The notes below the pieces were generated by a model. The model was not told where the DNA came from. It did not search any database and saw only the letters and a list, made by a program, of their open reading frames with translations. Below are positions 1-64,000 of a stretch of DNA of 64,000 bases, piece by piece. The DNA is from Bacteroidota bacterium (GTDB lineage Bacteria > Bacteroidota > Bacteroidia > AKYH767-A > 2013-40CM-41-45), in the NCBI GenBank assembly GCA_004295015.1, contig SHNE01000053.1, positions 1-64,000 of the forward strand, in the 5' to 3' direction. Numbering within the stretch: position 1 is the stretch's first letter; every line of letters begins with the position of its first letter. The translations under genes and the position numbers were made by a program.

Positions 1-66
1 GTGCGGCTGGCAGGGTCAATTGGTCTTGATTTTTTTGCTTACTTTTTTCATCAAGGAAAAAAGTGA
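1..66 (+). other. Open tail ending in a hairpin at the window edge
   Basis: Read from base 1, the plus strand stays open for 21 codons (VRLAGSIGLDFFAYFFHQGK, then K) and stops at TGA 64-66. The last codons overlap a 9-bp perfect stem, ACTTTTTTC (41-49) with GAAAAAAGT (56-64), around a 6-base loop. It could be the last residues of a plus-strand gene starting outside the window, or a dispersed short element that happens to be open. There is no U-tract after the stem on either strand, so a classical terminator is not supported. Confidence 0.25.
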
Positions 67-131
67 GAAGGGGTTTGTGATTTGTAGAGGCATGTGTGAT
101 ATGGTAATCTGGAATTAGATGACTAAACCTA

Positions 132-2072
132 TCATTTTATCTTATATGCAAATGACATACTCTTCTTCATTTCCCTCTGCAGTTTCATGATCCTGGTATG
201 AGTTGATTCGGACCTTGCAAGTCTTTGTATATCCGAATTGGCTTTATAAAATGCACTGTGCTGGTCTAGCATTGCCTGAAAGTCGACAAGCTTGTCTAAT
301 GCACCTGCGTCTTCAAACAAGAGCGGCGATTTTAAAAATTTGAAATCCATATCCAGGAAATAATTTGAACTGCTTGAGTCACCGGGAACTGTCGACATAA
401 AGCATCCGGAAACGTAACGATTCGGATTGTATATCTTTTGATTCATATAAAAAACATGTGCACGAGGGTCAGTAAGAAAAGCCCGGTTTTCATTTTTGGA
501 AACTGTTTCAATTCGTCCGACAAGCTTTTTGAATAAGTCCATAAGTCTGACCGTACTCAAGTCGCATCCTGTAGTTATAACCTGATAAGGATGTTCTTTC
601 CTCAGCTCATCAATGAATGCATCGTAATCAGAAGCAATTGCTTTGTAAAACTTTGGATATTGCAGAGGCAGGATTCTATAATGCGTGAATTTAATATCAT
701 AATTGAGTACGATTAAATCAGGCCGAAAATTTTCCACGAGTCTGTAGTAATTATAAAGCATTACCGTTGTCCAGTCAGAAATAAGAACAACACTGTTTTG
801 TGGACAGGATTTATCCAGCAATTGCATTAATTCTTTTCCAACAGGGTAGGTTTTGCGATTGTGTGAACTGAAGTTTAAGACAACAGAAACAATCAACAGG
901 ATAGGAATGATGAAAGTCAATTTCCATTTTGTGAAGAATTCTCTTATTCCAAATAATACTGCAATCATTAATACCATGAAGGGTAAAAGCATATAGGCAT
1001 CTGTGCTTGCCCATTGATTGTTATTAATTTGATAGATGAATAGTATGAAAAAATAACTGAGTATGACTAACAATAAAGCGGTTTGTTTTCTTTTTATCAA
1101 AGAGTAAATTCCCAGGAACAGGAAAGGAACGAGAAGTCCTATCTGCATCATTGTTAATTTTAGAAAGAATGGTACTCGCGCCGAAATGATTGCTTTGGAT
1201 GTGTCAGTCAGATTTTTAGTATAGGCTCCGCCACGCACATGGAAAAATAATGCATCCAGTGTATCCGGTTTACTAAACATAAATAAGTATTCGTTTTGGG
1301 CACGAATGAACAGCCATCCATAAAATGCAAGTGTACATACTCCCGCAATTCCGGCCATCAACCAGAATTTTTTATTGCCCAGAACATTGAGGTATTCTAT
1401 GAAAAAGCTTTTTCGAGCTTCTTTGGTTTTTTTCTTTGGGCTATTTTCTTTTTTAGCTATTTCAAAAAGCTGCGGAATAAAAAAGAATGGAACGAAAGGA
1501 AGAAAAAATACCATGGTGACATGGTGGTTGCTAAAACCTAATGCAATACCAAAGCCTGCCAGAAAAAGATTCTTTAAGGCATGCTGATCGTTATAGTAAA
1601 CCAAGCCGAACAGCGTAATTGCCATGGCGAGACATTGGAAAGCGTAAACTTCAATGTTATTTGCCCATGCCCATGTGGTTGGCCCAACTGCGAAAGCCAA
1701 TGCAGTAAAGAATGCTACCCATCCGGCCCGGTTAACTTCCATTTCATTCGGATTGCTTAGAACTAGAATTTTCCTGAAGGAAAGGAATAGAAGAAATGAA
1801 GCAAGTGAAATGCAAAAACCGGAAAAGTAGGTGAGAGAGAGGATTACCGGGGCACCTATCATGGAACTCAAGCTTTCCCACATCATTGCGATTAGAATGT
1901 AGGCAGGAGTTCCGGGTGGATGAGCAATACTACCGAGGCTGATAACAGTTGCGAATTCAGCTGAATCATCAAACATCAGGGTATTGGCGCTGGTAACAAT
2001 ATACAGGGCAAATGGAAATGTAAAGCTGAGTATTGCAAGGAGGAGATCTGTTTTGTTTAGTGCTTTGTTCAT
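132..2072 (-). CDS. DUF2723 family multi-pass membrane protein
   Basis: The protein has 646 residues and about ten hydrophobic segments. Its N-terminal part carries the marks of the DUF2723/TMEM260-like family, which is related to protein O-mannosyltransferases of the GT-C fold: acidic residues in DDSAEF (35-40), just after the first membrane segment, and an HPPGTP motif (51-56). The C-terminal third is soluble and probably periplasmic. GT-C enzymes move sugars from lipid carriers to acceptors outside the membrane; that this one does so is an inference from fold. It is the last gene of an operon, 3 bp behind the EamA transporter. Family assignment is firm; substrate is unknown. Confidence 0.85.
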   Translation of the reverse strand: MNKALNKTDLLLAILSFTFPFALYIVTSANTLMFDDSAEFATVISLGSIAHPPGTPAYILIAMMWESLSSMIGAPVILSLTYFSGFCISLASFLLFLSFRKILVLSNPNEMEVNRAGWVAFFTALAFAVGPTTWAWANNIEVYAFQCLAMAITLFGLVYYNDQHALKNLFLAGFGIALGFSNHHVTMVFFLPFVPFFFIPQLFEIAKKENSPKKKTKEARKSFFIEYLNVLGNKKFWLMAGIAGVCTLAFYGWLFIRAQNEYLFMFSKPDTLDALFFHVRGGAYTKNLTDTSKAIISARVPFFLKLTMMQIGLLVPFLFLGIYSLIKRKQTALLLVILSYFFILFIYQINNNQWASTDAYMLLPFMVLMIAVLFGIREFFTKWKLTFIIPILLIVSVVLNFSSHNRKTYPVGKELMQLLDKSCPQNSVVLISDWTTVMLYNYYRLVENFRPDLIVLNYDIKFTHYRILPLQYPKFYKAIASDYDAFIDELRKEHPYQVITTGCDLSTVRLMDLFKKLVGRIETVSKNENRAFLTDPRAHVFYMNQKIYNPNRYVSGCFMSTVPGDSSSSNYFLDMDFKFLKSPLLFEDAGALDKLVDFQAMLDQHSAFYKANSDIQRLARSESTHTRIMKLQREMKKSMSFAYKIK

Positions 2073-2075
2073 GTC

Positions 2076-3044
2076 CTACAGAATTTGACTAATGAGTATT
2101 TTCAATTGGTCTCTCCAAATCAGAATTATAACACCGCCAATAGCCACAACTACTCCGGCAAAAGAGCGGAGACTGATTCGTTCTTTTAAAAGAATATATG
2201 AAAGCATAAGTGCAAATACAGGTACAAGAGAGAATATTGTTTGTGCTACAGATGCTTTTATAAAGGTTACAGTAAACAGACTTAAGGTAACGCCAAGAAC
2301 AGGTCCAAAGAAAGTTCCGGCAACAGCAAAACGTAATCCACTTTCCTTATTATTAAATATTGGTATTAGAATAGTTCGTAGTCTGCCCTGAAGGAACGAC
2401 AATAAATAGAGCGAAGCGGTCCCAATAAATAATCTGATAAAAGTAGCATGTAGTGGATTCACATCGCCATGTAATGAGTGTTCAGCGAGCATTCCTTTTT
2501 TTGCCAAAACCAAACCGGCTCCCTGACAGATTGCTGCCAGTAATCCGAAAATTATTCCTTTGCGAATACTCCCGTGTCCATGATCCGGGATGAGTTTTCT
2601 TTCTCCACGACTTAAACTAATCCATATAACCCCTACAATGGTAATAAACATTCCAAGGATTCCTATCCATGATAACTCTTCGCTGATTATAAAATAACCG
2701 ATGAGCAGAGTAGAGGCAGGAGCAAAGGTTGTTAGTACGCTTCCTATTCTGGGGCCCAGGATGGCATACATGGCAAATCCAAAATGATCTCCTACGGTGA
2801 GACCAATAATTCCCGACAGTCCAAGCCAAAACCAGGCAGTGGCATACTTGGAATCGAAGAGTAGAAAAAAGTCTTCATGTTGTATCACAAAAGCCGCCAT
2901 TCCAACGATCAAGAGCGCCAGGAGTAAACGGAAATGGTTTAAGGATTCAGATCCGAGTCGGCGGGCCGCCTGCGTAAAAGGAAAGATGCAAATGGACCAG
3001 GACAGGGTAGCTAAAAGGGCAAAGTTTATCCCGATGAAACTCAT
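2076..3044 (-). CDS. EamA/DMT-family transporter
   Basis: This 322-residue protein has about ten hydrophobic helices arranged as two homologous halves of five, the usual plan of the drug/metabolite transporter superfamily. The halves are visible as repeated short helices, for example around residues 85-150 and 225-315. The halves are joined by a charged stretch near residues 145-160. Such proteins export small metabolites or amino acids across the inner membrane; no substrate can be read from the sequence. The start overlaps the end of yggS by 4 bp (ATGA), so the two are translationally coupled. Confidence 0.85.
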   Translation of the reverse strand: MSFIGINFALLATLSWSICIFPFTQAARRLGSESLNHFRLLLALLIVGMAAFVIQHEDFFLLFDSKYATAWFWLGLSGIIGLTVGDHFGFAMYAILGPRIGSVLTTFAPASTLLIGYFIISEELSWIGILGMFITIVGVIWISLSRGERKLIPDHGHGSIRKGIIFGLLAAICQGAGLVLAKKGMLAEHSLHGDVNPLHATFIRLFIGTASLYLLSFLQGRLRTILIPIFNNKESGLRFAVAGTFFGPVLGVTLSLFTVTFIKASVAQTIFSLVPVFALMLSYILLKERISLRSFAGVVVAIGGVIILIWRDQLKILISQIL

Positions 3045-3742
3045 GTGCTTGTTTTCTTTCTTTCACCAAACAATGCAGAGCCAATACGAACAAGATTGCT
3101 ACCTTCTTCAATGGCAATTTTAAAATCAGAAGTCATTCCCATACTTAGGTATCTAAAGTTATTTGTGAGTTCAGGGAACTGTTTTTTTATCCTTTCAAAA
3201 AGTTGGTTCAAACCATTAAACTCTTTTCGAATAATTTCCGTATTTTCAGAAAAAGTTGCCATCCCCATGAGTCCTTCAATTTGAATATTCTTCATCTGTC
3301 TCAGATCAGCTGACATGAAGAAGCTATCAATTTCATTTACGGAGAAGCCAAATTTTGTTTCTTCAGATGCGATATGGATTTGAAGCAGTACAGACTGAAT
3401 CCGTTCACACCTGGCTGCTTGTTTATTAATTTCTTTGAGAAGTTTCAAGCTGTCGACGCCATGAATCAAATGAATGAATGGACTGATATACTTGACTTTG
3501 TTACTTTGAAGATGCCCAATAAAATGCCAATGAATATCTTTAGGTAGTTTTTCATGTTTTTCACAACATTCCTGAACGTAGTTTTCTCCAAAATCGCGAT
3601 GGCCGAGATTGTAAAGTGCCTGGATGCTTTCAATGGACTGCAATTTACTTACCGCAACCAATTTCACCTTCAAAGGAGAAAGTTCGCTTTTAATTCGGGT
3701 GTACTTTTCTTCAATAAGATTCACCCTGCAAAATATTGCCAT
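3041..3742 (-). CDS. YggS/PROSC family PLP homeostasis protein
   Basis: The protein has 233 residues, the usual length for the YggS family. It shows the N-terminal PLP-binding lysine in LVAVSKLQS (Lys33), the GENYVQE motif (52-58), HWHFIGHLQSNK after residue 70, and the C-terminal MGMTSDF...RIGSALFGER that holds the cofactor phosphate. The family folds as a single-domain alanine racemase-like barrel, binds PLP, and is thought to buffer free PLP and affect amino acid pools rather than catalyse a known reaction. It is the first gene of a three-gene minus-strand operon with the EamA transporter and the DUF2723 protein. Confidence 0.92.
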   Translation of the reverse strand: MAIFCRVNLIEEKYTRIKSELSPLKVKLVAVSKLQSIESIQALYNLGHRDFGENYVQECCEKHEKLPKDIHWHFIGHLQSNKVKYISPFIHLIHGVDSLKLLKEINKQAARCERIQSVLLQIHIASEETKFGFSVNEIDSFFMSADLRQMKNIQIEGLMGMATFSENTEIIRKEFNGLNQLFERIKKQFPELTNNFRYLSMGMTSDFKIAIEEGSNLVRIGSALFGERKKTST

Positions 3743-3744
3743 GA

Positions 3745-3777
3745 TTTGAATTTCCCAAGTCTAAATGACTAATTTTG
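3745..3777 (+). promoter_or_regulatory. Bacteroidota-type promoter for the glutathione peroxidase gene
   Basis: TTTG at 3745-3748, a 21-bp spacer and TAATTTTG at 3770-3777 match the phylum's TTTG / TAnnTTTG consensus. The predicted transcript starts near 3784 and would have a leader of about 120 bases before the ATG at 3904. The -35-like part lies just outside the divergent yggS start (3742). Confidence 0.4.
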
Positions 3778-3903
3778 TAATACTTATTCAGCGAGAAAGT
3801 TGAAAATCTGTTTATATGCTCATCAGACTGCATCTGAATGAACTTTTTCAAGAATCTATTGTTATACCCGCCAAAGAGATAAGTTCAGTATCAAAGCCCT
3901 TTT

Positions 3904-4479
3904 ATGAAGAAAATTTTTAAATATATAGGTATATCATTTACTGCCATATTGGGCGCCTGCGCACGACCGGCTGAAAGACCTTTGGAAATTCCTGTGTCGA
4001 AAGCCAGTTCTTCTATTTACTCAATTAAGCTTACTGATATTAACGGAGGGATAACAGACTTGTCAGTTTATAAAGGCAAGAAAATGCTGATTGTAAATAC
4101 CGCAAGCAAATGTGGTTATACTCATCAGTATGCTGACCTTGAAAGGTTACATAAAGAGTATGGCGATAAGATTGTTGTACTTGGATTTCCTTGCAACCAG
4201 TTTGGAGGACAGGAGCCGGGCACGGCAGAAGAGATAGGAGCATTTTGTCAGAAGAATTACGGGGTGACATTTCCTTTGTTTGAAAAATCGAACGTAAAAG
4301 GTGCTGACAAATCAGAATTGTATTCCTGGCTCACAGATAAATCCAAAAATGGTTGGAATGAACAGGAGCCAAGCTGGAATTTCTGCAAGTATGTTATTGA
4401 TGAGAAGGGGCAATTACTTGCCTTTTATCCTTCCAAGACTGATCCGTTTGATGAGCGAATCATTTCGTTGCTGAAGTGA
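3904..4479 (+). CDS. Glutathione peroxidase family lipoprotein (Cys type)
   Basis: The first 19 residues form a lipoprotein signal ending in ILGAC (Cys19), so the enzyme is expected to be anchored outside the cytoplasm. The mature part is a complete GPx domain. NTASKCGYT carries the peroxidatic Cys70 where selenoenzymes have Sec; FPCNQFGGQEPG carries Gln99 and Cys97; and WNF (158-160) completes the Cys-Gln-Trp-Asn tetrad. Bacterial Cys-type members usually reduce peroxides with thioredoxin rather than glutathione. A phylum-type promoter lies upstream and the gene appears monocistronic. It is convergent with the DUF1015 gene, 23 bp away. The usual WNFTKF is WNFCKY here, adding an extra Cys beside the active site. 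Confidence 0.93.
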   Translation: MKKIFKYIGISFTAILGACARPAERPLEIPVSKASSSIYSIKLTDINGGITDLSVYKGKKMLIVNTASKCGYTHQYADLERLHKEYGDKIVVLGFPCNQFGGQEPGTAEEIGAFCQKNYGVTFPLFEKSNVKGADKSELYSWLTDKSKNGWNEQEPSWNFCKYVIDEKGQLLAFYPSKTDPFDERIISLLK

Positions 4480-4502
4480 AGGATGCAGTTAATTTTATTA
4501 GA

Positions 4503-5747
4503 CTAGTTATCCAGTGAATGCAAAATCAATCCGCTTCTTAGCTTAGGCTCGAACCAGGTGGTTTTTGGAGGCATAATTTCACCGCTGTCAGCGATATCGA
4601 TCAGTTGTTTCATGCTCACCGGATAAAGTGCGAATGCCACTTTCATTTCACCTGAGTCTACTCTTTTTTCAAGTTCAGAAAGACCCCGGAGTCCACCAAC
4701 GAACTCAATTCTTTTATCAGTTCTTAGGTCTTTGATGTTTAAAATTGGCTCCAGAATGTGTTTTGAAAGCACCGTAACATCCAGGCTTAAAATCGGATCA
4801 TTGTCATTGTAAGCATCCTTGTGTGCAGTAAGTTTGTACCATACACCATCCAAATACATTCCGAATTCATGCAAGCAGGAAGGCTTGAAAATCTTTGTTC
4901 CGATTTTCTCTATCTCGAATTTATTCTCGAGACTCTTAAGAAATTGTTCACTGCTTAATCCATTGAGATCTTTAACAACTCTGTTATAATCCATTATTGC
5001 CAATTGGTCATCGGGAAAATGAACGGCGAGAAAATAGTTGTAAGCTTCTTTGCCGGTATGATTTTGGTTTTCTTTTCGTAGATCTTTACCGACAAGAGCA
5101 GCAGCTGCAGTTCTGTGATGCCCGTCGGCCACATACGTATTCAATTTTGCAAATTCAGAAATAATTGCTTGAATAGTTTTATCGTCACGAATGGTCCAAA
5201 AGGTATGACCGATACCTTCATCTGCAACGAAGTCATATTCCGGTTGTCCTTTTATTACTTCCTGAACGATTTTATCCAGTGCATCTACTTTAGGGTAAGC
5301 AAAAAATACAGGTTCGTAATTGAGCATACTTACACGAACATGCTTTTTACGATCTTCTTCTTTATCGGGACGTGTGAGTTCGTGTTTTTTAATCACATCA
5401 TTGAAATAATCTTCAATAGCAGCAGCAGCTACAATACCGTATTGACGACGACCATCCATCGTTTGAGCGTAAATATAAAGGCAATCTTTATCATCCTGGA
5501 AGAAAACACCGTCCTTCATCATCTTCGAAAAATTCTCTTTACCCTTCAAGTATATTTCAGGAGCGTAGTGATCAAAATCTTCCGGGAAATCTATTTCAGG
5601 TTTAATAACATGGTAAAATGAATAAGGATTTCCTGCAGCTTCCAGTTTAGCTTCTTTTTCATTCAATACGTCATAAGGCTTAGAAGCGATCTTCGTTGCG
5701 AACTCTTTCTTTGGACGGATACCTTTGAATGCTTTGATAATGGCCAT
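4503..5747 (-). CDS. DUF1015 family protein
   Basis: The protein has 414 residues, typical of DUF1015, with the family opening of an FKGIRP block and a SKPYDVL block. A central YVADGHHRTAAAALV motif (about residues 207-221) is the most conserved stretch and looks like a His-rich active or metal site. The biochemical function is not settled. In many Bacteroidota this gene sits with the serine biosynthesis genes serC and serA. Here it follows a class V aminotransferase by 28 bp, but no serA-like dehydrogenase lies between them. Probably a cytosolic enzyme co-expressed with that aminotransferase. Confidence 0.88.
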   Translation of the reverse strand: MAIIKAFKGIRPKKEFATKIASKPYDVLNEKEAKLEAAGNPYSFYHVIKPEIDFPEDFDHYAPEIYLKGKENFSKMMKDGVFFQDDKDCLYIYAQTMDGRRQYGIVAAAAIEDYFNDVIKKHELTRPDKEEDRKKHVRVSMLNYEPVFFAYPKVDALDKIVQEVIKGQPEYDFVADEGIGHTFWTIRDDKTIQAIISEFAKLNTYVADGHHRTAAAALVGKDLRKENQNHTGKEAYNYFLAVHFPDDQLAIMDYNRVVKDLNGLSSEQFLKSLENKFEIEKIGTKIFKPSCLHEFGMYLDGVWYKLTAHKDAYNDNDPILSLDVTVLSKHILEPILNIKDLRTDKRIEFVGGLRGLSELEKRVDSGEMKVAFALYPVSMKQLIDIADSGEIMPPKTTWFEPKLRSGLILHSLDN

Positions 5748-5775
5748 GTTTTGTAAATGAATTTTGTAATGTTTA

Positions 5776-6852
5776 TTAACTCAGTTTTAGAATATCCTCA
5801 ATTGTACCTGTCACTTCCATCATATCATCAATAGTGAGCTCTCCCATGTGGGCAATGCGAAAAGTTTTATCCTTAAGATCACCATAACCATTCGAAATGA
5901 TCATCCCTCTTTCCGATAATTCTTTGTTCAGATTTGCAACATTAATTTTACGCGTGTTATCGATGCATGTGACGGTGAGTGACTCAAATCCGGGTGCACT
6001 GAATGTTCGGAAGAAATGGTTTGCCCAATTGATGGTAAATTCACCTGTTTCAATGTGACGTATAAAGCGATTTTCAATTCCTTCTTTTAAAATCCGATCC
6101 ATTTGGAAATCGAGGGCAAACAGATGAGGTAGGGAGGGTGTGCAATGATACTGATGATCTTTCTGATCAATAAATCTTATCATAGTCTTGAAGTCGAGAT
6201 AATACCCTCTCTCGCCAATTTTATTAAAGCGATCTTCTGCTTTAGGTGACACAGACGCAAGTGAAATTCCCGGAGGAAGAGCAAGGGCCTTTTGTGATGA
6301 ACTGATGCAAATGTCTATACCCAATCTGTCTACTTCAATTTTAATGCCGCCCAATGAACTTACTGCATCAACCATCCATACAATATCAGGATATCTTTTC
6401 ATGACAGCTGAGATGGATTCAATCGGATTGGTAATTCCTACTGAAGTTTCGTTATGGGTGAGTGCGACGGTATCATATTTTCCTGTCTGAAGATATTTTT
6501 CAACAGTTTCCGGTAGTGTAGGCTGGCCGGGTGTTTCTTCGTGTAAATCTGCCGGAATACCATTCAATTGTGCAAGTTCCCACCAACGTTTACCAAAAGC
6601 GCCAACAGAAAATACGATGGCTTTTTTTTGCGTAGCACTTCTAATGGCTCCTTCCATCAGACCTGTACCGGATGAAGTGCTGAAAACAATTTTATTCTCA
6701 GTGAACATAAGCTGACGCATTTTTTCCGTAATGCTTCTTTGAAGAGCACTTGCATCTTTTGATCGATGTCCAATCATCGGAGTCGCCATTTTGGCCAATA
6801 CGTCAGGATGAACTTGAGTCGGTCCGGGTATAAATAATTTTTTAGCGTCCAT
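5776..6852 (-). CDS. Class V aminotransferase (alanine-glyoxylate / serine type)
   Basis: This is a fold-type I PLP enzyme of 358 residues. The N-terminus FIPGPTQVHPDVL is the hallmark of the alanine-glyoxylate and serine-pyruvate aminotransferase group, which also contains phosphoserine aminotransferases of SerC2 type. Asp162 in MVDAVSSLGG should hold the PLP ring nitrogen and Lys188 in ISSSQKAL should form the Schiff base. SSGTGLMEGAI (60-70) fits the phosphate-binding loop. Its position beside DUF1015 and near the ferredoxin and acyl-CoA reductase mirrors the serC slot in related genomes, so a role in serine synthesis is plausible but inferred; alanine:glyoxylate transamination is the alternative. 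Confidence 0.85.
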   Translation of the reverse strand: MDAKKLFIPGPTQVHPDVLAKMATPMIGHRSKDASALQRSITEKMRQLMFTENKIVFSTSSGTGLMEGAIRSATQKKAIVFSVGAFGKRWWELAQLNGIPADLHEETPGQPTLPETVEKYLQTGKYDTVALTHNETSVGITNPIESISAVMKRYPDIVWMVDAVSSLGGIKIEVDRLGIDICISSSQKALALPPGISLASVSPKAEDRFNKIGERGYYLDFKTMIRFIDQKDHQYHCTPSLPHLFALDFQMDRILKEGIENRFIRHIETGEFTINWANHFFRTFSAPGFESLTVTCIDNTRKINVANLNKELSERGMIISNGYGDLKDKTFRIAHMGELTIDDMMEVTGTIEDILKLS

Positions 6853-6878
6853 TTTTGTTGGTCATCTTTTCTCTTCGG

Positions 6879-6886
6879 CAAAGGTA
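6879..6886 (-). promoter_or_regulatory. -7 element TACCTTTG before the aminotransferase gene
   Basis: On the minus strand TACCTTTG lies 27 bp before the ATG at 6852 and matches TAnnTTTG exactly. The -33 TTG is not evident at the right distance (only TTTCG). This would give the aminotransferase-DUF1015 pair its own start, separate from the upstream secreted protein. Confidence 0.4.
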
Positions 6887-6933
6887 ATCATTGCCTTAGA
6901 ACTGGCGAAAGTCTTAAACATGTATTAGCTGAA

Positions 6934-7857
6934 TTAATTCTCCCTTTCTAAAAGCGGAGCCTCAACCGGCTTAGGCACATTCTTTTTAGGCTTCCATGTT
7001 GATCGAATGTCGATATCTTTTAAAAGAAACCAACGGCCGGATTTGAATTTAAAGGCATCGTAGGTTCCATCCGGACCTGCATCAGTGGGCCCGAGCGGAT
7101 TTGATGCATTGGTAAGGTGATCAAATACGATTATTTTTTTTCTTTCTTCATAGCGAAGTGTCATCGTAATTTGCGCTTTGAAATTAAAGATTACCCGATT
7201 TCGAAACACCCTTCCGGTTTTGAAAAGAGGGAAGCCGAACTTTGGCTGTTCCTTATCAAAGTACAATACATCAAGAAGCTTTTGTGTTGAATAATCATTG
7301 ATGGCTTTCCAGCCCAGCAAAGTGTAATATACTTTACCTGATTTTTTGGTTTGGATAATATCATAGTAAGCACACCCGTACCACCGGTCAGGTCTTAGCT
7401 TTTCTGCTTCCGGTTTCGAGATATTTTTTGATGAATCCTGAAGAGTAACAGTAAGAATTTCTCCTGTTCTTGTTTTATACTGGAGATAACCAAAAAAGGT
7501 ATATGTGCCTTCATTCTTACTTTGAAGAGCCCATGTGTATAGTTTTACTTTTTCATCAGGACTTAATTGAATGGATACATTTTTGAGGCTGTCAATTTTT
7601 TGATGGAAAGATTCAGGTTTATGCAGGAGTTCCTCAATATGAGTTATAAAAATGGAATTGGAAATGGTTCTTGAACTGTCATCCGGACCTTTTTGGATGA
7701 CCTTGATTAAAGAGTCGATATAGCTTACTTGTTCTGAGTCATTGTCGGTCGGTATTTGTGCAAGACTTTCCGGCATCGAGGAGCAAAGAAATCCTATCAC
7801 CAGAATTAATTCCGCGCGATTGAAAAATAGATTTTTTCTTTGGAACAGCTTCTTCAT
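6934..7857 (-). CDS. Secreted protein of unknown function
   Basis: I do not recognise this 307-residue protein. It begins with a basic stretch and a hydrophobic core ending in SLAQ (near residue 34), a likely Sec signal peptide. The mature part alternates charged and aromatic beta-like strands, contains a YGCAYYDI segment and a block reading FKSGRWFLLKDIDI, and ends in a basic, proline-rich tail. It has no T9SS sorting domain and no lipobox Cys, so it is probably periplasmic. It is separated from the upstream ferredoxin by a strong terminator and from the downstream aminotransferase by a promoter-like site, so it is probably its own unit. Confidence 0.7.
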   Translation of the reverse strand: MKKLFQRKNLFFNRAELILVIGFLCSSMPESLAQIPTDNDSEQVSYIDSLIKVIQKGPDDSSRTISNSIFITHIEELLHKPESFHQKIDSLKNVSIQLSPDEKVKLYTWALQSKNEGTYTFFGYLQYKTRTGEILTVTLQDSSKNISKPEAEKLRPDRWYGCAYYDIIQTKKSGKVYYTLLGWKAINDYSTQKLLDVLYFDKEQPKFGFPLFKTGRVFRNRVIFNFKAQITMTLRYEERKKIIVFDHLTNASNPLGPTDAGPDGTYDAFKFKSGRWFLLKDIDIRSTWKPKKNVPKPVEAPLLEREN

Positions 7858-7873
7858 TGCTACAAAAATAAAA

Positions 7874-7899
7874 ACCGCAACTCGTAAACGGGTTGCGGT
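7874..7899 (-). terminator. Rho-independent terminator after the ferredoxin gene
   Basis: ACCGCAAC (7874-7881) pairs with GTTGCGGT (7892-7899), extended by a wobble and two more pairs around the TAAA loop. Read on the minus strand, the stem is followed by TTTTATTTTTG. It sits between the ferredoxin stop (7924) and the next start (7857). Confidence 0.85.
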
Positions 7900-7923
7900 A
7901 AAATAAATTTTATCACGGTTAGA

Positions 7924-8274
7924 TTAAGCGACGTGTAAACGATCTTTTTTGGAAAGAAGATCTTCTTTTGATTCTCGGTAATCTGGATCGTCTACGCAAC
8001 AGTCGACCGGACAAACTGAGGCACATTGTGGTTCATCATGAAAACCCACACATTCAGTGCATTTATCTGTTACAATATAATAAATGTCCATGGAAACAGG
8101 TGTTTGCGCAGCGTCAGCATCCACTTCGTTACCGCTCAGTGTTTTAAACATTCCTTTGACACTCGTGCCATCGGAAAAACGCCATTCAGCACCGCCCTCA
8201 TAGATAGCGTTGTTAGGACATTCGGGTTCGCAAGCACCGCAATTGATACATTCTTCAGTTATCTTAATGGCCAT
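7924..8274 (-). CDS. 4Fe-4S dicluster ferredoxin
   Basis: The protein has 116 residues with two cluster motifs. The first is C9-x2-C12-x2-C15-x3-C19-P. The second is C72-x2-C75-x8-C84-x3-C88-P, with the longer spacing seen in ferredoxins of the Allochromatium/YfhL type. The two motifs are split by an insert of about 50 residues, longer than in simple clostridial ferredoxins and usual for the Bacteroidota version. It carries low-potential electrons in the cytosol; the partner is not visible. The gene is divergent from the acyl-CoA reductase gene, has its own promoter and is closed by a terminator. Confidence 0.93.
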
Positions 8275-8370
8275 ATGGTTTTCCTTTCTACTTTTGAGGT
8301 TAAATTTCGCAACAAAATTAATTAGAATAAATTCAAATCAAAATAGAGAATGAGCTTATTTGATTTATGT

Positions 8371-8401
8371 CAAATATAGCTATTGTTCTGATTAACACCA
8401 A
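8371..8401 (-). promoter_or_regulatory. Promoter of the ferredoxin gene
   Basis: On the minus strand TTG (8401-8399), a 20-bp spacer and TATATTTG (8378-8371) give a full match to the Bacteroidota promoter consensus. The predicted leader is roughly 90 bases. The upstream element overlaps the bases just before the divergent acyl-CoA reductase ATG (8408), so the two genes share a compact control region. Confidence 0.6.
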
Positions 8402-8407
8402 TTTCTG

Positions 8408-9493
8408 ATGTCAATTAATCTGGAGAAAAGAATATCTGCTCTCAGCCGCCTGGGGGAAGCCTTAAAAGTTGCCGCTGAAGTGCTTGAAAGAGGGGAACTT
8501 GGCTTCTCTGAAAGTGAATCTGCCGTCATCGACGTTCAGAGACAAAGTACAGTGATGAATCCATGGTTCAGCAAGGAAAATATTGTTTTTTCATTTCAGG
8601 CCTGGAGCAAGCTTTTAACCCGAGATAAGCTGGAAATGTGGATTTCTGTATATGATAAGAAAAAGCTTGAGATCGGCGGATCGAAACAAGTTGCAGTTAT
8701 CAATGCGGGTAATATTCCATTGGTTGGCTTCCATGATTTTTTGACAATCCTATTATCCGGAAATAGTTATGTAGCAAAAAATGCTTCTGATGATAAATTA
8801 CTTTTGCCCTATGTTGCGTCATTACTGATTTCAATCGAACCGGAATTTATAAGTTATATCACATTCACCGAAAGATTGAAAGAGTTTGATGCTGTTATTG
8901 CTACAGGAAGCAATAATTCCTCCCGTTATTTCAATTATTACTTTGGAAAGTATCCACACATCATTCGTAACAATAGAAATGGGGTGGCAGTTCTAGATGG
9001 ATCAGAGAGCGAGGCATTTTTTAAGTCTCTGGCAGACGACATCTTCATTTATTTTGGTTTAGGCTGCAGGAATGTTTCCAAGTTATTCGTACCTGTGGGA
9101 TATAATTTTGATTTGTTTTTTCGTTCAGTGTACGACCGAAACCTCGTCATGCAGCATAATAAATACATGAATAATTTTGAGCACCACAATGCCATATTGC
9201 TTCTCAAACAAATTCCTTTTCTGCAAAATGGATTTTTAATTCTACTGGAGAATCCGGCAATTCCATCTCCTGTGGCTGTATTGAATTACGAATATTATTC
9301 TGATGAAGGGCAATTATTTAATACATTGATCGAACAAAAGGAGAATATTCAATGTATCGTAAGTTCGAACGAAAAAATTCAGGCAACAGATAAATTGAAA
9401 TCGATTGTAATTAAAGAAGGAAAAACCCAGGAGCCGGGGCTTGCAAATTATGCTGATGGTATTGATACCATGGAGTTTTTATTAAGTCTATGA
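8408..9493 (+). CDS. LuxC-like acyl-CoA reductase
   Basis: The 361-residue protein resembles the LuxC/acyl-CoA reductase branch of the aldehyde dehydrogenase superfamily as found in Bacteroidota. VINAGNIPLVGFHD (98-110) lies in the cofactor-binding half. FGLGCRNVSKLFVP supplies the expected catalytic Cys220, which would form an acyl thioester. Members reduce acyl-CoA to the aldehyde with NADPH; the physiological substrate in this phylum is not known. There is no LuxA/LuxB here, so bioluminescence is not implied. Divergence from the ferredoxin gene is an arrangement I know from other Bacteroidota. Confidence 0.85.
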   Translation: MSINLEKRISALSRLGEALKVAAEVLERGELGFSESESAVIDVQRQSTVMNPWFSKENIVFSFQAWSKLLTRDKLEMWISVYDKKKLEIGGSKQVAVINAGNIPLVGFHDFLTILLSGNSYVAKNASDDKLLLPYVASLLISIEPEFISYITFTERLKEFDAVIATGSNNSSRYFNYYFGKYPHIIRNNRNGVAVLDGSESEAFFKSLADDIFIYFGLGCRNVSKLFVPVGYNFDLFFRSVYDRNLVMQHNKYMNNFEHHNAILLLKQIPFLQNGFLILLENPAIPSPVAVLNYEYYSDEGQLFNTLIEQKENIQCIVSSNEKIQATDKLKSIVIKEGKTQEPGLANYADGIDTMEFLLSL

Positions 9494-9536
9494 AGAAATC
9501 AGGTTCAACCAAAATTTGAGTTCTCAGGTCCGGTTT

Positions 9537-10694
9537 TTACTTGTTCTTCACAAGATTGAATAAACGTCCCCATCTTATTTTGTTCAGGAAGGTTCCTTGC
9601 GAATCCCAGCTCATCCAGATAAATACAGCCTTGCCTACGACGTGATCCTCGGGGACAAATCCCCAGAATCTGGAGTCAGCTGAATTGTGCCGGTTGTCAC
9701 CCATCATAAAATAATAATCCATTTTGAAAGTATAAGAATCAATCTCTTTTCCATTGACTAAAATTTTTCCGTCGCGTTCTTCGAGATTGTTTTGTTCATA
9801 TTCTCCAATTACTTTTCGGTACAAAGCAATGTTGTCTGCAGTGATTTTGATAGAGGCTCCCTTCTTTGGTATCCATAGTGGTCCAAAGTTGTCGACATTC
9901 CAGTTGTATCGGGAGTTGAATGGGAAAATAAATTCCTGATAAGCTCCCATCGGAACAGAATTTTCTTCAACGTTTTTCACATTTGAAAATGATCTGAGAT
10001 CCTGGGCTGCAGCTTTAGTGAGATTAAAATTGTATTCAAGAGGGGAGATCATCTCACCGTCACGTAATCCGACCCGCTGGATGGCCTGCTCACTAAATCC
10101 TGTGCCATCGGTAACCACGTGGTAAGAAGTTTGTGAATTTACAGGACCGGCTATTTTCACACCATCAATGTAAACCTCGCGTGCACGCACTTCAATTGTA
10201 TCGCCAGCCACACCAACACATCGCTTGATATAATTTTCTTTCTTATCTACCGGACGTCCTTCATTTTCTGCGGGCCAGTTAAAGACAACACAATCACCCT
10301 TTTTTACTTCACCAAATCCAGGTAAGCGATGGTATCCGATTTTTATCCATTCGAGGTATGATTTTCCTCCTACAATAGGTAGGGTATGATGAGCAAATGG
10401 AAATGAAAGCGGTGTGTTAGGAATTCTTGCTCCATAGGATACTTTGGATACAAATAAGAAGTCCCCAACAAGAAGGGACTTTTCCATAGAAGGTGTAGGA
10501 ATAGTATATGCTTCGATAAAAAAAGTTCTGATGATAGTAGCTGCTATAACAGCAAAGATTATAGCGTCAATCCATTCTCTGGTAGCAGATTTTCGCTGAC
10601 CCGGTTTAGTTTTGAGGAGGAACCAGACACCTAGAGTAAATATTCCAAATATGATATCCTTAATCAAGTCCCAGTTTATTCTGAATTTTGCCAT
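9537..10694 (-). CDS. lepB: Signal peptidase I
   Basis: I start at the ATG at 10694 (385 residues); the longer frame begins at TTG 10736 and adds 14 unlikely residues. A cytoplasmic N-terminus is followed by a membrane helix, then YTIPTPSMEKSL with the nucleophile Ser69, KKENYIKRCVGVAGD with the general base Lys157, and the C-terminal MGDNRHNSADSR box. Together these are the S26 family signature of Ser/Lys leader peptidases, which cut Sec signal peptides at the outer face of the inner membrane. The insert between the Lys box and the MGDNR box makes it longer than the E. coli enzyme, as is usual in Bacteroidota. It is the last gene of the parA-parB-DUF5683-dapB cluster, 87 bp after dapB. Confidence 0.95.
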   Translation of the reverse strand: MAKFRINWDLIKDIIFGIFTLGVWFLLKTKPGQRKSATREWIDAIIFAVIAATIIRTFFIEAYTIPTPSMEKSLLVGDFLFVSKVSYGARIPNTPLSFPFAHHTLPIVGGKSYLEWIKIGYHRLPGFGEVKKGDCVVFNWPAENEGRPVDKKENYIKRCVGVAGDTIEVRAREVYIDGVKIAGPVNSQTSYHVVTDGTGFSEQAIQRVGLRDGEMISPLEYNFNLTKAAAQDLRSFSNVKNVEENSVPMGAYQEFIFPFNSRYNWNVDNFGPLWIPKKGASIKITADNIALYRKVIGEYEQNNLEERDGKILVNGKEIDSYTFKMDYYFMMGDNRHNSADSRFWGFVPEDHVVGKAVFIWMSWDSQGTFLNKIRWGRLFNLVKNK

Positions 10695-10781
10695 ATTATT
10701 TTGCTTGCATGTTATTGTTCGGTGTTCGGGTACCAAGGTACGCTGCCGATGAGAAATTATTGGTTAATGATGAGTTAATTT

Positions 10782-11534
10782 TCAACTGTTCAAACTTAAT
10801 AAATCCTGCATTCCGAAACAGCCTTTCCTTCCCTGAAGCCATATTGCTGCTGTTAGTGCGCCTTTTGCGAAACCCAGTCGATTGAATGCTTTGTGTATAA
10901 TTTCAATTTCATCTTCATCTGAAAAATATTTTACTATATGTGTTCCTGCTACATCGTCTGCACGGGAGGAAAAGATTGGTATTTCACTTGCTGTGTCTGT
11001 CCCTTGAGAACTTACACTTTCTTCACCGGAATAATTTGTCCATGTCTTGAGACGGGCCACCCGTTCAATGATTTGTTGGGCAAGTGTAATTGCGGTTCCA
11101 CTGGGCGAGTCCAGTTTTTGAAGGTGGTGTGTTTCGTGAATGAGCACTTCATCATAACCTTCATGAGTGTCCATCAATGTTGCAAGGAGTTTATTAATTT
11201 CAAAAAAGACATTTACACCAATGCTGTAATTGGATGCATAGAAGAAGCTGTGGCCTTCGTCATTCACTCTTTTTGTTATTTCCGGCATGTTTTGCAGCCA
11301 ACCGGTGGTTCCACATACTACCGGCACATTTGCATCAAAACATTTAAATATATTTTCAAGGGCACTTTCAGGCTGAGAAAATTCAATAGCCACTTCAGCG
11401 GATTGCAAAAGGTCAGGGGCCCAGTTATCATGTGTTGATTTATCAATTCGGGCAACAATTTCATGTCCATCTTTTAGGGCGATTTGTTCAATGGTTTTCC
11501 CCATTTTTCCATAACCTATCAATGCGATTTTCAT
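10782..11534 (-). CDS. dapB: 4-hydroxy-tetrahydrodipicolinate reductase
   Basis: The 250-residue protein starts with the dinucleotide-binding IGYGKMGKTIE and contains the DapB catalytic block HETHHLQKLDSPSGTA, in which His136/His137 and Lys140 are the active-site residues and SPSGTA binds substrate. It reduces hydroxy-tetrahydrodipicolinate with NAD(P)H in the diaminopimelate/lysine route that feeds peptidoglycan. It follows the DUF5683 gene by 8 bp and precedes lepB, an order conserved in the phylum. Confidence 0.95.
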   Translation of the reverse strand: MKIALIGYGKMGKTIEQIALKDGHEIVARIDKSTHDNWAPDLLQSAEVAIEFSQPESALENIFKCFDANVPVVCGTTGWLQNMPEITKRVNDEGHSFFYASNYSIGVNVFFEINKLLATLMDTHEGYDEVLIHETHHLQKLDSPSGTAITLAQQIIERVARLKTWTNYSGEESVSSQGTDTASEIPIFSSRADDVAGTHIVKYFSDEDEIEIIHKAFNRLGFAKGALTAAIWLQGRKGCFGMQDLLSLNS

Positions 11535-11542
11535 GGATACAA

Positions 11543-12109
11543 TTATTTAAGTGTAAAGGTGAATCGAAGACCGGCTACGGGCATTCCCTGATGAACTTGT
11601 CCGACAAAGGGATCAGTTCGGAGGCTTAAGTCTTCACTGATGTCGAAGTTTCTTAGCTGGGCATCAACGTATGCATCAATAATGTTGAGGGAGTAAAGTA
11701 CTGCAGTAAGGATATAACTCAGATCACGGTTTCGGCGATAATAATCTTTCCGCACCTTTATATCATCGGCGGTAAAATTAGGGAATGCATCAACTGTCAG
11801 GGAGTCATTATCATTTCTGTAAAGAAAGGCAGTCTTATAATCCCGGTAATTTTTATTATTGAAATCAATAAAATAAACCAGGGCAGCAAAGCCTCCATAA
11901 ATAATCGGAACTTTCCAGTACTTATGGTTGCTTACTTGTCCCAGTCCGGGTAAGATGGCAGATTGAAGGGCTATTCGGTTTGCCTGTTTTTTTTGAGCCA
12001 AAGCGGATGAATCAGGTTCATCTGCAGCAATACAGCTAATTGTCTTAAAAAGTGAAAGTAATACGAAGAGAACAGAGAACCTTAAGGAAGAACTTGATTT
12101 ACTCTGCAT
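11543..12109 (-). CDS. DUF5683 domain protein
   Basis: This 188-residue protein has an N-terminal signal or anchor (about residues 8-28) and then the DUF5683 core: ILPGLGQVSNHKYWKVPIIY followed by a hydrophobic helix near residues 70-85. A soluble section with RNRDLS follows. The glycine-proline turn before two short hydrophobic helices is what I recognise as DUF5683, a probable envelope protein of unknown function. Its fixed place between parB and dapB in Bacteroidota argues for a housekeeping envelope role, but none is shown. Confidence 0.83.
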   Translation of the reverse strand: MQSKSSSSLRFSVLFVLLSLFKTISCIAADEPDSSALAQKKQANRIALQSAILPGLGQVSNHKYWKVPIIYGGFAALVYFIDFNNKNYRDYKTAFLYRNDNDSLTVDAFPNFTADDIKVRKDYYRRNRDLSYILTAVLYSLNIIDAYVDAQLRNFDISEDLSLRTDPFVGQVHQGMPVAGLRFTFTLK

Positions 12110-12158
12110 GGCGAAGAATTGAATTCGAAGAATCTGATTATTGAATTTCTAATCTTAC

Positions 12159-13058
12159 TTAGTAATTTAAGAGATCCAGAATTCTATTCAGATCAGCATC
12201 ATTCTCAAATGGAATGGTGATTTTACCTTTTCCATTATCTGTCCTTTGAAGATTTACTTTTGTCTCAAAGTGACTGCTAAGTATATTTTGAATTTTATTG
12301 AACTCAAAGGAAAGTTCTTTTTTACTTCCACTTTTCTTATTCTGGTTGCCGGATTTCTTTCCATAAAGCTTGGCGCGGTTTTCTACATCACGAACGTTCA
12401 AGCCCTGCTCCATAATCTCTCTGAACAGGTGAATTTGTCCTGCCGGGTCTTCTATTCCCAGAATTGCACGGGCATGACCCATACTGAGCTTATCTTCTTT
12501 AATTGCAGCCTGAATTACAGGTGGAAGTTTGAGCAGTCGAATAAAGTTACTTACAGAGCTTCGGCTTTTGCCAACTCTTTCACTCATTTCTTCCTGAGTG
12601 AGGTTGCATTCATCGATCAATCTTTTGTAGCTGAGGGCAACTTCAAGCGCATTAAGATCACGCCTCTGGATATTTTCGACCAGTGCCATTTCAAGCATTC
12701 CCTGATCATTAGCTATTCTGATATAGGCAGGAATCGTTTTCAACCCTGCCATTTGAGAAGCCCTGAATCGACGCTCTCCGGAAATAATCTGATATTTATC
12801 ATAACCCATTTTCCTCACGGTAATGGGTTGAATAATTCCTTGTGTTTGAATGGAAGCAGCCAATTCAGCTAAGGCCTCCGCCTCAAACTCTGTCCTGGGC
12901 TGAAATGGATTTGTTTCTATTTGTTCAAGTGAGATCAGGGCTACCGATCCAACCAATGCGTCCTTTGTTTCGGGATTGGTGTGATGGGTAACATCCGTAT
13001 CCGCATTCTCCAGTAATGCACTAAGGCCTCTGCCCAGTACGCTTTTCTTATTGCTCAT
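12159..13058 (-). CDS. parB: Chromosome partitioning protein ParB
   Basis: The 299-residue protein has the ParB order: a leader with GRGLSALL, a nuclease-like CTP-binding domain with NPFQPR and GERRFRAS boxes, a central helix-turn-helix (LTQEEMSERVGKSRSSVSNF), and a C-terminal dimerisation segment after a basic linker (near residues 225-240). ParB binds parS and loads as a CTP-gated clamp around which the ParA-driven segregation machinery works. It overlaps parA by 11 bp. No clear parS site was found in the window. Confidence 0.95.
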   Translation of the reverse strand: MSNKKSVLGRGLSALLENADTDVTHHTNPETKDALVGSVALISLEQIETNPFQPRTEFEAEALAELAASIQTQGIIQPITVRKMGYDKYQIISGERRFRASQMAGLKTIPAYIRIANDQGMLEMALVENIQRRDLNALEVALSYKRLIDECNLTQEEMSERVGKSRSSVSNFIRLLKLPPVIQAAIKEDKLSMGHARAILGIEDPAGQIHLFREIMEQGLNVRDVENRAKLYGKKSGNQNKKSGSKKELSFEFNKIQNILSSHFETKVNLQRTDNGKGKITIPFENDADLNRILDLLNY

Positions 13059-13863
13059 CGGTTACGGGGATTTTTTTATCTGCTTCTTTAATTTTTGTGA
13101 GGTTGTTCTTCTGAAGTATTTCGCGCGCAAGGTTCAGGTAATTGATAGAACCTTTGCTGCTTGCATCATGCATGATAATCGTCTGGCCAAAGCTCGGTGC
13201 TTCACCAAGTTTTGTGTTTCGTTGGATGATAGTGTCAAAGACCATTTGTTGGAAATGCGTCTTAACTTCTTCAACAACCTGGTTAGATAAACGCAGGCGG
13301 GAATCATACATCGTCAGTAGTATTCCTTCTATTTCGAGTTCAGGATTCAAACGGCTTTGAACAATTTTAATTGTGTTCAATAGCTTTCCTAAACCTTCAA
13401 GGGCAAAGTATTCGCATTGTACGGGAATAATCACGGAGTCAGCAGCAGTCAGGGCATTGATCGTAACAAGCCCCAGTGAAGGTGAACAGTCGATGATGAT
13501 AAAGTCATAGTCATCTTTGATTTTCTCTAAGACTTCTTTCATTTTCCTTTCCCTGTTGGGAAGATGAATCATTTCAATTTCGGCTCCGACAAGGTCGATG
13601 TGAGAGGGGAGGAGAAACAAATTTGGAGTTTCCGTCTTCATCACAATGTCCTTGGGATTTGCTTCATTGATGATGCATTCGTAAATGCTTGTTTTGATAT
13701 TCCTTGGATCATAGCCTACGCCTGAAGTCGCGTTAGCCTGAGGATCACTGTCGATCAGCAGAGTTTTATACTCGAGGACGGCCAGACTGGCGGCTAAATT
13801 CATAGCCGTTGTGGTTTTCCCTACTCCGCCTTTTTGATTTGCAATGGCGATGATTTTTCCCAT
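13048..13863 (-). CDS. parA: Chromosome partitioning ATPase ParA (Soj)
   Basis: The 271-residue protein is a deviant-Walker ATPase: NQKGGVGKTTTAMNLA (9-24) has the signature lysine at position 11, DSDPQANAT is the switch I/A' motif, and FIIIDCSPSLG is Walker B. Length and lack of an N-terminal HTH place it with chromosomal Soj rather than plasmid ParA. It forms a DNA-bound gradient that ParB-parS complexes follow. First gene of the cluster that runs through parB, DUF5683, dapB and lepB. Confidence 0.95.
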   Translation of the reverse strand: MGKIIAIANQKGGVGKTTTAMNLAASLAVLEYKTLLIDSDPQANATSGVGYDPRNIKTSIYECIINEANPKDIVMKTETPNLFLLPSHIDLVGAEIEMIHLPNRERKMKEVLEKIKDDYDFIIIDCSPSLGLVTINALTAADSVIIPVQCEYFALEGLGKLLNTIKIVQSRLNPELEIEGILLTMYDSRLRLSNQVVEEVKTHFQQMVFDTIIQRNTKLGEAPSFGQTIIMHDASSKGSINYLNLAREILQKNNLTKIKEADKKIPVTDEQ

Positions 13864-13936
13864 TTCTTCTTTCTGTTAAAGGTGTAATTCTTCTTTTTTG
13901 AGAATACCACCTGGTTTAGAAACGATTTTACGTTTC

Positions 13937-14617
13937 TTATAATTCAATTGTCTCACCTATTTTCATTAAGTGAAGTTCTTTCCCTGCCTGCTCAAACTTT
14001 TGCATCGCCTCTTTATGATCTATTTTAATCGGGTCGAAAGTATCGAAGTGCATTCCAATGATTGTATCACAACGAATAAATTCGGATGCAATTACTGCAT
14101 TGTCGACGCCCATCGTATAATTATTTCCAATTGGGAGAAAAGAGAAATTCATTTTTTTATAGTCTCCAATTAGTTTCATGTCGTAGTGCAGGGCAGTATC
14201 TCCTGCATAATAAAATTTCCCCTCCGGTGCTTCAACTAAAAAACCCATCGGGTTTCCGCCATAAGTACCATCAGGCAAACTGCTTGAGTGAACTGCATTG
14301 ACACATTTCACTTTTCCAAAGTCAAAGATCCAATGTCCACCGATGTTCATGGAATGTGTTTTGATGATCCCTTTATTTTGAACCCACTGATGAATCTCCC
14401 AGTTGCAAATGACCATAGCATTGGTTTGACGAGCAAGGTCTACCAGATCAGCTGTGTGATCTTCATGTCCGTGTGAAACCAAAATGTAATCTGCCTTAAT
14501 GGAAGCAAAGTCAATATGGGCCGCTTTGGGATTTGGGCGGATGAATGGATCAAAAAGAAGTTTTTTGCCATTAACTTCGATTAGGAAGCAAGAATGGCCA
14601 TAATAGGTTATTAACAT
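13937..14617 (-). CDS. UPF0173 metal-dependent hydrolase (MBL fold)
   Basis: I start at the ATG at 14617 (MLITYYGHSCF), giving 226 residues, the usual UPF0173 length. A longer frame to 14677 would run over a promoter-like site. The metallo-beta-lactamase motif is VSHGHEDHTAD with His49, His51, Asp53 and His54, followed downstream by YAGDTALHYD and a GMHFDTFDPI block, each with metal-ligand candidates. Substrate is not known for the family. It ends 73 bp before the parA start and may be independently transcribed. Confidence 0.88.
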   Translation of the reverse strand: MLITYYGHSCFLIEVNGKKLLFDPFIRPNPKAAHIDFASIKADYILVSHGHEDHTADLVDLARQTNAMVICNWEIHQWVQNKGIIKTHSMNIGGHWIFDFGKVKCVNAVHSSSLPDGTYGGNPMGFLVEAPEGKFYYAGDTALHYDMKLIGDYKKMNFSFLPIGNNYTMGVDNAVIASEFIRCDTIIGMHFDTFDPIKIDHKEAMQKFEQAGKELHLMKIGETIEL

Positions 14618-14927
14618 AGAAATACTTGATGCAAAAATAAGGGTTTTAAGCCAGCAAGCCTCTAAAGTTACCAACATCAGTCAAATAGATGTTGAAAAGC
14701 AGTAGCTTTTTATAACATAGATTTGTTCATTAGTTTTTTGGATGGCTAAGTGCTGGAGTGGTAGTAAAATACAAAAAATACTCCGGACTGGTTCCAAAAA
14801 AAAGGGAGAAATTTTCCCGGCAGAAGAAGGAGATTTCAATCAATCCATTACCGAATATCGGCTATGAATCGAGATGAGCAGGAATTTGCTGATATGGTCT
14901 ATCTGGACTTTTTATGATTAGGGAGCC
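14618..14927. other. Intergenic region before the UPF0173 gene
   Basis: This 310-bp gap holds a TATTTTTG element on the minus strand (14632-14639), 15 bp before the UPF0173 ATG, without a clear -33 partner. The remainder shows only short imperfect repeats (an AAAATAC/AATACTCC run near 14770) and no frame I would call a gene. Confidence 0.35.
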
Positions 14928-15314
14928 TTACTTTCCCAGATCGTCAAAGTTGACATCACTAAAAGGGGATGCAGATGATGGAGTAGAGCTCGGTTCTGAA
15001 GGTGTATCATGACTTTGTCTCGGAGCCCGGTGTTCAAAAGAGCCACCATTTGGGTCTTCCGGTTTCAGCGTTCCAACATGCTGAATAGCCTCCTGCAAGC
15101 CTTCACTGAATTTCTGAAAATCTTCTCGGTATAAAAATATTTTATGCTTTTCGAAGAATGCTGTTCCGTCATCTCCGATCCTTTTTTTACTCTCGGTGAT
15201 TGTCAGATAAAAATCGTTCGCTTTCGTGCTCTTAACATCGAAGAAGTAAGTCCTCTTTCCTGCTCTCACTGCTTTTGAAAATACTTCCTCGCGCTGATGG
15301 CTGTTATCTGACAT
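14928..15314 (-). CDS. DUF3276 (Pur-alpha-like) nucleic-acid-binding protein
   Basis: The protein has 128 residues. The first 80 form a PUR-like repeat: KAVRAGKRTYFFDVKSTK followed by FYLTITESKKR and an acidic-basic helix ending in FQKFSEGLQEAI. The last 45 residues are low-complexity, rich in Pro, Ser and Asp, and probably disordered. Bacteroidota Pur-like proteins of this type bind DNA/RNA in vitro; the cellular role is open. It is monocistronic with a recognisable promoter. Confidence 0.85.
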   Translation of the reverse strand: MSDNSHQREEVFSKAVRAGKRTYFFDVKSTKANDFYLTITESKKRIGDDGTAFFEKHKIFLYREDFQKFSEGLQEAIQHVGTLKPEDPNGGSFEHRAPRQSHDTPSEPSSTPSSASPFSDVNFDDLGK

Positions 15315-15346
15315 AAATTCGGTGGCTTTTTGGTTGAGTTATGCAA

Positions 15347-15376
15347 CAAAAATAGAAAATAAATCAGAAGTGCAAA
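15347..15376 (-). promoter_or_regulatory. Promoter of the DUF3276 gene
   Basis: On the minus strand TTTG (15376-15373), an 18-bp spacer and TATTTTTG (15354-15347) match the phylum consensus; predicted start of transcription is near 15340, some 26 bases before the ATG. Confidence 0.5.
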
Positions 15377-15408
15377 TTCCAATACTGTATTTTGAATACT
15401 TGATAATC

Positions 15409-15427
15409 AAGGCTTAAGCTAAGCCTT
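15409..15427. repeat. Short perfect hairpin downstream of uvrA
   Basis: AAGGCTTA (15409-15416), AGC, TAAGCCTT (15420-15427) forms an 8-bp stem with a 3-base loop 75 bp beyond the uvrA stop. A further AAGCCTT copy lies at about 15438. No U-tract follows, so terminator function is doubtful. Confidence 0.35.
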
Positions 15428-15502
15428 CATCATGTATAAGCCTTGCAGGCCTGATTCATGATAAAAATTCAGCTTGCATTATTGAATGAATGGAGATGAT
15501 TT

Positions 15503-18463
15503 TCAGCTTTGAAACTCCAGTTTTTCCTTAAGAAAAGAGGCCGTGTAAGAAGCCTCACAGTTCACCAAATCATCAGGTGTTCCTTCAAAAACAATAGTTC
15601 CTCCACGGCTCCCACCCTCGGGTCCGATATCAATTACCCAATCGGCACATTTGATTACATCAGGATTGTGTTCTATCACCAAAATACTGTTGCCTTGGTC
15701 AATAAGCATATCAAATGCTTTTAGGAGTTTTCGAATATCCTGAAAGTGCAGACCTGTTGTTGGTTCATCGAAAATAAAATAGGTATGATCATGTTGTGAA
15801 CCTTTTCCGAGGAAAGAAGCCAGCTTTACTCTTTGCGCCTCACCGCCGGAAAGGGTGCTTGATGATTGTCCCAGCTTAACATAACCCAAGCCTACATCCG
15901 AAAGGGGTTTAAGTTTGGCCGCAATTTTATTGTCATGACCGGAAGATTTGGATGGATTGCTGAAAAACTCTATGGCTTCTTCAACGGTAAGATCCAGAAT
16001 GTCCGCAATGTTTTTTCCTTTGTACTCCACGTCAAGAATTTCGGCACGGAATCTTTTCCCATTACAGTTTTCACATACAAGATGGATATCTGCCATGAAT
16101 TGCATTTCAATTCTTACTTCCCCTTCTCCCTCGCAAACTTCACATCGACCTCCTTCCACATTGAATGAAAAATGTGAAGGTTTGTATTTTCTACCTCTTG
16201 ACATAGGTAAATCTGAATACAAGGCTCTTACTTCATCGTAAGCCTTTACATAGGTTACAGGGTTTGATCGCGAGGACTTTCCAATTGGATTCTGGTCAAC
16301 AAATTCTACTGCTGTTATTTTGTTATAATCTCCACCTAATTTATCGAAAGAGCCACTTTGTTCTCCGAAGCCTCCATGGATTTTTTTTAGTGCCGGGTAA
16401 AGAACTTTTTTAACTAGGGAAGTTTTTCCGCTACCGCTGACGCCGGTAACCACATTCAGAATCCCGAGAGGAAAACGAACGCTAATATTTTTTAGGTTAT
16501 TCTCACGGGCACCTTCAATGCTAATAAAACTTTTTGATTTTCTTCTGCTTTCAGGAAGTGCAATTTTTTCCCTTCCACTAAGAAATTTCCCGGTGAGACT
16601 CTTTTTATCTTTTAATATTTCATTAAAATCACCCTGGAATACCAGTTCACCACCATTGCGACCTGCTTCCGGACCAATATCGATCAACTGATCTGCGGCT
16701 TGCATGATTTCCTCATCGTGTTCTACGACAATTAGTGTATTTCCGGCATCACGTAATGATTTCAACACCCCAATTAATCTATGCGTATCTCTTGGATGCA
16801 ATCCAATGCTTGGCTCGTCGAGGATATACATGGATCCTACCAAACTACTTCCCAGTGATGTTGCCAGATTGATGCGTTGTGATTCACCTCCAGACAAGGT
16901 ATTTGACAGGCGATTCAGGCTTAAATATCCAAGACCAACGTTTGATAAAAAGTTAAGTCGGTTTTTTATTTCCAGTAAAACTCTTTTAGCAACCTGCTCT
17001 TCAAACTTGTTAAGTTTTAGTGATTCAAAGAAAACTAAATTTTCTTCTACAGGCTGAAGTACAATTTCTGTAATAGATTTTCCGGCTATCTTGACATAAT
17101 TCGCATCACTTCGTAAACGTGTTCCCTGACAATCAGGACAGGTCGTACGCCCTCTGTACCGTGATAACATTACACGATATTGAATCTTGTAGGCCTGAGC
17201 TTCGACCCATTTGAAAAAGTCGTTCAGTCCTTCGAAATATTCATTTCCTTTCCAAAGGAGGTTGCGCTCTTCAATGGTTAGGTTGTAGATAGGTCTGTGA
17301 ATCGGGAAATCGAATTTATACGAGGTCTTTATTAACTTTTCATTCCATTCTTTCATTTTATCTCCTCTCCAACAAACGATGGCTCCGTCATATACAGAGA
17401 GGCTTTTATCAGGAATTACCAGATCCTCATCAATGCCAATAATGGATCCGAATCCTTCACAACGTTTGCATGCACCATAGGGATTGTTAAAACTGAATAA
17501 CTGTGTGCTGGGTTCTTCAAAACTTATTCCATCGAGTTCAAACTTTGTCGAAAAGTTGATTTGATCAGATTTTTTTTCTTCAAGAAAAATTTCAGCCGTG
17601 CAATCACCATGTCCTTCAAAGAAGGCCGTCTGCAGGGAATCAGCAATTCTCGAATTATTAGCCTCGTCATCCTTGATAATGGAAAAGCGATCAATAATAA
17701 CTTTTATAAGATTCTGAGCTTTCGTTTCATTACCTGTGTCCTCTTCTGCGACTTGATCTTCCGCCTTCTTTTTCTTTTTGCCGGCCTTATCAGGTTTGGA
17801 ATGTAATCCAAGTGATTCTGCAAGTTGTTTTAGGAAGCTTGATTCACCTTTTTCCAGGAGCTCTTCGACTTTATAAACGGTATCAGATATAATTACACGG
17901 ACAAATCCTTTTTGGAGGAGAACGTTTAATTCTTCAACAATGGTTCTACCGGCATGTAAAAACAAAGGAGAGGATAATACTACTTTGGTTCCTTCCGGAT
18001 ATGCAAGTAAGGAATTCATGACATCTTCGACGCTATGTCTTTTTACTTCCTTACCGGATATTGGTGAAATTGTTTTACCTATTCGTGCAAACAGTAATTT
18101 AAGGTAATCGTAAATTTCCGTAGAGGTACCGACGGTTGAACGCGGATTTCTTGTGTTAACTTTTTGTTCGATTGCAACAGCAGGGGAGATACCTTTTATG
18201 TAATCTACATCAGGTTTATCCATTCGGCCGATAAATTGTCTTGCATAGGAGCTTAGGCTTTCTACATATCTTCTTTGGCCTTCGGCATATAAAGTGTCGA
18301 AGGCCAGCGAAGACTTTCCTGAACCTGATAGCCCCGTAATCACAACGAATAAATTCCGGGGAATGGCGACGTTGATATTTTTCAGGTTGTGAACCCTGGC
18401 CCCTTTAATAATAATAAATTCTCTGGGATCTAATTGATCAAAGGGTATTGATGAGGATGACAT
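15503..18463 (-). CDS. uvrA: Excinuclease ABC subunit A
   Basis: I start at ATG 18463 (986 residues); the frame extends to a TTG at 18481. UvrA has two ABC ATPase halves and both are complete. The first has [20 protein letters not shown], a C-x2-C...C-x2-C zinc module (CKRC and CPDC) and LSGGESQR. The second has [11 protein letters not shown], zinc cysteines in [10 protein letters not shown] and CENCNGKRF, and LSGGEAQR. UvrA finds bulky DNA lesions with UvrB. At about residues 225-250 there is a Lys/Glu-rich insert ([10 protein letters not shown]...) that accounts for much of the extra length over E. coli UvrA. Confidence 0.97.
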
Positions 18464-18478
18464 AGATTTTGATATTTG

Positions 18479-18486
18479 CAAAGTTA
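18479..18486 (-). promoter_or_regulatory. -7 element TAACTTTG before uvrA
   Basis: TAACTTTG on the minus strand ends 15 bp before the uvrA ATG at 18463 and would give a leader of about 10 bases. It also makes the TTG start at 18481 unlikely, because that codon would lie inside the promoter. No -33 TTG is evident. Confidence 0.35.
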
Positions 18487-18627
18487 AGAAAATAGGCTCT
18501 TTCTTATTTTTAAAGATGTGGGCAGTTTTGAAGCTTAGAAGGACATAGCAAAAGGGGCCATTTGGATAATAAAACCGAATTGTGTAAGAAATGTTGAGTT
18601 ATTGCTGAAAATTAATTGGGGGAGCTA

Positions 18628-18658
18628 TTGTCTAATTGATTCGGATGTTCTATATTTG
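18628..18658 (+). promoter_or_regulatory. Promoter of the sigma factor operon
   Basis: TTG (18628-18630), a 20-bp spacer and TATATTTG (18651-18658) form one of the best consensus promoters in the window. Transcription would start near 18665, leaving a leader of about 120 bases before the ATG at 18787. Confidence 0.62.
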
Positions 18659-18673
18659 ATCTAAGACAAATCC

Positions 18674-18701
18674 ACAAGATATTGCCCAGGCAATATTTTG
18701 T
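18674..18701 (+). repeat. Stem-loop in the leader of the sigma factor mRNA
   Basis: ACAA-g-ATATTGC (18674-18685), loop CCAG, GCAATAT-t-TTGT (18690-18701) forms an 11-bp interrupted stem about 10 bases after the predicted transcription start. It has no U-tract and lies about 85 bases before the ATG. It may stabilise the 5' end or be a control element. Confidence 0.5.
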
Positions 18702-18786
18702 TATTCATTCAAACCCTAAAATCAGGAGGCCCATAGAGAAACTTCTACTTTAATTTTTTACAAACTCAATTAAAGCTAGAAGCAAT

Positions 18787-19374
18787 ATGGACAAAGCTCA
18801 TCTGATGGATGATAAGGACTTAGTGAGTCTTTATCAAACCGGCGACCAAAACGCCATTACCGAACTCATTGAACGTTACAAACACCGGATCTATACGGCC
18901 ATCTTCTTTTTGGTCAAGGATCGTGAATTGGCTGAAGACTTATTTCAGGAGACGTTCATTAAAATTATCACCAGTTTAAGAAAGGGACATTATAACGAGC
19001 AGGGAAAATTTCTTCCCTGGGCTTTAAGGATTTCCCATAATCTGGTGATAGACCATTTCCGAAAGGAAAAATTGATGCCTCTTCAAAGGGACTCTGAAGA
19101 GTTTAGTGTATTTGATGTTTTACCGCATAATGAACGCAATCCGGAAGAACGTATTATCCAGGATGAAAAAGTAGCTCTCGTTCATTCCTTATTAGATCGC
19201 CTTCCATCGGATCAACGGGAGGTGGTGATTTTAAGACATTATGGGGGTATGTCCTTTAAGGATATCTCCAAAATGTTGGATATCAACATCAATACTGCAC
19301 TAGGTAGGATGCACTATGCCCTACTTAAAATGCGTGAAATGATGGGAAAAGATCAGGTATCAATAAAAGGATGA
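18787..19374 (+). CDS. RNA polymerase sigma-70 family (ECF-like) factor
   Basis: The 195-residue protein contains region 2 (LVSLYQTGDQNAITELIERY through ELAEDLFQETFIKI) and region 4 (LLDRLPSDQREVVILRHYGG, then MSFKDISKMLDININTALGR as the DNA-reading helix-turn-helix) with no region 1 or 3. This is the ECF layout. The next frame (19445) encodes a 69-residue acidic protein without a membrane segment, so no classical FecR-type or zinc-finger anti-sigma factor is present. It has its own promoter and a structured leader. Confidence 0.93.
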   Translation: MDKAHLMDDKDLVSLYQTGDQNAITELIERYKHRIYTAIFFLVKDRELAEDLFQETFIKIITSLRKGHYNEQGKFLPWALRISHNLVIDHFRKEKLMPLQRDSEEFSVFDVLPHNERNPEERIIQDEKVALVHSLLDRLPSDQREVVILRHYGGMSFKDISKMLDININTALGRMHYALLKMREMMGKDQVSIKG

Positions 19375-19444
19375 TTTTTTTATTCAGGCACAATAATTAA
19401 TCGGGAGCATGCGTTATCTAAGGGTATTCTAAACCCTATAATGC

Positions 19445-19654
19445 ATGCTTCCAAATTCTACTCAAAACAAATTAGTACTTTATGCCTACAATGAGGTTGG
19501 CCTCCTGGAGGCTGACCAAAGTCAAAGGTTAATTGATGGTGATCCACTTATCGAACAGGAGTACAAAGAAATGGTGGAAATCATTAATACTCTTGACAAG
19601 GTTCGATTAGAACCGTCAAAAGAATGCATTGAGCGCATTTTGGCAAAAGCCTGA
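19445..19654 (+). CDS. Small acidic protein downstream of the sigma factor
   Basis: This 69-residue frame begins with ATG 19445, 70 bp behind the sigma factor gene and before a strong terminator, so both are probably one transcript. It reads as two or three amphipathic helices (YNEVGLLEADQSQRLID..., EYKEMVEIINTLDKV) with many acidic residues and no Cys, His cluster or membrane segment. I do not recognise a family. Position suggests a soluble modulator of the sigma factor, but a plain hypothetical protein is as likely. Confidence 0.6.
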   Translation: MLPNSTQNKLVLYAYNEVGLLEADQSQRLIDGDPLIEQEYKEMVEIINTLDKVRLEPSKECIERILAKA

Positions 19655-19711
19655 TTAAAATTTTATTTGTGATATCCTTCTGTGCAAGACATGGGAGGAT
19701 ATTGCTATTAA

Positions 19712-19746
19712 AAAAAAACAGCGAATCGCAGTTCCGCTGTTTTTTT
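19712..19746 (+). terminator. Rho-independent terminator of the sigma factor operon
   Basis: A-tract plus CAGCG (19712-19723) pairs perfectly with CGCTG plus T-tract (19735-19746), giving a 12-bp stem and an 11-base loop. The A-tract on one side and T-tract on the other would let it work in both directions. Confidence 0.85.
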
Positions 19747-19936
19747 GTTCTCTCTAACCAAATTGACTTTTATTATACCATAGGCCCTGAGTGTTTGAAT
19801 TTGAATTCAATTTATACAAAGGGGCTACTTTTATCAAGCTTTTTAGGCATGATCAGATTTGAGCATGGTGAAAGTTTGGATCTGCATGGTAAATGATTTG
19901 AAACTGATACGTTCTTCTTTGTTTACCTTTGGTTCG

Positions 19937-20599
19937 ATGACTAAGAAAGAGCGTTACGAAATTATACTGGATTATTTTAAAAAGCATCGCCCTTTCGCCG
20001 AGACTGAACTCGTTTATACCAGTCCCTATGAATTGCTGGTAGCAGTAATTCTTTCTGCACAATGCACTGATAAACGTGTAAATCTTGTAACACCGGAATT
20101 TTTCAAAGTTTTCCCGGATGCAAAAACGCTTGCAAAGTATAGCTCTGAAGAAGTCTTTCCTTTCATTAAAAGCATCAGCTACCCGAACAACAAGGCAAGG
20201 CATCTTGTAGGTATGGCTCAGGTGCTACAGAATGAATTTAACGGTGTAGTGCCATCCGATGTTGATGAGCTTCAGAAGTTACCCGGTGTAGGAAGGAAGA
20301 CAGCCAACGTTATTGCTTCTGTAGTCTATAACATGCCTGCTATGGCAGTGGATACACATGTTTTTCGGGTATCCGAAAGGTTAGGTTTAACAAGCAATGC
20401 TAAAAACCCTCTGCAAGCAGAGAGGCAATTGGTTAAAAACATTCCTGAGGAACTCATACCCTTGGCACATCATTGGCTCATTTTACATGGCCGGTATGTA
20501 TGTATAGCCAGAAAACCAAAATGTTCCGAATGCGGACTTACTACTGCCTGTAAATATTACAATAGAACTGTTTCTAAACCAAAGAAATCAGCGAATTAG
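19937..20599 (+). CDS. nth: Endonuclease III
   Basis: I use ATG 19937 (MTKKERYEIIL, 220 residues); the frame opens 78 bp earlier with residues that do not fit the family. It has the helix-hairpin-helix LPGVGRKTANVIA with catalytic Lys121, the AVDTHVFRV box with Asp139, and a C-terminal 4Fe-4S cluster C189-x6-C196-x2-C199-x5-C205. These match E. coli Nth closely. The enzyme removes oxidised pyrimidines and nicks the abasic site in base excision repair. Confidence 0.96.
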   Translation: MTKKERYEIILDYFKKHRPFAETELVYTSPYELLVAVILSAQCTDKRVNLVTPEFFKVFPDAKTLAKYSSEEVFPFIKSISYPNNKARHLVGMAQVLQNEFNGVVPSDVDELQKLPGVGRKTANVIASVVYNMPAMAVDTHVFRVSERLGLTSNAKNPLQAERQLVKNIPEELIPLAHHWLILHGRYVCIARKPKCSECGLTTACKYYNRTVSKPKKSAN

Positions 20600-20681
20600 T
20601 AATGCAATTTTTTAATTACATTTATATTTGGTTTTATATTTTGAAAATCACTGGAAAAGTTTGGTTAAAAATTTCAGAACT

Positions 20682-21653
20682 ATGATTCGTTTGAATTCAA
20701 GAAAGCAAATATTACTTATTATTTCTCTGATGATTAATTTGAGTGCAGCCCGTGCTCAATCTCCTTATTTTCTTCAAGATGGTACAAAGTGGATGTATTA
20801 TACACGCGAGTCCACCGAACCCGGAATGTCATCTATCAGATCGTATTTAGAAGAAAGTATTGTTCTCGGTGATACGATAATTAATTCGATTAATTACAAG
20901 AAATTATTTACCCGAAAGGAAGATCAGGTTTATATCCCAATGTTCGGTACAACACAGTATTCGTATAGTGGTCCCTATTTATATTATCTACGGCATGATA
21001 CACTTAACCGGAAAATGTTTTTATTTTCGGATACAAGTTTGGTTGAAGTCCTTTTGTCGGACTTTAATTTAAACATAGGAGACACAATTCCTGTTCGTGC
21101 ACCGTTCAGTGGTCCATGGGTAATCGATAGTACAGAACAACTGACATTATTTGGACAAGCTAGCACAAAATTTTATATAAGGGATCCAAATTTTCCGAGT
21201 GGGAGTGCTATGGTTGATAATTACTTCATTGAAGGAATGGGTGGATCCAATGGATTGATATATTTTAATCCTGTTGAAATTGTTCTATCCGGCGGCATAT
21301 TCATGACAAGGTTACAATGTTTTCAAAGCGGAGATAGTATTTATCCGAACTATTTTGGAGCTGCTTGTCCTCAATTCACAGGCATAGTTGACAATGCAAC
21401 GAAGAATGTAAATTATACGGTTTTTCCTAATCCTGCTTCCGAAGGATTTTTTATTCAAACCAATAGTTTAGTGCCATTTAAAAATTTGAAAGTTGAACTT
21501 CTAGACCTTAGCGGACGAGTGATCTTTAAGGATGAAATAATTTCATCGTCTGACTATATAAGACCAAATGTCAATAGCGGATTCTATCTCTGGAAAGTTT
21601 TTGATGCGCATGGCTTAAAAGGCCAAGGCAAGTTATTTATTAAGCAAAATTGA
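20682..21653 (+). CDS. Secreted protein with T9SS type A sorting domain
   Basis: I use ATG 20682 (324 residues), which places a clean signal peptide first (LLIISLMINLSAARAQ); the longer frame starts at TTG 20628. The body, about 220 residues, is beta-rich and not recognised. The last 75 residues are a T9SS sorting domain: VFPNPASEGFF, LLDLSGRVIF and NSGFYLWKV, ending in a basic tail. The protein should be exported by Sec, cross the outer membrane through T9SS and be released or anchored. Function unknown. Confidence 0.82.
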   Translation: MIRLNSRKQILLIISLMINLSAARAQSPYFLQDGTKWMYYTRESTEPGMSSIRSYLEESIVLGDTIINSINYKKLFTRKEDQVYIPMFGTTQYSYSGPYLYYLRHDTLNRKMFLFSDTSLVEVLLSDFNLNIGDTIPVRAPFSGPWVIDSTEQLTLFGQASTKFYIRDPNFPSGSAMVDNYFIEGMGGSNGLIYFNPVEIVLSGGIFMTRLQCFQSGDSIYPNYFGAACPQFTGIVDNATKNVNYTVFPNPASEGFFIQTNSLVPFKNLKVELLDLSGRVIFKDEIISSSDYIRPNVNSGFYLWKVFDAHGLKGQGKLFIKQN

Positions 21654-22334
21654 AGCAAGAGTTTGTTGACTTCGAAAGGTACAATTACTATAGCTTTCGT
21701 TTCTTGAGAGATTTTTTAACCTCAATTTCTCTTGAAGTGAATGAAGTAATTTTTTGAATGGCAAATACCTAATATTACCATTGAAATTTTCTTTCATATG
21801 CTTACTTTAGATAGCTTAAGTGCAAGCACAACCGTATTCAGAGACTGGAGGTAAAGGATAGTATATGATATTCTATTTTATTCTATATTCTTTATAAATG
21901 ACATAGGAATTTGCTGTCTGAACTAAATGTAAGCTAAGTTCCAATCTTCCTTATTTTTAATCAGGCTTGAAAATGTTTATGGTGATAAATTTTCAGCCTT
22001 GTGCCTGTCTGATATTTAAATTTTTTCCACTCATGCATACCTGAGCTTCCTTGATTCCGGGGAATCGAAAAGTATAGTTTATTTTGTAATTAATTAGAAT
22101 TTAGTCAATTACAAAAAGCCGCTTTGCGTTCCGGTGAAGTTAAACATCCTGTTTTTTATTAAAACTGAAGCTCTTCTTTTAAAATCTGCTTGGTCCGAAA
22201 TGAGTTTATGGTCAGTAGGATCTGATTATTTCTGCCATCAGAGTCGAGATTAGAAACTGTAAGAGAGGGGATCATTTTTTCAAACACATAATTACTTGGC
22301 TGGTATAAACAGAATTAAACTAGAAGATTTTTTA
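21654..22334. other. Long intergenic region upstream of the repeat protein
   Basis: This 680-bp gap has no credible gene. It contains an inverted repeat TTTTGTAATT (22082-22091) / AATTACAAAA (22107-22116) with a 15-base spacer, and a small palindrome GATTCCGGGGAATC (22053-22066). No perfect TAnnTTTG was found on the plus strand; TATTTTG near 22081 is one base short. A long untranslated leader for the following gene is possible. Confidence 0.4.
22082..22116. repeat. Perfect 10-bp inverted repeat
   Basis: TTTTGTAATT and AATTACAAAA are exact reverse complements separated by 15 bases, about 220 bp before the start of the large repeat protein. It could be an operator or a leader stem-loop. Confidence 0.4.
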
Positions 22335-25300
22335 ATGAAATCTCGTAAAAGAAACTCAAAAATGAGGATTGGGAACAGCGCAAGAATGCGCTTGAGACAA
22401 ACAATGAATCGCAAGCTTGTCGCAGGTGTAATAAGTGGCTTAATTGTTTTTTCAGTATTTTTTATCTACTCAAACTTCTTCAATAATAAAGAGGCCTATG
22501 CGGCCGTGAATTATACCTGGAATGGTTCAGCCGATAGTTTATGGAGTAATTCATCAAACTGGTCACCAAACGGAATTCCGACACCGGGAGATAATGTTAT
22601 TATTGGCAATGTTGCAACGAGAAATCCAATTCTAAATGATACTGTAAGCGTTAATAATCTTACACTGAATAATGGAGGTTATTTGAGTTTGAATGGATAC
22701 ACACTCATATGTCAAGGTACCACAACTATAAATAATGGTGCAAAAATTGACCTATGCACAGCTGCGCTTATTTCCAATGGAAATGCTGTTTATAATGGCG
22801 GGCAGTTTTTAGACACACGTATTGATTCTTCAAGCGGAGCTATGGGTACAGTCGCAGCTTTGGGAACAACTACAACGTTTGGACTTGGAGCAAACGGACC
22901 TGTATTTGATGTTAATGTAAAGGTAAGCAGTGCAACTGTCAGAATGATGAATAGTACGTTCAATTCAATTGCTTACATAAATAAAACAGGAACCAGTAAC
23001 GATCAAAGTTCGGGGAATAATATTTTTAACGGGACAACAATAATCACAACATCGAGTACCGGATATTTTATAATGGCCTCTACAAAGAGCGATACATTTA
23101 ATTCGGAAGTCACTTTCAGCAGCCAGGGGTCAGGAATTATTTATCCTGCATACAATGGAACCGGCACACTTTTTAATGATAATATTATCGTAAACAGTAC
23201 TGCTACCGGTGGAGTTCGGATAGGTGCGAACACAGGAAGTTCAATACTTGCAGATCGAAAATCAATATTGATTGGCACTGAAGGATTTTCGAGTGGCATG
23301 TTAATGTTAGGTAGGATAAGTTTACTCAATACTGATTCACTTAAGCTTTCACTACCCGGTTCAGCGGTGTTGACAGTCAGTGGCGGGGCAACTTTTAATG
23401 GAGATGTGTTGGTGGATTGTGGTGGTATTTGTCTAAGTGGAGCAACATTCAACCGTTCGGCCACATTTATTAAAACCGGTTCTACAAGTGATAGAGGTAC
23501 CGGAGCTAACGTATTTAATGGAAAAACTTCAATTACAAATAATGGTACCGGATATATCTTGATGTCTAATAACAATGCTGACATATTTAATGATGAGGTT
23601 ACTTTTTCTTGCACAAACACAGGAATAATATATCCCGCATATGCAGGTACAGGAACTCAGTTCAATGAAAATGTAATTGTTAATAGTCTTGGTACAGGTG
23701 GGGTTCGCATAGGGGCAAGTTCAGGAAGTTCAACAATTGCAATCAACAAGCGAATTATTGTTGGATCTGAAGGCTTCTCGGCCGGAAATTTAACATTAGG
23801 CAATTTTACATCCGAGGATACTGCAAGCCAAACTTTTAGTCTAAGCGGTAATTCAATTTTGAATTTTGGACCGAATACTTCATTTGCCGGGGAGATAAAT
23901 GCCGAAGCAGGGGGAATATGTCTGAACGGTGTAACTTTTAATGGCCGAACAAATTTTATCAAGAACGGAAATAGTAACGACCAAGGTACAGGAAATAATA
24001 TATTTAACGCCCCTGTTTCATTTACAAATAATGGGACCGGTTACATGTTAATGAGTAACACCAAGAATGATATTTATAATGCTGAAGTGACTTTTACCTG
24101 TAACAGTTCAGGAATTATTTATCCTGCATACCGAGGTAGTCAAACTTTATTCAACGATAATGTCATAATCAATAGCATCGGTAGTGGGGGTGTTCGATTT
24201 GGTGCAAGCACCGGGTCTTCACAGCTTGCAGCAGGCAAGCGAATTGTCGTTGGTAGTAGTGGTTTTTCCAACGGTATGTTGACTTTGGCTAATTTTACTT
24301 CTACCGATACTGCTGAAACTTCAATCGCCTTGACCGGGTCTTCTGTAATTACCTTAGGGCCATCGACAACATTTGCAGGCAAACTAAATGCCGAGGCAGG
24401 TGGTATCTGTCTGAGCGGTACAACATTTAATGGCACAGCTACATTAATAAAGAATGGATCCACAAACGATCAGGGTATAGGAAACAATATTTTTAATGCA
24501 CCTGTCTCAATCACCAATAATGGAACAGGTTATTGTCTTTTATCCAGTACCACAAGAGATATTTACAATGATACCGTTACATATACATGTACCGGCTCCG
24601 GAATCATTTACCCTGCTTATCGTGGAGTTAACACGGAGTATAATTCTGATATAATTGTTAACAGCACAGGGTCAGGCGGGGTTAGGATAGGGGCCAGCAC
24701 CGGAACATCTACATTAGCTGCATCTAAAAAAATTCTAGTCGGGTCAAAGGGGTTTTCCGACGGGATACTCATGTTAGCCAACTTTACTTCATTGAATCCA
24801 ACTCCCCTGAATTTTAATCTCACAGGAAATGGAATACTTAGCCTCGGTCCGGCAAGTACCTTTGAAGGTGATATGATTGGCAATGTAGGCGGGATATGTT
24901 TCAACGGTGTAACTTTTAATGGGATAGCAAATTTCACGAAGAACGGACCTTCCAATGATCAGGGTATAGGAAATAATATATTTAATAAATCAACCAATAT
25001 CACCAATGGAGGTACAGGCTATATATTAATGTCATCTAGTAAGAAGGATGTTTTTAATGCGGATGCTAATTTTACAATAACAAACTCAGGAATTATTTAT
25101 GTAGCATATACAGGGATTGCTAATGAGTTCAATGAGAATATTACAGTAAGCAGTACAGGAACAGGTAGTATTCGATTTGGTCAGAATACCGGAACATCCA
25201 TTCTGGCAGATGCTAAGACTATTTCGATAGGTGCCGGTGGGTTTTCTTCGGGTTTTTTGCAATTAGGTAAATTCACCCAACTGGGAACCACGACGCAATC

Positions 25301-26927
25301 GATGGAGATTTCGTCAGGTACTGCTGCAATTTATTTTAATCCCGGAACTACATTCAATGGTGAGACTAATTTCAGGTTTCCTCAGGTCTTCCTTAACGGT
25401 TCAACTTTTAATAACACCAGTTATATTGAAAAGAATGGCGCCACGAATAATGCCGGAACAGGAGCAAATATATTTAACGGCCCTACAACAATAAAAAACA
25501 GCGGAACGGGAATTTTTTATCTGGCGAATTCATCAGGAGATGATTTTAATGATAACGTAAGTTTTATTCAGACCGGTACCGGTGCACTCAGACCTGCACA
25601 CAACGGAGTCAGTACCTTCGCGAAGAATATTTCAACTACCGGAAGCACAGCCGTAATTACATTTGCTGCTTCAAATGGAACAGTGGCATTTGATGGTACG
25701 AGTGCTCAAAGTATAGATGGCGTGCCGGCATTTGCCCCTGCGTTGCGTAGGATGAATGTCAGCAATGCATCAGGTGGCCTTACCTTAAATGTTCCTGTAA
25801 CGGTGAACGCAGCATTAACTTTGAATAGTGGCTTGGTATATACAACCAATACAAATCTTCTTATAATTGATAATGGAGTGAGTACCGTAAGCGGAGTGTC
25901 TAATGCAAGTTACGTCGAAGGTCCGGTTAGAAAAGTGGGAACACAGGCATTTACATTTCCCGTCGGAAAAAATGGAAAGTACCGACCTATTGGAATATCT
26001 GCACCTACAGGAGCCACAAGTCATTTTACTGCTGAATATTTGAAGAGTGATCCGGGGCTGTTGTACAATGTACTTAGCCTGGTACTCTCAATTAAACAAG
26101 TAAGTCGATGTGAATATTGGTCACTTCAAAGAACAAATGGCAGCGCAAATGTGAGTGTTAGTCTTAGTTGGGATGCCGGTTCATGTGCAGTAGGATCACC
26201 GGCTGAACTAAAAGTTACCAGCTGGTTTCCTCTCTTATCGATTTGGCAAGATTTAGGAAGCGGTTCCTTCTCCGGAAGTTCTGCTGCAGGAACAATAGTC
26301 AGCAATTCCGCAGTATCGAATTTTGGCGTGTTTACCTTGGCATCCACAAATGCGAATGTCGCGCTCCCTGTTGAGCTTATGAATTTTGATGCTGTTGTAA
26401 TTGATGCTAAAACTCAAATTGACTGGAAGACCGCCAGCGAAATCAACAATGACTATTTTACTATTGAAAGGAGTCAAGATGGGGAGTACTTCGAGGCTAT
26501 TGGTACTGTTGCAGGTGTCGGCAACACGACAAACCTGAGTACCTATCAATTTATTGATGAGAATCCCTTAGCAGGTACTTCATTCTATAGATTACGCCAG
26601 ACAGATTATGACGGGCAGTTTAAAGTCTATGAACCTGTTTCCATAAATTTCAAAGGAGCGAATATGGATTTTATTATTAAGGCTGTTGGTCCCAATCCTT
26701 TCTCTGATATCCTTCGTATAGATTATTTCAGTCCGGATAATTCTGAACTCTTGATGATCCTTTCAGGGTTAGATGGTAGTATTGCTATGCAGGAATATAT
26801 AAACGTCAACGCAGGGACAGGCACTTACACAACCGGTCAATTGCCTCAGCTAGCTTCCGGCGTATATATTTTAAAATTGGTGAAAGGTGAAGCGGTACTT
26901 GAATCTAGAAAATTGGTCAGGAAATAA
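22335..26927 (+). CDS. Large repetitive T9SS-secreted surface protein
   Basis: I start at ATG 22335 (1530 residues); the frame extends to TTG 22296. The N-terminus is long and very basic before a hydrophobic segment near residues 28-45, an extended signal peptide cut near EAYA. A TWNGSADSLWSNSSNWSPNG-type opening follows, then five consecutive units of exactly 163 residues and a shortened sixth. The units are rich in Gly, Asn, Ser and Thr, with recurring GGICL-GVTFNG, NNIFN and GIIYPAY motifs, probably stacked beta strands. After them come LPVELMNFDA, a fibronectin-like ERSQDGEYFEAIG module and a T9SS sorting domain (VGPNPFSDILR ... SGVYILKLVKGE). Likely a surface adhesin or matrix protein; ligand unknown. 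Confidence 0.85.
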   Translation: MKSRKRNSKMRIGNSARMRLRQTMNRKLVAGVISGLIVFSVFFIYSNFFNNKEAYAAVNYTWNGSADSLWSNSSNWSPNGIPTPGDNVIIGNVATRNPILNDTVSVNNLTLNNGGYLSLNGYTLICQGTTTINNGAKIDLCTAALISNGNAVYNGGQFLDTRIDSSSGAMGTVAALGTTTTFGLGANGPVFDVNVKVSSATVRMMNSTFNSIAYINKTGTSNDQSSGNNIFNGTTIITTSSTGYFIMASTKSDTFNSEVTFSSQGSGIIYPAYNGTGTLFNDNIIVNSTATGGVRIGANTGSSILADRKSILIGTEGFSSGMLMLGRISLLNTDSLKLSLPGSAVLTVSGGATFNGDVLVDCGGICLSGATFNRSATFIKTGSTSDRGTGANVFNGKTSITNNGTGYILMSNNNADIFNDEVTFSCTNTGIIYPAYAGTGTQFNENVIVNSLGTGGVRIGASSGSSTIAINKRIIVGSEGFSAGNLTLGNFTSEDTASQTFSLSGNSILNFGPNTSFAGEINAEAGGICLNGVTFNGRTNFIKNGNSNDQGTGNNIFNAPVSFTNNGTGYMLMSNTKNDIYNAEVTFTCNSSGIIYPAYRGSQTLFNDNVIINSIGSGGVRFGASTGSSQLAAGKRIVVGSSGFSNGMLTLANFTSTDTAETSIALTGSSVITLGPSTTFAGKLNAEAGGICLSGTTFNGTATLIKNGSTNDQGIGNNIFNAPVSITNNGTGYCLLSSTTRDIYNDTVTYTCTGSGIIYPAYRGVNTEYNSDIIVNSTGSGGVRIGASTGTSTLAASKKILVGSKGFSDGILMLANFTSLNPTPLNFNLTGNGILSLGPASTFEGDMIGNVGGICFNGVTFNGIANFTKNGPSNDQGIGNNIFNKSTNITNGGTGYILMSSSKKDVFNADANFTITNSGIIYVAYTGIANEFNENITVSSTGTGSIRFGQNTGTSILADAKTISIGAGGFSSGFLQLGKFTQLGTTTQSMEISSGTAAIYFNPGTTFNGETNFRFPQVFLNGSTFNNTSYIEKNGATNNAGTGANIFNGPTTIKNSGTGIFYLANSSGDDFNDNVSFIQTGTGALRPAHNGVSTFAKNISTTGSTAVITFAASNGTVAFDGTSAQSIDGVPAFAPALRRMNVSNASGGLTLNVPVTVNAALTLNSGLVYTTNTNLLIIDNGVSTVSGVSNASYVEGPVRKVGTQAFTFPVGKNGKYRPIGISAPTGATSHFTAEYLKSDPGLLYNVLSLVLSIKQVSRCEYWSLQRTNGSANVSVSLSWDAGSCAVGSPAELKVTSWFPLLSIWQDLGSGSFSGSSAAGTIVSNSAVSNFGVFTLASTNANVALPVELMNFDAVVIDAKTQIDWKTASEINNDYFTIERSQDGEYFEAIGTVAGVGNTTNLSTYQFIDENPLAGTSFYRLRQTDYDGQFKVYEPVSINFKGANMDFIIKAVGPNPFSDILRIDYFSPDNSELLMILSGLDGSIAMQEYINVNAGTGTYTTGQLPQLASGVYILKLVKGEAVLESRKLVRK
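22932..25670 (+). repeat. Tandem 489-bp coding repeats (five full, one partial)
   Basis: The motif encoding GGIC(L/F) recurs at 23421 and 23910, and the one encoding GII(Y)PAY at 23133, 23622, 24111, 24600 and 25089. All steps are exactly 489 bp. The first unit (from about 22932) has a diverged start, and a degenerate sixth copy follows from about 25377, with the matching site 492 bp on (25581). Copies agree better as protein than as DNA; codons differ widely, so the array is old or under protein-level selection. Confidence 0.9.
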
Positions 26928-26952
26928 GTATAGCTTGAAAAAGCCGTGAACA

Positions 26953-27729
26953 TTACTTGTATAGACCGGCAGCAATATTTTCTGTGATTTGCTTTGGTAC
27001 AAAGTTTACCATTTTCGCCTGCAAGAGATTGAGAAATCCCGGAATAATTTCTGCTTTGTTTTTCATTAGTCCGTCAATTGCGGTTTTTGCTACGCTTTCC
27101 GAAGTCATATTAAACTTAGCTGCATTCTTTTTCATCTTTTCTGTCGTCATTCCGGCAGCATCCATAAAGTTAGTATCCGTTGGTCCTGGACTCAGGCAAG
27201 ATACATGGACTCCATTACCCTTCAACTCATGCCTTATTGCACGCGTAAATTGCAATACAAATGATTTTGATGCACAGTAAATAGCTAAGGTAGGTACGGA
27301 CTGATAGGCCGATGAACTTGAAACGTTTAGCAGATATGATTTCTTATGAATCATAAGATAGGGCAGAAGATGATGGCTTAATTTTACCATAAGGTTCATA
27401 TTGACAAACATCATTTTTTCCTGCTCCACCAAATTCATAGCCGAAAAATTTCCCCAATGTGCATAACCGGCATTATTGACCAGTACCTGAATCGGAATAT
27501 TGTTCTCCTTAATATTTCGGATTATTTCATCAACCGAGGCCGGATTACTCAGATCTAGCGCAAGGTATCTTGACTTAACTTTAAAATCAGATTCGATTTC
27601 AAGTGACAAGTTTTTCAGTAAGGATTCTGTTCGCGCAATCAGCAGCAAATCGAAGCCTCTACTGGCAAGTTCGATGGCTAATGCCCTTCCAATTCCTTTG
27701 CTGGCACCGGTAATTACTGCAGTATTCAT
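26953..27729 (-). CDS. SDR family oxidoreductase
   Basis: The 258-residue protein is a classical short-chain dehydrogenase. TGASKGIGRALA (8-19) is the cofactor loop, LVNNAGYAHWG the NNAG motif, NVSSSSAYQ supplies the catalytic Ser, and YCASKSF the Tyr-x3-Lys pair. LSPGPTDTNF after the active site is the usual PG motif. The C-terminus holds a short hydrophobic end, as in SDRs of the YqjQ/DltE-like group. Substrate cannot be read; the arginine after strand two (IART) favours NADP. Confidence 0.9.
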   Translation of the reverse strand: MNTAVITGASKGIGRALAIELASRGFDLLLIARTESLLKNLSLEIESDFKVKSRYLALDLSNPASVDEIIRNIKENNIPIQVLVNNAGYAHWGNFSAMNLVEQEKMMFVNMNLMVKLSHHLLPYLMIHKKSYLLNVSSSSAYQSVPTLAIYCASKSFVLQFTRAIRHELKGNGVHVSCLSPGPTDTNFMDAAGMTTEKMKKNAAKFNMTSESVAKTAIDGLMKNKAEIIPGFLNLLQAKMVNFVPKQITENIAAGLYK

Positions 27730-27750
27730 GGTATTGAATGTGATTAAAAT

Positions 27751-27782
27751 AAAAATGGAACCGAATTAGGGGTTCCATTTTT
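27751..27782 (-). terminator. Rho-independent terminator after the PhyH gene
   Basis: AAAAATGGAACC (27751-27762) pairs perfectly with GGTTCCATTTTT (27771-27782) across an 8-base loop; on the minus strand a T-rich run follows. It lies between the PhyH stop (27802) and the SDR start (27729), so the two genes are separate units. Confidence 0.87.
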
Positions 27783-27801
27783 AACTGAGTGAAATTTTCT
27801 T

Positions 27802-28611
27802 TTAGCGTACCATTTTAATAAAATTGTGGTAGAAGGGAGTGGCACTGTCCTCACTCTTGGGCATGTACTTTCCCAGAATAACCGGTATATACATGACTCG
27901 TCTTCTGCTTGGTGCTCCGGTAAGTGGTGACTGAGCAACACGATGCCAGATCCTGCCATCGTGTATAACCATGTCGCCTGCTTGTGCATCAACTAACATT
28001 TCTTGTTTGTCTTCTTCGTTATTCAAAAAGTACGCTTTCTTGAAAAGCATATTGAATAAATTTTGAGTATGAGTGCCGGGGATGATACGCAGGCCTCCCT
28101 TATCCGAAGATGAATTATCGAGATACAAACCCACATTCAACATTTGCATTACTTTTTTTCCGTAAAAAATGTCGCGCATGCTGTCGGTGTGCCATCCCAT
28201 CTGTCGAAAATTACTATTGGGAATATTTACATAATGATTTACAACAACTCCATCCTTTTCATTTTCTGCAACTCTGGCTCCTTCAGGTAAAAGTGATTTT
28301 AAATTTTGTACGCGTGGACTGTTCACAAAATTATGGATCGCTTCACTGAATTGGGATGTAAATGGAAAGCGATGAACTATTTCCTTGTCATTTTCATCTT
28401 TGCCAAATTTTATTGGAACTCCATTAATCTTCTTGGTACCGGCTTTTATCCATCGGTCTTGAATTTGTTCTGTAGACTCAATAATGGCACGAACTTCCTC
28501 CGGACTTGCCACTCCTTGGAAATGAATAAAACCATTCTTATTGAAGAATGCTACTTGCTCGTCTGTTAACTGATTACCGAGGGAGAATTTTGGGTATGTC
28601 TGTGTACTCAT
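27802..28611 (-). CDS. Phytanoyl-CoA dioxygenase (PhyH) family protein
   Basis: The protein has 269 residues and the layout of the Fe(II)/2-oxoglutarate PhyH family. FNKNGFIHFQGV opens the domain, MGWHTDSM gives the HxD metal pair, and the distal His is in HDGRIWHRVAQSPL, with Arg in SRRRVMYIPV to hold 2-oxoglutarate. Members hydroxylate small molecules as diverse as phytanoyl-CoA and ectoine; the substrate here is unknown. It has a leader of uncertain length and ends at a strong terminator, so it is probably monocistronic. Confidence 0.87.
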   Translation of the reverse strand: MSTQTYPKFSLGNQLTDEQVAFFNKNGFIHFQGVASPEEVRAIIESTEQIQDRWIKAGTKKINGVPIKFGKDENDKEIVHRFPFTSQFSEAIHNFVNSPRVQNLKSLLPEGARVAENEKDGVVVNHYVNIPNSNFRQMGWHTDSMRDIFYGKKVMQMLNVGLYLDNSSSDKGGLRIIPGTHTQNLFNMLFKKAYFLNNEEDKQEMLVDAQAGDMVIHDGRIWHRVAQSPLTGAPSRRRVMYIPVILGKYMPKSEDSATPFYHNFIKMVR

Positions 28612-29021
28612 TCTGGATTTAATTAATTGAAAGAGTAAGAGGTTTTGATTGTGTTGTTAACCACCGGAATGTACGTTTTGATTGGCTTGACGAGAATTTG
28701 CGTTCAATGTACTTTTGTTGCGTTAATCTACATTTTAACATGAAAAATCAATTTAATAATTTCTTAATAATTGACTGAACAGTTTAGAATGTTCGATTTC
28801 ATTTAAAAAATGAAGACAAATATACGAGAAAAAATGAGAAATAAATTTCGTGTATTTTTAGTTAGCATATTCACTTTTTTCGGCTTTGTCCAAAAAATCC
28901 ATAAACAGGCAAGCCAATTAAAGGTTTAAAATTTCGGAGTTTTTTTCGTTATTCGACCTAATAACTTGATTTCATGAGAGATAATTTTGAGTCTAGATGA
29001 AAACTCAGAACTTGCTGATTA
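28612..29021. other. Intergenic region with promoter-like sites on both strands
   Basis: This gap of 410 bp is very AT-rich. On the minus strand TATATTTG (28824-28817) could serve the PhyH gene with a leader of about 200 bases, but lacks a -33 TTG. On the plus strand TTG-N20-TACTTTTG (28687-28717) is a full consensus match but faces no plus-strand gene. No ORF here is credible. Confidence 0.35.
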
Positions 29022-30353
29022 TCAATAATTCTCAAGTGGAAAGTTCAAGGTAAACTTACAGCCCAAATCCTTTACACTTTCTACACTTATTTTAATTTGA
29101 TGAAAGTCGGCAATGGTTTTCACGATTGGCAGGCCAAGTCCATAACTCATCTCATCATCAGGTCTGAATCTTTTAAACCTGTCAAAAATATAGGGAATGT
29201 TTTCCGGCTGAATCCCGACACCTGTATCACTGATGACAAGTGAATAGCTATGGTTTTCAGATCGTCCTTTTATAGTTATACTTCCGCCGTGTTTGTTGTA
29301 TTTGATGGCATTTGAAATAAGATTAAACAAAAGCGTGTGAATCAAAGAAACGTTTACCGGGCCAATCTTCGCACTATCGTCGATATCCATTGATATTTTT
29401 AATTCTCTTTCTTCAACACGTTCTGATAATTCTTCCAAGACTTCCTCAATTTGTGTTTTGATCGAAATACTGTCACTCTTGATGAACTGTGCATTCTCTA
29501 TCTTTGAAATGTATAACAAGGCTTTGACGATCCTTGTAAGACGGGAAAGGGTGCGTTGCGACTCGGCCAGCTGACTCATCACTTCATGGGGAATTCCCGG
29601 CTCATTCATAATGTTTTCAAGCCGGTTTTTTAGAATCGAAGTAGGGGTCAGAATTTCATGGGATACATTGGTAATAAATTCACGCTCTACTCTGAAAGTT
29701 TCTTGAATTTTCAGCATCATTTCATCGATAGCTGTATCAAGCTGCTTGAATTCATTGGTGCTGGTTCGAATTCTTCTAGCCTCAAATTTTTCCGGATGTT
29801 TTATCTCCTTAAGTTTTCCTTTTACTATTTTATGAAATGGTCTTAAAAGGATTTGTACAAAACCGAAATCCAGAAATACGAAGAGTAAAATCACGGCAAT
29901 CATTATCCGAAACGAAAACCTGCGGATAGTCATCGTGAGTTGGTCAACTGTGCTTAGTCCTTCTCCGATTTCAATAGTATAAAGCTGATTGTCATAAATA
30001 AATGCCTGGCCCAGTACTCTGTGCTTTACAATTTCATTTTCAATAATACGTTCGGTGTTAACTACGGTTGGCTGACCAAAATCATTGGGGAAAACTGAAA
30101 GAGGAGAGATGGCTACATACTCTTCTTTGAATACATTATAACTTTCAAAGCTGCAATCCTGATCGAGTGTAATCTCATCCAGTCCGCCTTTTTGTATCAT
30201 GAGCATCATCTTTTCCAGACGTGCTTCAAGTCTCTTATCGATATGATTGTAAACAATTTTTTCGATGACCCCGGGTAAAAATATCCCGATAGCCAAAATG
30301 ATGATCACCTTGGAGAACGTGTTATATAAAGCAAGTTTGACTTGTAGTTTCAA
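29022..30353 (-). CDS. Sensor histidine kinase
   Basis: The 443-residue protein has a first membrane helix (about 12-32), a sensor domain of some 110 residues outside the membrane with no family I recognise, a second helix (about 148-170), a short linker, and the kinase core. FITNVSHEILTP carries the phosphorylatable His232. The ATPase part has LLFNLISNAIKYN (N box), DTGVGI (G1), FDRFKRF (F box) and YGLGLPIV (G2). Its partner is the OmpR-type regulator 35 bp upstream in the same operon. Confidence 0.93.
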   Translation of the reverse strand: MKLQVKLALYNTFSKVIIILAIGIFLPGVIEKIVYNHIDKRLEARLEKMMLMIQKGGLDEITLDQDCSFESYNVFKEEYVAISPLSVFPNDFGQPTVVNTERIIENEIVKHRVLGQAFIYDNQLYTIEIGEGLSTVDQLTMTIRRFSFRIMIAVILLFVFLDFGFVQILLRPFHKIVKGKLKEIKHPEKFEARRIRTSTNEFKQLDTAIDEMMLKIQETFRVEREFITNVSHEILTPTSILKNRLENIMNEPGIPHEVMSQLAESQRTLSRLTRIVKALLYISKIENAQFIKSDSISIKTQIEEVLEELSERVEERELKISMDIDDSAKIGPVNVSLIHTLLFNLISNAIKYNKHGGSITIKGRSENHSYSLVISDTGVGIQPENIPYIFDRFKRFRPDDEMSYGLGLPIVKTIADFHQIKISVESVKDLGCKFTLNFPLENY

Positions 30354-30388
30354 GGTAAATCAGAAGGATTATAATACAAAGATGATTC

Positions 30389-31066
30389 TTAGGCCATATT
30401 AAGCCTGTAACCTATTCCACGAACCGTTTCAATAAAATCCGAATTGCCGACGGCGCCCAGTTTTTTTCGGAGATTTTTCATGTGCACATCAATGTAATTC
30501 GATTCATAATCATCTTCCAGAACATCTCCCCAAATATGCTCAGTCAGCTGAACCCTGGTGATCACCCGGTTTTTATGCAGAGCCATATAGTGGAGCATGT
30601 CAAATTCTTTCTTGGTAAGGTTAATCGCAGTCCCACCGTGATGGATAGTTCTGTTCTGTATGTCCATCACATAATCCTGTATCTGTATAGAATTATTCTT
30701 CAGTCCATGTTTTCTACGAAGAATAGCCTGCATTCTGGCTTGAAGTTCTAGCAAGGAAAATGGTTTTGCCAGGTAATCATCGGCACCAAGATCCAGACCT
30801 GCAATTTTATCGTCGATAGTTCCTCTAGCCGTTAGCATGATGAACGCAGCATCCTTTCCACCTTCTTTTGCTTCCTTCAACAGCTGAAGTCCGCTAATGT
30901 CAGGTAATCCGATATCCAATAAAACAAAATCATAGGAGTTGATGAATATTTTTTCAGAGGCACTTTTTCCATTAAAGGCCACATCACAATGATAGCCTTG
31001 CTTTGTGAGAAAAATTTCTATCTCGTGTGACAGTTGACGTTCATCTTCAACAATAAGTACGTTCAT
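30389..31066 (-). CDS. OmpR-family response regulator
   Basis: The 225-residue protein has a receiver domain with acidic VEDER (6-10), phosphoacceptor Asp51 in FVLLDIGLPDISG, Thr79 in IMLTARG and Lys101 in YLAKPFSLLEL, then a winged-helix DNA-binding domain (LTKKEFDMLHYMALHKNRVI through IDVHMKNLRKKLG). It is a complete regulator that should act with the following histidine kinase. It lies 12 bp after an aminotransferase gene, so the three may form one transcript; the metabolic link is unclear. Confidence 0.95.
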   Translation of the reverse strand: MNVLIVEDERQLSHEIEIFLTKQGYHCDVAFNGKSASEKIFINSYDFVLLDIGLPDISGLQLLKEAKEGGKDAAFIMLTARGTIDDKIAGLDLGADDYLAKPFSLLELQARMQAILRRKHGLKNNSIQIQDYVMDIQNRTIHHGGTAINLTKKEFDMLHYMALHKNRVITRVQLTEHIWGDVLEDDYESNYIDVHMKNLRKKLGAVGNSDFIETVRGIGYRLNMA

Positions 31067-31078
31067 AGTATTCTTTTA

Positions 31079-32263
31079 TTAAATAGTATTCAATACATCA
31101 AGTATGATAGTACATGCCCTTTCAATTTCTTCCTCGCTGATAATTAGTGGTGGAGCAATTCTTAAGCAATTAGGAGCAAAGAGAAACCAATCTGTAAACA
31201 ATCCTTTTTTAAGGCATTTGCCGATAATTTCCTGATTCATTCCGGCATTTTCAAATTCGAGGCATAAAAATAACCCTTTTCCCCGAATCTCAATAATTTT
31301 ATTGTGGACTAATAATTTCCTGAAAAGTTTTTCCTTTGACTCAATTTTCGACTCCCAGGAAGCATCTTCTAATTGCTCAAGGGAAGCAAGTGCAGCGGCA
31401 CATGAGACAGGATGTCCGCCAAATGTACTAAGGTTTCCCAATACAGGTTTGTGGGTGAATGCAGCCATCATCTTTTTCGAAGCAATAAATGCACCCAGGG
31501 GCATACCACCTCCAAAGCCTTTTCCCAATAATAAAATATCAGGAATGATAGAAGTGCTTTCAAATGCAAACATTGGTCCTGTTCGGCGCATGGCTGTCTG
31601 GATCTCATCTACAATCAACAAACAACCGGTAGCCTTGCATCGATTTGATAATTTCAGGAGGAATTCCTTGGAAGGTAAAATGATGCCTGCTTCAGCCTGG
31701 ATAATTTCAAGGATGACGGCAGCCGTGTTTTCATTAATACGATCAAGCTGATCCGGCATGTTGTAATCCAGGATTTCAATTCCGGGGAGTAGAGGCCTGA
31801 ACGCATTTTTTAGTTCTTCATTGCCACAAACACTTAAAGAACCTTGGGAGCTTCCGTGATAAGCATTTTTAAATGCTGCAATGGATGTCCTGCCACTAAG
31901 CCTTTTAGCCAGTTTCATGGCTCCCTCTGTGGCTTCAGTCCCTGAATTGGTAAAATAAACACAACCCAGGTTTTCGGGTAGTAGTGTGCTTAGCTTAGAT
32001 GCGAGAAGGACTTGTACTGATTGTACAAGTTCACCATACACCATTAGGTGCATATGTTTGTCTACCTGTTCTTTTATTGCCTGCTTAATTTGAGAATTGG
32101 CATGACCCAGATTGCTGACTGCAATTCCTGAAATCAAGTCAAGGTACTTTTTACCTGCAGAATCGTATAGGTACATTCCTTCGGCCTTGTCAATCTCTAA
32201 TGCTAGGGGAAAGTCGCTTGTTTGAGCAATGTGTTCAAAAAATATCTGACGTTGGGAAGACAT
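31079..32263 (-). CDS. Class III aminotransferase (acetylornithine/ornithine type)
   Basis: I start at ATG 32263 (MSSQRQIFFEH); another ATG lies 18 bp upstream at 32281. The enzyme has about 394 residues, PLP class III. FTNSGTEATEGAMKLAKR is the phosphate-binding region, DEIQTAMRRTG has the ring-holding Asp, and LLLGKGFGGGMPLGA has the Schiff-base Lys. Family members include acetylornithine, putrescine and 4-aminobutyrate transaminases. Sequence alone does not decide which substrate is used, and there are no arginine-synthesis genes beside it. Confidence 0.87.
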   Translation of the reverse strand: MSSQRQIFFEHIAQTSDFPLALEIDKAEGMYLYDSAGKKYLDLISGIAVSNLGHANSQIKQAIKEQVDKHMHLMVYGELVQSVQVLLASKLSTLLPENLGCVYFTNSGTEATEGAMKLAKRLSGRTSIAAFKNAYHGSSQGSLSVCGNEELKNAFRPLLPGIEILDYNMPDQLDRINENTAAVILEIIQAEAGIILPSKEFLLKLSNRCKATGCLLIVDEIQTAMRRTGPMFAFESTSIIPDILLLGKGFGGGMPLGAFIASKKMMAAFTHKPVLGNLSTFGGHPVSCAAALASLEQLEDASWESKIESKEKLFRKLLVHNKIIEIRGKGLFLCLEFENAGMNQEIIGKCLKKGLFTDWFLFAPNCLRIAPPLIISEEEIERACTIILDVLNTI

Positions 32264-32438
32264 AAATTTTAGACATCCCATGAATCGAATAAATGTATTC
32301 AGTTACACGGAAAGGGATCGCAATTTGGAATCCAAAGCGAAGGTAAAAAATATGAAGGAATAATGGACGCTGAATCGGACATTTATCCGAATGGCAGAAA
32401 AAGAATGAGATTATTTTTTATTCTGGGAATCAGAGTTT

Positions 32439-32741
32439 TTACAGTGAACAACTGATTGCATCGAGCAAGTTAATTTCCTTGACCTCGGCATTCTGAGATT
32501 TCTGAAAAAATAGTTTTTTATGAACCAGTCCCCGGATCGTGACTTTCGTATTGTGGTTTTCCATTTCTTCAACAATCAGGTCAACTTTCATAGCTTGTTT
32601 TCCGAATGAGAAATAGGATTCGGCGCAGATGCTTCCATCATTTTCATTAAAGCTGATGATACGCATACCTAATCTTGAAAGTGCTCCTCGTGTTCTGCGA
32701 AAAACTGTTTCGAAAGGGTATTGAAATATTGAGGTTCTCAT
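32439..32741 (-). CDS. Small protein of unknown function
   Basis: I use ATG 32741 (100 residues: MRTSIFQYPFETVF...); a frame with 15 more N-terminal residues starts at 32786. A short helix is followed by beta strands: RRTRGALSRLGMRIISFNEN, then GSICAESYFSFGKQAMKVDL and a strand ending in VTIRG. This pattern (helix, gain-in-Glu/Ser strand with an AES motif) recalls small alpha/beta domains that act on denatured or lipid ligands, but I cannot name a family. No signal peptide. Separate from the aminotransferase by 175 bp. Confidence 0.6.
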   Translation of the reverse strand: MRTSIFQYPFETVFRRTRGALSRLGMRIISFNENDGSICAESYFSFGKQAMKVDLIVEEMENHNTKVTIRGLVHKKLFFQKSQNAEVKEINLLDAISCSL

Positions 32742-33115
32742 AAGTCTTGGTTTCTTGGTTCCTGGTGTTAGTCTAATTTTACCCAATTCGCGACCTTTCA
32801 GTTCAGAGGAATCATTGGAAACCAGACATCGGTAAGGAAATTGGATTTTATTGCGTTAATTTCTTCTTTGCAAGGATGAATATTCCTTAAAAACGAACAT
32901 TTATATTCAGATTTGCTTTAGGGTCGATTTATATCATCCTCGAGAAATGTAAGAAATGGCAGACTTTTCGTTTGATTCGAGTTTCTCACATCAGGCTGTT
33001 CAATGAATTGTAATTTATCTTCATTTTCCTTGCGCATTTTTTTGAACATTTACCGATGTATGATTCGTGAGAATTTTTATGGACATACATTTCTACAACA
33101 TAAATTCTTAATCTG
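32742..33115. other. Intergenic region before the subtilase gene
   Basis: This gap lies between divergent genes. I find no exact TAnnTTTG on either strand, no strong hairpin and no convincing ORF. A weak -33-like TTTTTTTGAAC at about 33038 is followed by TATGATTCG at about 33059, which could be a degenerate plus-strand promoter for the subtilase gene. Confidence 0.3.
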
Positions 33116-35275
33116 ATGCAAATGCGGATTCTTTTAATTGCTATACTACTATCATCACTTACTGTTCAGGCTCAGAACGCTGGAATGAATCTTGGCCTAC
33201 ATCGTCGGCTGATGGAGTCTCCGGAATCGGAACAATTAATTTCGGTGCTGATCAAGGGAGAAACAGCTTGTGTGTCAGATATGACAGAGCAGTCAGGCGG
33301 GAAAATAATTGCCGTAGCAGGGGACATATCCTCAGTAAACATTCCCTTAAAACATCTTCCACTTATTCTCAGGAGTGCTTGTGTAGAAAGAATTGAAGCC
33401 TATCCCGAAAATTTAAAAATATTAAATGATACAATGCGAATGCTCACTAAGGTTGATGATGTCCATCTTGGAACAGCTCCCTTACCTGCATCATATAAAG
33501 GGAAAAATGTTTTGATAGGATACATCGATTCCGGTATCGACCTGAACCATCCCGATTTTCAAGACAGTCTCGGTAATACCCGGGTAGCATGGTTATGGGA
33601 TATGACAAAGCCTGTTGCTGCTAATACGCCTCAACCTTATGGTTATGGTCAGGAATGGAATGCATCAGATATAGACAACGGACTTGCAATTTCACATACA
33701 GGCGAAGACGAGTATGGTCACGGAACATATGTTGCCGGCATTGGATCAGGGAATGGAGCAGCTCTTGGGCATTTTCAAGGTGTTGCGCCTGAATCTGATA
33801 TAATGGTTGTTTCTTTTGATTTTGGAGCAACCGATACAGTTTCAAGAATTGTACATGCAATCAGCTATTTATTTGAAAAAGCAAATCTGTTAGGAAAGCC
33901 TTGTGTTATCAATGCCTCACTTGGCGATTATATAGGATCACACGACGGTAAAGACTTACAATCTCAATTTATAAGCTACCTCATTAATTCACAACCCGGA
34001 AGAGTAGTTGTTGCTGCAGCGGGAAACATCGGATTGTATCCATTCCATCTTGGCAGAACAAGTAGTGCAGGCGATACTACGTTTACCTGGTTCAAATATA
34101 ACAGTGGATTCGGTGCCGCTTATGTTCAGATATTTGCAGACACAGCAGACTTCAGACAAATTTCCTACGCAATTGGTGTAGATAAGATTGCTCCGTATTT
34201 TAGTCACAGAGGAAGTACGCCTTTCGCTAATGTGATGAGTACTTTGAATAATGTGGTTACACAAACAATTTACAATGGACTTAACCGATTGGGAGTTGTC
34301 CAAACTCTGGCCACCATCAATGCAGGTGTTTACGAACTGGAAATTTTTGTTCAACCTGACTCCACAAACCTTAATTGGCGATTCACAACAACCGGGCAAG
34401 GCCATTTTGACTCCTGGTCATTTGATTGGGAGTTTCAAAATCTTCCAAGCGCTGCAACTTTTCCACCAATCGTAGACTATTATTTGCCGGATACTTTTCA
34501 AACCATTGTCACCGGAATGGCATGTCTCGACAATGTAATTGCCGTTGGGAATTATTACAATACTGACAGGCATATTGATGTAAACGGCACTTTGCAAATT
34601 TCCTCAGGTGATCAACCGGGAAATCTTGCAGGCAACAGCAGTAGAGGGCCCACGCGAGACGGAAGGATAAAACCGGATATTACTGCACCGGGCCATCATA
34701 TCATCTCTGCAGGTGTGCTGACTCAAATTCCCGGAATGATAGCAGCACAACCATATAAAGTTGCACAAGGTGCATATCACATTACAGGTGGAGGTACATC
34801 GGCATCTGCACCTGTTGTTGCAGGCATAGCTGCCTTATTTCTTGAACAGAATCCAACGTATACCTGGCAGGGGGTAAAAGATGCAATTCTAAATTGTGCA
34901 GCACATGATGCATTTACATGGGGCCCGACACCAAATAATGCCTGGGGTTATGGTAAGGCAGATGCATTTTCCACCATGTCTGTTTGCAGTTTTGTCGGAG
35001 TGAATAATATTTCTTCCGGAACCGACGTCCTACTATATCCAAATCCAAGTACAGGATTCCTACATGTCAAGTTGCCACATAGTCCGGATTTATTTCCGAT
35101 CCAAATTGATGTCATCGAACCAACAGGTAGAGTCGTGAAATCAATCACAATTCTTCGGTCTGATGAAATGATTGATATGAGAAATTTATCAAATGGAATT
35201 TATTGGCTTCGATTTAAGGATAGGAGCAATCGAGCCGGAGTTCGCTCATTTGTACTTGGAGGAAACGGTCAATAA
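33116..35275 (+). CDS. Secreted subtilisin-like (S8) serine protease with T9SS sorting domain
   Basis: The protein has 719 residues. A signal peptide (to about AQA, residue 20) precedes an S8 inhibitor-like prodomain (about 35-100), then the catalytic domain: Asp138 in VLIGYIDSGID, His202 in EYGHGTYVAGIG and Ser562 in GGTSASAPVVAG. Between His and Ser there is a large beta-rich insert (about 270-470) resembling the inserted domains of other Bacteroidota subtilases. The last 75 residues are a T9SS sorting domain (LLYPNPSTGFLHV ... NGIYWLRFKD). It should act outside the cell on proteins. Confidence 0.93.
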   Translation: MQMRILLIAILLSSLTVQAQNAGMNLGLHRRLMESPESEQLISVLIKGETACVSDMTEQSGGKIIAVAGDISSVNIPLKHLPLILRSACVERIEAYPENLKILNDTMRMLTKVDDVHLGTAPLPASYKGKNVLIGYIDSGIDLNHPDFQDSLGNTRVAWLWDMTKPVAANTPQPYGYGQEWNASDIDNGLAISHTGEDEYGHGTYVAGIGSGNGAALGHFQGVAPESDIMVVSFDFGATDTVSRIVHAISYLFEKANLLGKPCVINASLGDYIGSHDGKDLQSQFISYLINSQPGRVVVAAAGNIGLYPFHLGRTSSAGDTTFTWFKYNSGFGAAYVQIFADTADFRQISYAIGVDKIAPYFSHRGSTPFANVMSTLNNVVTQTIYNGLNRLGVVQTLATINAGVYELEIFVQPDSTNLNWRFTTTGQGHFDSWSFDWEFQNLPSAATFPPIVDYYLPDTFQTIVTGMACLDNVIAVGNYYNTDRHIDVNGTLQISSGDQPGNLAGNSSRGPTRDGRIKPDITAPGHHIISAGVLTQIPGMIAAQPYKVAQGAYHITGGGTSASAPVVAGIAALFLEQNPTYTWQGVKDAILNCAAHDAFTWGPTPNNAWGYGKADAFSTMSVCSFVGVNNISSGTDVLLYPNPSTGFLHVKLPHSPDLFPIQIDVIEPTGRVVKSITILRSDEMIDMRNLSNGIYWLRFKDRSNRAGVRSFVLGGNGQ

Positions 35276-35336
35276 TTATATTCAGGGTATTGCGTTTTAT
35301 TACTGGCAAATAGCTTATTATGTCATGAGCTTTTTT

Positions 35337-35344
35337 TACTTTTG
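35337..35344 (+). promoter_or_regulatory. -7 element TACTTTTG before nrnA
   Basis: TACTTTTG is followed 14 bp later by the nrnA ATG at 35359, giving a very short leader. It overlaps the palindrome TTTGATCAAA (35341-35350). No -33 TTG is in register. Confidence 0.35.
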
Positions 35345-35358
35345 ATCAAAATCATCGC

Positions 35359-36387
35359 ATGACAGAACGCTTTCCGGAGAGAGACATACAGTCAATAAAG
35401 ACTTTACTGAGTGGATCAAAGAAAATTATCATAACTACTCACCATCGTCCGGATGGTGATGCAATGGGCTCTTCTTTAGCCTTGTATAATTACTTGAAAT
35501 TAAAAGGGCACGAGGTAAGATTGATTGTACCAAGCGACTATCCTGATTTTTTGCACTGGCTTCCATCGAATGATCAGGTGATCAATTTCGAGCAACATGC
35601 CATTAAATCAGTAGAACTTATCGGACTTGCTGAAATAATTTTTTGTCTGGATTATAATTCTTTAAGCAGGATAGAGAAAATGGAACCTGTCATCAGGGAA
35701 TCAAAAGCGCAAAAGATTCTCATCGATCATCATCTTTATCCTGAAAATATTTTTTCTCATTCATTCTCCTATTCATCGGCATCATCTACAAGTGAGTTGA
35801 TTTTTCAGTTTATAGATAGCTTGGGAGATGCTTCCATGATTGATAAGTCTATTGCGGAATGTATTTATTGTGGAATAATGACAGACACAAATTCTTTCCG
35901 ATTTGCATCGATGAAATCTGACACACACCGGATAATAGCCAGATTAATGGAAGCAGGAGCTGAGAATTATAAAATTCATGAGAATGTTTATGATTCATCG
36001 ACCGAAAACAGGTTGCGCCTGCTTGGCTATTCGTTAAAGGAAAAATTATGTGTATTGAATGAATTTCGAACTGCCTATATTGGACTGAGTGAAGCCGAAT
36101 TAAAAATGTTTAATTTTAAATCAGGTGATACCGAGGGACTGGTAAACTATGCATTAAGTATACAGGGGATCAGGTTAGCTGCCTTTTTTTCAGAAAAGGA
36201 TGGAATGGTTAAAATATCGTTTCGTTCAAAAGGCGACTTTTCTGTTCAGGAGTTGTCATCCGAGCATTTTTCAGGTGGAGGTCACCGAAATGCATCAGGT
36301 GGAAGATCTGAATCCGGACTCGATGAAGCTATCGCGAAATTTTTGGCTATACTGCCGCAGTACAAGGAAAAATTAATGCAGGATTAA
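35359..36387 (+). CDS. DHH-family bifunctional oligoribonuclease / pAp phosphatase (NrnA-like)
   Basis: The 342-residue protein has the DHH phosphoesterase plan. TTHHRPDGDAMGSSL supplies His/Asp metal ligands, CLDYNSLSRI the second Asp motif, ILIDHHLYPE the DHH triad, and the C-terminal DHHA1 domain has FSGGGHRNASGG. Such proteins degrade nano-RNA and remove the 3'-phosphate of pAp. It is the first of a three-gene plus-strand operon, 2 bp from the first FKBP lipoprotein. Confidence 0.9.
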   Translation: MTERFPERDIQSIKTLLSGSKKIIITTHHRPDGDAMGSSLALYNYLKLKGHEVRLIVPSDYPDFLHWLPSNDQVINFEQHAIKSVELIGLAEIIFCLDYNSLSRIEKMEPVIRESKAQKILIDHHLYPENIFSHSFSYSSASSTSELIFQFIDSLGDASMIDKSIAECIYCGIMTDTNSFRFASMKSDTHRIIARLMEAGAENYKIHENVYDSSTENRLRLLGYSLKEKLCVLNEFRTAYIGLSEAELKMFNFKSGDTEGLVNYALSIQGIRLAAFFSEKDGMVKISFRSKGDFSVQELSSEHFSGGGHRNASGGRSESGLDEAIAKFLAILPQYKEKLMQD

Positions 36388-36389
36388 GC

Positions 36390-36932
36390 ATGTTGACTAT
36401 CCATTTCGATAAATTTGCAGCAATCGTTCTTTCAATTCTGCTTGTTATTTCTTCTCTTTCTTGCAAAGAGAAAAGAAAGGAAATTCATATAGATGAAAAC
36501 GAGTTAAGGGAGCAATTGATGGATGCGAATAAAAATCTCTTACGTTCGGAATTTCATTTGATAGATAGTTTTATTCAGGCCCATAATTATCAAATGAAGG
36601 AAACCGGTTCCGGGCTTCGATATCAGATTGTGAAAAATGTTGAAGGCAGACAAGCCATTGCAGGTGATGAAGTGTTGATAAGGTATAAAGCATTTTTATT
36701 AAATGGTGAACTTTGCCAACAGAGCCCAAATGCAGGTCCTGAAGAAGTCAAGTTGGGAGAAGCCAGATTGAATAGAGGTCTTGAAGAAGCACTTTTGTTG
36801 ATGAAAGAAGGTGAAGTAGCCAGACTGGTTATTCCCTCGCATTTGGGCTATGGGATTAGAGGAGATGGAAAGTTGATTCCACCTGCTTCTATTTTATATT
36901 ATGAAATTAATTTGATGGCGATAAAAAAATGA
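36390..36932 (+). CDS. FKBP-type peptidyl-prolyl isomerase lipoprotein
   Basis: The 180-residue protein begins with a lipoprotein signal whose lipobox is SSLSC. After a charged spacer it has one FKBP domain: LRYQIVKNVEG, EVLIRYKAFLLNGELC and the EGEVARLVIPSHLGYGIRG block that forms the active-site wall. It is the size and layout of GldI-like lipoprotein isomerases that assist gliding/T9SS in flavobacteria, so folding help for exported cargo is plausible. It overlaps the next gene by 4 bp. Confidence 0.88.
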   Translation: MLTIHFDKFAAIVLSILLVISSLSCKEKRKEIHIDENELREQLMDANKNLLRSEFHLIDSFIQAHNYQMKETGSGLRYQIVKNVEGRQAIAGDEVLIRYKAFLLNGELCQQSPNAGPEEVKLGEARLNRGLEEALLLMKEGEVARLVIPSHLGYGIRGDGKLIPPASILYYEINLMAIKK

Positions 36933-37849
36933 GAAGAACTGCGATTATAAAATTCATCATGCTTGCGATCTTAGCGGGTTCAATGTCTGCTTGCAAGAAA
37001 GGGAAAGAGCTTAAAACCGAATCAGGATTTAAGTATAGATTATATACTGAGACTAAAGGCGCGAAAGCTCAGTTGGGAGATTATGTCATAATTGACATGG
37101 TTTATAAAACAGAGGATGATTCAGTTCTTTTTGATTCCAGAGCTAAAACACCACTTCGTTTTAAATTGGAGAATATTCCTTTTTCCGGATCCTATGAAGA
37201 TGGGCTCACCAACCTGGCTGAGGGAGACAGTGCTACATTCTATGTGCCTGCAGACTCTTTGTACAACTATTATTACCCTGATATAGCTGAGAGGATCGAA
37301 CAGGAGAAAACAGTTTTCAAGCCAAAGTCATTTTTATTATTTGATGTAAAACTAATAGACATACAGGATTATGTTGAAGCTGAACAGGATCAACTCATCC
37401 GCTTGAGTAAATCTGAAAAACTGGAGCGTGAGAATTTGAAATCATTTCTTACTCAAAGATCCTTTGTGACTTCAGCAGATAGCGGTTTGTATTTTTATAA
37501 CTTACTTAAAAAGGGGACAGGTACTCAAATTTCTAATGGAAAATTTGTCTCACTTAAGTATACCGGAAAGTTTCTGGATGGAAAAGTGTTTGATAATTTT
37601 GGAACCCCGGAAAAACCTTTTGTGTTCAGAGTCGGAGAAAGAAAAGTATTAAAAGGATGGGAAGATGCGATAACTAACTTTCGACAAGGTGATAAGTTTG
37701 AGCTTATTATCCCTTCAGTTAATGCCTATGCTGAAGAAGGATTACTGGATGTAAAATCAGGACAATATATAATTCCACCTTTTACAACACTTTGGTATGA
37801 AATGGAAATTTTAAATGTGACTGACACCTTACGAATCGCAAAGAAATAA
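36929..37849 (+). CDS. Two-domain FKBP-type peptidyl-prolyl isomerase lipoprotein
   Basis: The 306-residue lipoprotein has the lipobox MSAC. It carries two FKBP-like domains. The N-terminal one (about 30-140: LGDYVIIDMVYKTEDDSVLF ... ADSLYNYYYPD) is degenerate. The C-terminal one (about 190-300) is standard: SLKYTGKFLDGKVFDNFG, then VGERKVLKGWEDAI and IIPPFTTLWYEMEILNV. The first may bind clients without catalysis. Cotranslated with the upstream isomerase, so both probably act together on envelope or secreted proteins. Confidence 0.88.
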   Translation: MRRTAIIKFIMLAILAGSMSACKKGKELKTESGFKYRLYTETKGAKAQLGDYVIIDMVYKTEDDSVLFDSRAKTPLRFKLENIPFSGSYEDGLTNLAEGDSATFYVPADSLYNYYYPDIAERIEQEKTVFKPKSFLLFDVKLIDIQDYVEAEQDQLIRLSKSEKLERENLKSFLTQRSFVTSADSGLYFYNLLKKGTGTQISNGKFVSLKYTGKFLDGKVFDNFGTPEKPFVFRVGERKVLKGWEDAITNFRQGDKFELIIPSVNAYAEEGLLDVKSGQYIIPPFTTLWYEMEILNVTDTLRIAKK

Positions 37850-37855
37850 TAATGT

Positions 37856-38560
37856 TTAGGCACCGATGAGAAAAATGCAGGGCTTTTTATGGAAGGAAGG
37901 AGTATTTTTTTTCCACTGTTTGATGAGTTTTGTCCTGATATTTTCATTCTGTCCGGTCAATTCACAAGCAATACACAGCTTGGATTCTTCGTTCATGGTC
38001 TGAAGCAGATCATCAATCAATTGTGTATTTCTATAAGGGGTTTCAATAAAAATTTGTGTCTGACCTGATTTAATTGCAAGCCTTTCAAGTTCCTTAATTT
38101 TTTGTTGTCTTTGTTTTGCTTCTCTTGGTAAATAGCCATGGAAGCAAAATGATTGTCCGTTAAATCCACTGCCCATTAATGACAAAAGAATACTGGAAGG
38201 TCCAACCATCGGTACAATTCTGATGTTGTTTTCATGAGCTAATTTTACAAGCTCGCTACCCGGATCTGCTACAGCCGGACAACCGGCTTCAGATAGCATG
38301 CCAATATTTGTACCTGCTTTCAGTTTATTTAATATAAATGACAATTCCTCCTTATTGCTATGTTCATTGAGCAGCTGGAATGTAAATTCAGATTGAGCAA
38401 TCGGACTTTTGATTCGTTTTAGAAATCGGCGGGCAGATTTTTCTTCTTCAACGACAAAATCAACCAATGTGTGAACAGTTTGTACAACAGAGTCGGGGAG
38501 AACTAAAAAATTATCATCGGATAAAAATGTAGGAATTAAGTAAAGAGTACCTGCAGTCAT
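37856..38560 (-). CDS. RsmI-like SAM-dependent methyltransferase (tetrapyrrole methylase fold)
   Basis: The 234-residue protein starts TLYLIPTFLSDD and has the tetrapyrrole-methylase core: SEAGCPAVADPGSELVKLA, then MVGPSSILLSLMGSGF and FHGYLPREAK, followed by IETPYRN. These motifs match RsmI, which 2'-O-methylates C1402 of 16S rRNA. The protein lacks the C-terminal extension of full-length RsmI (about 285 residues) and has a changed N-terminus, as in a short Bacteroidota branch, so rRNA methylation is likely but not certain. It overlaps the phosphatase gene upstream by 4 bp. Confidence 0.82.
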   Translation of the reverse strand: MTAGTLYLIPTFLSDDNFLVLPDSVVQTVHTLVDFVVEEEKSARRFLKRIKSPIAQSEFTFQLLNEHSNKEELSFILNKLKAGTNIGMLSEAGCPAVADPGSELVKLAHENNIRIVPMVGPSSILLSLMGSGFNGQSFCFHGYLPREAKQRQQKIKELERLAIKSGQTQIFIETPYRNTQLIDDLLQTMNEESKLCIACELTGQNENIRTKLIKQWKKNTPSFHKKPCIFLIGA

Positions 38561-39012
38561 GAAATTTTATTGATTAAGTGTTCGCAAGCTTCATCCAGTA
38601 AATTGAAGACATCAGTGAAGCCATCTTCTCCACCAAACCATGGATCGGGAACGTTTTTATTTTTTTTATGAGGAAGCAGGTCGAGAAGTAATTCAACTTT
38701 CTTTTTGTCAGATTCGTTTCTGGCCAGGGATAATATATTTTTCAAGTTACTTTGATCCATGGCAAATATGGTATCGAAATGATCAAAATCTGAGACATTA
38801 AACTGTCTGGCCACGAGCTGTGATATATTTACGCCGTATGATTTTGCTGTTCTGATGGCTCTCGGATCCGGATTTTCACCTGAATGCCAGTCACCGGTTC
38901 CTGCAGAGTCTATATGCAAACTGAGTTTTCTGTCCGTAGCTTTCTTTCTGAGTATACCTTCTGCCATTGGCGATCTGCAAATGTTTCCAAGACAAACCAT
39001 TAAAACTTTCAT
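38557..39012 (-). CDS. Low-molecular-weight protein tyrosine phosphatase
   Basis: The 151-residue protein opens with VCLGNICRSPMAEG, the C-x5-R phosphate loop with nucleophile Cys7 and Arg13. NVPDPWFGGEDGF near residue 120 supplies the general acid Asp. This is the complete LMW-PTP family signature. Members dephosphorylate protein tyrosine or small phosphoesters. It lies between the dihydroorotase-like gene (28 bp) and the RsmI-like gene (overlap) in a five-gene minus-strand operon. Confidence 0.93.
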   Translation of the reverse strand: MKVLMVCLGNICRSPMAEGILRKKATDRKLSLHIDSAGTGDWHSGENPDPRAIRTAKSYGVNISQLVARQFNVSDFDHFDTIFAMDQSNLKNILSLARNESDKKKVELLLDLLPHKKNKNVPDPWFGGEDGFTDVFNLLDEACEHLINKIS

Positions 39013-39040
39013 CTACCTAACTGATTTATTATTTCTCAAA

Positions 39041-40315
39041 TCATTTAATTTTGTAAAACTGATCTTTGTTAAATATATATTCAGGTTTTGCAGTGAGTGT
39101 TCTTGAAAGGAATGGGTTGTTTTTTGATTTTGAAAAAATGGCTTGCTTATCAACTGTCCATACATTATTTAGGTCAACCATTGTCAGGTTAGCCGGTACG
39201 TTTTCAACAATTGCGTGTTGGGCAAGCCCGAGAATCTTACGGGGTCCGGAAGTAAATTTTTCAATTATTTCTTCCTTGCTCAAGTGATCCATTAATGCGG
39301 TATAGGAGGCAGCGAAACATGTTTCTAAGCCTTCTGCACCAAATTTTGCCAATTCGAATTCTTTCTTTTTATTTTCAACGTCTTCCGGAAGATGATCAGA
39401 ACTTATGGCATCGATGGTATTATCTTTTAATCCTTCAATTAGCGCCATCACGTCTTCATTGCTCCGCAGTGGAGGCATAAGTTTGTAGTCTGAGTCAAAG
39501 GTGTTAAGTGAAGAATCAGTCAAAGAAAAGTGAGTATAAGACACATCAGCCGTTACTTTGATTCCTCTTTTCTTTGCTGTTCTGATAAGGTCTACAGATT
39601 TTTTTGTTGAGATGCCAGAGAAATGAATTTCAGCATCAGCATATTCCGCTAAAATGAGATCACGACTAATCATTATCTCTTCAGCAATCGATGGGATCCC
39701 CTTTAATCCCAGTTGAATGCTTGATAAGCCTTCATTCATTTGACCTTTATTTGAAATTGATTGTTCATTTGCAAATGAAAATATTTTTCCTCCAAAATTT
39801 TTCGCATAGAGTAGGGCTCGCAGCATAAGACCTGCATCTTCAACAGATTTTTTATCATCGGTGAAAACAGTAGCACCTGCGCCATACATATCGAACATCT
39901 CGCTCAGATTTGTTCCTTCCTGACGGTTAGAAATGGTGCCGGAAGAAAATACTTCAACAAGCTGATTTTTTGTCCTGTTTTGAATAAATTCAACAAGTGA
40001 TCGGTTGTCAACAGGAGGAGTCGTTGATGGCATGCAAAGAACTCCGGTGAATCCTCCTTGTTGAGCTGCATGACAACCTGAAAGAAGATCTTCTTTGTGC
40101 TCGTTACCCGGTTCCTGAAAGTTTACATGCAGGTCCAGCCATCCTGTAGTGAGATGCTTATTGCGACCGTCAATTATTTCATCACATTTTTCTTTGATGG
40201 TTCCGATGTCGCTTATTTTATTGATTATTCCATTTAGCAGTAGAACATCCTTACACATTCCGTTATAGGGTGACTTGGCGGAGAGAATATTCACCTGTTG
40301 AATGAGAATTTTCAT
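39041..40315 (-). CDS. Dihydroorotase-like protein, probably inactive
   Basis: Over its 424 residues this is a full-length member of the type I dihydroorotase/amidohydrolase family, but most metal ligands are missing. The DxHxHxR motif is DLHVNFQ: His63 stays, the second His is Asn65 and the Arg is Gln67. The later ligands are also altered: the AHCED region reads SFANE (178-182), HVST reads GIST (232-235), and TDHAPH reads SDHLPE (304-309). Asp61 and Asp305 stay. I infer a non-catalytic homologue, comparable to the inactive PyrC' that supports aspartate carbamoyltransferase in other bacteria. Overlaps BatA by 4 bp. Confidence 0.85.
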   Translation of the reverse strand: MKILIQQVNILSAKSPYNGMCKDVLLLNGIINKISDIGTIKEKCDEIIDGRNKHLTTGWLDLHVNFQEPGNEHKEDLLSGCHAAQQGGFTGVLCMPSTTPPVDNRSLVEFIQNRTKNQLVEVFSSGTISNRQEGTNLSEMFDMYGAGATVFTDDKKSVEDAGLMLRALLYAKNFGGKIFSFANEQSISNKGQMNEGLSSIQLGLKGIPSIAEEIMISRDLILAEYADAEIHFSGISTKKSVDLIRTAKKRGIKVTADVSYTHFSLTDSSLNTFDSDYKLMPPLRSNEDVMALIEGLKDNTIDAISSDHLPEDVENKKKEFELAKFGAEGLETCFAASYTALMDHLSKEEIIEKFTSGPRKILGLAQHAIVENVPANLTMVDLNNVWTVDKQAIFSKSKNNPFLSRTLTAKPEYIFNKDQFYKIK

Positions 40316-42402
40316 GTAAGCTGGGGTTTAGATGTTGCCTGACTAAAAAACCGGATAAGCAGAATTTCAATGGCGAGAAAAATTAAAGCAAAAATGATAA
40401 AGTACTTCCAAAGCCTTGTGCCTTCTTCCAATTGGGTAAGTGTATGTGTAAGCTGTCCTGCCTCAATTTCTATCATTGAAATTTTCTGATTTCCTGTTTT
40501 GGAAATAATTTCTTCCAGCTCAGACCCGGTATAACAATTGAGGTTTGACTCTTTTCTGTCGTAGTTGAATGATTGTATCGTGATTAGTCTGCTGCCTTCT
40601 GATAATGTGTAATTTCCTGCTGATTGAACCTGATCTCTTACCGATAATAGCCAGGTACTGGCAATCATTTTACTTTCCGGAATAATATCAAATTTAATTT
40701 CATCATTACGAAGATGAACCACTTGATCATTCGAGATCAAGGTGTCTTGTTGTACACTGAATTCGGTATCCTTTCCAATGATTGATGGTGCTTGAATTCG
40801 TGAGCCACTTTGTAAAGCTGCTCTTAGCATAACAGGAACAAACAAAGCATGGCGTTGGAAACTACTAAACGACTCCTGAAGTGGAACACTAAGAGTAAAT
40901 ACCTGACCTTTTCCTGATTCGGTTATCCCCAAAAAAGTGGAGCTGTTTTGGAATTTCATCAAAGCAACTTCCGGTGTTCGGGAATTTTTGTTGAATTGAA
41001 AATATTGCTGTACAGATGGCAAGTCTAAGTTTTCAGGTAAACGTTTGCCTTGCTCAAAAACACCTTCAAAGAGAGGATGGGCATTTTCAATTTTGGAAAT
41101 TTTTTCAGGTACAGAAATAAGCCCGATAATCGAGTTTGTGCCCAATCCTTGAAACAATGATTGATAGCTTTCGAGATCTGCATTCGCCGATGGAATCACA
41201 AACAAAGAACCTCCTCGTTTCACATAACGCATAAGTTCCTGTTCCAGGCCCGAAGAAATTTTATCTACTTCATTTAGGATGATTAATTGCTGTGCAGGAA
41301 ATGAGGAGTAATCTACCTGAGAAGAAGGGACAGCCTTGTACAAGAAGTAGGAATCATTTCCATAAAGATTTTGCAGGTATTTATCACCCGGGGTTCCATT
41401 AATGGAGAGAACAGGAATATTTGGACGAATATTAAAACTCAGGTAATAATCATCATCAAAAATCAAAGGGTAATCGGTGATATTCAGCTTGGCACTTTGC
41501 CATCCGTTTTCTGTCGGGGTGAATGGAAGTTTGACTTCTGTCGATGAAGTCGCAGGGATATTAACACTGCTTAAAGCTTTTTGTGTATTATTTATTGTCA
41601 GCTTCAAAGGAATGTTCTCTACATTTTTTGTTCCTGTGTTTTTCAGTTTAACAATAATTTCAGATGCAGTATTTGCTTGTAAAATTGGTGAACTAAGGTA
41701 TGCTGTATCAATTGAAACGTTTTGAAGCCCGATAGATTTTAGGGGAATCAGTCGGATGTTCAACATGCTGTCAGCATTAATCTCACCGATATCAGTAATG
41801 GATTTTTGAAAGTCTGAGATCAGGTAGGCAGTCGGAGAAGATTCTGTATCATTATCGTCTTTATAGAGTAGATCAGTTTGTCTTGAAATGATTTCGCTTA
41901 CATTGCGTACGGATGAACCCGGTTTTACATCGTTAAGCTCTTCCAAAAACTCATCCCGATTTAGAAGACGTTGGTGTTTGGCCTGAAAATCATTCGTCAG
42001 CAATTGGAACCGGTCAGAAACTTTGTAAGCCATTGCAATTTCTCTTGCTTTCTGTTTAGCTTCGTCAAGCAAGGCTCCATTTTTACCCTGAGCATCCATA
42101 CTAAAGGAATTGTCTACATAAACACTAACTTTTCTTGATGCTTCAGTTTTACCTTGAAGAGGCGATGGGAAATAGGGTTGGGCAAAGGCAAGTATCAGGC
42201 AGGTAAGTGCAAAAATTCGTGCCATCAAAACCAGTAAATGTTTTAATTTTGATCTTGAACGGGTATCTTGTTTGATTTCTCTTAAGAACCTTACATTGGT
42301 AAAATATAATTTCTTAAACCGCCGAAAGTTAAAAAGGTGAATTAGGATAGGTATCGCCAAGGCGAAAAGGGCGAAGAGGAATTCCGGATAGATGAATTGC
42401 AT
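40312..42402 (-). CDS. BatA-domain / VWA-like membrane protein
   Basis: I use ATG 42402 (696 residues); the frame extends to TTG 42435. MQFIYPEFLFALFALAIPIL opens the aerotolerance-regulator N-terminal (BatA) domain, with a second helix at about 50-70 and a last one near the C-terminus (LWKYFIIFALIFLAIEILLI). Between them lies a VWA-like domain with a DNSFSM metal site (DxSxS) and a long beta-rich periplasmic section. Bacteroidota carry many such membrane proteins; none has a settled role. It is in an operon 19 bp after the TIGR02757 gene. Confidence 0.85.
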   Translation of the reverse strand: MQFIYPEFLFALFALAIPILIHLFNFRRFKKLYFTNVRFLREIKQDTRSRSKLKHLLVLMARIFALTCLILAFAQPYFPSPLQGKTEASRKVSVYVDNSFSMDAQGKNGALLDEAKQKAREIAMAYKVSDRFQLLTNDFQAKHQRLLNRDEFLEELNDVKPGSSVRNVSEIISRQTDLLYKDDNDTESSPTAYLISDFQKSITDIGEINADSMLNIRLIPLKSIGLQNVSIDTAYLSSPILQANTASEIIVKLKNTGTKNVENIPLKLTINNTQKALSSVNIPATSSTEVKLPFTPTENGWQSAKLNITDYPLIFDDDYYLSFNIRPNIPVLSINGTPGDKYLQNLYGNDSYFLYKAVPSSQVDYSSFPAQQLIILNEVDKISSGLEQELMRYVKRGGSLFVIPSANADLESYQSLFQGLGTNSIIGLISVPEKISKIENAHPLFEGVFEQGKRLPENLDLPSVQQYFQFNKNSRTPEVALMKFQNSSTFLGITESGKGQVFTLSVPLQESFSSFQRHALFVPVMLRAALQSGSRIQAPSIIGKDTEFSVQQDTLISNDQVVHLRNDEIKFDIIPESKMIASTWLLSVRDQVQSAGNYTLSEGSRLITIQSFNYDRKESNLNCYTGSELEEIISKTGNQKISMIEIEAGQLTHTLTQLEEGTRLWKYFIIFALIFLAIEILLIRFFSQATSKPQLT

Positions 42403-42421
42403 TGTGTGCAAATATAAGAAT

Positions 42422-43198
42422 TCAGAATTTCTCAAACACGCCTAATCCGAAGAGAGCGTAATCATATTTTACAGGGTCTATTGGATCAAATTTTCGAAGG
42501 CGCTGCGTCAATTCCTGTACAGATTGCCAATCGTCATGTCTTCTGGTCAATAGCCCAAGCTTTCGGGCAACTCTGCCTGAATGTACATCCAATGGACACA
42601 TTAATTCTGAAGCCCGGATTCTTTTCCAGATCCCCAGATCTACCCCGGCCTCATCCTTTCTGACCATCCATCTGAGAAACATGTTTAGTCTTTTGGCGGC
42701 AGATCCCCGTTCAGGATCGGAGAAGTGTTTACGGTGCCTGATTTGGTGGGGAAGACTAAAGAAGGTGTTCCTCGCAGCAATAATTCCTTCCTTGATCGGA
42801 TTATCCTCCAATGGACTTGAAGTAAAAATGGCTTCAAGATTTCGATGTTTTTTATAGATTTTTTGCAGTGATTTTAGAAAAAAGATGCAGTCATCCCCAT
42901 TAAAAGTTCTATGCTTGAAACTGCGAAAAACTTTCAGGTCAGATTCTTTAAACTGTTGTATAAATTCATGAGGCGATCGATCCATCCTGTCCATCAAAGT
43001 GATCGCATTTTTAATTATACTTTTCCTCTGTCCCCATGATATAGTTGCTGTTAAAAAAGCAGCTATCTCTATGTCCTCTCTTTTAGAAAAGAGATGAGGG
43101 ATTGAAATGGGATCCTCATCTACAAAAGCAGTCCTGTTATATAACGCCGCCTTCTCTTCAAGAAATGAACGAAGCGCTTTCTCCGTCAATGATGCCAT
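42422..43198 (-). CDS. TIGR02757 family protein
   Basis: The 258-residue protein is helical and soluble. AAFLTATISWGQRKSIIKNA, then MDRSPHEFI and FKHRTFNGDDC, and the C-terminal LMCPLDVHSGRVARKLGLL are the blocks I recognise as TIGR02757, a Bacteroidota family resembling helix-hairpin-helix DNA glycosylases in layout. The conserved DVHSGRVARK region could sit in a DNA-binding fold; that is inference. First gene of the operon that continues to the RsmI-like gene. Confidence 0.85.
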   Translation of the reverse strand: MASLTEKALRSFLEEKAALYNRTAFVDEDPISIPHLFSKREDIEIAAFLTATISWGQRKSIIKNAITLMDRMDRSPHEFIQQFKESDLKVFRSFKHRTFNGDDCIFFLKSLQKIYKKHRNLEAIFTSSPLEDNPIKEGIIAARNTFFSLPHQIRHRKHFSDPERGSAAKRLNMFLRWMVRKDEAGVDLGIWKRIRASELMCPLDVHSGRVARKLGLLTRRHDDWQSVQELTQRLRKFDPIDPVKYDYALFGLGVFEKF

Positions 43199-43222
43199 GC
43201 ATCAAAGATAGTGAAACCGGAA

Positions 43223-43309
43223 TCAGAACATCATCTGCAAGGCAATGATACCACTGATTAGGAGAATGGAAATGTCGATTAGTGTCGATTTGATTTCGAA
43301 GTTATTCAT
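43223..43309 (-). CDS. Possible 28-residue membrane peptide
   Basis: ATG 43309 to TGA 43223 encodes 28 residues: a polar start (MNNFEIKST) then a hydrophobic stretch (LIDISILLISGIIALQ). It follows the 62-residue frame by 48 bp on the same strand. One short membrane helix is the only visible feature. It may be a small membrane protein or a chance frame. Confidence 0.3.
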   Translation of the reverse strand: MNNFEIKSTLIDISILLISGIIALQMMF

Positions 43310-43357
43310 CTTGTCTTTTGCTAGGGTTTACACGTTGGTGCTATGGTGAAATGTGAT

Positions 43358-43546
43358 TCAGGCAGAGATATGAGAACCACGTCTCCTGACAGAACCACCA
43401 TGAATCACAGAGAATACGCTCCCCATTTGATCCAGCAAATTCTTTTCGATACTTTTGAGAGTGCTTGACGGATTTTTTTCTCCATAGGTAATGCTGAAAG
43501 GACTCTTGGTTTTGTTTTCAGGGAAAGAATTGTGTACGATTTCCAT
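43358..43546 (-). CDS. Small peptide with Gly-Gly motif, unknown
   Basis: The 62-residue frame starts at ATG 43546, 37 bp behind the pseudo-receiver gene, with an A-rich leader (ACCCTAAAAAA) typical of start regions here. The first 50 residues are polar with an amphipathic segment (SIEKNLLDQMGSVFSVI); HGG follows, then a basic 11-residue end (SVRRRGSHISA). The shape, a leader ending in GG and a short basic tail, resembles processed peptides in outline, but the usual spacing of hydrophobic residues is only partly kept. I cannot assign a family. Confidence 0.4.
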   Translation of the reverse strand: MEIVHNSFPENKTKSPFSITYGEKNPSSTLKSIEKNLLDQMGSVFSVIHGGSVRRRGSHISA

Positions 43547-43583
43547 TTTTTTAGGGTTAGAGGGTTAATTAGTTCGGTTACAA

Positions 43584-44027
43584 TCAGATATTTATAAATT
43601 CCCTTAGTTGAAAAGCATCAAGTGGTTTTACGAGATAGCGAACAACACAGGTATTCATTAGAATTCTTTGTTTTTCTTCCAGGTCCTCGTGGTTGGTGAG
43701 GACAATTAATTTACACTTGTTTTTAACAAAATCAGACATGGCCTCGAACTCTGCAATGAAGTCTAGTTTTTCCAAGGCTTTCATGTTCAGGTTCACAAAA
43801 ATCAATTCAGGTACTTCACTTAAGCGTTGAATATTATGGAGATTGTGAATGGTCGTGTATGGATCTGATTCTAGTTTGACTTCTTTCGCTACATAGCAGG
43901 CACGTAAAATAGTCTCAGTAATTTGATGTTCAGTTTCATTTTCATCTAGAACAATGGCCCTGTGAAATCGGGGACTTGGCTGTTCCTCATGGTGGAGGAA
44001 GGGGGGGATTTGTTTTTTCGCTTTCAT
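43584..44027 (-). CDS. Receiver-like protein with altered phosphoacceptor
   Basis: The 147-residue protein has a basic N-terminal tail of about 20 residues, then a receiver-like fold: AIVLDENETEH (acidic pocket near Asp28), ELIFVNLNMKALEKLDFI at the phosphoacceptor strand, IVLTNHED with Thr111 and YLVKPLDAF with Lys134. In canonical receivers the acceptor strand reads D-x-x-M-P; here it reads N79-L-N-M-K, so the Asp is Asn and the Pro is Lys. It has no output domain. I infer a non-phosphorylatable pseudo-receiver acting by protein contacts. A run of seven G (44001-44007) lies near codon 8. Confidence 0.75.
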   Translation of the reverse strand: MKAKKQIPPFLHHEEQPSPRFHRAIVLDENETEHQITETILRACYVAKEVKLESDPYTTIHNLHNIQRLSEVPELIFVNLNMKALEKLDFIAEFEAMSDFVKNKCKLIVLTNHEDLEEKQRILMNTCVVRYLVKPLDAFQLREFINI

Positions 44028-44056
44028 GGTCTATGTGTTTCGGTTAATTGATACTT

Positions 44057-44064
44057 CAAAAATA
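44057..44064 (-). promoter_or_regulatory. -7 element before the pseudo-receiver gene
   Basis: TATTTTTG on the minus strand lies 30 bp before the ATG at 44027. The nearest TTG upstream is too far (27 bp), so the -33 element is weak or absent. Confidence 0.35.
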
Positions 44065-44099
44065 GAACATGCATATACCCTGAAAAAGGGACAAAATGT

Positions 44100-44154
44100 A
44101 AATAAATGGACATCCGGACTGCATCTGAATGATGAGCCGGATGTTCATTTATTT
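44100..44154. repeat. 18-bp stem-loop
   Basis: AAATAAATGGACATCCGG (44100-44117) and CCGGATGTTCATTTATTT (44137-44154) pair over 18 positions with one G-T wobble and a 19-base loop. No U-tract follows on either strand. It lies upstream of the pseudo-receiver promoter element and about 160 bp after the 81-residue gene's stop on the same strand. Confidence 0.7.
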
Positions 44155-44251
44155 GCTAAAAAATAGCATTATACCTTAAAGTTAATTTTATTGTTCGTTT
44201 TTTACCAAATTGCCGAAAGTTAAATTATTATATTGAATATCAAGAATTTAT

Positions 44252-44291
44252 GGTATTTATATCAAATAAGTTGCACGGATATAAAAATACC
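44252..44291. repeat. Stem-loop downstream of the 81-residue gene
   Basis: GGTATTTATATC (44252-44263) pairs with GATATAAAAATACC (44278-44291) over 12 bp with a 2-base bulge and a 14-base loop. On the minus strand it begins 23 bp after the stop of the 81-residue gene and could stabilise or end that transcript. Confidence 0.5.
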
Positions 44292-44313
44292 CCAATATTT
44301 GATATCAGAGACA

Positions 44314-44559
44314 TCAAGAATTTGTCTCTTTCTCATCACTCGGATTTGGATCGATGGTTGGAACAATGTCATCCTCACCATTTGAACCAGAGTCGGTTTG
44401 TTTGAAAAGTGCTTCAAACTCCTGATCACCCCCAAGTTCTTGGTACCGGGAGTCTGATTGTACCATGTTCATTGTGTCTGCATCAAGTAATGGAAGACTT
44501 GATTTATCCCCAACATTAATGCCTAAGGATAGAAGTAGTGCAATGATGAATTCTAGCAT
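44314..44559 (-). CDS. Small membrane-anchored acidic protein, unknown
   Basis: I use ATG 44559 (81 residues: MLEFIIALLLSLGINVGD...); the frame extends to a TTG at 44610. One hydrophobic helix at the N-terminus (about 2-16) is followed by an acidic, Ser/Asp/Glu-rich tail with many prolines and no Cys, probably exposed outside the inner membrane or in the cytosol. I do not recognise it. It is divergent from the 507-residue gene across about 115 bp. Confidence 0.55.
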   Translation of the reverse strand: MLEFIIALLLSLGINVGDKSSLPLLDADTMNMVQSDSRYQELGGDQEFEALFKQTDSGSNGEDDIVPTIDPNPSDEKETNS

Positions 44560-44674
44560 GTGTTTGTTTATTATAGTTCTCTTGCAAAGTAGTATTGAAT
44601 GAAAATTCAAATGATAGGTTTCTAAGTAGAATCTTACATTGTAATATTTTCACCATAATTAATTGAAACCAAAG

Positions 44675-46198
44675 ATGGATAGCCTAAATTATTTACGTGA
44701 AATTTTAAGAACACTTAAACCTGAAGAATTAAAGTCCTTGAAGGCTTTCTTAGAATTAGGTGGAATATCAATGGGGTCTCAATTATTAAAAAGCATAGAT
44801 TTAATAGGGCTCACACTTGACCAAAAAAATTACACTGCCCCAGAGTTACAGAAGGTTCTATATGGTAAGATCAATTATCAAGCGTTTAATAAACTAGTTA
44901 ATAGGTTAAAAGATAAAACACTTGAAGTCCTTTTGTTAAACATTAATTTGAAACGCGGATATTATTCTGAACGTAGCAAAACTATTTTTGAACTTCGCAA
45001 GAAATTGATTCAAGTTGAACTATTGATTCTGAAAGGGGTGAGATTGAAAATTATTAGTGAGCTCAATCTTATAATTGAAAAGGCTAAGGTTTTAGAGGTA
45101 TATGACGTATTAGTTCAAGCCTTATATGCTAAGCAAAGATTTCAAGTTCTCGATGTAGGAGCCACAAAAGCTGAATTAATCAGTAAGCAAATTCAAGACG
45201 CAGAATTGAAGTGGACCTCCTTGAACTATTCGCAGTCAAAATTCAATGAATTAATTTCCATGATCAGCAGCTCTTCAAATTCTGAGTCCTACAGAAGTGA
45301 TTTAACTTCGGGATTAAATTTATTGAAGGTAGAGTATGATAAAACCAATTCTCCGACTATAGGGTATTATTACAAACTATTAATGGTAGAAAAATTTCAG
45401 AATGAAAAGAATTACAAGAGGGCAGCTGAATTTTTAGTTGAATTGAATTTTTTAATTGAAAATAATAAATCGGTTTATAGCAAATATAGATTGGGAACAA
45501 CAACCTTGAATATTGCAAACAATCTTATTTTTCTTAAAAAACTTGATGATTCGTTTGACAAGTTGGTTATGGCTAAGGAGTACTTTGTGAATCAACCTGC
45601 CAACCTTGCCATTTTGAACGAGATTGAGTTTTACACTATGTTTTATCGCGGGAACATTGATGAATCGAGGTTATGTTTGGAGGCATTGATCAAATACACA
45701 AGAACTGTGAATACACCCATATTGCTTGATAAGAGAATTTTCTTCAAAGGATGTATTGAATTTATTCGTGGTGAATTTAAAGAAGCATTGGAGCTGATGT
45801 TACAATGTCATGAACTGGATAAGGATAAAGAGGGTTGGAATATCATCAAAAGGATCATGATCACGCTTTGCAGGATTGAGCTGGAGGATTATGAATCGGT
45901 TGACTTAAAGATTAACAGTCTTGATAAATTTATAAAACGCTTATTGAAAACTAGAAACATTAAACCGCGTTACCTTATAATTATTCGTGTACTGAGAAAA
46001 TTAATTAACGATAACTTCGATTACACAAAAGTTTTTGCAAGCAGAACGAAATACTTCAATCAACTTACCTCAGAAGATCCGGAATACCGCTGGGAAATTA
46101 AGAGCCCTGAGCTGGTTATATTTGATGAATGGTTTAAGTCAAAAATGAAAAAGAAGGCGTATGACCATAAAGCAATCATGCAACATATTTTCGTTTGA
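44675..46198 (+). CDS. Helical-repeat protein of unknown function, paralogue A
   Basis: I use ATG 44675 (507 residues); the frame extends to TTG 44663. The protein is soluble and almost all helical, with TPR-like pairs in the middle (for example YYKLLMVEKFQNEKNYKRAA). It is collinear with the 525-residue protein at 47725: GK-x4-AF-x2-LV-x2-LKD near residue 75, YSERSKTIFELRKKLIQ near 106, DVLVQALYAKQRF near 153, and the C-terminal EYRWEIKSPELVIFDEWFKS. The shared ends and length show a gene duplication. No catalytic motif is visible. A scaffolding or sensing role is possible but unsupported. Confidence 0.75.
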   Translation: MDSLNYLREILRTLKPEELKSLKAFLELGGISMGSQLLKSIDLIGLTLDQKNYTAPELQKVLYGKINYQAFNKLVNRLKDKTLEVLLLNINLKRGYYSERSKTIFELRKKLIQVELLILKGVRLKIISELNLIIEKAKVLEVYDVLVQALYAKQRFQVLDVGATKAELISKQIQDAELKWTSLNYSQSKFNELISMISSSSNSESYRSDLTSGLNLLKVEYDKTNSPTIGYYYKLLMVEKFQNEKNYKRAAEFLVELNFLIENNKSVYSKYRLGTTTLNIANNLIFLKKLDDSFDKLVMAKEYFVNQPANLAILNEIEFYTMFYRGNIDESRLCLEALIKYTRTVNTPILLDKRIFFKGCIEFIRGEFKEALELMLQCHELDKDKEGWNIIKRIMITLCRIELEDYESVDLKINSLDKFIKRLLKTRNIKPRYLIIIRVLRKLINDNFDYTKVFASRTKYFNQLTSEDPEYRWEIKSPELVIFDEWFKSKMKKKAYDHKAIMQHIFV

Positions 46199-46228
46199 TC
46201 TCTTATAAGAACCTGAATTTATGGAGTT

Positions 46229-47191
46229 GTGCAGGCTGGGAAAACATCTGTACTTGGCTGCTTGAAAATTCCAATTCACAAATTTTATCTGATCTGCCTG
46301 TTTATTTTCGCACCGGCACAGAGTGATGCTTCAAAAAAAGCAGGATTAAAAGCTGCATCCTATCTTCCTGATTCGACTTTTTCTTTTGAGAGTAAAATCC
46401 GATATCGGGTTTATCACGAGAATATTGATGTTTCAACCTCTTTTATTATTGCAAAGAATTCGCTTCCCCAGTATTCATCCTTCTTCCAGTTTACAGAGTT
46501 TTATAGATTAGGCTTGAAAAGGCTAGCTAAGAAAAGTGAGTTGGACGTATCTTTAGATTCAGAAATTGGATATAAATACTATTTGGATAGTGTGTGGGAA
46601 TTAAATCAGGATCGCTTCGATATGTCGATTTTCAGGTTTGAAAAGCTTGAGCGTCGATTTAGATATACCTACTCTTTGCAAATTAACACATCTCTTCTCC
46701 CTCGATATAAAACGAGGTATGAGCAAAATGATTCCGGTATTAAACTCAAGTCCGGTGGCTTATTTGATCCGGGGGAATTATGTTTAGCTTACGGATTCGC
46801 CTGGAGTTTTTGGGACTTTAGTTTCTTGAATGTCTCACTTGCCACCATAAAGGTTCAATCTGTTTCAAAATACATTATTGATGCACCTGAAACTAGTGCG
46901 GGCTACTACAAAAAGGAGTGGAAAATTGATTATGGACTCAGCGTAAACCTAAGGATTAATCATCGTTTATCGGAACGTATACAATGGTTAAATCAAAGTC
47001 GACTCTTTTTCAATTCCCTGGATAAGACCAAGCTCAGACTAAGTATTCAAAACCAAATCGAGTATAGGATCATTCGTTTTGTAAAACTATCACTATCTAC
47101 CAGGATCGATTATTTCCCTGTTCTTCATACGAAAGTTCAAATTGTCCAGGAGTTTCGGTTAGGGTTTGAATGGAGATTGAGTCCATACTGA
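46229..47191 (+). CDS. Predicted outer-membrane beta-barrel protein
   Basis: The 320-residue frame starts with GTG 46229; a TTG at 46262 (MKIPIHKFYLICLFIFAPAQ) would give a more typical signal peptide. There is no in-frame ATG in the signal region. The mature part is made of alternating amphipathic strands of 9-11 residues (FESKIRYRVYHENID, FRYTYSLQINTSLLPRY, LRLSIQNQIEYRIIRFVKL) and ends in an aromatic residue (...RLSPY), as barrel proteins do. The pattern fits 12-14 strands. I cannot name a family. It lies 30 bp after paralogue A on the same strand. Confidence 0.65.
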   Translation: MQAGKTSVLGCLKIPIHKFYLICLFIFAPAQSDASKKAGLKAASYLPDSTFSFESKIRYRVYHENIDVSTSFIIAKNSLPQYSSFFQFTEFYRLGLKRLAKKSELDVSLDSEIGYKYYLDSVWELNQDRFDMSIFRFEKLERRFRYTYSLQINTSLLPRYKTRYEQNDSGIKLKSGGLFDPGELCLAYGFAWSFWDFSFLNVSLATIKVQSVSKYIIDAPETSAGYYKKEWKIDYGLSVNLRINHRLSERIQWLNQSRLFFNSLDKTKLRLSIQNQIEYRIIRFVKLSLSTRIDYFPVLHTKVQIVQEFRLGFEWRLSPY

Positions 47192-47227
47192 TCCATACTG
47201 AATCAGAGGCTTTCTAAACAAAAAAAA

Positions 47228-47539
47228 TTACTCTTCCGTAAAGTCCTTATTAACAATTTTAGGCTCTGAAGCCAGTGACAGAGTACTTTGTCCCTTATAA
47301 CGGTTTTCCATTAAATCAAAGACCTCTTTCGGACTTAAATCATGAATACTGCATATTTTAAAGAAGTTTTTCATAGTAATGTTTTGTCCATTTTCCCAGC
47401 GCCAATAGGCCGTCCTGTTCAAGTTGTTTTCATAGCTGAACAATTCGGCAGATTTAAATCCTTTGTTCAGTCTTAGCCTTCTAATCACAATTCCGAGATT
47501 GATTAGCATTTCATCTTTAGGGTGGTTTTTAGTGCTCAT
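47228..47539 (-). CDS. XRE-family transcriptional regulator
   Basis: The 103-residue protein has one helix-turn-helix domain (about 15-75): LGIVIRRLRLNKGFKSAELF is the first helix pair, NLNRTAYWRWENGQNIT the recognition helix region, and FFKICSIHDLSPKEVFDL the end of the fold. A basic/polar tail of 25 residues follows. It sits between the barrel gene and paralogue B, in opposite orientation to both; control of one or both neighbours is likely but inferred. Confidence 0.83.
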   Translation of the reverse strand: MSTKNHPKDEMLINLGIVIRRLRLNKGFKSAELFSYENNLNRTAYWRWENGQNITMKNFFKICSIHDLSPKEVFDLMENRYKGQSTLSLASEPKIVNKDFTEE

Positions 47540-47724
47540 ATTTTTTGTGGTTTAGATTTAGAGCACTAAATTATTGCGCCTATGTTCCTATAGATTAGAA
47601 AAAGATGGATAGTTTATTACAACCCTAATTACAAATATTTATTTATTTTAGTCCTGTAAACGTATTATTAGAGGACAAATAAGCGGCGGTTGTTACAAAT
47701 ATATTTTGATTATATTCCGGACTT

Positions 47725-49302
47725 ATGAAAGAATTCACTGATTTAAAAAAAATTGTAGCTAGTTTGACGGATGAAGAGTACAGGTACGAACTATCTAAGA
47801 ATGGTAAAGTTTTGGGAGATAATTCATCTTACAGAATATTATTGGACTATTTAAGAGTTAATATTGATCCAACTATTGAAGAAACTGAATTGTTCATTTA
47901 TGGCAAGGGAAAAAGCTCAGCCTTTAAGCAGCTTGTTTATAGATCTAAGGATAGAATATTGGAGCTTTGGATTAGCAGATATTCAATTTCGAACAGTTTA
48001 TTTTATGATGATCGGGCAAAAGAAATATTTGCACTTCGTAAGCAGTTGATTCAATTTGATATCTTATGTTTACGAGGATTGAATGAAATTGCACTAAAGT
48101 TAATTGCACAAATAATACAGAAAGCAAAGCTTTATGAATATTATGATTTATTGGTGTTTGCTCTATACAAAAAGCTAAGGTTGAGTACTAATCGTACAGT
48201 TCTCGAAGACTATCAAAGTCAGCTTGCTGAAATTGATTTTTATGAGGATTGTCGGAAAATTTATCACAAGGCCGAAATCGATTACAAGAACTTATATATT
48301 CATTTGAATGAAAAAAAGAAAATAATTGAGCAGGAAAAAAACATAGAAAAGATTGTGAGAAATTTGGAGGCTGATGTGATTAGGACAAAATCGAAAACAA
48401 TCAGATATAATTACTTTCTTTTTAAAGCAGAGATGTATCACCTACAAGACAATTATGTTAGGAGCGCTGCTGTGTGGGAAGAATTGATTCAACTCGTTTC
48501 ATCAAATAAGTACTTAAATTCGACACATGGTCTTGGTCTAGCCTACTATAATTTAGGGAGATCTCAAGTGTTTCTTTTTGATTTTTCAAGTGCAAAGCAT
48601 ACTTTAAAAAAGGCCTTCCAGTTAACTCGGTACTTTGATCCAAACACTACAAGTTATTTCATGTACATGTTTCTTATCGCATACTATGAAGTTAGCAAAA
48701 AGGAAATTGAAAGGAACATTGACATTTTGAATTCATATTTTTATTCTGGGATAATAGTTCATTATCTCGCCGCCAAAGTTCAATTCTATAATGCTTGTAT
48801 CAAGTTTATTCAGCAGGATTATAAGTCTTCATATTTGTTGTTGAATGATGTAAAAGCGTTGGAGCAAGATAAAGAGTCATGGAACATCGCTATCCGGATT
48901 TTATCGATCATGAATCAAATTGAATTAGAGAACTATGCTTTGGCCGATACATTGATCGAGAATTTACGCAAGCATCATGAAAGGGTAAAGAAAACGTTAC
49001 CTGTATCCAAAAGGGATGAGAAAATTATTCAAATTCTAACAGCTCTTTCCAGGCATAGCTATCATTTCAGAAGAACATTCAGGGTTAAAGCTGAAGCATT
49101 TATTTTATTGGACTCCTTGGAGAAAGAGTACAGATGGAAAATCTTGAGTCCGGAAATGATTATTTTCCATGAATGGTTCAAGGCTAAGACGGAAAGCAAA
49201 ACCTATGATCATTTTGAACTTATGCCAAGGATTATAAAAAAGTATGCCGCCGTTCACAAAGGCTTTGTACCTTTGGAGGAAGATGTCGAAATTTTTAAAT
49301 AG
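47725..49302 (+). CDS. Helical-repeat protein of unknown function, paralogue B
   Basis: The 525-residue protein starts at ATG 47725. It matches paralogue A (44675) along its length: AFKQLVYRSKDRILEL, YDDRAKEIFALRKQLIQ, YYDLLVFALYKKLRL, YKSSYLLLNDVKALEQDKES and the C-terminal EYRWKILSPEMIIFHEWFKA. Between, HLNEKKKIIEQEKNIEKIVR is a coiled-coil-like stretch. TPR-like helices follow. The two proteins are clearly related but diverged. It overlaps the start of mnmH by 20 bp, a tight join to a housekeeping gene. Confidence 0.77.
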   Translation: MKEFTDLKKIVASLTDEEYRYELSKNGKVLGDNSSYRILLDYLRVNIDPTIEETELFIYGKGKSSAFKQLVYRSKDRILELWISRYSISNSLFYDDRAKEIFALRKQLIQFDILCLRGLNEIALKLIAQIIQKAKLYEYYDLLVFALYKKLRLSTNRTVLEDYQSQLAEIDFYEDCRKIYHKAEIDYKNLYIHLNEKKKIIEQEKNIEKIVRNLEADVIRTKSKTIRYNYFLFKAEMYHLQDNYVRSAAVWEELIQLVSSNKYLNSTHGLGLAYYNLGRSQVFLFDFSSAKHTLKKAFQLTRYFDPNTTSYFMYMFLIAYYEVSKKEIERNIDILNSYFYSGIIVHYLAAKVQFYNACIKFIQQDYKSSYLLLNDVKALEQDKESWNIAIRILSIMNQIELENYALADTLIENLRKHHERVKKTLPVSKRDEKIIQILTALSRHSYHFRRTFRVKAEAFILLDSLEKEYRWKILSPEMIIFHEWFKAKTESKTYDHFELMPRIIKKYAAVHKGFVPLEEDVEIFK

Positions 49303-50335
49303 TACCGCTTTTATTGATGCATTTGATGTTCCCGGTCGCCTGTTGCTTGATGCCAGGAGTCCCAAGGAGTATAATCATGCGCATATACCCGGTGCCATAA
49401 ACCTTCCTTTGCTCAATGATGAGAATCGTGAAAAGGTCGGGATTACTTATAAAAAGGAAGGCCGGGAAGCTGCCGTAATCAAAGGTTTTGAACTTGTCGG
49501 ACCTCAATTCGCTGATATGATCAGGCAGGTGAAAACCTTAGGAGATGGGAAGGAGTTGCTGATTTATTGTTGGCGCGGGGGAATGCGCTCAGGCATTCTT
49601 TCCTGGTTATTGGGCATGTCCGGCTTTACAGTTCGGTTGCTGGACGGTGGTTACAAAAGCTATCGTAACATGGTTCTGAATTCCTTGCTGGAACAACGTA
49701 AAATTATCATCCTAGGTGGTAAAACAGGTTCCGGAAAATCTGAACTCCTCAATCATCTGCATAATAAAGGAGAGCAGATCCTTGACCTTGAAAAATTGGC
49801 TGAACATAAGGGTAGTTCTTTTGGGGCACTCGGACAATCTGCTCAACCTTCGAATGAGCATTTTGAAAATCTTTTGTTTAATGACCTAAGAAAACTGAAT
49901 ATAGAAAAGCCTCTGTGGATTGAAAATGAGAGTCGCTCCATCGGTAGTGTTAAAATACCTGATTCTTTATTCAATCAGATGCGGGATGCCTTTGTTGTGG
50001 AAATTGATGTCCCGATAGATATCAGAAAGAAAAGAATTTTACACGAGTACGGAGATTTTCCTGTGGAGCAGCTAAAGAAATGTACAGAAAGGCTTGAAAA
50101 ACGTCTGGGGGGTTTGCGATTACAGCTTTGTCTTTCTGCTCTCGAGGAAGGTCGAATGGATGAGTGGTTGGATTACTTGTTGGAATATTATGATGAGACA
50201 TATGCTTATGGTATGTCGTTAAGGGATAAGCTTAAACGTACTTCTTTAGAGTTAAATCATAGCGAGTCGTTTGCAGATTTTGCTGAAAAATTAAAAGACA
50301 ACAAACCACAGATTGTTTTGAACAATACAGTATGA
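49283..50335 (+). CDS. mnmH: tRNA 2-selenouridine synthase
   Basis: I start at ATG 49283 (350 residues); the longer frame adds 13 residues inside the previous gene. The first half is a rhodanese domain with catalytic Cys96 in LLIYCWRGGMRSG. The second half has a P-loop, GGKTGSGKS (145-153), typical of MnmH/SelU. The enzyme geranylates and then replaces sulfur by selenium in 2-thiouridine at the wobble base of some tRNAs, using selenophosphate. It overlaps selD by 4 bp, which is consistent with that supply. Confidence 0.95.
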   Translation: MSKFLNSTAFIDAFDVPGRLLLDARSPKEYNHAHIPGAINLPLLNDENREKVGITYKKEGREAAVIKGFELVGPQFADMIRQVKTLGDGKELLIYCWRGGMRSGILSWLLGMSGFTVRLLDGGYKSYRNMVLNSLLEQRKIIILGGKTGSGKSELLNHLHNKGEQILDLEKLAEHKGSSFGALGQSAQPSNEHFENLLFNDLRKLNIEKPLWIENESRSIGSVKIPDSLFNQMRDAFVVEIDVPIDIRKKRILHEYGDFPVEQLKKCTERLEKRLGGLRLQLCLSALEEGRMDEWLDYLLEYYDETYAYGMSLRDKLKRTSLELNHSESFADFAEKLKDNKPQIVLNNTV

Positions 50336-51381
50336 ACGAAACCGAATTAAAACAAGCAGTTAGATTAACACAATTTAGTCACGGAGCAGGGTGCGGCTGT
50401 AAAATTTCTCCGGCAGTATTAGATGAAATATTAAAAGGACATGCACCCCAGCAAAATTTTGCAAATCTATTGGTCGGAACCGAATCTAAAGACGATGCTG
50501 CAATTTTAGATTTGGGCAATGAGGAATGTCTTATCAGTACTACTGATTTCTTCACACCTATAGTCGATGATGCGTTTGATTTTGGAAGAATAGCTGCCGC
50601 AAATGCAATCAGTGATGTGTATGCAATGGGAGGTAAGCCCATTTTAGCATTGGCTATCCTTGGTTTTCCTGTTGAAAAGATCTCATCTGATATCGCACGA
50701 GAAATTATTGCCGGTGCTAAAGCAATCTGCAAAGAAGCAAATATTCCCTTGGCAGGCGGACATAGCATTGATAGTCTCGAACCAATATTTGGCTTGTCGG
50801 TAAATGGATTGGTGAAAAAGAAAAACATCCGCCGGAATAATTCTGCGAAGAACGGAGATCTCTTATATCTGTCAAAACCGATTGGCACAGGGATAATTGG
50901 AACCGCTCTCAAAAGAGGGAAGGTGCAGGACGTGGATTTAAAGAAAGCTGTTGATGTGATGACTCAGCTAAATTCAATTGGTGCTGTTCTCTCAGGATTC
51001 GAGCAGGTGCATGCAATCACGGATGTAACCGGTTTCGGTTTACTCGGACACCTTATAGAAATCTGTGAAGGAAGTGGCCTGTCTGCTGAGGTCAACTATA
51101 AAGATATTCCATTACTGCCTAATCTTGAATATTACATGAATCAATTCATCATTCCGGATAATACTTACCGAAACTGGAATGCATTCGAGAAAAAAGTCAG
51201 CGGGATAACAGGGCCTGCTTTTATTCCTCTTTGTGATCCTCAAACCAGTGGCGGACTTTTGATATCGGTTGATCCAACTTTTGAAGCTGAAATGCAAAAA
51301 ATTGATGCGTGCTTTGAAAAACCTATCGGAAGACTTTTTAAAGCTACGGAGACATTAGTATCCGTAATAGGTGCAGACTGA
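50332..51381 (+). CDS. selD: Selenide, water dikinase (selenophosphate synthase)
   Basis: The 349-residue protein begins RLTQFSHGAGCGCKISP, with Cys21, Cys23 and Lys24 equivalent to Cys17, Cys19 and Lys20 of E. coli SelD. It is a Cys rather than Sec form. TDFFTPIVDDAFDFG, HSIDSLEPIFG and TDVTGFGLLGH are the AIR-synthase-family nucleotide and metal motifs. It makes selenophosphate from selenide and ATP. No selA, selB or selC was found in the window, and the nearby glutathione peroxidase is Cys-type, so in this locus selenium appears to go to tRNA selenouridine. Confidence 0.97.
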   Translation: MNETELKQAVRLTQFSHGAGCGCKISPAVLDEILKGHAPQQNFANLLVGTESKDDAAILDLGNEECLISTTDFFTPIVDDAFDFGRIAAANAISDVYAMGGKPILALAILGFPVEKISSDIAREIIAGAKAICKEANIPLAGGHSIDSLEPIFGLSVNGLVKKKNIRRNNSAKNGDLLYLSKPIGTGIIGTALKRGKVQDVDLKKAVDVMTQLNSIGAVLSGFEQVHAITDVTGFGLLGHLIEICEGSGLSAEVNYKDIPLLPNLEYYMNQFIIPDNTYRNWNAFEKKVSGITGPAFIPLCDPQTSGGLLISVDPTFEAEMQKIDACFEKPIGRLFKATETLVSVIGAD

Positions 51382-51402
51382 TGAAAAAATTATTTTTATT
51401 GC

Positions 51403-52671
51403 TTAGTGGAATATGAGTTTTCCGGAAGAAAAATATTCACCATTTTTTCGAATGGTATAGTAGTATATGCCGGAAGCCATTCCGTTTTTCGATATGACGG
51501 AAAATGAATCTTCAATGTTTCTTTTAATTTGAATTTTACCGTTTTTGTCATAGAGCAGAAACTCCACAATGTATTTTGATAAAGACGATGAAAGTTCCAG
51601 GATACAATAATCTGAAACAGGATTAGGATAGAGCTTAACGCTTTCTGAATTTTCGTTGATCTCAACACCGGTGAGACTATCTGCAATAAATTCCCAAAAA
51701 TCCGTATGACGAACATTGAAGGTATCTGTTCCAAGACCTACAAATGCACGGTTATTAATCACAAAGGAAATGTTATTGGCCGTAGCAAGCCCGGGATAAT
51801 CCGGCTGCCCTGTCCAACTGTTCAGATTAAAATCGTATTGCCAGAGATCAGTTTGTTGGTTAAGACTTACCCCACAGCCAACATATCCCATACCATCGAA
51901 CGAAAAACTGATTGCATTTGACCTGGCTAGCCCGGGAACATTTGGAAGTTGATTCCAGGTATCAGTAAACGGATTGTATTTCCAAAAGTCATTCTTGTAA
52001 TTTTGAGTATGATCAAATCCTGTCCCGAAATATATTTGAGAATTTAAGGAGAATGCTGTACCCCATCTTCTTCCAATCAATGTGAAATCAGATGCATTCA
52101 TAAAGTTTTTTCTGATCGTCCAACTTGTATCTGCAACAGGATCAAATTGCCAGCATTGCTTCGAATAGGTTGTGCTGCCATCATATCCACAGATTATATA
52201 AGCTTTGCCGGATGCAACAGCAACGGATGCGTCTTTCCTCCCATTAGCAGTGACTGAAGCGTACAGACCAAGATTTTGAACTTGCACCCATGAATTGTTC
52301 TGAGGACTGTACTCCCACACATCTTTCCTTAATGTAGTTCCATCATCGCCTAAACCAATATAGCCAAGAGAATCTATCGAAAAACCTACCGCTCCGATAC
52401 GGGCTGAACCTGCAAAATCTGCAACTTGAGTCCATGTATCATTTGTTGGGTCATATGCCCAGAAATCCTTGAGTAAGTTCCCGCTACTGTCAATTCCGGT
52501 GCCTAAATATCCTTTGTCCAGTATAGAAAAACTTACGGCAGATGTGCGGGCGTTTCCCGAAAAAGCGGTCTTAGCCATCCAGTTATTCAGAGCATATGAA
52601 TTCAGGCCTGTGAACAGCAGAAAAAGTATGAAGATAGGTCTGATTATTAGCTTGAAGGTTCTGAGTTGCAT
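51403..52671 (-). CDS. Kelch-type beta-propeller with T9SS sorting domain
   Basis: I start at ATG 52671 (about 422 residues), placing a signal peptide (IIRPIFILFLLFTGLNSYA) at the front. ATGs at 52680, 52689 and 52740 are alternatives; the last overlaps the ABC transporter gene. Six or seven kelch-like repeats follow, each with SF-x-DG-Y-G-G-type strands ending in DFWKY, DVWEY or DLWQY. The last 75 residues are a T9SS sorting domain (LYPNPVSDYCILEL ... ASGIYYYTIRKNG). Probably a secreted propeller for binding, possibly glycans or surface partners. Confidence 0.87.
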   Translation of the reverse strand: MQLRTFKLIIRPIFILFLLFTGLNSYALNNWMAKTAFSGNARTSAVSFSILDKGYLGTGIDSSGNLLKDFWAYDPTNDTWTQVADFAGSARIGAVGFSIDSLGYIGLGDDGTTLRKDVWEYSPQNNSWVQVQNLGLYASVTANGRKDASVAVASGKAYIICGYDGSTTYSKQCWQFDPVADTSWTIRKNFMNASDFTLIGRRWGTAFSLNSQIYFGTGFDHTQNYKNDFWKYNPFTDTWNQLPNVPGLARSNAISFSFDGMGYVGCGVSLNQQTDLWQYDFNLNSWTGQPDYPGLATANNISFVINNRAFVGLGTDTFNVRHTDFWEFIADSLTGVEINENSESVKLYPNPVSDYCILELSSSLSKYIVEFLLYDKNGKIQIKRNIEDSFSVISKNGMASGIYYYTIRKNGEYFSSGKLIFH

Positions 52672-52717
52672 AACTGCCATTGATGTCATCTGTTTTTGTA
52701 TAATTAAATCGAGCTGA

Positions 52718-53374
52718 TCAACTGTCAAGTAAGGAGCCATCCTTCATCACCAATTTTCGATCTGCCATATCTGCCAGTTCATTGTTGTGAGTGACAATAA
52801 CAAAAGTTTGACCGAACTGATCTCTTAACTCAAAGAATAATTTATGAAGCATTTGCGCCGACTGAGAATCCAGATTTCCTGAAGGTTCATCAGCAAATAT
52901 GACGGTTGGGTTATTAACCAAAGAGCGGCATACGGCTACTCTTTGTTGTTCGCCACCGCTCAATTCGGATGGTCGGTGATCTTTTCGATTCTCCAGATTC
53001 ATTAGGCTTAATAAATCCATTGCTTTGGAATATGCCTGCTTTTTAGCTTGCCTTGCTATCCATGCAGGCATCATGATATTCTCTATGGCACTGAACTCGG
53101 GAAGTAAATGGTGCGATTGAAACACAAACCCAATTTTTTGATTTCTGAATTCAGCTAATTTTTTTTGTTTCAACTTGGATATTTCTATGTTATCAATCCA
53201 AACTTTACCGGAATCTGCCTGATCCAGAGAACCCAGGATATGTAACAAGGTGCTTTTTCCTGCACCAGATGCTCCGACAATAGAAACGATTTCGGATTTT
53301 TTTATTTCAAGGTCAATACCTTTGAGGACTTCCAGATTTTCATAGGATTTTTTTATGCCTTCCGCTTTGATCAT
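52718..53374 (-). CDS. LolD-like ABC transporter ATPase
   Basis: The 218-residue protein is a single ABC ATPase: Walker A GASGAGKST, Q-loop FVFQSHHLLPEFSA, signature LSGGEQQRVAVCR, Walker B VIFADEPSGNLD and a His switch (IVTHNNEL). This is the LolD/MacB-like branch, and the FSAIENIMMPAWI stretch is typical of LolD. LolD extracts lipoproteins for transport to the outer membrane, but this branch also serves other exporters. No permease gene is adjacent. Confidence 0.9.
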   Translation of the reverse strand: MIKAEGIKKSYENLEVLKGIDLEIKKSEIVSIVGASGAGKSTLLHILGSLDQADSGKVWIDNIEISKLKQKKLAEFRNQKIGFVFQSHHLLPEFSAIENIMMPAWIARQAKKQAYSKAMDLLSLMNLENRKDHRPSELSGGEQQRVAVCRSLVNNPTVIFADEPSGNLDSQSAQMLHKLFFELRDQFGQTFVIVTHNNELADMADRKLVMKDGSLLDS

Positions 53375-53440
53375 TTAAACTGGAGTTTTGTTCAGTTCCA
53401 CGAAAGTAGTTAATCCCATTGAATGAACATAGCATATAGA

Positions 53441-55936
53441 TTATGCGCGACGCTTTTTTCGTTGTATGGTCTGATAATCCAGATAGTATAAAAGCTTTAA
53501 TGAAATAGAGTTGCTTTGAGCTTCATCGATACTTCCGCTAAAGTTTCGGAAATAACCTTGAAAGGTATCGGCATTATCTTTGAATATTTGGTTTTTATAT
53601 GTTATCACAAAGAAGCTCCCGGGGGCAAATTGCCAGTTGTATACCAGGTCGGCAGTCAAATAGTTGGAATTGAAATTTTCATTGCCATCCCAAGTCGATT
53701 GAGTAATTCCTCCATCATCCCGCAGGGAATAGAAAAGATCATATTTCCCTTGTGACCAATAGTGTCGAGCGGAGAGAGAGAGGGACATGTCGTTCTTGAA
53801 CAGATACCTTGTGCTAAGAGTATTGACAATTGTTGTAATATCTCTTCTTCCAAACACCGGTCGTGCGTTATAACTGTCGGCAAAATTTACAAAACCCAAA
53901 TCGTTCTCATATTTGTCATAATAATAGTATAGACTTACAGACCATTTGTCACTAATTCTAAGACGTGGTATAATATAATACCCATAAGCCTTATAACTGA
54001 TCATGTCAGCAATATTTCCTCGTGTACCAAAATCAAATGCAAGTCTTTTATTATAATTTGTTGTAATGTTTATACTTCCCCAGTGGTAATAAGGAGAAAG
54101 GAAATACATTCCTTCAACCCTTGGTTCGTAATAATCTCTTCCACGGGCAAGGCTGCTTCCAAAATCAGAGTAGATGGACCAGTTTGAATTGAACAAAAGA
54201 AAAATATTTGTACCTGCCTCTAAATTAATTTGGCGGTTGGAATCACTGAGGCGCCCTTGGCGGTTCAGCCAAAAACTAATATAGCCGTATTTAAAGTGTT
54301 TCCAGAAAGGATTAAACTTGTAATAGGTGTAATACAGATTAGTCGTCGAATAATCTCTCCTGAAATTATATCCTAAATCATTCTTATCATATTTTCTGTC
54401 AGTTACCTCATATGAAATTCCGTACTGAGAGATTCCTTGAATTTTGTCCAGACTTGTGAAGTACTGGTTTCCGACTGACACCTTTTTTTCATGCTGCTGT
54501 AATGAGCTGTTAAACTCATTTTTGTAAACTCTGCTCATAGAATATCCGCCTCTGACTCGGTACGTATTTTTTTTGTTTTCCAATGAGATTTCAGATGAAG
54601 TGACATTCGCATCACGTGCAGGACCGTCTCTTAACACATTTGTGTTAGTCAAAAATATTTTAGAGTTGTTCTTCAGTTGTTGATCCAGTACAATAATGTT
54701 GTAATTGCTTAAAGGCTCTGTAACAATTTTGCGTTTGCTGCCATCAGCTCTTTGTATAGTTGCATAAGTGGTATTGGTTACAGCATTCAGGATTCCAATT
54801 CCTAATCCATGATCTGTTCTGCCTGAAATTTTAGTCGCATTGATAAGTCTTGCCTTGTCAGGGTTTTGATCAATCTTTTCGCCATCTTCCAATTTTGAAG
54901 GAACGTCATAGAATAATTCCGGTGTACGTCCGATGCGTCGGGAGTAGAAAAGGTTGCCTTTCGAAAATAAATCAGTTCCTTCCTTAAAAAAAGGTCTTCT
55001 TTCTTCATAGATTGTTTCGAAAGCGGTGAGGTTCTTTACTTTATTATCACTCTGTACCTGACTAAAATCAGGGAGTAGTGTTACGTCCAAAGTAAATCTT
55101 TCATCAAGTCCGATTTTTAAATCAGCACCCCCTGAGTAAGAGTAAGAATTCTCATATCCTTCAAAGCCATCAGAAGAAAAAACAGGACTGTTTTCTGCGT
55201 ATATGGAGAAATAAGGTGTGAGCGATAGTCGCAAAGGTGGACTAACACCATGCATACCTTCCATAGTTCCCCAGTACATCATTCGGTTTTGAACCTCTTT
55301 TGGTGTGAGTGACCATTGATCATACTCCCTGTTTCTTCGGATGAGTCGTGCAAATTGTAAGCCCCAGATTTGATTTTCTTTTGCAGGGAATCGAATTGCA
55401 GAGTAAGGGATCCTCATCTCCATGCTCCAGCCATCATTGCGAATTTGTGTTGCGCTCTCCCATACTGCATCAAAAGATAAATCATCATTATAAGATTCAC
55501 TTTGTACTCCCGAAACCGTTACTTCAAAAACATAACCTGTTTGTCTGGTGTTGTATGGATCAATGCCCAATCTGAATGCATCTGAATTAAGATTAGAGCC
55601 TTCATCTCTGTTTCCAAGCTCCAGAAATATGCTGTCGGGGGAGCTGTCATACATCATGGCGCAGACATATAGATTTTTATCATCATAAAGCAATCGAACC
55701 AATGTTTTTTGGCTAACTGGGAAACCTTGTGAAGGCTCTAGCTGGATGAATTCTTCTGCGACTTCACCGGTGCTCCATCCGGAATCATCGAGTACTCCGT
55801 CAATTCGGATCGATGATAAGAGCCGGTTTGCATGGTAGACCTTGGTGGAATGGTCAGTTGCACGACCGGTACTAACAGAAATGATTAAAAGAAATAATAA
55901 GTTGAATAAATGGAAGCGCATGTTTGAGCCGGACAT
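53441..55936 (-). CDS. DUF5916 outer-membrane protein with CBM9-like domain
   Basis: I use ATG 55936 (831 residues); ATG 55921 is an alternative giving a signal peptide LFNLLFLLIISVSTGRA. The first third is a carbohydrate-binding-9-like domain (RIDGVLDDSGW ... YVCAMMYD ... FRLGIDPYNTRQTGYVFEV). The rest is a DUF5916 region built of long, aromatic beta strands to the C-terminus (for example DFSQVQSDNKVKNLTAFETI, then many YKFNPFWKHFKYGYIS-type strands), typical of an outer-membrane barrel. Family members are common in Bacteroidota; their ligand is unknown. Confidence 0.87.
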   Translation of the reverse strand: MSGSNMRFHLFNLLFLLIISVSTGRATDHSTKVYHANRLLSSIRIDGVLDDSGWSTGEVAEEFIQLEPSQGFPVSQKTLVRLLYDDKNLYVCAMMYDSSPDSIFLELGNRDEGSNLNSDAFRLGIDPYNTRQTGYVFEVTVSGVQSESYNDDLSFDAVWESATQIRNDGWSMEMRIPYSAIRFPAKENQIWGLQFARLIRRNREYDQWSLTPKEVQNRMMYWGTMEGMHGVSPPLRLSLTPYFSIYAENSPVFSSDGFEGYENSYSYSGGADLKIGLDERFTLDVTLLPDFSQVQSDNKVKNLTAFETIYEERRPFFKEGTDLFSKGNLFYSRRIGRTPELFYDVPSKLEDGEKIDQNPDKARLINATKISGRTDHGLGIGILNAVTNTTYATIQRADGSKRKIVTEPLSNYNIIVLDQQLKNNSKIFLTNTNVLRDGPARDANVTSSEISLENKKNTYRVRGGYSMSRVYKNEFNSSLQQHEKKVSVGNQYFTSLDKIQGISQYGISYEVTDRKYDKNDLGYNFRRDYSTTNLYYTYYKFNPFWKHFKYGYISFWLNRQGRLSDSNRQINLEAGTNIFLLFNSNWSIYSDFGSSLARGRDYYEPRVEGMYFLSPYYHWGSINITTNYNKRLAFDFGTRGNIADMISYKAYGYYIIPRLRISDKWSVSLYYYYDKYENDLGFVNFADSYNARPVFGRRDITTIVNTLSTRYLFKNDMSLSLSARHYWSQGKYDLFYSLRDDGGITQSTWDGNENFNSNYLTADLVYNWQFAPGSFFVITYKNQIFKDNADTFQGYFRNFSGSIDEAQSNSISLKLLYYLDYQTIQRKKRRA

Positions 55937-56072
55937 ATTGAACAAACCTAGTGAAGAAACTAACCTTTACGGGTTAATGAAAAGTTAATGCAAGTTGAAA
56001 ATATACACTGTCACTTCCATTCTGATATTCATTTAATCCATACATTCGAATATAATTATAACCTTTTACTCT

Positions 56073-56594
56073 ATGCAAATAGCATTGCCAAAACCCGATG
56101 AGCTGAATGACTATTATAAAGGATATCTTAAATACATCAGTGAAGATGATTTATTGTCGGTCCTTAAGACTCAGATAGAAGAAACAAGTATGTTTCTAAG
56201 AAATATTTCTGATGAAAATTCCGGGAATGCTTATGAGCCGGGTAAATGGCAGATCAAAGAAGTTGTTGGGCATCTTTCTGATACGGAAAGAATCCTTAGC
56301 TATCGGGCGCTACGTTTTGCCAGGAAGGATGAAACTCCATTAGCCGGATTTGATGAAGATCATTTCGTTGAAAATGCTAATTTTAAGAGTAGGTCCTGGG
56401 AGTCAATTGTCGACGAAAAGAAAGCTGTCAGACAGTCAAGTATTCATTTTTTTAATTCCCTTCATCCCGGTGCATTTGATTTTAAGGGAATTGCCAAAGG
56501 AAACGTGCTGAGCGTACGAGCTCTATTATTCTTTATTATTGCACATGAAAGGCATCATCTTCAGGTAATAAAGGAGCGTTATCTAAAGATATAA
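56073..56594 (+). CDS. DinB-family protein
   Basis: The 173-residue protein is a four-helix DinB/YfiT-type domain. The metal-binding His residues are visible: GHLSDTE near residue 67 and HERHHLQ near residue 159, with WQIKEVVGHLSD matching the family block. It has no signal peptide. DinB-like proteins are thiol-transfer or metal-hydrolase enzymes in some bacteria; the substrate here is unknown. It stands alone between the DUF5916 gene and sucC. Confidence 0.88.
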   Translation: MQIALPKPDELNDYYKGYLKYISEDDLLSVLKTQIEETSMFLRNISDENSGNAYEPGKWQIKEVVGHLSDTERILSYRALRFARKDETPLAGFDEDHFVENANFKSRSWESIVDEKKAVRQSSIHFFNSLHPGAFDFKGIAKGNVLSVRALLFFIIAHERHHLQVIKERYLKI

Positions 56595-56675
56595 ATAGGG
56601 AAATTGCAGTCTCCTTTGTTTAGATAAATTAATTGAAATAAAGCTGAGAATGCCAAATTTATCCTCCAATTTATT

Positions 56676-56683
56676 TACTTTTG
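56676..56683 (+). promoter_or_regulatory. -7 element TACTTTTG before sucC
   Basis: TACTTTTG lies 44 bp before the sucC ATG (56728). A -33 TTG at the right distance is not seen. Confidence 0.4.
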
Positions 56684-56727
56684 CCCCGCCTTTTTACCAT
56701 TAATCAAGCAAAAAATCACAAAATTCT

Positions 56728-57921
56728 ATGAATATTCACGAATACCAAGGTAAATCAATATTAAAATCTTTCGGTGTAGGAATACAGGAAGGAATTGTAG
56801 CAGATACTCCGGAACAGGCTGTCACAGCTGCAAAAGAGCTGAACAAACAAACCGGAACCGATTGGTTTGTGGTTAAGGCTCAAATTCATGCAGGTGGGCG
56901 CGGAAAAGGCGGTGGGGTAAAATTGGCCAAGAATTTGGATGAAGTAAAAACGATTTCCGGAAATATTTTGGGAATGAATCTTGTTACCCCACAAACCGGA
57001 CCTGAAGGAAAGCATGTGAACAGAGTTCTCATTGCGCAAGATGTTTACTACCCCGGTGCTTCTCCGACAAAAGAATTCTACGTAAGTGTATTGTTAGATC
57101 GCCAAAGTGGTAGAAATATTATCATGTATTCAACCGAAGGAGGGATGGATATTGAAGCAGTTGCCGAGAAAACACCACATCTTATTTTCAAAGAAGAGAT
57201 TGACCCCAAGGTTGGTTTACAGGCGTTTCAGTCAAGAAAGATTGCATTTAACTTGGGATTAAGCGGCACCGCATTCAAACAGATGGTTAAGTTTATCACT
57301 AGTCTCTATACTGCCTACGATTCCATAGATGCATCACTTTTTGAGATTAACCCGGTATTGAAAACATCAGATGATAAAATCATTGCAGTAGACGCAAAAG
57401 TGAATTTTGATGAGAATGGATTATTCCGCCATCCTGATTTTTTGGCAATGAGGGATGTGAGAGAGGAAGATGCAACTGAAGTAGAAGCAGGAGAACATAA
57501 CCTCAACTATGTAAAGATCGACGGAAATGGAGGATGTATGGTTAATGGTGCCGGTCTTGCCATGGCAACGATGGACATAATTAAGCTTGCCGGTGGAGAA
57601 CCTGCAAATTTTCTTGATGTGGGTGGTACTGCTAATGCTGCACGTGTAGAGCAGGCATTCCGAATTATTTTAAAAGATCCTCATGTGAAGGCAATTCTTG
57701 TGAATATTTTCGGAGGGATAGTTCGTTGTGATCGCGTTGCTCAGGGTATTGTAGATGCCTATAAAAATATTGGCCAGATTCCGGTTCCAATCATCGTTCG
57801 ATTACAGGGCACGAATGCAGTGGAAGCTAAAAAGATTATTGATGATTCAGGACTTAAAGTGTTTTCTGCTATCCAGCTTAAAGAAGCCGCAGACCTGGTT
57901 AATGAAGTATTGAGTAAATAA
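56728..57921 (+). CDS. sucC: Succinate-CoA ligase (ADP-forming) subunit beta
   Basis: The 397-residue protein begins MNIHEYQGKSILKSFGV, and has the ATP-grasp block VKAQIHAGGRGKGGGVKLAK, LFEINPV as metal/nucleotide ligands, the glycine loop GGCMVNGAGLAMATMD and the C-terminal FGGIVRCDRVAQGI that contacts the alpha subunit. These are SucC hallmarks. It makes ATP from succinyl-CoA in the TCA cycle. The alpha subunit gene sucD is not in the window. Confidence 0.97.
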   Translation: MNIHEYQGKSILKSFGVGIQEGIVADTPEQAVTAAKELNKQTGTDWFVVKAQIHAGGRGKGGGVKLAKNLDEVKTISGNILGMNLVTPQTGPEGKHVNRVLIAQDVYYPGASPTKEFYVSVLLDRQSGRNIIMYSTEGGMDIEAVAEKTPHLIFKEEIDPKVGLQAFQSRKIAFNLGLSGTAFKQMVKFITSLYTAYDSIDASLFEINPVLKTSDDKIIAVDAKVNFDENGLFRHPDFLAMRDVREEDATEVEAGEHNLNYVKIDGNGGCMVNGAGLAMATMDIIKLAGGEPANFLDVGGTANAARVEQAFRIILKDPHVKAILVNIFGGIVRCDRVAQGIVDAYKNIGQIPVPIIVRLQGTNAVEAKKIIDDSGLKVFSAIQLKEAADLVNEVLSK

Positions 57922-57928
57922 GAAATAG

Positions 57929-58819
57929 ATGAAAGTACTCCCTAACGATCAAGCCTTTCTAGCCATACCTGAAGCCGATTTGGCGACTTATGAAAAGGCT
58001 AAAGTTGTAATTCAACAGATTCCTTATGAGCATACATCTTCCTATTTGACAGGGTCCGACAAAGGGCCTGCTGCAATGCTTGCTGCTTCACATTTCGTTG
58101 AATTTTGGGATGAGGAGCTTGAGATGGAGTCTTACAAGAAAGTCGGGATAGCTACATTGGAGTCTTTGGATTTCACTAACACATTTGATTCTGATGCTAT
58201 CGCGCTTATCGAAAAGCAAACAGATGCACTCTTAATGGATGATAAATTTGTCGTTTCGCTCGGTGCAGAACATTCCATAACTTATGGTTTTGTAAAGTCA
58301 CATGTCAAGAAATATAAGGACCTGAGCATATTGCAGTTTGATGCGCACTCTGACTTACGGGAAGCATATCACGGTAATCCATTTTCTCATGCATCTGTAA
58401 TGTCGAGAATTAACGATATGAAACTTCCGATTGTGCAGATTGGAATCCGGGCTCAATGCAAGGAGGAAGCTGATGTAATTAAATCATCCCCGAATATTCA
58501 CACCTTTTATGCACACAAAATTCGCCGGAACCCAAACTGGATGCGTGATGCAATAAACCACTTGAGCAGCAATGTATACATTACCATTGATGCTGATGGC
58601 TTTGATCCCTCGGTTATACCTGCAGTAGGTACGGCAGAACCAAATGGATTGTTTTGGATTGAAACACTGGATTTTCTTAGAGAGGTGTTTGCATCCAGAA
58701 ATGTGGTTGGCTTTGATATTGTAGAATGTGCACCCATGGAAGGTTCTATTTTGTCGGAGTACACTTTAGCCAAATTAGCCTATAGATTAATCGGCTATAA
58801 AGTGCTTCAAATGCATTGA
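57929..58819 (+). CDS. speB: Agmatinase/arginase family ureohydrolase
   Basis: The 296-residue protein has the ureohydrolase metal motifs: GAEHSITYG, FDAHSDLREAYHG and TIDADGFDPSVIPAVGTAEP, with the two-manganese ligand set of Asp and His. The motif order and length fit agmatinase (SpeB), which turns agmatine into putrescine; arginase or a related ureohydrolase is possible. It begins 7 bp after sucC, so the two are probably cotranscribed. The start MKVLPNDQAFLAIP is within normal limits. Confidence 0.88.
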   Translation: MKVLPNDQAFLAIPEADLATYEKAKVVIQQIPYEHTSSYLTGSDKGPAAMLAASHFVEFWDEELEMESYKKVGIATLESLDFTNTFDSDAIALIEKQTDALLMDDKFVVSLGAEHSITYGFVKSHVKKYKDLSILQFDAHSDLREAYHGNPFSHASVMSRINDMKLPIVQIGIRAQCKEEADVIKSSPNIHTFYAHKIRRNPNWMRDAINHLSSNVYITIDADGFDPSVIPAVGTAEPNGLFWIETLDFLREVFASRNVVGFDIVECAPMEGSILSEYTLAKLAYRLIGYKVLQMH

Positions 58820-58852
58820 TTTTTTTTTATATCTTTCATACGTTTTACAGGT

Positions 58853-59521
58853 ATGCCTGAACCGTTAACCAACACGGACATGAAAGATTTTAAGATAAAT
58901 AATAAAGGGAGCAAAAGACTTTTTAAAAATCCTCTTTTGGAAAGCCTTACACGTACCTACTTTCTGGTTCCGGTGTGCTTTTACTATCTTATTTCTGTTG
59001 CTTTAATTATCTATACACTGTGGTTCTCACTTGTCAGTTTCATATCCATTATTGGCATCTTTATACTCGGAGCATTGCTTTTTACATTGGTTGAATACCT
59101 TATACATCGATATATTTTCCATTTTGATGCAAAGACTGAAAAGGAAGAAAAATTACAATATAACATTCACGGTGTTCATCACGAATTCCCTCGAGATAAG
59201 GACAGGCTGGTGATGCCACCTGTTCTTTCTGTCATTATTGCATTCTTGTTTTTTTTGGTATTCATAACCATCTTCGCAAGTAAGGGTATGGTATTATTTG
59301 CCGGCTTTAGTGCAGGATACAGTAATTATCTTTTAATCCATTATTTTGTGCATGCTCGGAAACCTCCGGCCAACTTTTTAAAATTTTTTTGGACGCATCA
59401 CAGTTTGCACCATTATCATTCAGTTGATACCGCATTCAGTGTTTCCTTCCCTTTTTGGGATTATCTTTATGGGAACATGCCTAGCAAAGACAAGACTAAG
59501 CACATCGATAAGAAGGACTAA
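58853..59521 (+). CDS. Fatty acid hydroxylase / sterol desaturase superfamily protein
   Basis: The 222-residue membrane protein has the His-cluster signature of the di-iron family: HRYIFHFD, HGVHHEFPRD, HYFVHARK and HHSLHHYHS, flanked by four hydrophobic segments. FWDYLYG near the C-terminus is a family block. Such enzymes hydroxylate or desaturate lipids; fatty acid 2-hydroxylase and carotenoid hydroxylase are relatives. A second in-frame ATG at codon 10 (58880) is a possible start. It lies 33 bp after the agmatinase gene. Confidence 0.88.
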   Translation: MPEPLTNTDMKDFKINNKGSKRLFKNPLLESLTRTYFLVPVCFYYLISVALIIYTLWFSLVSFISIIGIFILGALLFTLVEYLIHRYIFHFDAKTEKEEKLQYNIHGVHHEFPRDKDRLVMPPVLSVIIAFLFFLVFITIFASKGMVLFAGFSAGYSNYLLIHYFVHARKPPANFLKFFWTHHSLHHYHSVDTAFSVSFPFWDYLYGNMPSKDKTKHIDKKD

Positions 59522-59590
59522 CATCATTATATTCATTAAATTCCTGATGAATTTTTCTCTCATTCTAAAGGAAACAAGGGTTAAAAAATC

Positions 59591-59598
59591 TACCTTTG
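59591..59598 (+). promoter_or_regulatory. -7 element TACCTTTG before the biotin carboxylase gene
   Basis: TACCTTTG ends 16 bp before the ATG at 59615, giving a leader of about 10 bases. No -33 TTG is seen in register. Confidence 0.42.
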
Positions 59599-59614
59599 CC
59601 TGCCAGTAATTATT

Positions 59615-61105
59615 ATGAAAAAAATATTAGTTGCCAACCGTGGCGAAATTGCAATACGGGTAATGCGTTCCGCAAAAGAGATGGGAATTCTCACTGTGGC
59701 TGTATTTTCTGAAGCCGACAGAAATGCTCTGCATGTCCGATATGCAGATGAAGCGATTTGCATTGGACCGCCCGCTTCAAGTCAGAGTTATCTTGTAATA
59801 GATAAGATTATTGCAGCCGCAAAGTCATCTGGTGCCGATGCCATACACCCGGGTTATGGATTCTTATCTGAAAATGCTGATTTTTCTGACAGGGTAGTGG
59901 CGGAAGGATTGATTTTCATAGGTCCTTCCGGTGACTCAATGAGAAAAATGGGCAGTAAGTTGGCCGCGAAGGCAACAGCTGAAGAACTGAATATTCCTCT
60001 TGTCCCGGGAACTGCAAAGGCAATAGAAGATATCTCTGAAGCAAAAAAAGTGGCCGCAACTATTGGCTTCCCAATTCTTATCAAAGCATCAGCAGGCGGC
60101 GGGGGGAAAGGTATGCGAATCGTTGGCAATGCTGCAGAGTTTGAAGAGCAAATGAAACTTGCAGTGAGCGAGGCTTTGTCTTCTTTTGGTGATGGAGCCG
60201 TATTTATTGAACGCTATGTTGCATCTCCAAGACATATTGAAATTCAGGTGCTGGGTGATACGCATGGTAATGTTGTTCATCTTTTTGAGCGTGAGTGTAG
60301 TGTTCAACGAAGGCATCAGAAAGTAATTGAAGAAGCACCTTCTTCGGTACTCACACCAAAAATAAGAGAAGAAATGGGAGCATGCGCTGTGCGCATTTCG
60401 AAGGCTTGCAACTATGTAGGAGCAGGAACAGTTGAATTTCTCCTTGATGAAAATCTGAATTTTTATTTCCTTGAAATGAATACACGTTTGCAGGTTGAGC
60501 ATCCTGTTACGGAGTATATCACCGGCCTCGATCTGGTAAAGGAACAAATTCAAATTGCCCGCGGACTTCCGCTTCCGTTTAAGCAAGAAGATTTGCGTAT
60601 CCAGGGGCACGCCATGGAAGTGAGAGTCTACGCTGAAGATCCGGCAAACAATTTTCTTCCTGATATAGGCACTCTTCAGACCTATAAAATTCCTCAGGGA
60701 CCGGGCGTAAGAGTCGATGATGCGTTCGAAGAAGGAATGGAAATTCCTATTTATTATGATCCTATGATTGCAAAGCTCATTACTTACGGGGCAGATAGGG
60801 CGGAAGCGATTGAACGAATGTCCCGGGCTATCGATGATTATCAAATTACAGGTGTTGCAACAACATTGGCTTTTTGCAAATTTGTAATGCAACACGACTC
60901 ATTTAAATCGGGAAATTTTGATACACATTTTATTAAAAAGTATTTTCATCCTGATGTATTGAATTCCGGTGTAGTGAGTGAAATGGAGATAGCTGCCATG
61001 CTTGCCATTTCCTTGTTGAGAAAATCTCAGGCAACTAAAGTAGTAGATCATTCACATGGAACGAACAATGCTTCTGCGTGGAAAAGAAACAGGTTAATTC
61101 AATAG
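59615..61105 (+). CDS. accC: Biotin carboxylase subunit of an acyl-CoA carboxylase
   Basis: The 496-residue protein has the biotin carboxylase order: ILVANRGEIAIRVMRSAKE, HPGYGFLSENADF, the ATP-grasp loop KASAGGGGKGMRIV, and FLEMNTRLQVEHPVTE. The part after residue 445 extends beyond E. coli AccC and ends in SAWKRNRLIQ, as in the biotin carboxylase subunits of propionyl-CoA-type carboxylases of Bacteroidota. It carboxylates biotin with ATP and bicarbonate. No carrier or carboxyltransferase gene lies nearby, so the substrate (acetyl- or propionyl-CoA) is not decided. Confidence 0.92.
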   Translation: MKKILVANRGEIAIRVMRSAKEMGILTVAVFSEADRNALHVRYADEAICIGPPASSQSYLVIDKIIAAAKSSGADAIHPGYGFLSENADFSDRVVAEGLIFIGPSGDSMRKMGSKLAAKATAEELNIPLVPGTAKAIEDISEAKKVAATIGFPILIKASAGGGGKGMRIVGNAAEFEEQMKLAVSEALSSFGDGAVFIERYVASPRHIEIQVLGDTHGNVVHLFERECSVQRRHQKVIEEAPSSVLTPKIREEMGACAVRISKACNYVGAGTVEFLLDENLNFYFLEMNTRLQVEHPVTEYITGLDLVKEQIQIARGLPLPFKQEDLRIQGHAMEVRVYAEDPANNFLPDIGTLQTYKIPQGPGVRVDDAFEEGMEIPIYYDPMIAKLITYGADRAEAIERMSRAIDDYQITGVATTLAFCKFVMQHDSFKSGNFDTHFIKKYFHPDVLNSGVVSEMEIAAMLAISLLRKSQATKVVDHSHGTNNASAWKRNRLIQ

Positions 61106-61164
61106 ATTAATCTAAGAATCGTTTAGATGATGACTGCTTTAGAATTTCTCGGCACTGATATTGA

Positions 61165-61803
61165 ATGGGTAAAGCTATGAACGCAATAAAAAATATTTTT
61201 GCAGTCATTTTTTTGACAGCCCTCTTTTTTCTTATATCTCCTCGTCTTTTTTCACAGGCACCCAAGGCGCTCCCTCAAAATGGAGCTTATCGGTTGCCAT
61301 ACATAATTGAAGGTGAAGATACCATACCTGTGGTAAATCTTCCGATGGTCGATATAATTGACATTGCCAACCCTGATTATATGAAGGATTTACAGGCATT
61401 CTATCGGTTACGCCATAACGTCCTTAAAGTGTATCCATATTCCCGTTTGGCTGCCGTAAAGCTAAATGAAATGGAATATCATATGAAGGATATGAAAAGT
61501 AACAGAGAAAAAAGGAAATATCGCAAGTCTGTTGAAGATCAGGTTCGAAAAGATTTCGAAGAACAAATAAAGAAGTTAAGTATCAAGCAAGGTGACTTGC
61601 TAATTAAATTAATTGACAGGGAAACAGGCCAGACCTCCTATGAATTAATCAGTCAGTTAAAAGGATCCTTAAATGCTTTTTTCTCCCAAGGTTTGGCAAG
61701 ATTGTTTGGACATGATCTTAAAGATAAATATGATCCTGAAGGGGAGGATAAAACAATCGAAATGATTGTGAAGCAAATTGAGACCGGAAAAATTACCTTT
61801 TGA
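61165..61803 (+). CDS. DUF4294 family protein
   Basis: The 212-residue protein has an N-terminal signal peptide or anchor (IFAVIFLTALFFLISPRLFS) and then a charged helical domain with YRLPYIIEGEDTIPVVNL and FYRLRHNVLKVYPYSRLA, the blocks I associate with DUF4294. The basic-acidic helix KRKYRKSVEDQVRKDFEEQI follows. Likely periplasmic; function unknown. An in-frame ATG at 61177 is an alternative start. Its last 11 bases overlap the end of the convergent T9SS gene. Confidence 0.83.
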   Translation: MGKAMNAIKNIFAVIFLTALFFLISPRLFSQAPKALPQNGAYRLPYIIEGEDTIPVVNLPMVDIIDIANPDYMKDLQAFYRLRHNVLKVYPYSRLAAVKLNEMEYHMKDMKSNREKRKYRKSVEDQVRKDFEEQIKKLSIKQGDLLIKLIDRETGQTSYELISQLKGSLNAFFSQGLARLFGHDLKDKYDPEGEDKTIEMIVKQIETGKITF

Positions 61804-63301
61804 TTATTTTTTCAGAATAGATTTGGCCGTCCTGATTTTTAAAGCTGAGAATGTAGAACCCTGAATCTAAGGTTGAAATATTAATGTTTTTTGTATTCGA
61901 TAAATTGAAATCTTCTTCCAATAAAATTCTTCCATCCAAAGAAATAAGACTCAACTTAAGTTTATCAAAGGGATTTTTATTTGAGACAGTTAAATAATCC
62001 AAAGCAGGATTTGGAAAAATTGATATGTTGATAGGACTGTTGGAATATTCTGAAATTCCTATAGGTGATAAGCTTTCCAAAGTAACTATAGGCAGATAAA
62101 CCATTGAATCCAGAATATCATTGGTATCAAGAAGAAGCAAACAAGCGTCACGGTTTCCACTTCCGTAACTGCTCGTATAGCCTGCAATGGCAATTTCACC
62201 TGCAGTCGTTTCAAGCATCGAGAATGATTCTTCATCCAGGTTGCCACCAAAACTATGTGGCCTGAAATTTCCAAAATTTGAATCTACCTCAACAGTAAAC
62301 ATACTTTTCTGTCCAAAACCGTCTGGGTTTTTTAATCCTGATGCGATTATATCTCCATTGGCTTTGCTGATAACAGCGTTGAAATAATCATCTTTTGAAC
62401 TTATTCCATGAAGTAATTTCCCTGTCCAAAGCCCTGTCGTGTCAGTTTCAATAAGCCAGAATTCACTCTTAAGTGAATCGGTATGTACAGATCCTCCGGC
62501 AAGGAGAATTGTTGAAGCAGTACTTATGCAAATTGAATTAAAACGATCCTCTCCAAACTGATTATAGGTTTTTTCAAAAATCATTTGCCCATCGAAATCC
62601 AATTTTACAAGGTATCCGTCAAGATTGACTCCTTCATAATATCCACAGAGGTAAAGACTATTCCCAAACACACTGACTCCGCGGAATGAATCATTGCCGG
62701 CGGAACCAAAATGTCTTTGCCAGATTAAATTTCCTGATTTGTCGAGCTTAACGACCCATGCATCTGTTCCACCTGAAGAAAAACTATAACTCTCGCCACA
62801 CAGGATGATATTACTATCTGGCAGTAATGTCATGTCATAAATAAAATCCCAATCGCTTCCTCCAATATATCTTTCCCATAATTTAGCTCCGAAACCATCC
62901 GTCTTCGCTATATATCCATCATAACCACCTGCTCCTGCGGAATTAGAACTTCCGGCAAAGAGAAAGTTAGCATCTGAAAGTGTTACAACTGCAGTACCTT
63001 GGTCAAGATTAGAGCCACCAAGAATGGCTGACCACTTGTGCTGTCCCCGTTTATCTGTTTTAACCACATATATAGAACTATTACCCGGACCATATCCATT
63101 CGTCGTACCAACAAGAATAAATCCACTATCAGAGGTCATTGCCAAATCCCGGAATTCTTCTGTTTGTGTTCCACCGAAAGTAAAATAGCGTGCAGTGTCA
63201 TTGATGGAATAGGTCCGGACCTCTTGAAATGAATCAGAGGCTTTGCAGAATGAAACAAAATAAACCGGAAACGTAGCTAAAAAACAAAGTATGATCTTCA
63301 T
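61793..63301 (-). CDS. Beta-propeller protein with T9SS sorting domain
   Basis: The 502-residue protein has a signal peptide (to about residue 22) and then six or more short repeats of SG-x4-GFI-V-T-x-G-type strands ending in GGSN, GGSDWD or GSAGND turns and WVVKLDKSG or YIAKTDGFG. These are bacterial beta-propeller (SBBP/delta-60-like) repeats. The last 75 residues are a T9SS sorting domain (SIFPNPALDYLTV ... DSGFYILSFKNQDG). It should be secreted; no catalytic site is visible. Convergent with the DUF4294 gene with an 11-bp overlap. Confidence 0.87.
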   Translation of the reverse strand: MKIILCFLATFPVYFVSFCKASDSFQEVRTYSINDTARYFTFGGTQTEEFRDLAMTSDSGFILVGTTNGYGPGNSSIYVVKTDKRGQHKWSAILGGSNLDQGTAVVTLSDANFLFAGSSNSAGAGGYDGYIAKTDGFGAKLWERYIGGSDWDFIYDMTLLPDSNIILCGESYSFSSGGTDAWVVKLDKSGNLIWQRHFGSAGNDSFRGVSVFGNSLYLCGYYEGVNLDGYLVKLDFDGQMIFEKTYNQFGEDRFNSICISTASTILLAGGSVHTDSLKSEFWLIETDTTGLWTGKLLHGISSKDDYFNAVISKANGDIIASGLKNPDGFGQKSMFTVEVDSNFGNFRPHSFGGNLDEESFSMLETTAGEIAIAGYTSSYGSGNRDACLLLLDTNDILDSMVYLPIVTLESLSPIGISEYSNSPINISIFPNPALDYLTVSNKNPFDKLKLSLISLDGRILLEEDFNLSNTKNINISTLDSGFYILSFKNQDGQIYSEKIIKR

Positions 63302-63404
63302 TAGAAATCCCTGTAGGCTTATTATTATGAAAGATAAGAAATCTTTGAGGTATTAAGCAATTCAATTAAATTCCAATCTGAGATTTGCTTGTTTTTTTTG
63401 TCGG

Positions 63405-64000
63405 TTAAATGAACTGTTGGGCCACAATAAGTTCTTTGCTGCCTGCTTTGTAATCGTAAAATCCCTGTCCACTCTTAATTCCCAGATGACCTGCAGTTAC
63501 CATGTTCACCAACAGTGGACATGGAGCATATTTAGGATTTCCAAACCCTTCATGTAAAACCTTCATGATAGAAAGACACACGTCGAGACCGATAAAATCA
63601 GCAAGCTGTAAGGGACCCATGGGATGAGCCATACCAAGTTTCATGACAGTATCAATTTCTGCTACACCGGCTACTCCTTCATAGAGAGAAAGAATGGCTT
63701 CATTAATCATTGGCATGAGAATTCGGTTTGCAATAAAACCCGGGTAGTCATTTACTTCAACAGGAATTTTTCCGAGTTTCTCGCTGAGTTCATACACTTT
63801 TCTTGTTACCTCCTCAGAAGTGTTATAGCCTCTGATAATTTCAACCAGTTTCATGACAGGAACCGGATTCATAAAGTGCATGCCTATCACTTTATCCGCT
63901 CTCATTGTTTGTGCTGCGATAAGTGTTATGGATATAGAAGATGTATTCGTTGCAAGAACTGCATGTGCAGGAGAATGCTTATCAATGTCCTTGAAAATTT
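63405..64000 (-). CDS. 3-hydroxyacyl-CoA dehydrogenase, partial at window edge
   Basis: The frame is open to base 64000, so the N-terminal NAD-binding part is missing. The visible part is collinear with 3-hydroxybutyryl-CoA dehydrogenase. [11 protein letters not shown] is the end of the nucleotide-binding domain, [18 protein letters not shown] carries the catalytic His of the active-site block, and [20 protein letters not shown] through [16 protein letters not shown] is the C-terminal dimerisation domain. It acts in fatty acid or butyrate-type acyl-CoA metabolism. An ATG at 63905 is internal and not the true start. Confidence 0.92.

Follow-up and report, generated by a model that had tools for sequence, protein, structure and literature searches.

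A TPR-protein gene paired with a small divergent ORF in Bacteroidota: a candidate peptide receptor and its precursor

Analysis of a 64,000-nucleotide stretch of Bacteroidota DNA (the window) identified two divergent genes, encoding a TPR protein (TPR1) and an 81-residue neighbor, that we place slightly on the probable side of being a cytosolic receptor and its peptide precursor, working in the manner of Gram-positive RRNPP signaling. This reading draws on several lines of evidence in combination: linkage of the two genes, purifying selection on the small ORF, its tandem copies and internal repeats, conserved tails specific to receptor paralogues, and a predicted receptor structure resembling Rap and NprR. 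The broader proposition, that Bacteroidota possess a widespread peptide-pheromone system, inherited for the most part vertically, in which receptors sense the self-encoded tails of tiny divergent precursors, is offered more tentatively, as falling somewhat short of an even chance, and the same reserve applies to its further tenet that these receptors have no sequence family in common with known RRNPP receptors.

The locus comprises the following features, among them all five genes that an initial annotation of this block had proposed:

43584..44027, minus strand: receiver-like protein, 147 aa, adjoining the peptide gene (PF00072, E 1.2e-5, below Pfam's cut-off)
44314..44559, minus strand: putative peptide precursor, 81 aa, divergent from TPR1
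44675..46198, plus strand: TPR1, 507 aa, a putative cytosolic peptide receptor, assigned by family profile
46229..47191, plus strand: predicted signal-bearing, beta-rich (barrel-like) protein, with a homologue between the paralogues in lineage G001
47228..47539, minus strand: XRE-type HTH protein (HTH_3 sub-threshold in Pfam), 103 aa, divergent from TPR2
47725..49302, plus strand: TPR2, second paralogue, 525 aa, assigned by similarity to TPR1; without its own peptide gene

The start codons of the precursor and TPR1 lie 115 bp apart; the barrel-like protein is ~312-320 aa long, its start codon being uncertain. G+C content is 0.325-0.334 in four of the five kilobases of 44001-49000 and ~0.36-0.43 over most of the window, and the flanks are conserved housekeeping genes (a TIGR02757-like protein, MnmH and SelD). 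Searches with the TPR family gave no match in phage records, nor in three scans of viral contigs, whose sensitivity was limited. Given the lack of viral matches and the conserved flanks, a phage or mobile origin was rejected; the locus is syntenic, and throughout the order its inheritance is apparently vertical.

TPR1 and TPR2 share 33% identity over 469 aligned residues (E 4e-56), which indicates true paralogy, and both carry the C-terminal box EYRW(E/K)I(K/L)SPE(L/M)(V/I)IF(D/H)EWFK, in keeping with the earlier description of two large proteins alike along their length with a near-identical C-terminal box. No further copy reaches E <= 0.01 in the genome, and within the class Bacteroidia relatives, ~478-578 aa long, were found in 109 of the 396 genomes sampled. 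TPR1 has no signal sequence and is taken as cytosolic. Searches of Pfam, NCBIfam and PHROGs yielded nothing above cut-off (Pfam TPR matches of the window's paralogues fall below the curated thresholds), and PADLOC gave no match above noise and none of relevance; identity with a known family was therefore discarded, and the prior view that these proteins lie outside known families holds for every curated library searched. The best natural sequence-profile match of the family is RapJ (E 4e-6), found among designed and other TPR proteins.

Structure models of TPR1 and TPR2 were each built on three sequences. The AlphaFold2 model of TPR1 has a pLDDT of 73 overall and ~85 over residues 97-500; its N-terminal ~95 residues are modeled poorly (pLDDT below 50) and a search of this domain against the PDB returned nothing convincing, which weighs against the signaling reading. 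No XRE-type HTH was detected at the N-terminus of the TPR receptors. Nine of the ten best Foldseek matches in the PDB are peptide-pheromone receptors of the Rap/NprR type, the nine best being Rap proteins. By VIA Z, TPR1 scores 20.3 with RapI and 19.8 with NprR, and the top five matches of TPR2 are all NprR (17.8) or Rap proteins (17.0-17.1). LGN and other eucaryotic TPR proteins tie with Rap/NprR by Z for TPR1, an observation that speaks against signaling. A fold alone shows no function; from the predicted Rap/NprR-like superhelix we infer that these proteins may bind peptides.

Pairing of the TPR gene with a small ORF is well supported. Linkage was scored for divergent ORFs with a hydrophobic start and an intergenic gap of at least 400 bp, other genes of the same loci serving as controls: such an ORF lies beside 75 of 99 TPR genes vs 16 of 170 control genes (Fisher p 2e-29), where shuffling predicts 2.6. 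The small ORF, nearly always divergent, accompanies the TPR gene in 21 of 24 taxonomic families and 39 of 50 genera; the initial annotation had grouped the small protein rightly with the TPR gene, and this protein, far from a bystander, is the partner kept across families. In two further genus-level lineages the window's 81-residue protein, which is single-copy in its own genome, has homologues at the corresponding position (phmmer E 1.3e-10 in G001, 3e-7 in G009), and its start resembles the N-termini of small ORFs in other families. In family f6 the small gene now flanks the TPR gene on the opposite side, with its tail theme kept (IIVIEDIHF, IIIFEDTHF). The Bacteroidetes promoter motif TAnnTTTG was not enriched upstream of the small ORFs over the reverse strand (15 of 78 on each). 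For 47 of the 131 receptor genes, TPR2 among them, these linkage criteria recovered no partner, some of the genes lying at contig ends; such cases count against signaling.

The 81-residue precursor consists of a hydrophobic K/R-free start (MLEFIIALLLSLGI), a variable acidic spacer and the tail EDDIVPTIDP... Its relatives, mostly 29-105 aa long, all have a hydrophobic N-terminus, usually lacking Lys and Arg (MELLIAVLIAFGV and MSTLILLVSMLF are further examples), with a hydrophobic run often of only 12-14 residues; ordinary basic Sec-type leaders (MKTK..., MKKL...) appear only in f20, f25 and f41. Values of dN/dS are mostly 0.01-0.4, those of weakly similar pairs being biased downwards since pairs were picked by protein identity; dS is 1.0 vs a dN of 0.01 in L115/L117, and 0.8-1.3 vs 0.02-0.05 among the tandem copies of L081. 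These substitution patterns indicate that the small ORFs are real proteins under strong purifying selection. Two to four tandem copies occur at seven loci (L064, L074, L081, L110, L115, L055 and L057), DIIVDEIAH occurs three times inside one ORF in L108 and L110, L139 has five repeats, and two diverged precursors of L115 have the tail IIVDELQH in common. Within clade f14, identity is ~0.8-0.87 in the leader and ~0.67-0.73 in the tail vs 0.35-0.38 in the spacer. The tail motif was found in 19 of 76 dereplicated ORFs vs 3.8 +/- 1.8 after shuffling; the tails of several clades depart from the II..[DE][DE] theme, a further observation against signaling. The receptors include two clades, with support of 1.0 and 0.99, that co-occur in families f8, f14 and f50 and go with differing tails, IITNDETGM/IIGLEETDF/IVDVEDTGL for one and IIWETNEK/IIWGAEGDDF/WIWEIEEGR for the other, a pattern indicating that tails are conserved and receptor-paralogue-specific.

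The same small proteins might instead stay whole as membrane tethers, the hydrophobic N-terminus residing in the inner membrane with its acidic, K/R-free end outside and the cytosolic tail recruiting the TPR protein as a local sensor or scaffold, with no cell-to-cell signal. The K/R-free starts suit this arrangement, which the positive-inside rule would favor as N-out/C-in, and TPR superhelices commonly bind peptide tails. We consider it unlikely, though worth serious attention: the hydrophobic run is often short for the purpose, near-identical tandem genes and tail repeats within an ORF better suit a released peptide, and the basic Sec-type leaders found at the same place in other clades would send the tail to the periplasm.

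In the favored receptor/precursor reading, the precursor would be made with its hydrophobic leader, variable spacer and C-terminal tail; proteolysis would free the tail, which would return to the cytosol, probably after export, dock inside the concave surface of the superhelix and switch the receptor, in parallel with the Gram-positive pairs Phr-Rap, NprX-NprR and SHP-Rgg. The role of the tail as ligand and its release, export and re-import are inferred; circumstantially, the genome encodes possible import routes, among them two binding proteins of the OppA type and several matches to PTR2. The K/R-poor leaders, which depart from Sec signal sequences and from SHP leaders with their basic N-termini, and the extra outer membrane to be crossed in a Gram-negative envelope both weigh against signaling.

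The remaining neighbors have a narrower distribution. Against Pfam the barrel-like protein matched only DUF5929/DUF3078, sub-threshold; homologues between TPR paralogues are clear in G001 (E 1.3e-29) and weak in G009 (E 8e-4), so that the gene is clear in two genomes and weak in a third, all of the window's taxonomic family, and is putatively a family-restricted passenger or output gene. The XRE protein (PADLOC 'control protein', E 3e-6) is matched at the equivalent position by homologues in G001, G003 and G009 (E values from 1e-30 to 1e-40), which with the window's own copy makes four genomes of three genera, again within that family. It faces TPR2 divergently at the position expected for a peptide gene; in the favored reading the block was duplicated in this family, with TPR2 losing its peptide gene and the XRE gene now at that position. 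The receiver-like protein reads FVNLNMK where the motif is FLDLNMP, with Asn in place of the phospho-acceptor Asp, perhaps marking a pseudo-receiver, and it is a possible output partner, with homologues near a TPR gene in G001, G009, G015 and G019. Receiver domains as a general output were rejected (16 of 511 near TPR genes vs 7 of 473 further away, not significant).

The initial annotation had envisaged that two helical scaffolds, the barrel, the XRE protein and the small protein cooperate at the envelope as a lineage-specific system. The order TPR1-barrel-XRE-TPR2 is indeed kept in G000, G001 and probably G009, and TPR1-XRE-TPR2 also in G003; short-range synteny in one family is, however, explicable by common descent alone, and in other families neither a barrel nor an XRE gene turned up next to a TPR gene, where the small protein is present almost everywhere. 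Nothing was found for a scaffold-envelope link, and we regard such a system as improbable: the unit kept across families is the TPR gene with the small protein. Linkage conserved in several genera, proposed in that annotation as a check, is indeed found. Least probable of all is a toxin-antitoxin-like pair, in which the TPR protein neutralizes or regulates a membrane-active toxin; tiny hydrophobic ORFs in tandem beside a larger gene bring it to mind, but conserved paralogue-specific C-tails and in-ORF repeats are unexpected for a membrane toxin, the locus appears vertically inherited rather than mobile, and the TPR proteins have no PADLOC match above noise. The Ibs and Ldr type I toxins are likewise tiny hydrophobic proteins in tandem copies; here, the tail is conserved and not the hydrophobic part alone, and a TPR gene lies alongside.

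The proposed receptor and precursor resemble the RRNPP(A) systems of Bacillota (Rap-Phr, NprR-NprX, Rgg-SHP, PlcR-PapR, AimR-AimP) in having a cytosolic TPR gene adjoining a small leader-bearing precursor, a predicted superhelix closest to Rap/NprR and conserved C-terminal tails, and the arrangement recalls the divergent layout of Rgg/SHP. They differ in phylum and Gram-negative envelope, in receptor length (~480-580 vs 250-500 aa), in sharing no sequence family with them other than generic TPR, in having no detected N-terminal XRE-type HTH, and in leaders mostly without basic residues and mostly acidic tails. The published RRNPP signature specifies a propeptide of 10-100 aa, a Sec (or PptAB/SHP-type) export signal and a receptor of ~250-500 aa with TPRs, encoded as direct neighbors, along with sequence kinship to known receptors, an N-terminal HTH or Rap-type bundle, and a secreted, re-imported peptide that alters receptor activity (PMC10075063). 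The window's propeptide falls within that range at 81 aa, its receptors are marginally longer (507 and 525 aa), peptide-binding TPRs are indicated by predicted structure, and the genes adjoin, at the spacing and with the family-wide linkage given above. Duplications within the propeptide gene are reported to be frequent in RRNPP systems (PMC10075063), and they occur inside the precursor gene here. RRNPPA receptors such as RopB, with leaderless communication peptides, are able to act through peptides that lack a canonical Sec leader (PMC10518010); in those Firmicutes-only cases just the mature 8-aa peptide is encoded, whereas here a 29-110-aa precursor is conserved.

No RRNPP system in Bacteroidota is named in a large RRNPP survey (PMC10075063) or a 2026 review. 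As far as searched, a receptor/peptide-precursor pair is undescribed in this phylum, and ours could be the first report, a claim we hold at a little under even confidence. Peptide quorum sensing through cytosolic TPR proteins is regarded as a Gram-positive trait; if the proposal is true, it would reveal an overlooked signaling channel in a large phylum, including dozens of receptor/peptide pairs, the tails of which could be deduced from sequence and synthesized, and it makes testable the question of whether these bacteria sense peptides of their own making, and for what purpose.

All five genes that the initial annotation placed in this block are present with correct coordinates, and the two TPR-like proteins among them, putative receptors, are paralogues (33% identity across 469 residues, E 4e-56) that have the C-terminal box in common and are the sole copies of their family in the genome at E <= 0.01. 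Those features, with a flanking gene, are:

43584-44027, minus strand: receiver-like protein, flanking the peptide gene
44314-44559, minus strand: 81-residue small protein, putative peptide precursor (peptide gene), divergent from TPR1
44675-46198: P0001 (TPR1), 507 residues
46229-47191, plus strand: predicted beta-rich protein (barrel-like)
47228-47539, minus strand: XRE protein, 103 residues
47725-49302: P0002 (TPR2), 525 residues

No signal sequence was seen by eye in either paralogue; Pfam gave only TPR matches below threshold, and NCBIfam, PHROGs and PADLOC no useful match. The listed MnmH/SelU-like ORF shares 59 bases (49244-49302) with the 3' end of TPR2 and probably starts further downstream.

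The 81-residue protein had been taken for a bystander, a view that does not survive comparison, as a comparable short ORF lies beside TPR genes almost everywhere: nearly all neighbourhoods read contain one with a hydrophobic start, transcribed away from the TPR gene. Under a fixed rule (ATG start, 40-135 residues, hydrophobic start, within 600 bp and inside the gap), and for gaps of at least 400 bp, such an ORF occurred at 75 of 99 TPR genes versus 16 of 170 other genes of the same loci, 2.6 being expected from shuffled DNA; a looser rule found a partner for 84 of 131 receptor genes. The linkage extends over 21 of 24 families and 39 of 50 genera, and this spread across families with different flanking genes is a stronger argument than the Fisher p of 2e-29, which overstates independence because the genes counted share descent. 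We regard the pairing as well supported and very probably real.

The small ORFs are genes, constrained as proteins. Pairwise dN/dS is mostly 0.01-0.4, the weaker pairs being biased by selection for protein identity; in the cleanest pairs silent change is saturating or nearly so while the protein is almost unchanged (loci L115/L117, dS 1.0, dN 0.01; tandem ORFs of L081, dS 0.8-1.3, dN 0.02-0.05; L035/L067, dS 2.1, dN 0.10). Homologues of the 81-residue protein occupy the same position in genomes G001 (E 1.3e-10) and G009 (3e-7), sharing its start, a central GGD and the tail VDP. In make-up these ORFs look like peptide precursors. They occur in tandem, four each in L064, L074 and L115 and three each in L033, L081, L110, L055 and L057; some carry internal repeats (DIIVDEIAH three times in L108/L110, IIVDEIGH in L047/L089), and a 126-residue precursor-like ORF of L139 (G066), divergent and 166 bp from its TPR gene, ends with KPSTMFDQTDGVRA five times. 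Adjacent precursors in L115 (MQTLT...LEIIVDELQH and MDSFW...VQIIVDELQH) join one tail to different bodies. In the clade of family f14, identity is 0.82-0.87 over the first 14 residues, 0.35-0.38 in the middle and 0.70-0.73 over the last ten, a contrast absent from some clades (f4 and f25 are more even). The tail theme [IV][IV]x(0-3)[DE][DEQN], defined after the sequences were seen, occurs in the last 22 residues of 19 of 76 dereplicated ORFs, some of the 76 being probably spurious. Shuffling the tails gave 3.8 +/- 1.8, and among other proteins the rate was 4.3%, an enrichment we treat as supportive only. Tails also track the receptor clade: two clades of receptors (support 1.0 and 0.99; f8, f14 and f50 have both) differ in their tails, with IITNDETGM, IIGLEETDF and IVDVEDTGL in one versus IIWETNEK, IIWGAEGDDF and WIWEIEEGR in the other.

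In its predicted structure the TPR protein resembles known peptide receptors. An AlphaFold2 model of P0001 from a three-sequence alignment (mean pLDDT 73; about 85 for residues 97-500) retrieved Rap chains as its top nine Foldseek matches in the PDB (best E 2.6e-4), and VIA-align gave Z 20.3 for RapI and 19.8 for NprR, with LGN tied; residues 1-97 were poorly modelled and matched nothing. For the weaker P0002 model (pLDDT 61), the five best matches were NprR and four Rap structures (Z 17.0-17.8). Independently of these models, the sequence profile found RapJ as the best natural protein in the PDB (E 4e-6). The common TPR fold is no proof of function. In the conserved C-terminal third, Arg432, Arg393, Glu479, Trp473 and Trp486 are invariant or nearly so; several Arg/Lys are also conserved, which we guess could form a basic site for acidic tails.

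With P0002 as the only query, family members turned up in 36 of the 100 genomes related to this one; a 24-member profile detected them in 109 of the 396 genomes sampled from the class. At a stricter limit, a phylum-wide sample matched only this genome and two others, so that at this depth the family appears largely confined to the class. No match occurred in phage records, nor in viral contigs in three scans of limited sensitivity. In several families of the order a TIGR02757-like gene lies on one side of the TPR locus and MnmH/SelD on the other, an arrangement that favours vertical inheritance. The TPR gene is often present in tandem (five pieces in G019, three each in G003 and G053), and shortened or split copies adjoin intact ones (L054 4283-4849, L058 6453-8011, L046 7546-7785, L037 4354-4731, L050 4874-5404), suggesting repeated duplication and decay. 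Distant members in L151 (G022), L152 (G018) and L153 (G013), at E 1e-38 to 1e-48 with the profile in the class sample, also have a divergent small ORF (MMELIIAILIALGS...), and the system thus probably extends into a superfamily wider than that counted.

Local arrangements vary. Here TPR1 retains the peptide gene, and at TPR2 its place is taken by the XRE gene, an arrangement shared with G001, G003 and G009; the barrel-like gene lies between the paralogues also in G001 and probably G009. Receivers are targets of Rap proteins, and the receiver-like protein here apparently has Asn in place of the phospho-acceptor Asp, which its G009 (L063) homologue has; the G001 (L053) counterpart is broken into two ORFs. 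Receiver genes near TPR genes showed no significant enrichment. A 62-residue ORF (43358-43546, minus strand), which has a homologue in G001 (L053; phmmer E 4e-11) with the common end VFSVIHGG..RRR, is a second small conserved protein of the block. In family f6 a gene for a TonB-dependent receptor or an M3 oligoendopeptidase occupies the upstream side, and at four such loci a small ORF lies on the opposite side of the TPR gene, its tail still being of the kind described above (IIVIEDIHF, IIIFEDTHF, IIVVDDSPF and IIIYDDTHF). The divergent gene encodes about 1,210-1,250 residues in L096, L106, L109, L111, L125 and L130 and about 570 in L132, L138 and L146; Pfam, run on three, identified L096 as the TonB-dependent receptor and L132 and L146 as M3 oligoendopeptidases, possibly peptide-uptake and peptide-cutting functions.

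We propose that the leader would direct the precursor to the membrane, and that the tail, once freed, would be bound by the TPR superhelix and switch the receptor. The main rival makes the small protein a membrane tether. We favour the tail as ligand, which seems likely; that it also leaves the cell and returns is a more tentative proposal, since the basic residues typical of Sec signals are missing from most leaders. Ordinary Sec-type leaders do occur in clades f20, f25 and f41, and searches of the genome gave two OppA-like binding proteins as well as several matches to PTR2.

In the literature searched, which covered few subscription papers and no bioRxiv preprints, RRNPP peptide quorum sensing was found in Gram-positive bacteria only, and no such TPR/peptide system was reported from Bacteroidota. 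Of the five-point RRNPP signature (Bernard et al., PMC10075063), the pair has the small precursor, adjacent receptor and precursor genes and, by prediction, the TPR superhelix, with receptor length marginally outside. On the remaining point, an export signal in the precursor, the picture is mixed, with hydrophobic starts that mostly have no Lys/Arg. Given this partial agreement we do not file the pair as an RRNPP member; it probably works like an RRNPP system.
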